Positions 1-30,675 of a stretch of DNA of 30,675 nt are shown here, one piece after another. The notes beneath the pieces are model-generated. The model was not told where the DNA came from, did not search any database, and saw only the letters and a list, made by a program, of their open reading frames with translations. The position numbers and the translations under genes were made by a program. Origin of the DNA: a virus; IMG/VR virus record IMGVR_UViG_3300017744_000086, positions 1 through 30,675 of that record; one strand, written 5' to 3'. Positions within the stretch are counted from its first letter, which is position 1, and every line of letters starts with the position of its first letter.

Positions 1-1
1 A

Positions 2-340
2 AAAGTTGTAGACAACAAAGTAAAAAAGTCTATGCCTATGAACCAAGAGACTATGCAAAATGTACTGTCAAGAGACATACAACTTGTAAAGTATGCAGAT
101 ATGACAGGCATGAATACAGTAGGCATGGCAGTAGTTACAAATACTAAAACACCTAAAGCAGAATACTTTGAAGCAACTGTAACTGAACAGGACAAAGTTA
201 TAACCAACAAACTTATAAAAAGTGTTACAGATGCAATAGAAGCAAATGTGTTTACACCTACAAGTAGCCAGAATTGGTGGTGCAGTGCAAAATGGTGTGA
301 CTTCTGGGATACCTGTGATTTCGGTAAAAGAAGAAAATAA
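2..340 (+). CDS. C-terminal part of a PD-(D/E)XK (RecB/Cas4-like) nuclease, 5' truncated
   Basis: The frame is open from base 2, so the gene begins before the window and only about 112 residues are seen; the ATG at 32 is probably internal. Near the C-terminus a Trp/Cys cluster (WWCSAKWCDFWDTC) has three cysteines spaced C-x4-C-x5-C. This resembles the closing Fe-S or Zn cysteine cluster of PD-(D/E)XK nucleases of the RecB/Cas4 type, which in phages usually act in recombination or replication. The catalytic D/E-x-K part lies outside the window, so the family call rests on the C-terminal cluster alone. The 3' neighbour has its own promoter, so this gene seems to end a separate upstream unit. 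Confidence 0.5.
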   Translation, partial: KVVDNKVKKSMPMNQETMQNVLSRDIQLVKYADMTGMNTVGMAVVTNTKTPKAEYFEATVTEQDKVITNKLIKSVTDAIEANVFTPTSSQNWWCSAKWCDFWDTCDFGKRRK

Positions 341-349
341 AATAAATAC

Positions 350-378
350 TTGACAGTTTTAAAAAAGTAGCATATTGT
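350..378 (+). promoter_or_regulatory. Sigma70-type promoter upstream of the 408 gene
   Basis: A perfect -35 TTGACA (350-355), a 17-bp spacer and -10 TATTGT (373-378). It is one of five similar modules in the window in which TTGACA and an A/T-rich TTAAA tract are followed by TATNNT, a short leader and a strong GGAGG site. The leader here ends with TTGGAGGTACAA before the ATG at 408. Confidence 0.7.
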
Positions 379-407
379 ATCTATATAACAAGTACTTGGA
401 GGTACAA

Positions 408-902
408 ATGACTACAACAGAATTAACTATAAAACCAAAACAAAACCTAACTATTAATATTGACGACATTTATAGCTTAGATGACAAAGGTAACTTTATA
501 CCAACTAACCAACAAATCACTGTAGAAGATTTTACAATGACTATAACATCTTGGTTAGAACCAAAAGATTGGCATGACAACACAGTGCATGGCAGTATGA
601 CTGTTAACACTAAAGGTTGCAAAATAGCTTACAACAGTAAAAAGTTTGTAGATATGATTAACACAGTTCTTGTAAAACACTTTGATGCAATGTCATGGTT
701 AGTTATTTCAGAAACACAAAGCATATTTGGTACTGTTGACGAACACAAAATAAGAGCAGAAGTTACACGAGCAGAAGTAGCATGGTCAGAAATGGGTATG
801 CAAAATCTTGACAAGCAACACTTAGATGTTACTTACACAGTAAAAAATGCAACACAAATTAGTCCTGCATTTAAATCACAAGTTGTAAAGAGGGGTGCAT
901 AG
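408..902 (+). CDS. Hypothetical protein (164 aa)
   Basis: No family recognised. The ATG at 408 is chosen because TTGGAGG lies seven bases upstream and a promoter precedes it; an in-frame TTG at 375 lies inside the -10 region. The protein starts MTTTELTIKP, has no signal peptide or membrane segment, is acidic in the N-terminal half, and alternates hydrophobic and polar residues as a beta-rich soluble protein would. Its stop overlaps an alternative GTG start for the ParB-like gene, so the two are probably co-transcribed. Its leader and first codons closely match those of the unknown gene at 10468. Confidence 0.75.
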   Translation: MTTTELTIKPKQNLTINIDDIYSLDDKGNFIPTNQQITVEDFTMTITSWLEPKDWHDNTVHGSMTVNTKGCKIAYNSKKFVDMINTVLVKHFDAMSWLVISETQSIFGTVDEHKIRAEVTRAEVAWSEMGMQNLDKQHLDVTYTVKNATQISPAFKSQVVKRGA

Positions 903-954
903 GCAAGCAAAGAAACTAAATAGCAATAAACAAAAAAATGGTCTGGAGGAATAT

Positions 955-1851
955 ATGGATACATTTTATCGGTCAACGGATACCAAAACAGAAATCCCAC
1001 AAATAAAAAAAATAATAAACCAACCTGCCAACGGTAGCATATTCTTAAACGAAACTTATGTTAACGAAAAGCTAATGAGACCAATGAACATGAAGTTTGT
1101 GCAGAAGATGAAGGCAGACTTTAACATGGATATGATTGGCACTATAGTAGTACATACAGACGATTGGAAGTCTTATGAAATACTAGACGGTCAACACAGA
1201 GTAGAATTGTTAAAGCAACTGTTTGGCAGCACACACCAAATTTCATGTTTGGTTCTTACAGGCATGACAGAAGCACAACGTGCAGAGTTTTACATAAACT
1301 ACAATATGACACGCAGGTCCTTATCTAGTATAGAAAAGTTTAAAGCTAGACTTGAAGCTGGTGACGACAACGCAATAGTCATACACGAATTGTGTAAAGC
1401 CTTTAACATCTTAATATCTGGCGTAGATACAAAATCTAGGCAACTTGTGTTCCCTGTAGTTACTGCAGTTAACCAAATAGAGAAAATCTATAATGCAGGA
1501 TTACTAGGTAGAACATTAGATGTTTTATACAGTGCATACCAATATGCAACACCAGAAATGGCTAAAGAAGCATTTGGTACATACATCATGGAGAATGTAA
1601 GCAAAGTAATTGCAACTTACTTTGATACGATAGACCTTGATAGGCTAGAAGATGTTTTATCTAAAGCATCAGCAAGAAGCTGGAATGTTAGGATAAATGA
1701 TGGTAACTTAACTCTAAAAAGTATAGGTGGTGCATTAAAAATTGTAGATGCTTATAATGCTAGGTTACATAAACAGAACCAATTAACTGTTGAAATGCTT
1801 ATGCAAAGCAGGTCAGGAGTTAATGCTAAAACTTCTTTCCCTAGAGGTTAG
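955..1851 (+). CDS. ParB/sulfiredoxin-fold protein (DUF6551-like), 298 aa
   Basis: Residues about 30-100 form a ParB/Srx-like domain: a predicted beta-alpha region leads to the motif ILDGQHRVELLKQLF (DGQHR at residues 78-82), the nucleotide-binding signature of this fold. The remaining 200 residues are largely helical and not recognised. I chose the ATG at 955 because GGAGGA lies five bases upstream; an in-frame GTG at 895 overlaps the preceding stop and would add 20 residues. Phage proteins of this group have been linked to DNA binding, CTP hydrolysis or nuclease activity, so the exact role cannot be read from sequence. A second, shorter ParB-like gene lies at 2341. Confidence 0.75.
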   Translation: MDTFYRSTDTKTEIPQIKKIINQPANGSIFLNETYVNEKLMRPMNMKFVQKMKADFNMDMIGTIVVHTDDWKSYEILDGQHRVELLKQLFGSTHQISCLVLTGMTEAQRAEFYINYNMTRRSLSSIEKFKARLEAGDDNAIVIHELCKAFNILISGVDTKSRQLVFPVVTAVNQIEKIYNAGLLGRTLDVLYSAYQYATPEMAKEAFGTYIMENVSKVIATYFDTIDLDRLEDVLSKASARSWNVRINDGNLTLKSIGGALKIVDAYNARLHKQNQLTVEMLMQSRSGVNAKTSFPRG

Positions 1852-1860
1852 TTGTTAATA

Positions 1861-1918
1861 GCACCCTGTGTGTTTTTCTCTGGCGAGAACTAAGACATCA
1901 TACACACAGGGTGCACCA
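1861..1918 (+). ncRNA. Structured RNA element 1 (13-bp stem with inner hairpin, 3' ACCA)
   Basis: GCACCCTGTGTGT (1861-1873) pairs perfectly with ACACACAGGGTGC (1902-1914). Inside, TTCTC (1876-1880) and GAGAA (1885-1889) pair around a TGGC tetraloop. The closing stem is followed at once by ACCA (1915-1918). No T tract follows, so it is not a plain intrinsic terminator. A second element with the same plan follows ten bases later. The function is unknown and the tRNA-like 3' end may be coincidence. Confidence 0.45.
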
Positions 1919-1927
1919 AATATAATC

Positions 1928-2014
1928 GTGCTCTACATGTTTAAACAAGTTATCCTATGACTTGCTTACGTTGTTTGTGAGAATGACAACATAAGAATCA
2001 TGTAGGGCACACCA
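1928..2014 (+). ncRNA. Structured RNA element 2 (12-bp stem, two inner hairpins, 3' ACCA)
   Basis: GTGCTCTACATG (1928-1939) pairs with CATGTAGGGCAC (1999-2010) with a single G-U pair. The interior holds CAAGT...ACTTG around a nine-base loop and GTTGT...ACAAC around an eleven-base loop, which together make a three-way junction. ACCA (2011-2014) follows directly, as in element 1. There is no T-loop (GTTCRA) and the closing stem is too long, so it is not a normal tRNA. It ends just before the ribosome site of the ORF at 2030 and could control it. Confidence 0.45.
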
Positions 2015-2029
2015 AGAAAGGACATTACA

Positions 2030-2182
2030 ATGGGCAACCTAAAAGACGAACTAGACAACCTAGCAGAATTATTAACTGTAGCCAAACTACATAAAGCAGA
2101 CGAATGTGACAACCCTAAATGTGATGTACAAGTTTGCAGAGAAGTAAGACAAGACCAATACTTTAAATGGCATGATGGTTAG
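2030..2182 (+). CDS. Small hypothetical protein (50 aa)
   Basis: A 50-residue ORF starting with ATG after AAAGGACATTACA, an acceptable ribosome site. The N-terminal half is helical and charged (starting MGNLKDELDNLAELL); the C-terminal half holds three cysteines (ECDNPKCDVQVC) that could bind a metal. It is the last gene before a strong terminator. No family recognised; coding nature is inferred from the ribosome site, codon use like that of neighbouring genes, and position. Confidence 0.55.
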   Translation: MGNLKDELDNLAELLTVAKLHKADECDNPKCDVQVCREVRQDQYFKWHDG

Positions 2183-2273
2183 TATATAATTACACAAATG
2201 TAACGGTACTGCTGACCCTCCAAGACTGTTCCACATTGTGGTTTCATTTAAGTTGGCATACCAATAGAACTTT

Positions 2274-2306
2274 AACCACCTGCTTCGGCAGGTGGTTATT
2301 TTATTT
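2274..2306 (+). terminator. Strong rho-independent terminator
   Basis: AACCACCTGC-TTCG-GCAGGTGGTT is a perfect 10-bp stem with a UUCG tetraloop (2274-2297), followed by ATTTTATTT. It closes the 408-2182 unit just before the packaging-operon promoter. Confidence 0.93.
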
Positions 2307-2334
2307 GACACAGTTAAAAATGTGCAGGTAGAAT
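2305..2334 (+). promoter_or_regulatory. Promoter of the packaging operon, probably giving a leaderless mRNA
   Basis: TTGACA (2305-2310), an 18-bp spacer and TAGAAT (2329-2334). Transcription normally starts about seven bases after the -10 end, which is the A of the ATG at 2341. No Shine-Dalgarno sequence precedes that ATG, unlike most genes here. It overlaps the tail of the upstream terminator, giving a compact end-and-start junction. Confidence 0.7.
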
Positions 2335-2340
2335 TGTTTT

Positions 2341-2997
2341 ATGCGAAACCGTATTAGTAAACATACAACTGCTAAGAAAAAAGAAATAAGACCTAACCCT
2401 AATAATTGGAGAACCCACCCACAAGCACAAACAGATAGCCTTATATCGCTTATAAAGTCTATAGGGTATGTAGATGAACTATTAGTTATAGACGACCCTA
2501 CAGGCGAATGTAAATATTTATTAGTAGATGGCGAAGCTAGATGGACCATAGCAGATGACAATGACGATTTACCTGTAAGCGTACTAGATATTACAGAAGA
2601 AGAAGCAAACATAGTTCTTGCAACATTTGACCCTATAAGTTCTTTTGCAGGCAGCGAAGCAAGCAAGTTAGATGAACTTATGAAAAACATAGACATAAAG
2701 TCACTAGAAGATGACATGCAAAAAGAAATGGCTAAACTTCTTAACAGAGTAGATAACAATTATGGCATACCACAATTAGAAGCAGAAGAAGAATGGGAAG
2801 GCATGCCAGAATATGAAAACGAAGATTTAGAATCTAAATATAAAGTTATAGTACATTTTGACACAGAAGAAGATTTAGAAAACTTTGCACATCTTATTGA
2901 CCAACCTTTAACAACAAAGACTAAGTACATATATTACCCTGCACAAGAAAAACAAAAAATTGTAGGTGAGCAAAGGTTTGCTGCAGATGATAAGTAA
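2341..2997 (+). CDS. ParB-like nuclease-domain protein (218 aa)
   Basis: The N-terminal 100 residues match the ParB/Srx fold of phage 'ParB-like nuclease' proteins: IRPNPNNWRTHP near residue 16, a helix with SIGYVDELLVID, then LLVDGEARW with the conserved D-G-E-x-R at 63-67. The middle is acidic and helical; the C-terminal section (about 165-205) is predicted alpha/beta. Such genes are frequent beside terminases, often with DNA-modification genes; direct roles are unproven. The start is fixed by the promoter, whose predicted +1 falls on this ATG. The ATG of the glycosyltransferase gene lies within its 3' end (11-base overlap). Confidence 0.8.
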   Translation: MRNRISKHTTAKKKEIRPNPNNWRTHPQAQTDSLISLIKSIGYVDELLVIDDPTGECKYLLVDGEARWTIADDNDDLPVSVLDITEEEANIVLATFDPISSFAGSEASKLDELMKNIDIKSLEDDMQKEMAKLLNRVDNNYGIPQLEAEEEWEGMPEYENEDLESKYKVIVHFDTEEDLENFAHLIDQPLTTKTKYIYYPAQEKQKIVGEQRFAADDK

Positions 2998-3892
2998 TTA
3001 CCCTATATTTATTGTTAGTAAAGGCAGATACGACAAAATGCACACACATAATGCTTTATCTGATATGCAGTTGCAACACTATATGATAGTAGAGTTAGAC
3101 GAGTATTCACTATATAAAAAAAACTTTAATAACAAATATGGCACATTGCTAATTCTAGAAAATAAATACAAAAATAACTACGATACATGTGACAACTTAG
3201 GCGACACAAAAAGTAAAGGTGCAGGTGCAGCAAGAAATTTTGCATGGCAAACAAGCATTGAGCAAGGTTATGATTATCATTGGGTCATGGATGACAACAT
3301 TAGATACTTTGCTAGATACAACAACAATACAAAAACACCTGTAGCAGATGGCACTATATTTAAATGTATGGAAGATTTTGTAGAAAGATATAGCAATGTA
3401 ACTATGGCAGGTCCTAACTATGAATTTTTTGTACCAAGTAAAAAAGGTAATAAGAAACGACCACCATATTTTCTAAACACACGCATATATAGTTGCAACC
3501 TTATAAAGAATGATGTGCCTTATAGATGGCGTGGTAGATATAACGAAGATACAGACTTATCATTGCGTATGTTAAAAGACGGTAACTGCACAATATTGTT
3601 TAATGCTTTTTTACAAAAGAAAATACAAACACAATTAGTAAGTGGTGGCAACACAAAAGACTTTTACGAAATAGAAGGCACAAAGCCTAAAAGTAACATG
3701 CAAGTAAATCTACATCCTGACGTTAGTAAAGAGGTAATTAGATTTGGCAGACCACATCATCATGTAGACTATAGTTCTTTTAAGAAAAACAAATTAAAAC
3801 GCAAAGATAATATAGAGGTATATAATAAAGTAGATAATTATGGCATGAGACACCAAGTAAGAAACAACAACGCATGGATTGATGCAAAGTGA
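2987..3892 (+). CDS. TET-associated-type glycosyltransferase (probable DNA-base glycosyltransferase), 301 aa
   Basis: It opens with YPIFIVSKGRYDKMHTHNAL, the N-terminal nucleotide-sugar-binding strand and loop of the TAGT family, followed by GAGAARNFAW (78-87), HWVMDDNIRYF with MDDN at 101-104 in the place of the DXD metal site, and RGRYNEDTDLSLRML with NEDTD at 186-190 as the likely acceptor/catalytic segment. Family members are thought to add sugars to hydroxymethylated pyrimidines made by TET/JBP dioxygenases in phage DNA. No TET gene lies in this window. The ATG at 2987 is preferred (AAAGG ten bases upstream) to an in-frame GTG at 2966. It sits directly before the terminase genes, so DNA would be modified before packaging. 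Confidence 0.8.
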   Translation: MISNYPIFIVSKGRYDKMHTHNALSDMQLQHYMIVELDEYSLYKKNFNNKYGTLLILENKYKNNYDTCDNLGDTKSKGAGAARNFAWQTSIEQGYDYHWVMDDNIRYFARYNNNTKTPVADGTIFKCMEDFVERYSNVTMAGPNYEFFVPSKKGNKKRPPYFLNTRIYSCNLIKNDVPYRWRGRYNEDTDLSLRMLKDGNCTILFNAFLQKKIQTQLVSGGNTKDFYEIEGTKPKSNMQVNLHPDVSKEVIRFGRPHHHVDYSSFKKNKLKRKDNIEVYNKVDNYGMRHQVRNNNAWIDAK

Positions 3893-3958
3893 TAGTAGGA
3901 TACCTTTTGCATATAAAACTCACGTCTATGAGCCTTACATGACACAGAAAAATAGCAA

Positions 3959-4486
3959 ATGACAACAAAAAAGACTAAAAAGACTGATATTAAACCTAAA
4001 ATGGGTAGACCAGACAAATTAGATTTATTAGATAAAATAGCAGAAAAAATTAAACATGGTGCTATGCCAGAAGTTGCTGCTATGTCATGTGGTATGGGTG
4101 CTAGAACTTTCTATAGATACATGTCAAAAGGAGAAGAAGGCATTGAGGGGTTTAGGCAGTTTAGGCAGGTCATCAATGAAGCTAAAATAGAAATGCGTGC
4201 AACAATAGAACAAAGACTATATTTGGCACATCCTACATTCTATGCAAGACATTCTCCTATGCTTAGAGAAGGCAAGGATGATTTAGAAGGTTGGAACAAC
4301 TACGACAATAAAGATACTAATATACAAGTTGTAACAGTAAGCAGTATTGTTGATAGTGCACATGCACAGAATCCTATAGATATAATTAACTACACAGTTA
4401 AAGATGCAGACAAAGAAATAGATTTTATTGGAGAAGATGGTAACAGTAAACCAAGAACAACTAAAGAAGATACAGAAGTGGTCTGA
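3959..4486 (+). CDS. terS: Terminase small subunit (putative), 175 aa
   Basis: A helix-turn-helix region (MPEVAAMSCGMGARTFYRYM, about residues 37-56) follows a basic N-terminus, and a helical stretch with REGKDDLEGWNNY follows it. This is the layout of phage small terminases that bind the packaging site. Identification rests mostly on this domain and on the 50-base overlap with the large terminase. The ATG at 3959 has no clear Shine-Dalgarno sequence. The acidic C-terminal tail could contact the large subunit. Sequence identity to named small terminases cannot be judged here. Confidence 0.75.
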   Translation: MTTKKTKKTDIKPKMGRPDKLDLLDKIAEKIKHGAMPEVAAMSCGMGARTFYRYMSKGEEGIEGFRQFRQVINEAKIEMRATIEQRLYLAHPTFYARHSPMLREGKDDLEGWNNYDNKDTNIQVVTVSSIVDSAHAQNPIDIINYTVKDADKEIDFIGEDGNSKPRTTKEDTEVV

Positions 4487-5858
4487 CCCTGCTTACTTTG
4501 TTAATAAAATAATTGGCGAAGATTTATATAGAAAGCAAGGTGAGATACTAAGAGGTATTCAAAGCAATCCCTTTGTAAGTGTTGTAGGTGCTAATGGTAC
4601 TGGTAAGGATTGGACTACTGGTAGGCTTATATGTTGGTGGTTAGCAATGCAACAAGAAGCTGTAGTTGTAGTAATTGGTCCTACATATAGACAGGTTTAT
4701 GACATTGTATGGAAAGAAGTTAGGGTAGCATATCAATCTGCACTAGAAAACGGTCACCCTTTAGGTGGCAATATCGGTAAAGCACCACGCTGGGAAATAA
4801 GCGACAGAAGATACGCTGTAGGATTTAGTACGCAAGATGAGTTTAATATTCAGGGATACCACAGCAAAAGATTACTTTTAGTTATAACTGAAGCACATGC
4901 AGTAGCAGATGGTCACATAGATGCAGGCATGCGACTAAACCCTAGCAGAGTTTTATTGACTGGCAACCCATTTACAACAAGTGGTAAATTTTATGAAAGC
5001 CACCATAGCCAACGTGACTTATGGCACACAATCAACCTAAGTGCATTTGACACACCTAATGTAATAAATAAGAAAGAAATAGTAAGTGGATTAGTTACAT
5101 ACGACCAAGTGTTAAGACGTAAGAAAGAACTAGGTGAAGAACACCCTATGTATGTAGGTGGCATACTTGGCAAGTTTCCTAGTAACTTAGGTAACAATCT
5201 AATTAGCCTAGAACTAGCACGAAATGCACTTAACAATACCCATAAGCCATCAGGACCAACAACTATAGGCGTAGACGTAGCAAGAGAAGGTAATGACAGA
5301 ACAGTTGTAGTTAGACGTGATGGTGATGTGGCTAGAATATTATGGTCAGTGCAAGGTCAGAACACAGACCAAGTAGCAGGATGGGTAGCAGAATATATAA
5401 AGACACATGAACCCTATAACAATTATGGATATGTAGTAGTTGACACAGTTGGTGTAGGTGGAGGTGTTTATGACAGATTAATAACAAACGATTACAGTAA
5501 TTGGCAGATGCAAGAATTTAAAGGTGGAGGTAGACCGATTGATACCGAAAGGTACAAGGACAAAAATGCTGAAGGATGGTATAGTATCAGGGAAGCACTT
5601 ATGAATGATGAGTTATCATTTGCAAGTGGTTGTATATGTGAAGGCAAAGAGTTAACTTGCCAAACTTACATAGATGACGAAGCACTAGAACGCATGGTCG
5701 CACAGTTAGCGAGTAGAGGTTTTACTATTGAAGGTGATAGAAAAATAAAACTGGAAAGCAAAGATGACCTGCGTAAAAAGGGTAAACGTAGTCCTGATGA
5801 AGCAGATGCACTTGCAATGACCTACTCTGTAAAAGAAACTCAATTAGAGGTATGGTGA
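4437..5858 (+). CDS. terL: Terminase large subunit, 473 aa
   Basis: The packaging motor ATPase and headful or cos nuclease. The ATPase domain shows Walker A GANGTGKDW (51-59, K57), Walker B LLLVITEAHAV with the Glu after the hydrophobic strand, and the coupling motif LLTGNP. The RNase H-like nuclease domain shows GVDVAREGNDRTVV, VVVDTVGVGGGVYDRL and KRSPDEADALAMTY with three acidic metal positions. The length is normal for the family. The ATG at 4437 with GGAG just upstream is preferred to a TTG at 4428. It overlaps the small subunit gene by 50 bases and ends seven bases before the portal gene. Confidence 0.95.
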   Translation: MVTVNQEQLKKIQKWSDPAYFVNKIIGEDLYRKQGEILRGIQSNPFVSVVGANGTGKDWTTGRLICWWLAMQQEAVVVVIGPTYRQVYDIVWKEVRVAYQSALENGHPLGGNIGKAPRWEISDRRYAVGFSTQDEFNIQGYHSKRLLLVITEAHAVADGHIDAGMRLNPSRVLLTGNPFTTSGKFYESHHSQRDLWHTINLSAFDTPNVINKKEIVSGLVTYDQVLRRKKELGEEHPMYVGGILGKFPSNLGNNLISLELARNALNNTHKPSGPTTIGVDVAREGNDRTVVVRRDGDVARILWSVQGQNTDQVAGWVAEYIKTHEPYNNYGYVVVDTVGVGGGVYDRLITNDYSNWQMQEFKGGGRPIDTERYKDKNAEGWYSIREALMNDELSFASGCICEGKELTCQTYIDDEALERMVAQLASRGFTIEGDRKIKLESKDDLRKKGKRSPDEADALAMTYSVKETQLEVW

Positions 5859-5865
5859 CAATATT

Positions 5866-8130
5866 ATGGGATTACGAAAAAATATTATAAACGCATTGAA
5901 CGCTTATCAAGGTAAGCCAACAAACATAGACGAGAAGGCATTATATGAAATGTCATTTAGCAGGGATTACAATGACCCACTAGGTGACGTAATGCTACCT
6001 AGAACTAACTTTGATTACCAAAGAGAAGTTGCACCAATGCTAAACAGTGCAGTTACAGCTTGTGTACATTGGTTTATGCGTAGCTTTCCAGAAGCACCAA
6101 TATGTGTATATGCAAACTACAACGAAACTACAGAAAAAATAAAACCACATCCTGCAACAGAGTTACTTAGATTACCTAACCAATATTACAGTGGCACAAC
6201 AATGATGATGTCAGTAATAGCAGATTATTTAGTTAACGGTAACGCTTACATTATGAAAGTAAGAAACTTGCAAAACCAAGTTATACAACTTTGGTACACA
6301 CCAGCAGCTTTAATAAAACCAGCATTTAGAAAAAATGACCCTACAACATTTATATCTCATTACGAATATAGACCTATAGGCTCTAAGATAGACGTAGACC
6401 CAGAAGATGTAATACATCTAAGATGGGGTCTTGACCCACAGAACAACAGAGAAGGTCTAAGTCCATTAAAAGCAGTGCTAAGAGAAATATTTACAGATGA
6501 CGAAGCTGCTAACTATTCTGCAAGCCTACTTAAAAACATGGGTGTAGCAGGATTATTTATTGTGCCTAGAGACGGCAGTGTAAATCTAAGCAGAGAAGCT
6601 GCAGAAGTTATGAAAGATAAATTTAAAGAAAGATTTACAGGTGACAGACGTGGAGAACCATTTGTATCTAACATGCCACTAGATATACAAAACATATCTT
6701 TTAGTCCTAGCGAAATGAATTTAAGAGACGTAAGAACAATACCAGAAGAAAGAGTATGTGCTGCACTTGGTGTACCTGCAATAGTAGCAGGATTAGGTGC
6801 AGGTCTTAGCCGTAGCACATTTAGTAATATGTCAGAAGCTAGAGAAATGGCATACGAGAATGGCATAATACCAGTGCAAAGATTAATAGCAACGGACCTA
6901 ACAACACAATTAATGTCAGAGTTTGAAACTGCAAATAACTTTGAGTTTGGTTTTGAGAACGACAATATAAGAATATTACAAGAAGATAGAACAGCAGAAG
7001 CTAATAGGGCAAGTACATTATTTCAAGGTGGAGTTATAACTAGAGGAGAAGCAAGGTTAATGACAGGCTTTGAATCAGAAGAAATAGATAATGTATTTAG
7101 AGCACCTACTAACATAAATGAAGTAGATAGAGACGAAAGAGCACCACTTGCACAAGCAGGAGGACAACCACAATTATTGTCTGCTAAACCTGATGAAGCA
7201 AAAGACCTAACATATAAAGAAGATAAATTAACAAGAATGGAATTTGTAGGTGCGTTAGAAGAAGATGAATTAGAACTATCTAGCATCTTTGCAAATAGCT
7301 TACAGAAAGAATTTAATAAACAAGGTGCAGATTTAGCAGATGCTTATCTTACGCACTTAGGAAACGAAGCAGAAGTAACAGGTGACAAATCCATAGATTA
7401 CAAGGACACATTTTTAAGTCAGGATGTTGGCACACTTGTTAACACTATATTGCCTTTAGGTATAGGTGGCGATAGAGCAATGAACGAAAGATTAGAATTA
7501 CTATACATTAATCATTACAAACGAGTTGCCCAGAAAACCTTTAGGCATGTCGCACAGAGGATTGGAGTAAGCGTAGTATTTAACGAACAAGATAGTATCG
7601 GACAAGCAGTATTATCACAAGGTGGTACACGCAAGGGTCTAGTTGACTTTAGTGCACAGGCAAAGAAAACATTATTTAATGTAATAAGTAAAGGTAGAGA
7701 AGATGGCGACAACCCAAAGAAGATAGCCAGACAAATTAAAACCATGATACCTGTAGGCAGATTTACAGGTTTAGCCGATAGAGAAGGCGTAGATGCTGCC
7801 AAGAAATACAGGTCCATGATGATTGCAAGAACAGAAACACACAATGCACAGAGAACAAGCACAGTATCAGGTTATGAACAATCTGGTGTTGTGGATACTG
7901 TTAGAGCAATAGATGCAAAGTATGGTGATACAGATGATGTCTGTATGGATAGAGACGGACAGGAGTTTACACTAGAACAAGCAAGAGCAGAAACAAACTT
8001 AGAGCACCCTAATGGCACACTTGACTTTGAACCTATTATAAGGACACCAAATGAAAATAATCAAAACATTTTACGAAGCAATGAAATACGAGATACTAAG
8101 CCGTTATCAACCAGCAAGAGCAAAGATTAA
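5866..8130 (+). CDS. Portal protein fused to a MuF-like head morphogenesis domain, 754 aa
   Basis: Residues 1 to about 430 are an HK97-type portal: VNGNAYIMKVRN, DVIHLRWGLDPQNNREGLSPL, a clip/stem region, and IPEERVCAALGVPAIVAGLGAGL in the crown. An acidic linker (430-520) follows. Residues about 600-745 look MuF-like: MIARTETHNAQRTSTVSGYEQ, VRAIDAKYGDTDDVCMDRDGQ and EHPNGTLDFEPII, the last with G where many MuF proteins have the Cys of HPNCRC. Portal and MuF are often separate genes; here a single frame covers both. The portal is the DNA channel at the capsid vertex; MuF proteins are minor head proteins, sometimes ejected. Confidence 0.88.
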   Translation: MGLRKNIINALNAYQGKPTNIDEKALYEMSFSRDYNDPLGDVMLPRTNFDYQREVAPMLNSAVTACVHWFMRSFPEAPICVYANYNETTEKIKPHPATELLRLPNQYYSGTTMMMSVIADYLVNGNAYIMKVRNLQNQVIQLWYTPAALIKPAFRKNDPTTFISHYEYRPIGSKIDVDPEDVIHLRWGLDPQNNREGLSPLKAVLREIFTDDEAANYSASLLKNMGVAGLFIVPRDGSVNLSREAAEVMKDKFKERFTGDRRGEPFVSNMPLDIQNISFSPSEMNLRDVRTIPEERVCAALGVPAIVAGLGAGLSRSTFSNMSEAREMAYENGIIPVQRLIATDLTTQLMSEFETANNFEFGFENDNIRILQEDRTAEANRASTLFQGGVITRGEARLMTGFESEEIDNVFRAPTNINEVDRDERAPLAQAGGQPQLLSAKPDEAKDLTYKEDKLTRMEFVGALEEDELELSSIFANSLQKEFNKQGADLADAYLTHLGNEAEVTGDKSIDYKDTFLSQDVGTLVNTILPLGIGGDRAMNERLELLYINHYKRVAQKTFRHVAQRIGVSVVFNEQDSIGQAVLSQGGTRKGLVDFSAQAKKTLFNVISKGREDGDNPKKIARQIKTMIPVGRFTGLADREGVDAAKKYRSMMIARTETHNAQRTSTVSGYEQSGVVDTVRAIDAKYGDTDDVCMDRDGQEFTLEQARAETNLEHPNGTLDFEPIIRTPNENNQNILRSNEIRDTKPLSTSKSKD

Positions 8131-8145
8131 GCAATTTTATAGTAT

Positions 8146-8778
8146 ATGGAAAGAGACAAAGGAGAAATACGACAAGTTGAAGTGGTAAAAGAAAGACCTA
8201 TAACAGAATGGCATTATGGTAATTTACCACCAGCATACCAACCAGCATCTGAATCAGGTGTAGTGGGGCAAAGATGTGGTAATTGTAGTTTTCATGATGC
8301 AAGTTATTGTAATAAGTGGGAAGAATTTATACACATTAATTTTTGGTGTAAGTCTTGGCAATCGTTAGACCCTTTTGCAGAAATGTCACCACAAGAAATG
8401 ACTGACTATGATAAACAGTATTTAACAGAACTAAAGAAGTATGAAAGCATAAACTTTAAGCCACCAGAAAGTGTCGCAAAGGCAGCAAAGCGTGGATTAG
8501 AACTAAGAGCAGAATATAATAGAGGTGGTACATCTGTAGGAGTAGCAAGAGCAAGAACTTTAAGTAATAGAACTAAAGTAACACCAAGAACTATTGCAAG
8601 AATGGTTAGTTACTTTGCTAGACATGAAGTTGATTTAGATGCACCTGCTGCTAAAAGAGGTAATGACGGATTCCCTAGTGCTGGTTATATAGCATGGCAA
8701 CTATGGGGTGGTAACGCTGGTAAATCATGGGCAAACAAAATTAGAGGGCAAATAGTTAGGGAAGATGAACGAGACTAG
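8146..8778 (+). CDS. Phage head-region protein with N-terminal Cys cluster and a conserved C-terminal domain, 210 aa
   Basis: The N-terminal part (about 40-75) has four cysteines, CGNCSFHDASYC then FWCKSWQ, like the small HiPIP-like or zinc modules encoded near phage portals. The C-terminal part (about 105-200) carries RGLELRAEYNRGGTSVGVAR, RTIARMVSYFARHEVD and PSAGYIAWQLWGGNAGKSWA. I recognise this pattern from phage head-gene clusters, often joined or next to prohead proteases, but its biochemical role is not established. The start follows the portal gene by 15 bases with no clear ribosome site. The end overlaps the Com-like ORF by 14 bases. Confidence 0.7.
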   Translation: MERDKGEIRQVEVVKERPITEWHYGNLPPAYQPASESGVVGQRCGNCSFHDASYCNKWEEFIHINFWCKSWQSLDPFAEMSPQEMTDYDKQYLTELKKYESINFKPPESVAKAAKRGLELRAEYNRGGTSVGVARARTLSNRTKVTPRTIARMVSYFARHEVDLDAPAAKRGNDGFPSAGYIAWQLWGGNAGKSWANKIRGQIVREDERD

Positions 8779-8911
8779 AATATTTCAACCTATAACTGAC
8801 ATTGGACCTAGATGCCAACATTGTAATAAAATGTTAGCTTACGAAGCTACAAGACCTTACAGTATTAAATGTAATCGTTGCAAAGAAACCACGACAGTTA
8901 ATTATAAGTAA
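8765..8911 (+). CDS. Com-like zinc ribbon protein (48 aa)
   Basis: A small ORF overlapping the previous gene. It encodes RCQHCNKMLAYEA...IKCNRCKE, two CxxC knuckles (17-20 and 36-39) that can bind one zinc. The size and the spacing with a conserved K-L/M after the first knuckle match the Mu Com family, whose founder binds mom mRNA and allows translation of a DNA-modification enzyme. Com-like ribbons occur in many phages without mom, and no mom gene is seen here, so an RNA- or DNA-binding regulator is the safest description. Confidence 0.75.
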   Translation: MNETRIFQPITDIGPRCQHCNKMLAYEATRPYSIKCNRCKETTTVNYK

Positions 8912-8912
8912 C

Positions 8913-8941
8913 TTGACATAATTAAAGAAGTGTGATAATCT
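8913..8941 (+). promoter_or_regulatory. Promoter at the left end of the accessory island
   Basis: TTGACA (8913-8918) starts two bases after the Com-like stop. With a 17-bp spacer the -10 is TAATCT (8936-8941), aligned with the other repeated promoters; GATAAT (8934-8939) with a 15-bp spacer is the alternative. A short leader ends in TATGGAGGACAA before the ATG at 8973. Confidence 0.65.
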
Positions 8942-8972
8942 ATAGATATTAACAATAGTCTATGGAGGACAA

Positions 8973-9302
8973 ATGACTACACATAATAAAGTAGACAGAC
9001 TTAAAGACTTGTTACTGCAAAGAGCAGAATTGCAAGTACAGATAAATGCAGAACTTAAAGCATTTGATGTATGTGGTGTAATTTTCTGTGGTGCAATGGG
9101 TAACAAGTGCAGAATATGCGATAAGCATAATGCAATCAGGAAGATGGGCAACGAGGAACTAAGAAAGCTAACTAAGGTTATAAACCAAGTTAGGCTTACG
9201 ACTAACATGCCATCATTAAAACGTGGTGGTTATGCTAGAAGGATTTACGCTTTAAGACAAGCATCTATAAGCGAAATCAAGGCTAGGTACAGTGACATCT
9301 AA
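8973..9302 (+). CDS. Hypothetical protein with a four-Cys cluster (109 aa)
   Basis: First gene of the accessory island, with its own promoter and a perfect GGAGG site. The N-terminal 30 residues are an amphipathic helix; then come four cysteines in FDVCGVIFCGAMGNKCRICDKH (about 33-49), a plausible zinc or Fe-S site, and a basic helical C-terminus (KRGGYARRIYALRQ). A small nucleic-acid-binding protein is possible but no family is recognised. The next gene starts at a GTG inside its last codons. Confidence 0.7.
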   Translation: MTTHNKVDRLKDLLLQRAELQVQINAELKAFDVCGVIFCGAMGNKCRICDKHNAIRKMGNEELRKLTKVINQVRLTTNMPSLKRGGYARRIYALRQASISEIKARYSDI

Positions 9303-9582
9303 TTTACAAGATGCTTTACTAGATGTAAGTAACTGCAGGGTAAAACTTGCAGTTACTCCTAGTGGTCAACAGATGGTAACATTTACTGACCCATGTAAAA
9401 AGTATGGTTGTCTTGATTGCCACGCAAATAATTTAGTAGAATGTATGTGCCCATGTTGTATGAATACATGTGATTGCATAGAGCCAGAATATTATGCTTG
9501 TGAAATATGTGGTTACCATGACCCAAACGGTAATAGCCTTAACCCAAAATATAATTGTTACAGAGAAATACCAGACCACTAA
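9292..9582 (+). CDS. Cysteine-rich hypothetical protein (96 aa)
   Basis: A GTG start at 9292 overlaps the upstream stop by 11 bases, consistent with translational coupling. The 96-residue product contains 13 cysteines between residues about 14 and 88, many in CxxC-like pairs (PCKKYGCLDC, MCPCCMNTCDC, ACEIC). That is enough for two or three zinc sites or Fe-S clusters. No signal peptide. Function unknown. Confidence 0.65.
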   Translation: MTSNLQDALLDVSNCRVKLAVTPSGQQMVTFTDPCKKYGCLDCHANNLVECMCPCCMNTCDCIEPEYYACEICGYHDPNGNSLNPKYNCYREIPDH

Positions 9583-9601
9583 TATTATTTTAAATAAAGA
9601 C

Positions 9602-9629
9602 TTGACATTTTTAAAGATTGTGTTATTCT
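9602..9629 (+). promoter_or_regulatory. Second island promoter
   Basis: TTGACA (9602-9607), a 16-bp spacer containing TTTTTAAAGA, then TATTCT (9624-9629). The leader ends in ACTTGGAGGTCAAA before the ATG at 9661. The -35, the T/A tract and the leader are close to those at 350 and 30529. Confidence 0.72.
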
Positions 9630-9660
9630 ATATATAAATAACAGTGACTTGGAGGTCAAA

Positions 9661-10269
9661 ATGAACAACACAATAACAAGAGCAGATGTAGAAAACAACA
9701 CTAACATCAGAGTACAAGTAGCAGAAGGCAATGACGTGCTATGGTCATTACCTACTTTAAAAAAGCACATGGATTCAATGTGGTCAGAAGTAGAAAAAAT
9801 AGACGATTTGCTAAAGAAATGTGGCGAACCAACAATACATCTATCAAACATACTTAATAAGGTACAACTTGATTTACATTCTGCAAAACATCACATCTTA
9901 CGACAATTAGATGAAATTTATAGTACAGTTGACGGTGCTAAAGCATTTATTGCTTGTAACAGTCACCCTGATACTATGGTTAACCCATGCCCTTGCAGGT
10001 ACTACGCTTCTAGAAACTATGGTGTAAGCAAAGTTGCACACGTTGTAGTTCTTAGAGACGGTAGCGTACTTAAAGACTTTGACAGTGACGATATTGTAGA
10101 TAGTTGTGCTAGTACAGAATTAGCAACTGACCCTAACGCACCAGAAGTTTGGGTAGAAGATATTGTACAACCAGAAGCGTGTGACGAATGTGGCACAGAG
10201 CCAGAAAAACATGACCAAATGTACAGTGTTACATTATGTGATAACTATGTGAAAGGATATGCAGAATAA
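9661..10269 (+). CDS. Hypothetical protein (202 aa)
   Basis: The start is set by GGAGG eight bases upstream and the promoter; an in-frame ATG at 9649 lies before the ribosome site and is not used. A coiled-coil-like helical section (about 30-85, LKKHMDSMWSEVEKIDDLLK) precedes a mixed region with a PCPC pair and a beta-rich tail with CDECG. No known family. Its stop overlaps the ATG of the next small ORF (TAATG). Confidence 0.7.
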   Translation: MNNTITRADVENNTNIRVQVAEGNDVLWSLPTLKKHMDSMWSEVEKIDDLLKKCGEPTIHLSNILNKVQLDLHSAKHHILRQLDEIYSTVDGAKAFIACNSHPDTMVNPCPCRYYASRNYGVSKVAHVVVLRDGSVLKDFDSDDIVDSCASTELATDPNAPEVWVEDIVQPEACDECGTEPEKHDQMYSVTLCDNYVKGYAE

Positions 10270-10406
10270 TGTCAGTAGTATTAGATACAATAAAATTGCT
10301 TAAAGCACAAGGTAAGTGGTCTGACACACCACTTACGGGCAAGGACTACAAACCATTGCCTACTTACAAAAACAAAAAGACTAAACAACAACACTTGCCA
10401 ATATAA
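10269..10406 (+). CDS. Small hypothetical protein (45 aa)
   Basis: A 45-residue ORF whose ATG overlaps the upstream stop in TAATG, a typical coupled junction in this genome. The product starts MSVVLDTIKLLKAQGKW and ends in a basic, Gln-rich tail. No recognised domain. It fills the gap before the next promoter. Confidence 0.55.
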   Translation: MSVVLDTIKLLKAQGKWSDTPLTGKDYKPLPTYKNKKTKQQHLPI

Positions 10407-10409
10407 GGC

Positions 10410-10438
10410 TTGACATAATTAAAAAACTATAATAAGAT
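10410..10438 (+). promoter_or_regulatory. Third island promoter
   Basis: TTGACA (10410-10415), a 17-bp spacer and TAAGAT (10433-10438). A leader of about 29 bases ends in TACTTGGAGGTACA before the ATG at 10468, nearly the same as the leader at 391-407. Confidence 0.65.
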
Positions 10439-10467
10439 AAATAAAAATACAGGTACTTGGAGGTACA

Positions 10468-10962
10468 ATGACTACAACAAATAAAGACATAACAGACAAC
10501 GAAAGAGCAATGACGTTCTGGTTTATCCTACACGCTTCTGCATCATCAGCATCAGAAGTAATAGGTAAGAGAAACGAAAACGCAACCTACATAGAAGAAC
10601 TTGCACAAGATATAGATGCAATGGTGGCTCTAGATGCTAGATATGACGTAAGTCTAAAGCACAAGATTGCAGAACTTAAAACTAAGTTTGAGTTATACGA
10701 AAAACAAAATGACAACTTGTTTGAGGAATTGCTTGACTTAGAAAGAGTTGCAATTAATGCTTACGCACAATTAGTACAACAAGGTTTTACAGAAGTAGCA
10801 CTAAAGACTATTACAGAACCACTAGGTTTTGCAGATGACTATAACGAGTTCAACACATGGTACACACAACGTGAGTATATGATTGATGAATTTTTTACAG
10901 AAAATAAAGTTGACATGCGTTTCATATATAGACGAAACCAATCAAGTCAAATGAGTTTCTAA
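10468..10962 (+). CDS. Hypothetical helical protein (164 aa)
   Basis: The leader and first codons (ATGACTACAACA) match those of the 408 gene. The product is predicted almost wholly helical, with an acidic middle (residues about 40-100) and aromatic residues near the end. No membrane segment or signal peptide. Its stop lies four bases before the 5' strand of the hammerhead ribozyme, so its mRNA would end in the ribozyme's 5' product if cleavage occurs. Confidence 0.7.
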   Translation: MTTTNKDITDNERAMTFWFILHASASSASEVIGKRNENATYIEELAQDIDAMVALDARYDVSLKHKIAELKTKFELYEKQNDNLFEELLDLERVAINAYAQLVQQGFTEVALKTITEPLGFADDYNEFNTWYTQREYMIDEFFTENKVDMRFIYRRNQSSQMSF

Positions 10963-10966
10963 GACA

Positions 10967-11024
10967 GTAACACTGACGAGCCTTGTATAGGCGAAACTAC
11001 TTACAACCGTAGGTAGTCTGTTAC
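10967..11024 (+). ncRNA. Type I hammerhead ribozyme
   Basis: All conserved parts are present in order. Stem I 5' strand GTAACA (10967-10972); core CTGACGA (10973-10979); stem II GCC (10980-10982), loop TTGTATA, GGC (10990-10992); core GAAA (10993-10996); stem III CTAC (10997-11000) closing a 12-base loop with GTAG (11013-11016); T11017, which pairs with the last A of GAAA; cleavage residue C11018; stem I 3' strand TGTTAC (11019-11024), the exact complement of GTAACA. Stem I carries both ends, so it is type I. Cleavage after C11018 would split the transcript between the genes at 10468 and 11060. Activity is inferred from the consensus. Confidence 0.88.
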
Positions 11025-11059
11025 AGAAAGTAGCAAAAAAAAAAGTCTTAGGAGGACAA

Positions 11060-11722
11060 ATGACTACACAACAAAAAATAGATTTACCACACTACGAAGG
11101 TAAGATAAACATAACAAAAGTAAAAAACGAACACAACGATTATTACGATAACAATGCCGTAAAAATAGAACATATTGCTCTTAACGGTAACCTAGAATCG
11201 GCTTGTACATTTTCTAGTCACCTAATAGTAAGAAAAATTAGCAGTGCAATATTCTTGTTAGATGAACAGATAAGCAATCATAAGAAAGACCTTAGCAAAC
11301 ATGTTGGCATTTTAAATGGTATACAATTTGCTAAAAAAGAATTAGATAAACATGGTCAAATAACACAAACTGCAATAAATATTTTAAATAAACAAATAGA
11401 CAAGCAGTTAGTAGACAATGATATAAGACTAAAAAAGATATCGTTTTTAAGCCATGCAAGAAGCACGATAAAAATATTACGAGAAGCAGTAGGTCTTAAT
11501 TGGAGACATACCGATAGCCTAAAAGAAGCACTATTAGTAAGAAACCAAGATGATTTTAAAGAACTGTTAGAACTTGTTGCTTCGGTTCAAGGTTTGATAT
11601 GGCATCCAACAACATTTGAGGACAGAGACACTAATGCCTATGTTGATGAACTTAAACAAACAAGACTTGAAGGTGGTGTGATACAACATTACCTAGATAG
11701 AGTAAGTACACATGTTAGATAA
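11060..11722 (+). CDS. Hypothetical protein (220 aa)
   Basis: Last gene of the island. It has a TTAGGAGGACAA ribosome site and begins ATGACTACACAA like the 8973 gene. It has no promoter of its own; the 5' leader is the hammerhead ribozyme, which after cleavage would leave about 41 bases with an A10 tract. The product is soluble and mostly helical (about 70-200), with a possible coiled coil around LDEQISNHKKDLSKHVGIL. No family recognised. Confidence 0.72.
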   Translation: MTTQQKIDLPHYEGKINITKVKNEHNDYYDNNAVKIEHIALNGNLESACTFSSHLIVRKISSAIFLLDEQISNHKKDLSKHVGILNGIQFAKKELDKHGQITQTAINILNKQIDKQLVDNDIRLKKISFLSHARSTIKILREAVGLNWRHTDSLKEALLVRNQDDFKELLELVASVQGLIWHPTTFEDRDTNAYVDELKQTRLEGGVIQHYLDRVSTHVR

Positions 11723-11727
11723 TTTAC

Positions 11728-11769
11728 TTCCAAGACTGTAGTGCTAGGAAGATTGGCGTTTGCCTAGCA
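11728..11769 (+). other. Possible RNA pseudoknot before the terminator
   Basis: CTTCC (11728-11732) can pair with GGAAG (11747-11751), and TGCTA (11742-11746) with TAGCA (11765-11769), which is an H-type pseudoknot. Alternatively TGCTAGG pairs with CCTAGCA as a simple 7-bp hairpin. Only one can form, and which forms is unknown. Confidence 0.3.
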
Positions 11770-11773
11770 TAGA

Positions 11774-11818
11774 GGGTGGGTCAAGCTAATTCGTAATGCT
11801 TGACCTACCCTTGTTTTG
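11774..11818 (+). terminator. Rho-independent terminator closing the accessory island
   Basis: GGGTGGGTCAAGC (11774-11786) pairs with GCTTGACCTACCC (11798-11810) with one G-U pair and an 11-base loop, then TTGTTTTGT. It separates the island from the prohead protease gene. Confidence 0.88.
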
Positions 11819-11841
11819 TATGTTCTAATAATAATAGTGCA

Positions 11842-11869
11842 CCTTTTACCTTGTGTGCCGTAAAGGTAT
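11842..11869 (+). promoter_or_regulatory. Hairpin in the leader of the prohead protease gene
   Basis: ACCTTTTAC and GTAAAGGT can pair with one bulged base around the loop CTTGTGTGCC, just upstream of the AAGGAG ribosome site at about 11870. It may modulate translation. I see no clear promoter between the terminator at 11818 and the ATG at 11883. Confidence 0.35.
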
Positions 11870-11882
11870 TAAGGAGTATTAT

Positions 11883-12611
11883 ATGCTAGAAAAAAAGACA
11901 CTAAGCAACATTGAATTTAAAGTAGATGGAGACGAAGCTGGCACTGTAGAAGCAATCTTTAGCGTTTTTAACGTAAGAGATTATGACGGTGACGTAGTTA
12001 AGTCAGGTGCAATTCCAAATGACACAAAAGTAACAATGGCGTGGGCACACGATTGGTCTAAGCCTGTAGGCAAGGGTACAGTTACAGTTGATGACAACAA
12101 AGCAATATTTAAAGGCAAATTCTTTACAGATACCGACAGTGGTAACGAAGCATATAAAATTGTAAAGAACATGGGTACGGACCAAGAATGGTCGTGGGGA
12201 TTTAAAGCCTTAGAGACTAAAGACGGCAACCCAGAAAATTACGAAGGCTTAAAAACTAGGGAGATTACCAAAGTAGATATCTTTGAAGTATCCCCTGTAT
12301 TAAGAGGTGCTAATGCTCACACAGAAACATTAGCAGTCAAATCTAGGCAACAATCTTTTGCCGACCAATGCAAGTCAACTCTTGATGTTGTATCTTCTTT
12401 GGTGGAACGTGCTAAATCTCTTGCAGATTTAAGAGCAAAAGACAACCGTACAATAGGTGAAACATCTAACGAAGCATTACTAGATGTTGTAGATGAACTA
12501 CAGAAATGTATTGACACTATAACAGCAGTATCTAAGTCAGATAGCACTGATGAGTACGGACAAGTCTTGCGACAAGTTGCAGGGCGTTTTTACAAAACCA
12601 ATACAAAATAA
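11883..12611 (+). CDS. HK97-type prohead protease (S78/U35), 242 aa
   Basis: A serine protease that trims the capsid scaffold during head maturation. Visible are SVFNVRDYDGDVVKSGAI (27-44), WAHDWSKPVGKG with the probable catalytic His56, EWSWGFKAL with Ser104, and FEVSPVLRGANAHTETLAVKS ending the protease domain near residue 160. The last 80 residues are helical and charged, which suits a scaffold-like tail. AAGGAG lies seven bases before the ATG at 11883; a GTG ten codons upstream is less likely. The capsid gene follows after 14 bases. Confidence 0.93.
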   Translation: MLEKKTLSNIEFKVDGDEAGTVEAIFSVFNVRDYDGDVVKSGAIPNDTKVTMAWAHDWSKPVGKGTVTVDDNKAIFKGKFFTDTDSGNEAYKIVKNMGTDQEWSWGFKALETKDGNPENYEGLKTREITKVDIFEVSPVLRGANAHTETLAVKSRQQSFADQCKSTLDVVSSLVERAKSLADLRAKDNRTIGETSNEALLDVVDELQKCIDTITAVSKSDSTDEYGQVLRQVAGRFYKTNTK

Positions 12612-12625
12612 TAAGGAGACTTTTA

Positions 12626-13861
12626 ATGGCTAACGCTAAAGAGTTAAAAGGTAGAATTGACTATTTAAGAGGAGAATTAAAAACTGTTCTTGACGAAGCT
12701 GGTGACAACTTTGATATGGGCAAGGTAAAGCACATAGAAGGTGATTCTGCTACAAAAGTTGATTGGATTAAAAAGACAGACACTGAACTAAATTCTCTGC
12801 AATCAGAGCATGACGGTTTAGAAGAAGTTGCTAAAGTTAGAGAAGCTACACTAAATTACGAAGCCGAAAAAAAAGGTATCGTAAAAGAACCTGTAGTACA
12901 TTCTGACCAACCAATCGTAGAAGCAAAAACATTTGGGCAAAAGTTCGTAGAAACTGATGCTTACAAAACAGGTTTAAGTGGTAATGGTGTAGAAAGCACT
13001 ATTAACATTGACCCACAATACATTTACAAGACTGACTTTACAACGTCAGCAGGTTTTGCACCTGAAACTAGCAGAACTGGCTTAGTTGTTGAATCAGCAC
13101 AATACCCACTAAGAGTAGCAGACATTATACCATCAGGTACTACTAACCAATCGGCAGTTGTATACATGGTAGAAAGTACGTTTACTAACAACGCTGCAGA
13201 AGCAGCAGAAGCAGCACAGTACGGTGAAGGTGCACTAGCACTAACTGAAACTACAAGCACTGTAAGGAAAGTAGCAGTATTTATTCCTACTACTGACGAA
13301 CAGTTAGCAGATGTAGGTCAAGTATCATCTTACTTAGATGGCAGATTGACTTTCATGCTTCAGCAAAGGTTAGACCAGCAATTATTAGCAGGTAACGGAA
13401 CACCACCAAACCTTAGAGGTGTATTGAACACATCTGGTATTTCTACACAAGCAAAGGGTAGTGATTCAACACCAGATGCAATATACAAAGCAATTACAAG
13501 CGTAAGAACAACAGGTGCTGCTGACCCAGATACAGTGGTTATGCACCCTAATGATTGGCAGTCTATAAGATTGCTACAAACTTCTGACGGTCTATACATT
13601 TGGGGTAACCCAGCAGATGCAGGACCAGACAGAATTTGGGGATTACCAGTTGTACAAACTACAGCAGAAACTGAAAACACTGCACTTGTTGGTGCGTTTA
13701 GGACATTTAGCCAGTTATTTACTAGGCAAGGAATTAACGTACAAGTATCTAACTCACACAGCGACTTCTTTATTAAAGGCAAGTTGGCTATTAGAGCAGA
13801 TATGCGAGCAGCATTGGCAGTTTACAGAGCAACAGCTTTCTGTACTGTAACAGGCATATAA
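12626..13861 (+). CDS. Major capsid protein, HK97 fold, 411 aa
   Basis: Residues 1 to about 85 are a charged coiled coil (ELKGRIDYLRGELKTVLDEA), the delta/scaffold region removed by the protease in this family. The mature shell follows, with features typical of HK97 capsids: LVVESAQYPLRVADIIPSGTT, VRKVAVFIPTTDEQLADV, LQQRLDQQLLAGNGTPPNLRGVLNTSGI, VVMHPNDWQSIRLL and GLPVVQTTAE. The C-terminal RADMRAALAVYRATAFCTVTGI is usual for the P domain. The ribosome site is AAGGAG. Length and order after the protease are as expected. Confidence 0.95.
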   Translation: MANAKELKGRIDYLRGELKTVLDEAGDNFDMGKVKHIEGDSATKVDWIKKTDTELNSLQSEHDGLEEVAKVREATLNYEAEKKGIVKEPVVHSDQPIVEAKTFGQKFVETDAYKTGLSGNGVESTINIDPQYIYKTDFTTSAGFAPETSRTGLVVESAQYPLRVADIIPSGTTNQSAVVYMVESTFTNNAAEAAEAAQYGEGALALTETTSTVRKVAVFIPTTDEQLADVGQVSSYLDGRLTFMLQQRLDQQLLAGNGTPPNLRGVLNTSGISTQAKGSDSTPDAIYKAITSVRTTGAADPDTVVMHPNDWQSIRLLQTSDGLYIWGNPADAGPDRIWGLPVVQTTAETENTALVGAFRTFSQLFTRQGINVQVSNSHSDFFIKGKLAIRADMRAALAVYRATAFCTVTGI

Positions 13862-13880
13862 CCGATAGGAGGTAAAAAAT

Positions 13881-14684
13881 ATGGCAGTTCTTAAAACTAC
13901 CGAAATTAACTCTATCAAAGGTTCAGGTGCTGGTTTTTCAGTAAACTTAAACTTTGGTGATGAGAAAATAGAAACGGCAGCACAAGAGTTAGCACTTGGC
14001 ACAGTCGGCATTTTACCTGACGGTAGAAAGTTCCGATATGCTAAAAACAGTTCAGCAGCAATTACAACAGGTGGTCAAATCGTAGAAGGTGAAGCTATGG
14101 TAGCAGCACACGATATGGATGTACCTGTAACTGCACAAACTGCAGCAGGAAGTTCTACAATAAGTTTAGAAGTTCCTACAACAGACTTAACACTTAATCA
14201 ATACGCAAACGGTTACATCTACATCAATGATGGTGAAGGGCAAGGTGAATTGTATAGAATACTATCTCATCCTGCTCATGATGCTTCTGCTGATGCAACA
14301 TGTGTGTTTACATTAGATAACGAAGTAACTAAGACACAACTAGAGACAACATCTTTAGTTGGTCTTGTTTACAACCCGTACTTTAATGTAGCAATAATTG
14401 ACGGTGACGGTACAAGAATTGGTAGACCTTTAGGTGTATCAACAGCACCAGTTACAGCAAATTACTACACATGGATACAGACTAATGGTATTGCTACAGT
14501 GTTAGCAGGTGCAGCAACTGGTGTAGTAGGTGATGGTATGAAAGTAAGTCAAGCATCAGCAGAAAGTGGTGGTGCAGACTTATTTGATACATCTGCCAAC
14601 CAAGACACAGAACCAATAGGTACTGCACTTGGAGTTACAGCAGTTGAATCAGACAACCAATTAATTTACTTAGGTTTAGACTAG
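13881..14684 (+). CDS. Probable head decoration or capsid-associated protein, 267 aa
   Basis: It lies 19 bases after the capsid gene with AGGAGG upstream. The product is rich in Gly, Ala, Thr and Val with predicted beta-strands throughout and no membrane segment: ELALGTVGILPDGRKFRYAKN, NQYANGYIYINDGEGQGELYRI, then GVVGDGMKVSQASAESGGADLFD. Position and composition fit a protein exposed on the capsid, but no named decoration family is recognised with certainty. Confidence 0.65.
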   Translation: MAVLKTTEINSIKGSGAGFSVNLNFGDEKIETAAQELALGTVGILPDGRKFRYAKNSSAAITTGGQIVEGEAMVAAHDMDVPVTAQTAAGSSTISLEVPTTDLTLNQYANGYIYINDGEGQGELYRILSHPAHDASADATCVFTLDNEVTKTQLETTSLVGLVYNPYFNVAIIDGDGTRIGRPLGVSTAPVTANYYTWIQTNGIATVLAGAATGVVGDGMKVSQASAESGGADLFDTSANQDTEPIGTALGVTAVESDNQLIYLGLD

Positions 14685-14692
14685 GAGTATTC

Positions 14693-14980
14693 ATGTCAGA
14701 TTACATATCAGATAAAAGAATATACCTAGACAAAGAAGGTAAGGCGACTGATGATGACACTAAAGGTGTATCTTTATTAGTTGCAGAAGGTGGTAGTTTA
14801 GATTTAGATACAGCAACAAAATATGGTTTAGGTAACAGCACAACTGTTGTTACAGAAACTGAAGAACCTGTAGAAAAAGAAAAAACTATTAACATACCTC
14901 CTAAAGAAGTTAAGAAGGTTACTAAAAAGGCAAAGCCAAAGACTGAAGATAAATCAGTAAAAGGTCCAAAAAGTGCCTAA
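14693..14980 (+). CDS. Hypothetical head-region protein with Lys/Glu-rich tail (95 aa)
   Basis: AGGAG precedes the ATG. Residues 1-50 are a small acidic domain (SDKRIYLDKEGKATDD, GSLDLDTATKYGLG), and 51-95 are a disordered charged tail with many Lys-Lys and Pro residues (KEVKKVTKKAKPK). Such tails are common in minor capsid proteins; the function is unknown. The Arg-rich ORF begins at a GTG inside its last codons. Confidence 0.65.
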   Translation: MSDYISDKRIYLDKEGKATDDDTKGVSLLVAEGGSLDLDTATKYGLGNSTTVVTETEEPVEKEKTINIPPKEVKKVTKKAKPKTEDKSVKGPKSA

Positions 14981-15083
14981 AAGCAAATACGGAAGTTCTG
15001 GTGGTGGGCGTAGAAATACGTCTACCACTAGAAGAAGAAATACAGGCAGGAGAACATCTACTAATAGACGAAGGAGAAGATAA
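14973..15083 (+). CDS. Arginine-rich protamine-like small protein (36 aa)
   Basis: The GTG at 14973 overlaps the previous stop by eight bases. The product is MPKSKYGSSGGG followed by Arg runs interleaved with Thr, Ser and Asn, ending in five arginines; about 13 of 36 residues are Arg and there are no acidic residues. The AAGGAG for the next gene lies in its last codons. Position in the head operon and composition suggest a peptide that binds DNA or the capsid interior. No homologue is recognised, and it could be untranslated. Confidence 0.5.
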   Translation: MPKSKYGSSGGGRRNTSTTRRRNTGRRTSTNRRRRR

Positions 15084-15659
15084 ATGCCAACAGAATATGT
15101 AGCAACACTACTTACAACTACAGAAATGCTAACGCATGTAGAAACAGATATGGCAACAGCTTCTTTACAAAGACTATTAGACGGAGAAGAAGAAGAAATG
15201 ACTAAAAGATTTGGTGCACACGCATCAGATGATAGTACAGCAGCTTCACAAGTAGAAAGATTTTTTGACGTACATGGTCAGACCTTTGTATATCTATCAA
15301 GAGAAGTCGCATCAATAACAAGCGTAGTAGAAAAAGAAATAGATGAATTTGGCGAGACAAGCACAACACTTAGTGTTAATGATTACGAAGTATTTGACAA
15401 CAGACGTTTAAGACGGCTATCTACTGGCGATAACAGTGCTTCACACTGGCAAGACTATGTAACAGTCACTTACGCACCCTATGACGACAGAGCAAGGCGT
15501 AGAGTTCTTTTAATCAACTTAGTAAAACTTGCATTACAATATGATGCTACTAACTCTACATCTGTAGGCGAAGTCAGTGTATCTAGTCCAGAATATTTTG
15601 CAGAAAGAGAAAACCTGTTTAATACAATGCTAGGTACAGGAGGATTTAGCTTCGCATAA
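15084..15659 (+). CDS. Head-tail connector (adaptor) protein, 191 aa
   Basis: A mostly helical N-terminus (TTTEMLTHVETDMATASLQRLLDGEEEEMTKRFG) leads to a beta-rich middle with VYLSREVASITSV and DYEVFDNRRLRRL, then a helical C-terminal section with RRVLLINLVKLALQY. This is the plan of siphovirus gp6/gp15-type adaptors that dock under the portal. Position between capsid and stopper genes supports it. AAGGAG is eight bases upstream. Its stop and the next start share TAATG. Confidence 0.72.
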   Translation: MPTEYVATLLTTTEMLTHVETDMATASLQRLLDGEEEEMTKRFGAHASDDSTAASQVERFFDVHGQTFVYLSREVASITSVVEKEIDEFGETSTTLSVNDYEVFDNRRLRRLSTGDNSASHWQDYVTVTYAPYDDRARRRVLLINLVKLALQYDATNSTSVGEVSVSSPEYFAERENLFNTMLGTGGFSFA

Positions 15660-16024
15660 TGGCAGTAAGACAGATAGCAATTAATAAAATGACACATGAG
15701 TGCCGTATTGTAGAAGATGACACTACTACAGCAGATGCTTACGGACATAACAGTAGTTTTAGTGGTGCAGTAAGAGCATCAGGTGTTGCATGTAGATACT
15801 ACGAAGAAAGCAACAACGAAATATTTAACGAAGTGCAAGGCGTAGTAACAGTAAGCAAATTGCTTTTACCCTTTGCACAAAACTTTAATCAAGAAGATAG
15901 AATTGACAGTATTGTACATAAAGGTCAAGGAACAAGCGTAGTTAGTGGTACATTTGAAATTATAGGTGTACTAACTAGACCTACACATAAAGTTCTTACA
16001 TTAAGGAAGGTAGCACAGAACTAA
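15659..16024 (+). CDS. Head-closure / stopper protein (putative), 121 aa
   Basis: A small beta-rich protein at the place where SPP1 gp16-like stoppers occur, between adaptor and gp10-like proteins. It has MTHECRIVEDDTTTADAYGHNSSFS, VACRYYEE and a final FEIIGVLTRPTHKVLTLRK strand pair, which matches the usual 'nonpolar strand - H - K' ending of this group. The start overlaps the upstream stop in TAATG, and so does its stop with the next start. Confidence 0.65.
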   Translation: MAVRQIAINKMTHECRIVEDDTTTADAYGHNSSFSGAVRASGVACRYYEESNNEIFNEVQGVVTVSKLLLPFAQNFNQEDRIDSIVHKGQGTSVVSGTFEIIGVLTRPTHKVLTLRKVAQN

Positions 16025-16374
16025 TGTTAGATAGTGACTTTAATACAAACTTTGATAAGAAAAAGATAATCGGCAAAAACGTAGAAGCTGTAAAGATGGG
16101 CATAAATAAAACTATGGTAGATTGTGTATCACATAGTAAAGACATAGTGCCATACGACACAGGTACATTACACAACAGCATACAGATACAAGATTTTGCA
16201 GAACAAGACGGTAACAGCATTATAGGTAGGTGGGGAAGCAGAGCAGTAAACTATGCAATATTTGTAGAGTTTGGAACTATAAACCAATCTGCACAACCTT
16301 ATCTAAGACCAAGTGCTGACAGATTTTACCGACAATTAGAAAATAGGATTAAGGATTTTGCAGATTATGAGTAG
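16024..16374 (+). CDS. HK97 gp10-like tail completion protein, 116 aa
   Basis: Recognised by VPYDTGTLHNSIQIQ (about 40-54) and NYAIFVEFGTINQSAQPYLRPSADRF (two segments about 76-101), the P-x-D-T-G-x-L-x-x-S and Y-A-x-x-V-E-x-G-T...P-Y-L-R-P signatures of the gp10 family. These proteins complete the head-tail joint. The length is normal. It overlaps the start of the next gene by eight bases. Confidence 0.9.
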   Translation: MLDSDFNTNFDKKKIIGKNVEAVKMGINKTMVDCVSHSKDIVPYDTGTLHNSIQIQDFAEQDGNSIIGRWGSRAVNYAIFVEFGTINQSAQPYLRPSADRFYRQLENRIKDFADYE

Positions 16375-16795
16375 AGACCAAGACCCTATAACAGCAATAA
16401 TAGCACACTTAAAAACTAAGTCTGCTATTACTGACTTAACATCAACAAGAATATTTGGTCAAGAACTACCAAGAAGTGAAGTAAGCAACATGCCTAGACG
16501 TTGTTTAGTTGTATCTTCTGCAGGTGGCGTTCTTGGTCACATAGAAGCAACCACTTTAAGAGAAGTAAGAGTTGACATTAGATGCTATGGCGAATCACCT
16601 AAACAGGCTATGGATTTGCACATTACAACAGATACAGCTTTAAGTGATTTAAACGGAGAAGCAAGTGGTAACACTTACATATACAGCGTGTTTCAAGAAA
16701 CAGCACCTTTGTCATTGCGTGACCCTGACTTAGATTTTGCATATGTACAATCACCATATCTTCTAAAATACAATACAGTAAACCTTAGTTCATAA
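16367..16795 (+). CDS. Tail terminator protein (putative), 142 aa
   Basis: The fold pattern of small tail terminators: an N-terminal helix (DPITAIIAHLKTKSAITDL), ARIFGQ-like TRIFGQELPR, a central strand with RRCLVVSSAGG, and VRVDIRCYGESPKQAMDLH. Position directly before the tail tube gene is the usual one. The ATG at 16367 has AAGGA 11 bases upstream and is preferred to a TTG at 16358 that sits against that site. Confidence 0.7.
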   Translation: MSRDQDPITAIIAHLKTKSAITDLTSTRIFGQELPRSEVSNMPRRCLVVSSAGGVLGHIEATTLREVRVDIRCYGESPKQAMDLHITTDTALSDLNGEASGNTYIYSVFQETAPLSLRDPDLDFAYVQSPYLLKYNTVNLSS

Positions 16796-16807
16796 AGGAG
16801 AAAGATT

Positions 16808-17446
16808 ATGGCAAATGCACCAATAACATTCTTGACTGGACCATGTAGTGTTTACCTAGCACCCTATGGTGCTGGTGCAACATTACCAGAAATAGACGGA
16901 GACCCTGACGGATTATCATGGTCAGGTGGCTTCAAATTAGGTCAAGCAGGTAAAGAGGACATTGGCACAGGTGGTGTAGCAATTAGAAAATTGACTACAT
17001 TTAACGAAATAAGAACAGATGGTACAACAGGACCAGTAAAAGCACTAATAGATACAGAAACTTTTGAAGTGGAATTTACAATTCACGACCTAAGTGCAAA
17101 CGGTAACGCAACAATCTTTGCAGGGGCAAACAAATACAGTACAACAACTACTGTTGCTGCTGGTTCAAGCACAGGTGGTTACAAGAAACTATTTATCGGT
17201 GACGAATCTGGCGAAGCAAAGTTATGGAACTTGCTTGTAGCCTTTGGCAATTCACCAGAATTAGCAACAGGTCATTCACATTTAAACATTAAAAAATGTT
17301 ATATGTCTAATGACCCAGAAGTAATTTTGCAAAGAGGTGATGTAGCAGGTGTACAAATGACATTTAGAGCATTACAAGATACATCAGCAACAGCAAATCA
17401 GCAGTTTGGTGAGTTTAGATTCCAAAGTGCAGAACCAACTGGATAA
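16808..17446 (+). CDS. Major tail tube protein, 212 aa
   Basis: AAAGGAG precedes the ATG. A beta-rich product starts ITFLTGPCSVYLAPYGAG and contains LIDTETFEVEFTIHDLSANG and DVAGVQMTFRALQDTS, the layout of siphovirus tail tube proteins in which an N-terminal strand and GxVxxGxxG-like stretch precede the tube barrel. Its place between terminator and chaperone genes is diagnostic. I see no added Ig-like domain. Confidence 0.85.
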   Translation: MANAPITFLTGPCSVYLAPYGAGATLPEIDGDPDGLSWSGGFKLGQAGKEDIGTGGVAIRKLTTFNEIRTDGTTGPVKALIDTETFEVEFTIHDLSANGNATIFAGANKYSTTTTVAAGSSTGGYKKLFIGDESGEAKLWNLLVAFGNSPELATGHSHLNIKKCYMSNDPEVILQRGDVAGVQMTFRALQDTSATANQQFGEFRFQSAEPTG

Positions 17447-17450
17447 AATA

Positions 17451-17621
17451 ATGACTGATTCGGATTTGATAGAAATACTAACGCAAGAAGCTAAACAGCA
17501 TAAGCGACAAGAAAGATATCATAGGCGTAGAGCCAGAACCCTGATGGAACAGGCAGAGGTTCTACGCACCGAATTTGGCATAGCAACAAAAATAATAGGC
17601 AAAAACAATAAGGAGTTATAG
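17451..17621 (+). CDS. Small basic helical protein between tail tube and chaperone genes (56 aa)
   Basis: The ATG at 17451 lies four bases after the tail tube stop; GGATAAAAT is a weak ribosome site, so coupling is likely. The product is one predicted long helix with many Arg and Lys (KQHKRQERYHRRRARTLMEQ). No known family; a minor tail or regulatory role is possible. Confidence 0.6.
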   Translation: MTDSDLIEILTQEAKQHKRQERYHRRRARTLMEQAEVLRTEFGIATKIIGKNNKEL

Positions 17622-17623
17622 CC

Positions 17624-18019
17624 ATGTTAGACATAACAACAACAGAACAAAGCAATCTACCTATAAAGATAGACGGCAAAGATTACGAAATGAAATCGTA
17701 CAGTGCACTTGCATTTGGCGATTATTTAAAAATACAAAACTTTACTGATAAATATAAAAACTTAACAGACAAAGATATAGCAACTTTAAAAGATAACGAA
17801 ATAGATGCGTTGTCTGACACAATGGAAGGTCTAGTAACACTTATACTGGTAAGCGTGCCTAAAGAGGTATTACAACGCTTAAACGCTATGAATAAACTAG
17901 CAGTGATTAACCATTTTTTAGAAACAGTACCGAAGGAGGTCGGTACGAAGCAAGAAAACACTGGGCAATCATCCCGAGACTTACAAGGTACTATGGAGGG
18001 CATGCAAGCAAATGGCTAG
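17624..18019 (+). CDS. Tail assembly chaperone, unshifted product (gpG-like), 131 aa
   Basis: The gene follows the tail tube and precedes the tape measure, with AAGGAGTTATAGCC before the ATG. The N-terminal half (GKDYEMKSYSALAFGDYLK) resembles the chaperones that bind tape measure proteins. The stretch VINHFLETVPKE (97-108) spans a slippery heptamer at 17914-17920, where a share of ribosomes should shift by -1 to make the longer product. The unshifted C-terminus is a polar, Gln-rich tail. Confidence 0.85.
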   Translation: MLDITTTEQSNLPIKIDGKDYEMKSYSALAFGDYLKIQNFTDKYKNLTDKDIATLKDNEIDALSDTMEGLVTLILVSVPKEVLQRLNAMNKLAVINHFLETVPKEVGTKQENTGQSSRDLQGTMEGMQANG

Positions 18020-18273
18020 ATATGTCAGTAGATTTAATAAACTTATATGTTTCAGAAATGCCTAAGATTATTAGCGAAGAAAGACAGATGCGTTTTATGG
18101 ATGTCTTAATGACAAACGAAAATGTAAAAGATGATGCTAGGCAAAAATATATAAGAGACTTACAAAGACAGACAGAAGAAATACAAAAAACAACAACTAA
18201 AAATAAAAAGAAAAACGCAGAAATGAGAAGATTACAATTAAACATGATGGGCATAGGTATTAAAGAAGTATAA
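17624..18273 (+). CDS. Tail assembly chaperone, -1 frameshift fusion (gpGT-like), about 216 aa
   Basis: Join 17624-17920 to 17920-18273. After TTA at 17918-17920 a -1 slip continues in a frame open from 17911 (an earlier stop TAA lies at 17908-17910) through EARKHWAIIPRLTRYYGGHA to the ORF starting MSVDLINLYVSEMPKI. That ORF has an ATG at 18022 but no ribosome site, which supports its being the shifted domain. The fused C-terminal domain is helical and Lys-rich at the end (KNKKKNAEMRRLQ). It matches the general G/GT arrangement of siphoviruses. Confidence 0.82.
17914..17946 (+). promoter_or_regulatory. -1 ribosomal frameshift signal
   Basis: The slippery heptamer T-TTT-TTA (17914-17920) is in the right phase (CAT TTT TTA). 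A 6-base spacer GAAACA leads to a perfect 7-bp hairpin GTACCGA (17927-17933) / TCGGTAC (17940-17946). The 6-base loop is AGGAGG, itself a strong Shine-Dalgarno-like sequence. Confidence 0.87.
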
Positions 18274-20003
18274 TGGCAGATTTAGGACAAGCAACCTTAG
18301 AGTTAAAAACAGATAATCAAGATTTTAACAAAGGTTTAAATGAAGCAGAAAGCAATATTGGTAAATTTGGCACTAAAGCAAAGGTCGCATTTATAGCTTT
18401 AGGTGCTGCTGTTGGTGCAGGTTTAACGGATGCTGTTAAAGAGTATGCTGACTTAGGTGACCAGATAGGTAAAATATCTGCTAGGACAGGTGTTGCACAT
18501 GAATTTGTTAGTGAGTTCATACACGTTATAGAACAAGGTGGTGGTAGTGCAGGTGATTTAGAAACTGTGTTTATGAAATTTAACACATTTTTGCAAAAAG
18601 ATTTTGCACTAGGTACTGCTAAAGCAACAGATGCTATGCAACTTATGGGTCTTACAACAAGTGATGTGCAAAAACTATTAGACAAACCTATGCAAGAAGC
18701 GTTGCTTGACATGATTAATATGTTAAGAAACATGTCTGACGAGAACACACAAGCAGAAGTTGCTATGATGGTTCTTGGTAAAGCAGGTAGAAATCTATTA
18801 CCAGTTATTAGAGGTACAGAAGAAGCAATGCGTGACACAATGGAGGAAGCTAGAAGGCTAGGTATTGTCTTTGACAGAGAAGCTGCAGTAAAAGCAGAAG
18901 ATTTGGCAGATGCTTTTGACGAACTAGCAAAGTCACAAATTGGTCTAAAACTTGCATTTGGTGAACTTGCAGCACCAACTATGACAGATGTAAGTAGAGG
19001 TTTAAGTGGTATTATTGGCGACCTTGCAAAATTTATTGACAGCACAGGCAGTGCTGGTGAAAAAGTCGTAACAGCATCAATAGCAATAGCAGCATTATCA
19101 GTAGTAATAGGTGCACTATCATTTGTAGCGTTACCTGTAATACTTGTAATAGGAGGAGTTGCTACAGCAATAGTAGCAACAACAGCAGCAGTCTTAATGA
19201 TAATTTCACACTTTCAAAAGTTTGCAACTGTACTAGATGGTTTTAAGGCAATAGGTAATGGTGCTATAGGTATGTTTAATCGTTTGCTTAGTGGTGTAAA
19301 AGGTGTAAACGTAGAAATACCAAAAATGGCACTAACATTTCAAAAGTCAGGCAAAGAAATAGAACAAAGCATTGTTGGTATTACAGATGCTTATCAAGAG
19401 TTTGACAACGTATTACTAAAAAACAAGATGAAGTACAAAGACTACATTAGTGACATGCAAAGCCTGCAGATGGAATTTAACTCATTTACAGTTAGAGAAA
19501 TAGGCAAAAGCCTAGACGAACAAAACGAAACTAGGGAAGAAAAAACTTTAGGTGGTCTTAATGAACTTAACCGTAAAGTAGAACAACTTACTGGCATACC
19601 ACTATTTACACCAATGCAAGTTAGCCAAAGCAAAGGCATAGCAGATGCTGGCGTAGGTATAAGCAGTGGTGAAGCACAACTATTTTCAGAGTTAGCAGCA
19701 GGTGGAACATTGCAAGTAAGCACAGGTGAACGTGATGCTAGTGGTGGTGTTATATTTAGGGATGCAACACAAGAAGAAATTAAAAACCAATTTGCAAACA
19801 GAATAGGTGGACCACCTCCAAGTTTATTAGGTATGACACCTTTTAACGCAGGTGCAGAAAGAGGATTTGTAGAACAAAGTAGAGCAGGTGGCATTGGTAG
19901 CAGTTTAGGTGAAGCAACAACATTTAACATAAGCCTAAATGATAAGATGATTGACCAAGCTGTTGGCGAAAGATTTATGCAGGAAGGATTAGGAGGTGAC
20001 TAA
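18273..20003 (+). CDS. Tail tape measure protein, 576 aa
   Basis: It starts LGQATLELKTDNQDFNKGLNEA, the usual N-terminal opening of siphovirus tape measures, followed by long helices, then a hydrophobic section of about 50 residues (265-315, SVVIGALSFVALPVILVIGG) that could insert in the host membrane at ejection. The C-terminal part is Gly-rich and mixed. At about 0.15 nm per residue the length predicts a tail near 85 nm, shorter than lambda's. No lysozyme or peptidase motif is seen. It overlaps the chaperone stop by one base. Confidence 0.9.
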   Translation: MADLGQATLELKTDNQDFNKGLNEAESNIGKFGTKAKVAFIALGAAVGAGLTDAVKEYADLGDQIGKISARTGVAHEFVSEFIHVIEQGGGSAGDLETVFMKFNTFLQKDFALGTAKATDAMQLMGLTTSDVQKLLDKPMQEALLDMINMLRNMSDENTQAEVAMMVLGKAGRNLLPVIRGTEEAMRDTMEEARRLGIVFDREAAVKAEDLADAFDELAKSQIGLKLAFGELAAPTMTDVSRGLSGIIGDLAKFIDSTGSAGEKVVTASIAIAALSVVIGALSFVALPVILVIGGVATAIVATTAAVLMIISHFQKFATVLDGFKAIGNGAIGMFNRLLSGVKGVNVEIPKMALTFQKSGKEIEQSIVGITDAYQEFDNVLLKNKMKYKDYISDMQSLQMEFNSFTVREIGKSLDEQNETREEKTLGGLNELNRKVEQLTGIPLFTPMQVSQSKGIADAGVGISSGEAQLFSELAAGGTLQVSTGERDASGGVIFRDATQEEIKNQFANRIGGPPPSLLGMTPFNAGAERGFVEQSRAGGIGSSLGEATTFNISLNDKMIDQAVGERFMQEGLGGD

Positions 20004-20908
20004 TGAGTAACTTTACATTTGTTAACAGTGGTAATGTAAGCACAGACCTAGATGATGGCACAACTTATACAGTTGTTACAGTAAACGGTAAGGGTCTTAC
20101 ACCTGTTAATGTAAAATCAGAAAGACGGTTTGGTAGGTCTGGTGGTGTAATTAGAGCAGCAAGCATACCAGAAAGAGTTGTAGGTTTATCTATATTGGTG
20201 CAAGCAGGTTCAGAAACTGCATTACAAACTGCATTAGATACTTTGGTAAGCAGACTAGCAGGTAGCTTTGGTAGAGAAACACAAAGAGAAGGTGTGTTAC
20301 AACATACTACACAAGCAGGCACATCAAGATATTTAAGAGCAATAGCAGTTGCAGGTTTAGAAGAAAACAGAGTACAAAGAGTTGGTAGGAACAGCATGAT
20401 ATTACCTGTACAGTTTTTTGCTGCACATAGTAACTGGTATAATCCTACCCAGCAAACTGCATCAGGTACTATTGGTGATGCAGGTAACCTCAGCTTTCCT
20501 TATAGTTACCCGATAGACTTTGGTATTAGTAGTCCATCTATATCTTTTACTGTTACTAATGGAGGTAGTGCAGAAACAGAAACTTTAGAATGGCAAGTAG
20601 CAGGACCATCAACAGGTCCACAACTGCATAGCACAACTACAAACAGGGCAGTAAGATTTGACGATTTAATCGTGCCAGACGGTTTAACCCTTAAAGTAAG
20701 AATGGGATGGCAACCTGATGGCGTAGAAACCTTTCAAGCGTTCTTAGATGATAACGCAGGAGGTGAAACAAACGTACTAGGACAATTAACCAGTAACAGT
20801 CGTAGATTCTGGCTTGAACCTAGTACAAACAATTTATATGCAGTACAATCTAATTCAGATGCTACTGTACATACAATAAAATGGTACAACGAGTTTTTAG
20901 GAGTATAA
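20003..20908 (+). CDS. Distal tail protein (Dit-like siphovirus tail component), 301 aa
   Basis: It follows the tape measure as Dit proteins do. The N-terminal part has NVKSERRFGRSGGVIRAASI and a helix with ALQTALDTLVSRL, then RVGRNSMILPVQFFAAHSNW, matching the Dit N-terminal barrel and its closing strand. The C-terminal 150 residues form a galectin-like beta domain (SPSISFTVTNGGSAETETLEW). This protein forms the hexameric hub at the tail end. The next gene starts four bases later. Confidence 0.78.
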   Translation: MSNFTFVNSGNVSTDLDDGTTYTVVTVNGKGLTPVNVKSERRFGRSGGVIRAASIPERVVGLSILVQAGSETALQTALDTLVSRLAGSFGRETQREGVLQHTTQAGTSRYLRAIAVAGLEENRVQRVGRNSMILPVQFFAAHSNWYNPTQQTASGTIGDAGNLSFPYSYPIDFGISSPSISFTVTNGGSAETETLEWQVAGPSTGPQLHSTTTNRAVRFDDLIVPDGLTLKVRMGWQPDGVETFQAFLDDNAGGETNVLGQLTSNSRRFWLEPSTNNLYAVQSNSDATVHTIKWYNEFLGV

Positions 20909-20912
20909 AAAC

Positions 20913-21212
20913 ATGGCAATAAAAAAACAAGCACCTTTAACAGTCGCAGATACTGCTGCAGGATTTACAGTGCCTAGTGGCATAATACCTAACAAAGCAG
21001 TGTTTAGTTTAGAAGGTGGCGATATAAGAATACAAACTGATGGCACTACTGTTACAGCAAGTGCTGGCATGTTGTTAAAAAAAGACAAGATACATAAAGT
21101 AAATTCACTAGAAGCAATCTCTAATGCAAGCATGATTAGGGATGGCAGTGATAGTGGTGTTTTAAACATTCAATACTTTGATGGTGCACAAGATATAGAG
21201 ACAGAAGGATAG
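20913..21212 (+). CDS. Small beta-rich tail protein (99 aa)
   Basis: A predicted beta-sandwich-like product (FTVPSGIIPNKAVFSLEGGDI, GTTVTASAGMLLKKDKIHKV) without membrane segments. Located between Dit and fibre genes with AGGAG nearby; probably a baseplate or fibre-linked minor protein. It resembles in plan, though not clearly in sequence, the 22410 gene product. Confidence 0.6.
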   Translation: MAIKKQAPLTVADTAAGFTVPSGIIPNKAVFSLEGGDIRIQTDGTTVTASAGMLLKKDKIHKVNSLEAISNASMIRDGSDSGVLNIQYFDGAQDIETEG

Positions 21213-21221
21213 GAGAAAAAC

Positions 21222-22400
21222 ATGGCAGAGTTTAGTTTTCCTTTTGATGTAAGCGTTGCAGGTGATAGAACTGTAACTGCTGACACGTTTGGCACAATGT
21301 TAAATGCGTTAGTATCAAATGGTGTAGTATCTGGTGCTGATAATGGTTTAGCAGTATCACAATCTGGTACACCTGCTATGTCAGTATCTGTAGCAACAGG
21401 TAGAGCATTTATAGGTCATACAAGCAAAAGAAGATATTACAGAAATACAGCAGAAGCAACTTTAACGATAGAAGCAGCAGATGGTTCTAACCCTAGAGAC
21501 GACCTTATAGTATTAGAAATGGCAGAAGCTACAGGTACAAGAGCAGTAAATTTAAAAGTTGTAAAAGGTACAGCAGCAGGTAGTCCAAGTGACCCTTCTT
21601 TGACTACAACAGAAGCTACATTTCAATTTGCAATAGCAAGAGTTAGAGTAGGCACAGGTGTATCTACAATACTAAACGCAAATATTACAGACTTGCGTTC
21701 TACTAATGGTTTTGCTGGCTTACCTATGGCTATGGAGAATATTACAGCACTAACAACTGACACAATTTCATCAGGTGACTTTATTGGTTTTTCTGACGAA
21801 AGCGAATCAGGTGACCCTAGTAACAAGCTGACTGTTGATAACTTAATGGAAACAGGTATACCACTTGTAACAGAAGATTCAGTAGCAGTAGGAACTGACT
21901 ACATGTTGTTCTTAGATGGTGGTGCAAGTGGCAATACAAACAAAGAAAGTATTGCACATTTTGTATCAGCAATAGCAGGCACAGGTCTTAGTGAAAGCAG
22001 TGGTCAATTAGTAGTTGGAAACGCTGCTACAGCAACAGCATTAGCAACTGCACGAGCAATAAATGGTGTTGACTTTGATGGTACAGCACCAATCACTGTT
22101 ACAGCAGCAGGTTCTACTCTTAGCGACACAGTTACAGTTGCAAAGGGTGGCACAGGTGCAACATCACTTGCTGATAAAGCAGTTTTGATTACGCAGGATA
22201 GTGGTACAGATACAGTATCGGCAGCCGTAATGGATGCTAATGGTGAATTAATTATAGGTGGCACAGATGGACCAGCAGTGGCAACACTTACAGCAGGTAC
22301 GGGCATTGGTATAACAAATGGCAATGGAACAATAACAATAGCAGCAACAAGTAGTGGTGCGAGTGAAGGATTTGCAATCGCTATGGCAGTGGCATTATAA
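21222..22400 (+). CDS. Tail fibre / baseplate protein, 392 aa
   Basis: The N-terminal 140 residues (GDRTVTADTFGTMLNALVSNGV, NPRDDLIVLEMAEATGTRAVNLK, then ITDLRS) match the receptor-binding-protein-attachment domains seen in siphovirus baseplates. The middle is Ser/Thr/Gly rich. The C-terminal part has VTVAKGGTGATSLADKAVLI and LTAGTGIGITNGNGTITIA, repeat motifs of trimeric phage fibres. It ends in a hydrophobic AIAMAVAL. GGAG precedes the ATG. Confidence 0.8.
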   Translation: MAEFSFPFDVSVAGDRTVTADTFGTMLNALVSNGVVSGADNGLAVSQSGTPAMSVSVATGRAFIGHTSKRRYYRNTAEATLTIEAADGSNPRDDLIVLEMAEATGTRAVNLKVVKGTAAGSPSDPSLTTTEATFQFAIARVRVGTGVSTILNANITDLRSTNGFAGLPMAMENITALTTDTISSGDFIGFSDESESGDPSNKLTVDNLMETGIPLVTEDSVAVGTDYMLFLDGGASGNTNKESIAHFVSAIAGTGLSESSGQLVVGNAATATALATARAINGVDFDGTAPITVTAAGSTLSDTVTVAKGGTGATSLADKAVLITQDSGTDTVSAAVMDANGELIIGGTDGPAVATLTAGTGIGITNGNGTITIAATSSGASEGFAIAMAVAL

Positions 22401-22409
22401 GGAGAAACT

Positions 22410-22739
22410 ATGGCACAAGATTTTAGAAACGCATTAGTAAGAGTTACACAATCAGCAGTCGCATTATGGACTGGTGGTGACTTTGATGTAATTATAGGTA
22501 TTATGTTATGCAACCAAGATACAGATGACAATGTAATAGATTTATATGTAGCAAATGGTGGTACAAACTACTTTATTGCAAAAAGTTTAAGTCTACCTGC
22601 AGGTTCATCAGTACAGTTACTAACAGGTGGTGCAAAACTTGTACTAAAGAATGGTGATGTTTTATATGGCGACCTTACAACAGGTGCAGATAACGACACA
22701 CACGCAATTATTAGTGCAGTAGATACAGCATCAGCATAA
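22410..22739 (+). CDS. Small beta-sandwich virion protein (109 aa)
   Basis: Strand-rich with VIIGIMLCNQDTDDNVIDLYVANGG and a final LKNGDVLYGDLTTG, a jelly-roll-like alternation. GGAG lies upstream. Similar small proteins accompany fibre genes in phages. The role is probably structural; no family named. Confidence 0.6.
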   Translation: MAQDFRNALVRVTQSAVALWTGGDFDVIIGIMLCNQDTDDNVIDLYVANGGTNYFIAKSLSLPAGSSVQLLTGGAKLVLKNGDVLYGDLTTGADNDTHAIISAVDTASA

Positions 22740-22748
22740 GGAGATAAT

Positions 22749-23825
22749 ATGGCAGAAAACTTTTTTGGAAATGCACCAAATCATGCTATGCCTTATGACA
22801 GCGTTACTTATAATGGTGGCACAGTACCGACAAGTGCTGGCTACCATTTAGTAAAACGTGGTTCGTATGGTTCAGTTACATTTGGCACAGACAAGTGTGT
22901 AGTAGACTTTGATGGTGGTTGTACCTTTACGAACATATTAATATCAGGTGACCAAGTTGTTTTAAACTTTGGTCCTAAGACAGCATTAAGTGCTGACAAT
23001 GATAATGGCACACTTGGTATTACTGGTGACAGAAATTATGTATATTTTGGTCCACAGTCTACTATTTTTGACACAGGCGTACCAAATGCTAGAGGTGCAA
23101 GTGGCATTAATGGTAACGGCATGGGTATATCTATTAGAGGTAAATTTAACACAGTAGAGGGTGCTAATTGGACTGTCAGGTCACAAGGTCCACATAGTGG
23201 TATGGCATCATATAAAAATGACGGCACAGCAATACATAATACTTTTAAAAACATGCTAGGTAGAGTACAAGCTGGCAGTGGTTCTTATATAGCAACAGCA
23301 ATAATGCACGCTTCAGCACCACATACAACATTTTATAATTGCCTAGCAGATAACGCAGCACCTGCTGGTGGTGACACAGAAACCAATGGTGGCTATTTAA
23401 GGGCAGGTATTTCTTTAGGACCTATATCGTCAGACAGTGCAGAAAGCAATACTAACGGTAATGGTTATGGTTCTAGGATTCAATACTGTTATTTGGATAT
23501 ATCTGGCAACAGCCCATTTGGTAGTTCTACAGACTTACCGACAGGCAGTTCTGCTAATAATAATTTTGGCATAATTAACAATGGTGCAGAACATTCGCAT
23601 GTCATAGGAACATATTTAGATGGTGATGGTAATACAGCTTCATTAGGTATGCACGAACCAAACACTTTAATTTATGGTTGCATTTGGGATAGTCCGAGCA
23701 ACTTGCAACAAGAAACAACAGGTACGTGTGTGGCAAGTATATTTAAAGACCCAGACAATTCCAATGGTACACAAACAAACAATATTGCAGTCGGTGGTAG
23801 CATGATTGCTTTGACAAATGACTAA
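22749..23825 (+). CDS. Beta-helix-like tail spike candidate 1, 358 aa
   Basis: Repeated strand-turn units of about 20 residues, such as CVVDFDGGCTFTNILISGDQ, VVLNFGPKTALSADN and NYVYFGPQSTIFD, indicate a right-handed parallel beta-helix. The N-terminal 30 residues (GNAPNHAMPYDSVTY) may attach it to the baseplate. Such spikes bind or cut surface polysaccharide, but I cannot see a lyase active site. The first of three consecutive proteins of this sort. Confidence 0.7.
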   Translation: MAENFFGNAPNHAMPYDSVTYNGGTVPTSAGYHLVKRGSYGSVTFGTDKCVVDFDGGCTFTNILISGDQVVLNFGPKTALSADNDNGTLGITGDRNYVYFGPQSTIFDTGVPNARGASGINGNGMGISIRGKFNTVEGANWTVRSQGPHSGMASYKNDGTAIHNTFKNMLGRVQAGSGSYIATAIMHASAPHTTFYNCLADNAAPAGGDTETNGGYLRAGISLGPISSDSAESNTNGNGYGSRIQYCYLDISGNSPFGSSTDLPTGSSANNNFGIINNGAEHSHVIGTYLDGDGNTASLGMHEPNTLIYGCIWDSPSNLQQETTGTCVASIFKDPDNSNGTQTNNIAVGGSMIALTND

Positions 23826-23833
23826 GGAGATTT

Positions 23834-24862
23834 ATGCCTAAGTATGCACAAACAATAAATTTAGAAGGTCACAGTGGTGTACATGCTGAAGAATACGAAA
23901 GAATTGTATTCACTAGAGGTAACTATACAGCAGTAGATATTGCAGGCGATTACAATGTTATTGTTATAAATGCTGGCTGTAGATTTGATGGCAAGTTCAC
24001 AGTGTCAGGTGACTACAACAAAATTACAATACATAATGATGTAAACTTTAACAATGGCATACTGATAGGTGCTGATACAAGTTCAACAGTAGGTGTGGGT
24101 AATCACATTAAATGCTTGGGCAAAACATTTATCACAAGAGATTCTGCACAATATAACGACCATACAAACTATGCTTTGCAAATAAATGGCAGTTACACAC
24201 ATTGGGAAGGCAGTGGCATGAATACAAAAGTTGCATTGCAAACTGCTTCAAGTAAAAGAATTGTGGCATGTGCCATAGGTAAACAAGCAGATGGTAATGC
24301 AGTTTCAGACTTTACAAAATATTGTATTATAGAAAAAACTCAATTCATGTGTTTGTATGATGGCTCATCACATGGTACTTCCAAATTTGCATTGATTGTA
24401 AATGGTGGTGCAAGCGATACAGCTTGTGGTCATCTTATAGCAGGCAACTGGTTTGGAACTCTAGGTGAATATGATACATCTGTAAGTTTAGGACAAGATA
24501 GTACAGCAAGTGGTGGTATGGTTGAATTAAATGCAGGTACAACAAGATTTGTAGAAAATCACATACAACCAGTTTATACAGGTGGTATAAATCTTGGCGT
24601 ATATGGTAAGCGTTGTATTGTCTTATTTAATCATGTGGCACATGGTGGAAGTTATGGTCTGCAATTGTATCAAGATAATTGTGTTGTTTCTGGTAACTTA
24701 ATATATTGGAATGATGCAAAAAGTACCTCTACGTCATCTATGAATATTGGGTCTGGTGTTGACAGGGCAGTTGTTGCTGGTAACAGAGGTGGTGCTAGAA
24801 GTAGCATCACAGACAATAGTACGAATAGTTCTGTAAGTAATAACGAACTGGGGGCATTATAA
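23834..24862 (+). CDS. Beta-helix-like tail spike candidate 2, 342 aa
   Basis: Beta-helix units are clear (YNVIVINAGCRFDGKFTVSG, DYNKITIHNDVNFNNGILIG, then TRFVENHIQPVYTGGINLGV and KRCIVLFNHVAHGGSYGLQL). It ends NSSVSNNELGAL, a repeat style shared with the end of candidate 3. Translation is coupled: the ATG of the next gene overlaps its stop (TAATG). Confidence 0.7.
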   Translation: MPKYAQTINLEGHSGVHAEEYERIVFTRGNYTAVDIAGDYNVIVINAGCRFDGKFTVSGDYNKITIHNDVNFNNGILIGADTSSTVGVGNHIKCLGKTFITRDSAQYNDHTNYALQINGSYTHWEGSGMNTKVALQTASSKRIVACAIGKQADGNAVSDFTKYCIIEKTQFMCLYDGSSHGTSKFALIVNGGASDTACGHLIAGNWFGTLGEYDTSVSLGQDSTASGGMVELNAGTTRFVENHIQPVYTGGINLGVYGKRCIVLFNHVAHGGSYGLQLYQDNCVVSGNLIYWNDAKSTSTSSMNIGSGVDRAVVAGNRGGARSSITDNSTNSSVSNNELGAL

Positions 24863-26070
24863 TGCCAGATACATTTAATTATTTTTCACACCAAAAATTT
24901 ACACCAAACTACATACATGGCATAGATGGTGAATACGAAAATGTTAGTAGTGCTACAACAAGTGCTACTTGTACTGCTGTTATAGAAGCTGGCAACAATA
25001 TTATGTTTACAGGTGCTATGGGTCTTATAGACTATTCAGCGACTAATGAAGTTGCAAGAAAAGATATGACTTATAAAACAGGTTCTAGTATGACTGATGG
25101 GCATTACATAAATGGACTTCATACAACAATAAATGTGCAATCAGGTGCAACTGCTATGCGTATGTTTATTTTTGATAGTGCGTATGGTGGTCAAGTTAAT
25201 GGTATTGGTGGTGCAGATTTTACTAATGTAAACTTTTTAGGAGGTGGTAATGGCAGTCCTACTCTTGCACTAGATGATACAGTTGGCGTACAACCTTATA
25301 CTTTTGTTGGCACTGGTCACGAAACAAATGTAGTTCATGCAGGTGAAATGACAATCAATGGTAGTGGAAGTGGTGACCATACAAGGGGTGATACTACGCA
25401 TGGTGCAGGTACATTTGTCTGTGGTTATTCAGGTTACAGTTTATTTAGTGGTCCAATAGACCATAGGCTAGAAACTTTAGACACAGATTATAGGGCAGTA
25501 TCATCTGATTCATCACCAGATTATGTAGACATACGAAATGCAAGGGTCGGCATGACAAATATAGCAAAAAGACCTAACTTGTCTGGTAGCCAACCTAACG
25601 TACAGGCAGGCGTTTTTATGATGTCTAGAAGCACTGAATATTATTACTTTAATAATTTATTGGCAGCAGATACTAACTGGAAACAATGGTGGGCAGGCAG
25701 TTCAGGTGGTGAAAAATCACATTTAAGAAACATGACCAGTTCAGGTTATACAGATGCAGATAGTGGTCAACAAGCACATGAATCTTATTTTGCAACTAAA
25801 AGCATTTGGAATGGCAATCAGTTATTAGAAGGTGATGGTCATTCTACTTTAGAAATGGCAGGCTTCTACTCATATCGTGACGATAACATAGGAGTTGCCA
25901 ACTCATTTGAAATGCTACAACTTGGCTCACAAATTTTATGGCGAATAGATAGTGGTGCTAATGATATTGTGGTTTATGGCAATAGTATACAATCAAACAA
26001 TACAAGTTACGGTGATATTAAAAATGATGCTGGTGATGGAACAGTAACAGGTAACAATAGTTCAACATAA
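24862..26070 (+). CDS. Beta-helix-like tail spike candidate 3, 402 aa
   Basis: Strand repeats are looser than in the two previous proteins but present (FIFDSAYGGQVNGIGGADFT, NVNFLGGGNGSPTLALDD, then DIVVYGNSIQSNN). The middle has Trp/Tyr-rich parts (NWKQWWAGSS, EYYYFNNLL) that may bind sugars. It could be a variable host-recognition subunit. The start overlaps the previous stop by one base. Confidence 0.62.
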   Translation: MPDTFNYFSHQKFTPNYIHGIDGEYENVSSATTSATCTAVIEAGNNIMFTGAMGLIDYSATNEVARKDMTYKTGSSMTDGHYINGLHTTINVQSGATAMRMFIFDSAYGGQVNGIGGADFTNVNFLGGGNGSPTLALDDTVGVQPYTFVGTGHETNVVHAGEMTINGSGSGDHTRGDTTHGAGTFVCGYSGYSLFSGPIDHRLETLDTDYRAVSSDSSPDYVDIRNARVGMTNIAKRPNLSGSQPNVQAGVFMMSRSTEYYYFNNLLAADTNWKQWWAGSSGGEKSHLRNMTSSGYTDADSGQQAHESYFATKSIWNGNQLLEGDGHSTLEMAGFYSYRDDNIGVANSFEMLQLGSQILWRIDSGANDIVVYGNSIQSNNTSYGDIKNDAGDGTVTGNNSST

Positions 26071-26081
26071 AGGAGAAATAT

Positions 26082-26489
26082 ATGGCAACATGGAATGGCA
26101 CAACAGGATACACAGATGACCAAGTTACACAATTAAACAAGGTTACAGATGCAAGAAAAACAGCAGATACACCACCTGACAATACAGAAGCAGTAAGTAT
26201 TTGGGATACAGATGATTTTAAGGCAAAACTTAAAACATATACTGCTGATGAAATAAAAGCATTAGTAAATATAAAACAATACAGTTCTGGTCATTCAGAC
26301 AGTACTGCAACAATAGTGTATGACACAGATGCTAATGACTACAATTCAGAAGAACAAACATGGTTAGCAGGATTTACTATTAAAACACAATGGATACAAA
26401 AAATACCACAGATGTTAGCAACTGCAGAAAGACTTAAAACTGCAAGCTGGACTACACAAGGTATAATAGATGTTCTTAGAGAATATTAA
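26082..26489 (+). CDS. Hypothetical tail-region protein (135 aa)
   Basis: AGGAG precedes the ATG. The product is helical and polar, with TGYTDDQVTQLNKVTDARKT at the start and WTTQGIIDVLREY at the end. No known family; its position after the spikes suggests a chaperone or minor structural protein. Confidence 0.65.
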   Translation: MATWNGTTGYTDDQVTQLNKVTDARKTADTPPDNTEAVSIWDTDDFKAKLKTYTADEIKALVNIKQYSSGHSDSTATIVYDTDANDYNSEEQTWLAGFTIKTQWIQKIPQMLATAERLKTASWTTQGIIDVLREY

Positions 26490-26508
26490 TTTATAGCAAG
26501 GAGAGCCA

Positions 26509-26682
26509 ATGGCAGACCTAAAAAAAGAAAATTTGTATTTAAGGCAAATAATAAATGGTAAGGACACAGCAATTCTAGCTTTACAACTACAAGTGCTACA
26601 ACTTACAGAAGCAAACAGTGAGGTAAATAATGAGCAGACTAAAAGTAATGAAGTACCTGCCAGCAATAGTAAGTCTGGTTAG
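26509..26682 (+). CDS. Small coiled-coil protein (57 aa)
   Basis: AAGGAGAGCCA is a strong ribosome site. The product is a helix with heptad Leu (LRQIINGKDTAILALQLQVL) followed by a polar Asn/Ser tail. The next small ORF lies within its 3' part in another frame. Function unknown. Confidence 0.6.
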   Translation: MADLKKENLYLRQIINGKDTAILALQLQVLQLTEANSEVNNEQTKSNEVPASNSKSG

Positions 26683-26776
26683 TGAAGTTATAAGAGCCAA
26701 AGAAGATGGCAAAATAACTAATGCTGAAAAATCTAGGATTATGAAAAAGTTCTGGGTAATACTTAAAATAGACTAA
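26630..26776 (+). CDS. Small basic helical protein (48 aa)
   Basis: The ATG lies in the 26509 gene with GAGGT six bases upstream and the stop overlaps the holin-like ATG (TAATG). A helical product, MSRLKVMKYLPAIVSLVSEV followed by a Lys-rich part, with one moderately hydrophobic N-terminal helix. It may be a small membrane-associated protein. Confidence 0.5.
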   Translation: MSRLKVMKYLPAIVSLVSEVIRAKEDGKITNAEKSRIMKKFWVILKID

Positions 26777-26928
26777 TGGGTAAAGTAAGACCACAAATAT
26801 TTTTAGCAATAGTTGTACTTGGTACATTGTCAACGGTAGGCATTTTTATGGGATACAACGAAATTGCTACAGGATGTGTAGGTGGGATTATAGGATTAGG
26901 ATTTAAAGTTTTGGAATCAGAAGAATAA
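26776..26928 (+). CDS. Holin-like membrane protein (50 aa)
   Basis: Two predicted membrane segments (about 7-25, IFLAIVVLGTLSTVGIFMG, and 29-45, GCVGGIIGLGFKV) are joined by a short turn, with a basic start and an acidic end (LESEE), which fits a small class II-like holin. Both junctions are TAATG, so it is coupled with its neighbours. No endolysin is seen beside it; the nuclease gene follows. Confidence 0.6.
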   Translation: MGKVRPQIFLAIVVLGTLSTVGIFMGYNEIATGCVGGIIGLGFKVLESEE

Positions 26929-27338
26929 TGTATACATATAAAGTTACAATAACGCACATAGTAGACGGTGACACAGTAGACGTAGATATAAATTTAGGTT
27001 TTGCAGTTGTGTTAAAAAAACAACGTGTAAGGTTATATGAAATAGATACACCAGAAAGCAGAACTAGAGACAAAGTAGAAAAAAAATATGGTCTTGCTGC
27101 TAAACAATATCTTAAAAATAAATTAGAAAATGCAACCAACATATACCTAAAGTCGCATGACAAAGGTAAATTTGGTAGAATATTAGGAGAGTTGTTTATT
27201 GATGACAATTCTAAAAGTGTAAATATGCAAATGGTTGATGACCATCATGCTGTCTACTATTACGGACAAAATAAAGATGATGTTAAGCAAGAGCACATGA
27301 TAAACAGAGAATGGTTGATAAAGAACAACAAGATGTAG
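26928..27338 (+). CDS. Staphylococcal nuclease homologue (thermonuclease family), 136 aa
   Basis: An OB-fold nuclease. All catalytic positions are present: ITHIVDGDTVDV (D15), RVRLYEIDTPES (R35, D40, E43) and KFGRILGELF (R84), in the family order. It is cytoplasmic as judged by lack of a signal peptide. Members cut single- and double-stranded nucleic acid with calcium. In a phage it may degrade host DNA or act in lysis-stage debris removal. TAATG couples it to the holin-like gene. Confidence 0.88.
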   Translation: MYTYKVTITHIVDGDTVDVDINLGFAVVLKKQRVRLYEIDTPESRTRDKVEKKYGLAAKQYLKNKLENATNIYLKSHDKGKFGRILGELFIDDNSKSVNMQMVDDHHAVYYYGQNKDDVKQEHMINREWLIKNNKM

Positions 27339-27490
27339 ATGACATAAGTGATTATGTAAAAACGATAGGTATATTTAGAGCAAAAAAAGAAAAACAAGAA
27401 TGGCAAAACATATTGGGAACAGCAAGGATGACACCTCCAATGAAAAAGTGGATAAGGGAAATAATCCAGAGCAGGTACAAAGGAGTATAG
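27311..27490 (+). CDS. Small hypothetical protein (59 aa), overlaps the nuclease gene
   Basis: The start lies inside the nuclease gene's last 28 bases in another frame. The product is charged and helical (MVDKEQQDVDDISDYVK then MKKWIREIIQSRYKGV), soluble. There is no clear ribosome site. The following 58-codon ORF overlaps its 3' half. Confidence 0.45.
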   Translation: MVDKEQQDVDDISDYVKTIGIFRAKKEKQEWQNILGTARMTPPMKKWIREIIQSRYKGV

Positions 27491-27576
27491 CCAAAAAGCG
27501 TTTGTTAGTCAGCAGTGTTGTGTTAGCAACATGTTTGGCAAGCATAATAGTAATTGGAGAACTATATAGTAGATGA
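27400..27576 (+). CDS. Small single-pass membrane protein (58 aa)
   Basis: The N-terminal 33 residues are polar (NSKDDTSNEKVDKGNNPEQ), then AKKRLLVSSVVLATCLASII forms a membrane segment (about 35-53), leaving a short tail. It overlaps the 27311 ORF by 91 bases and the next gene's start by ATGA. The overlapping pair recalls spanin gene nesting, but the Cys context (LATC) is a weak lipobox and the order is not that of Rz/Rz1, so a spanin call is not supported. Confidence 0.5.
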   Translation: MAKHIGNSKDDTSNEKVDKGNNPEQVQRSIAKKRLLVSSVVLATCLASIIVIGELYSR

Positions 27577-28880
27577 AAATGCCAAAAATAAAACTTAGAA
27601 TACCTAACAAGATTAGAACCTTGTTTAGCATAACACTTATATTTTTAACTTACTTACTTGTAACTGCAGGGTCATTTCTACTAGCAACAACTCTTATATA
27701 CCCTGCAGAATTATGGTGGACTATAGCACCAATAGAAACAAGTTATTTTTTAATTACATATAGTAGCGTTTTATATTACATAGATTTAACACAAACTTAC
27801 TATTGGTATTGTGTTGGTGCATCACTAGGTGCAATACTCTTAGCATACGCAATACACATAAGAAGCATTAAAGAATTTATATCGTTAGTAAAGGCAAGTC
27901 CAAAAGCTATATTGTATTCTCCTATTAGTTTTTACAAAGAGGTTAAAACATTTAGAGACTGGTTATTTAAAAAAATAGAATACCTTAATGCAGAATCTGC
28001 AAAGTGGCACAAGTTCTTTATGGTTTTAAAATCACCATATTCCCTGCTTAGGTCAATGGGCGTAAATCCACAACTAGCCGTAGCAATTTTAGGGATAGGT
28101 AGTACGACTGCAGTGGGTGTAGGTGTTGCAGAGGTCATACAAGAAAGAAGCTTTGCTAATGGTGATAGTGGTATATACCTTGCACCAACAAATTTACCTT
28201 CTGAAGAATTAGAAAGAGAACTAGCTTGGCGTAAAGATAATCCAAGCGACAATACACTAAGAGTTATACTTAACAGTACACCAGTAGATAAGCTAAGTAT
28301 AACTTCAGTAAACTTAGGTACATCTTACGCATCTAACGGACAACCTTCTGCATTGCCGTCAGGTAAAACTGAAGCTATACTGCTAGACGGAAACGGTACG
28401 AGGATAGAAATTGGTAAGCTAACCTTTAGTCGCAATAGTTGTAAAACGCTAAATTTAGAATCAATAAACGCAAATAAAATTACTATTAAGGATAACCAAG
28501 CAGACGGTTTATCTATATACCAAACTGCTACAAGCACACAACCTAACATAAGACACAGTATAGGAACATTTGGTGCTGACCTTTTAGAAACTACTGGTGG
28601 CACTTATGATAGGCTTTGGATTGCACCACTAGACACTATGACATCTAGTAAGACAAAAATTAACGAACTTTTACTAGAAAATATTGTTTCAAGTGGTGGC
28701 ACATGTGACCTTCGAAAATTAGACATTGGCGAATTAATTATAACTTGGAATAGAATAGGAGGTGATAACTCACTTCTAACTAAAGCCTTTACTCTTTCAA
28801 CTACGGTAGCAGCAGCTTCATTTGACGTATCTGGCAACATAGAAGTCTTAATGGGTGAAGTTGCTAGGCAACCAGACTAA
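27573..28880 (+). CDS. Membrane-anchored protein with a beta-rich C-terminal domain, 435 aa
   Basis: The N-terminus has about three membrane segments (17-42, 56-70, 78-96) and a fourth near 167-188 (AVAILGIGSTTAVGVGVAEV). Residues 200-435 are soluble and strand-rich (SITSVNLGTSYASNG, LDGNGTRIEIGKLTFSRN, LNLESINANKITIKDN), like a small beta-helix or beta-solenoid. Which face of the membrane carries the domain is not clear. Starts by ATGA overlap with the previous ORF; no good ribosome site nearby. No known family; host-membrane modification or late entry functions are possible. Confidence 0.75.
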   Translation: MKMPKIKLRIPNKIRTLFSITLIFLTYLLVTAGSFLLATTLIYPAELWWTIAPIETSYFLITYSSVLYYIDLTQTYYWYCVGASLGAILLAYAIHIRSIKEFISLVKASPKAILYSPISFYKEVKTFRDWLFKKIEYLNAESAKWHKFFMVLKSPYSLLRSMGVNPQLAVAILGIGSTTAVGVGVAEVIQERSFANGDSGIYLAPTNLPSEELERELAWRKDNPSDNTLRVILNSTPVDKLSITSVNLGTSYASNGQPSALPSGKTEAILLDGNGTRIEIGKLTFSRNSCKTLNLESINANKITIKDNQADGLSIYQTATSTQPNIRHSIGTFGADLLETTGGTYDRLWIAPLDTMTSSKTKINELLLENIVSSGGTCDLRKLDIGELIITWNRIGGDNSLLTKAFTLSTTVAAASFDVSGNIEVLMGEVARQPD

Positions 28881-30088
28881 TGGTCACAAGCTTTCCTAAT
28901 CAACCTAGTGATTTAACAATACAAATACTAGAACGTAAGAGTAATAGACCTGTAGAAGATATATCACCAGCAGTACAATCTGCACAATACTATGAAAGAT
29001 TTAGAACACATGGTATTGGCAAAGTAATTATTAGAAGTGAAGATTTATCTGCAGAAAGTACAGACTTAATTTTAGCAGGTAACGCATCTATAAAAATTAT
29101 AAGAGATAAAACAAACGTATTAACTACAGGAACAACAACAGACACTGACATATTTACAGGACCTGTGACTAGGGCAGTATTGCAAGACGGTATGTTTATG
29201 CAACAGACATTTGATTTTCATAGCCTAGCAAATGAAATAATAGTATTAGGCAACAATACTGGTGCAAGCAGAAACATTACAAGAGTTAACGACACAACAT
29301 CACAAGCTAGTATAGGCATAAGAGAACATATAGTAGATGCAAGACAAACAACTACGTCTGCAGAAAGAACTGCAAGAGGTAACGCTACACTTATAGAAAT
29401 GGCAGAATTTGCAACACAGGTTACTGCAGGAGGTAAAAGCACAGGACAGTTTTCTTGGATATTAGAATTTGCAGATAACTTAGTATACTTTCAATATAGA
29501 CATATAGGTTGTACAGGTGTCGCAAAAGTAGATGCAGGTAATGTAAAAGCAGGTAACTATATTAGAACACTTCTTAATGACAATCTTATAGTGCCACAAT
29601 CTGCAAGCAATGATAACAGTGCAAATAGACAGATAGATGTGCCTGCAGTTATAGGTGCTTATGATGATATAGGCAACACACTAGATTTACCTGTACGCTG
29701 GAATAAGTTAAGTACAGTTATAAGAACAGCATGTATTGCTGGTGACGTTGGTGTTAAAGCATCTGTAAATACATCTAATCAAATACAATATGACATTGTA
29801 GAAATAAACGATAGAACTTCTGGAACATTAAATGCTGTAATTTACAATAGAGACAACAGTGATGCTAGTTACAATATACAAGTTGGTGACAAGATAACCC
29901 TAGAAGAATTTATATACTCTACAAGCACAACAAGTGAGATAGGACCAGTAGACAAATTAGTTACTGGCAGACGTGTAATTATGGAAAGAGGTAGGCAAGA
30001 TGAAATTATCTTAGAGATAGGTGGTGAAAATCGTGGTCTTACAGATATAATGGCAAGAAGAACTAATTTACAAAGCGTTTACGCATAA
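28880..30088 (+). CDS. ReqiPepy6 Gp37-like baseplate hub / tail protein, 402 aa
   Basis: It matches the plan of siphovirus Gp37-like hub proteins: LTIQILERKSNRPVEDISPA and YERFRTHGIGKVIIR in the first barrel, FTGPVTRAVLQDGMF, a middle NRQIDVPAVIGAYDDIG with helix KLSTVIRTAC, and the end DKLVTGRRVIMERGRQDEII. These proteins continue the tail tube under Dit. Unusually, it is separated from Dit by about 8 kb of spike and lysis-type genes. Starts by TAATG overlap; the following gene has AAGGAG. Confidence 0.78.
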   Translation: MVTSFPNQPSDLTIQILERKSNRPVEDISPAVQSAQYYERFRTHGIGKVIIRSEDLSAESTDLILAGNASIKIIRDKTNVLTTGTTTDTDIFTGPVTRAVLQDGMFMQQTFDFHSLANEIIVLGNNTGASRNITRVNDTTSQASIGIREHIVDARQTTTSAERTARGNATLIEMAEFATQVTAGGKSTGQFSWILEFADNLVYFQYRHIGCTGVAKVDAGNVKAGNYIRTLLNDNLIVPQSASNDNSANRQIDVPAVIGAYDDIGNTLDLPVRWNKLSTVIRTACIAGDVGVKASVNTSNQIQYDIVEINDRTSGTLNAVIYNRDNSDASYNIQVGDKITLEEFIYSTSTTSEIGPVDKLVTGRRVIMERGRQDEIILEIGGENRGLTDIMARRTNLQSVYA

Positions 30089-30096
30089 GGAGTAAA

Positions 30097-30258
30097 ATGG
30101 CAAAAGATAAAACAGTAAAAGTTAAATACAATGGCGAAGGCAACTTTAGCAATGGTACATGGGAAATAAAAAGTGGAGAAGAAGCAGAAATACCAGAAGC
30201 TGATTATAAATTTTTGGTAGACAGTAACCAAGCACAAGATATTTCTATTGTAAAATAA
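30097..30258 (+). CDS. Small hypothetical protein (53 aa)
   Basis: AAGGAGTAAA precedes the ATG. The product is a small beta-rich domain (TVKVKYNGEGNFSNGTWEIK, then EEAEIPEADYKFLVDSN). It resembles short head/tail-linked phage proteins with a beta fold, but no family is certain. The stop overlaps the next start (TAATG). Confidence 0.65.
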   Translation: MAKDKTVKVKYNGEGNFSNGTWEIKSGEEAEIPEADYKFLVDSNQAQDISIVK

Positions 30259-30506
30259 TGGAGTTCTTAGTGCCTGAAGGCTACGAACCAGACAACCTGC
30301 AACCATTCACAAAGCAAAATAATGCTACAGAATATTGTGAAATAATATCTATAGAGCCAGACAAGGTTAAAACATTATGTGGCACATACGAACAGAAAGA
30401 TTTATCTGAATTATGTTTGTTCCCACCTATATCACCTGATGCAAAAGAATACTGCAGTAAATGTAGAGTTGTAGTAGAAGCAATTATTATTGCAAACACA
30501 AAATAA
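30258..30506 (+). CDS. Small hypothetical protein with four Cys (82 aa)
   Basis: Coupled to the upstream ORF by TAATG. Cysteines occur as ATEYCEI, VKTLCGTY, SELCLF and EYCSKCR, which could form a metal site with the final CxxC. No known family. Confidence 0.6.
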   Translation: MEFLVPEGYEPDNLQPFTKQNNATEYCEIISIEPDKVKTLCGTYEQKDLSELCLFPPISPDAKEYCSKCRVVVEAIIIANTK

Positions 30507-30528
30507 AAAACCTATATAAAAATTAAAC

Positions 30529-30558
30529 TTTACATTTTTAAAGAAGATATGCTATAGT
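30529..30558 (+). promoter_or_regulatory. Promoter of the last (truncated) gene
   Basis: TTTACA (30529-30534), an 18-bp spacer with TTTTTAAAGAAG, and TATAGT (30553-30558). The leader ends in ACTTGGAGGTCTAA before the ATG at 30593, matching the other modules. Confidence 0.68.
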
Positions 30559-30592
30559 ATCTTTATACAACAAAACAGACTTGGAGGTCTAA

Positions 30593-30675
30593 ATGAAAAA
30601 CCAACGTATAAAAGATATACAAGCAAGACTAAAAAAAGGTTTTGACAATACACAATACATGTCAAGAACTTTTGG
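30593..30675 (+). CDS. Start of an unknown gene, cut by the window end
   Basis: The ATG follows a GGAGG site and a promoter. The 27 visible codons give a basic helical start (MKNQRIKDIQARLKKGFDN). Too short to name. Confidence 0.6.
   Translation, partial: MKNQRIKDIQARLKKGFDNTQYMSRTF

Follow-up and report, generated by a model that had tools for sequence, protein, structure and literature searches.

We found that a non-coding gap between two small phage genes holds a complete type I hammerhead ribozyme (plus strand, 10967-11024), which probably acts in cis, cleaving itself to process a two-gene transcript and so splitting expression of the downstream gene from that of the upstream gene. The window, that is, the whole stretch of DNA that we analyzed, is a linear viral contig of 30,675 bases carrying terminase, portal, protease, capsid, and tail genes, and derives from an uncultured, probably marine phage. 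The ribozyme site falls in a variable stretch between the portal gene (5866-8130) and the head protease (ORF from 11853), where the genes are small and without known relatives.

Read base by base, the element begins with the 5' strand of stem I, GUAACA (10967-10972), which forms 6 bp with the 3' strand UGUUAC (11019-11024). This strand is followed by the conserved core CUGACGA (10973-10979) and by a 4-bp stem II (10980-10992), in which GCCU (10980-10983) pairs with AGGC (10989-10992) around the loop UGUAU (10984-10988), a loop also seen in identical form in other phage hammerheads. The remainder, GAA (10993-10995) and stem III (together 10993-11017; reading and fold), contains ACUACUUAC (10996-11004) paired with GUAGGUAGU (11009-11017) over 9 bp, a count that includes the A15.1-U16.1 pair and one G-U, and is closed by the loop AACC. 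The element thus displays the hammerhead core (CUGANGA ... GAA with the A15.1-U16.1 pair), the type I topology (three stems round the core, with stem I open and loops closing stems II and III), and a UH site (H not G), formed by U11017 and C11018 between stems III and I. Cleavage is predicted between C11018 and U11019; we take C11018 to be H17, with the cut 3' of position 17 in the numbering of the hammerhead family. When 10963-11030 was folded with ViennaRNA, exactly the hammerhead structure was obtained (-19.3 kcal/mol). A preliminary description of this DNA had placed a type I hammerhead, cleaving after C11018, at the same coordinates between two genes; its identity, position, cleavage site, and intercistronic place all hold on our reading, as do stem I (6 bp) and stem II, but stem III, given there as 4 bp (CTAC/GTAG), is 9 bp long.

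To score the locus, we used a covariance model of 38 phage hammerheads from other contigs, with the window's own ribozyme left out, which gave the window ribozyme 52.0 bits (E 1.3e-14). No second hammerhead was found in the window, where the best other match to this model reached 13 bits. A rough composition-based estimate puts chance occurrence in the window at about 2e-8 with stems as long as these, and at about 9e-5 when much shorter stems are allowed. In the search with Rfam hammerhead models proposed in the preliminary description, two families matched the locus, but both scored under their curated cut-offs (RF03152 RAGATH-1-hammerhead, the best-scoring Rfam model: 37.3 bits, cut-off 56.3; RF00163 Hammerhead_1: 20.5 bits, cut-off 34). 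The RF00163 model shares the type I topology of the window ribozyme and matches it over its full length at the same coordinates; the score stays under the curated cut-off despite the presence of every structural feature, and that cut-off is a threshold of the database rather than a structural trait of the class. Membership in RAGATH-1 was ruled out by the score and by a different stem II (1 bp in the model vs. 4 bp in the window ribozyme), and the upstream hairpin of that model has one mismatched pair in the window sequence. The scores below the Rfam cut-offs speak for a chance resemblance or an inactive relic, but given the E-value from an independent model and an intact core, cleavage site, and set of stems, we find this explanation scarcely credible. 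By sequence and predicted fold, the element is confirmed as a genuine type I hammerhead.

A pattern taken from the window sequence, consisting of the core with the GCC/GGC stem II, matched at least 120 viral contig stretches. Stems I and III are formed in 113 of the 124 matches listed with enough flank (type I: 85; type III: 28), and 91% of these 124 have at least 8 pairs in all, vs. 1.4% with shuffled flanks, indicating that selection maintains the fold in the phage family. We used this shuffled-flank test in place of a pair-by-pair covariation count, since the parser's own demand for pairing makes that count partly circular. Parsing yielded 144 type I hammerheads among the matches listed (135 distinct); stem I has exactly 6 bp in 107, and the cleavage site has a C in 132. 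Where loop II has 5 nt (n = 59), U is the first base of the loop in 57 and the last in 57, and an A stands on each flank of stem I (57/59 each). The window ribozyme shows all four of these peripheral features, none of which was used in finding it; its UNNNU loop II and the A on either side of stem I are a candidate tertiary contact. Judged by its architecture, the window ribozyme belongs to a phage family that is abundant. Some phage contigs carry clusters of at least four hammerheads between small genes (L117, L038, L096, L057, and L095), and those in L117 and L038 comprise six or more.

The gene upstream of the ribozyme (plus-strand ORF 10468-10962; 164 aa) ends with a TAA at 10960-10962, 4 nt before the ribozyme, and the downstream gene (plus-strand ORF 11060-11722; 220 aa) starts with an ATG at 11060 behind a Shine-Dalgarno sequence, AGGAGG (11050-11055), with 41 nt between cut and ATG; the 97-nt noncoding gap with its ribosome site was therefore correctly described before. 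The upstream gene has no PHROG match and only sub-threshold Pfam matches, and its C-terminal part is 47% identical in the sister contig L012. The downstream gene has no PHROG or Pfam match, the one relative found lies in the near-identical contig L001, and the gene that occupies the corresponding position in contig L013 is not homologous to it. The claim that this context is undescribed is thus true of the two flanking genes, which lack PHROG or significant Pfam matches, but overrates the novelty of the arrangement, as phage hammerheads between small unknown genes have been described since 2011. A possible promoter of a two-gene unit lies at 10410-10438 on the plus strand (TTGACA, 17 nt, TAAGAT; 10/12 matches); such promoter-like sites, found ahead of genes 9649 and 10468 with 10/12 matches each, are not above chance in the region, and the same promoter scan detected none in the 97-nt gap. 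The unit appears to be closed by a likely terminator hairpin read from the sequence (plus strand, 11774-11819; a 13-bp stem, then TTGTTTTGT), which is conserved in L012; its loop is larger than 8, and it is hence outside the automated hairpin listing. The protease ORF beyond it is listed from a GTG at 11853, and an AAGGAG ahead of the ATG at 11883 suggests that the true start is 11883.

The placement of the window ribozyme resembles that of the family, whose ribozymes typically adjoin a stop codon and precede a Shine-Dalgarno start by 23-46 nt. Counting ORFs of at least 60 codons, 35 of 131 ribozymes have a stop codon 0-10 nt to their 5' side, vs. 3.5% at random positions. In 64 cases the stop overlaps the first ribozyme bases, compared with 24% when ribozymes were pasted at random, a background that arises because ribozymes themselves contain stop codons. 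For 68 of 126 ribozymes, a start with a Shine-Dalgarno sequence follows no more than 45 nt after the cut, vs. 6.2% at random (median cut-to-start distance among starts within 120 nt of the cut: 27 nt). From these counts, the order stop, ribozyme, Shine-Dalgarno sequence, start is a property of the family.

How the ribozyme would work follows from this arrangement. The unit would be transcribed as the 10468 gene, the ribozyme, the 11060 gene, and the terminator, the RNA of the gap would fold during transcription, and it would then cut itself in cis 3' of C11018. The upstream mRNA would be left with a 2',3'-cyclic phosphate on a compact, structured 3' end. The downstream gene would be carried by a separate monocistronic mRNA that starts with a 5'-OH and a 41-nt leader, so that expression and decay of this gene could be uncoupled from the upstream gene without a second promoter. 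E. coli RNase E is reported to cleave 5'-hydroxylated substrates poorly, via its 5' sensor, and, as unpublished data cited there, no efficient 5' kinase acts on hammerhead ends in E. coli (PMC4191395). For hosts with a similar RNase E, this supports by analogy the view that a 5'-OH may stabilize the downstream mRNA; matching against bacterial genomes yielded no host for this phage. We infer cleavage, the two-gene transcript, the effect on mRNA stability, and the benefit to the phage, and the processing role is a reasonable reading that is consistent with the family-wide position statistics.

Folding of the full leader revealed a competitor of stem I. Its 3' strand UGUUAC can also pair with a GUAGCA further downstream in a predicted hairpin (plus strand, 11019-11036), and in the minimum-energy fold of the full leader stem I is broken in favor of this hairpin (-25.0 vs. 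-22.2 kcal/mol). In ViennaRNA, a model without tertiary contacts or Mg2+, the probability of stem I is 0.8-0.9 until the transcript reaches about 11032 and drops to 0.01 once 11036 has been transcribed. Since the full-leader fold breaks stem I, cleavage needs co-transcriptional folding or tertiary stabilization in this model, and may depend on co-transcriptional timing. The predicted loss of stem I raises the idea of a regulated switch, in which the hairpin competes with stem I, the cut fraction is set by transcription speed, by ribosomes leaving the upstream stop, or by Mg2+, and expression of the downstream gene in turn follows the cleavage state. Across the family, hairpins of this type are no more common than in shuffled flanks (10% vs. 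12%), so that a product-capture hairpin was rejected as a family trait and the one seen here is possibly incidental; we consider regulation of this kind, and likewise its control of the downstream gene, unlikely. After cleavage, the hairpin would form the 5' end of the downstream mRNA.

Comparison with related contigs revealed that the ribozyme and the downstream gene form a 765-bp cassette (plus strand, 10963-11727), because both are absent together from L012, which is 99.8% identical to the window across 6.9 kb downstream and in which the stop of the 10468 homolog directly joins the sequence of window 11728 onward. Another contig, L011, starts exactly at the cassette boundary. A second case is given by L035 (149-2236) and L040 (2658-4745), which share 2,088 bp at 99.95% identity from one base before a hammerhead, while the genes upstream of the shared block are unrelated; on this comparison, ribozyme and downstream sequence were exchanged as a block. 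In both cases, window/L012 and L035/L040, the aligned sequences have the ribozyme traveling with its downstream gene, and the two could pass from one phage to another as a single cassette. Neither contig L013, which is 70% related, nor other head-gene relatives have the ribozyme, which is therefore dispensable. The whole portal-to-protease stretch (8146-11722) differs strongly between the window, L012, and L013, and is an accessory-gene region amid head genes.

These observations would also fit an active passenger, that is, a ribozyme that marks the module boundary of an accessory cassette without benefit to expression, the gene being under selection or the ribozyme mildly selfish: the cassette is wholly present or wholly absent, many relatives lack the ribozyme, and the identity of flanking genes varies, as it also does elsewhere (PMC3088659). 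On the other hand, the strict spacing to the stop codon and the Shine-Dalgarno sequence, together with a fold kept despite divergent stems and a peripheral signature that is kept as well, suggest functional selection. Hammerhead junctions were also rejected as general recombination hot spots, the enrichment of alignment ends over other junctions not being significant (odds ratio 1.4-2.0, P 0.07-0.3). A passenger is thus an improbable explanation in our view, and we favor the processing of the two-gene transcript.

Hammerheads of this class are already known, and the window element, real as it is, is ordinary in kind. Hundreds of bacterial and prophage hammerheads were reported by Perreault et al. 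(2011; PMC3088659), who found clusters flanking genes of varying identity, demonstrated cleavage of hammerheads of the class in vitro and in E. coli, and raised the idea that cleavage turns long polycistronic phage transcripts into mRNAs of gene length. The window ribozyme shares with the phage and prophage hammerheads of this study and of a later review (PMC6155905) the core, the open stem I with three stems, the cleavage site, the position between small phage genes, and the proposed transcript-cutting role; it differs from them in being a single copy, in its place among the head genes, between portal and protease, and in its new flanking genes. In retrozymes and similar elements, hammerheads give rise to circular RNAs (PMC6155905), and the cut ends could likewise be rejoined, by a ligase or the reverse reaction, into circular or spliced RNA. 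The window holds only one ribozyme, and such products were sought but not detected for prophage arrays (PMC3088659), which makes rejoining very improbable here.

Close likenesses to the window ribozyme occur in pelagiphages. In the cultured Pelagibacter phage HTVC142P (L151, OR420754.1; recorded host Candidatus Pelagibacter sp. HTCC7211), positions 663-726 form a type I hammerhead of the same architecture, whose stem I, GUAACA/UGUUAC, is identical to that of the window ribozyme; the gp3 stop lies inside the hammerhead at its 5' edge and gp4 starts at 750. Two more of the same architecture (30574-30634 and 32722-32781) are present in Pelagivirus MedDCM-OCT-S35-C6 (AP013542.1). Both are T7-like phages unrelated to the window phage, and stem III is longer in their hammerheads. 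These hammerheads carry no annotation in the sequence records, and we found no description of hammerheads from pelagiphages or Caudoviricetes in the open-access literature. By reading, the end of the HTVC142P record (about 39620-39673) also holds a type III hammerhead just ahead of gp1.

The role of hammerheads in phages was called an open question in the review (PMC6155905), and why phages keep them has been asked since 2011. With the family-wide positions, the two cases of joint movement or joint loss, and the same element in a Pelagibacter phage that is in culture, the processing hypothesis can be put to the test in infected cells. More tentatively, and with rather more doubt than confidence, phage hammerheads may be portable intercistronic processing modules that are acquired with a new gene and, whichever stop codon of a foreign operon the pair is inserted behind, provide that gene with its own mRNA, so that no promoter is needed; competition from downstream sequence during transcription would tune the cut yield.

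Elsewhere in the window, an Rfam match to mir-3198 on the minus strand (14580-14656; 30 bits vs. a cut-off of 91) lies in coding sequence and was dismissed as chance. At 2341-3892, a ParB/methyltransferase-like gene stands beside a gene matching phage beta-glucosyl-HMC-alpha-glucosyltransferase (PHROG 842, E 4e-46), a pair that may point to hypermodified phage DNA.
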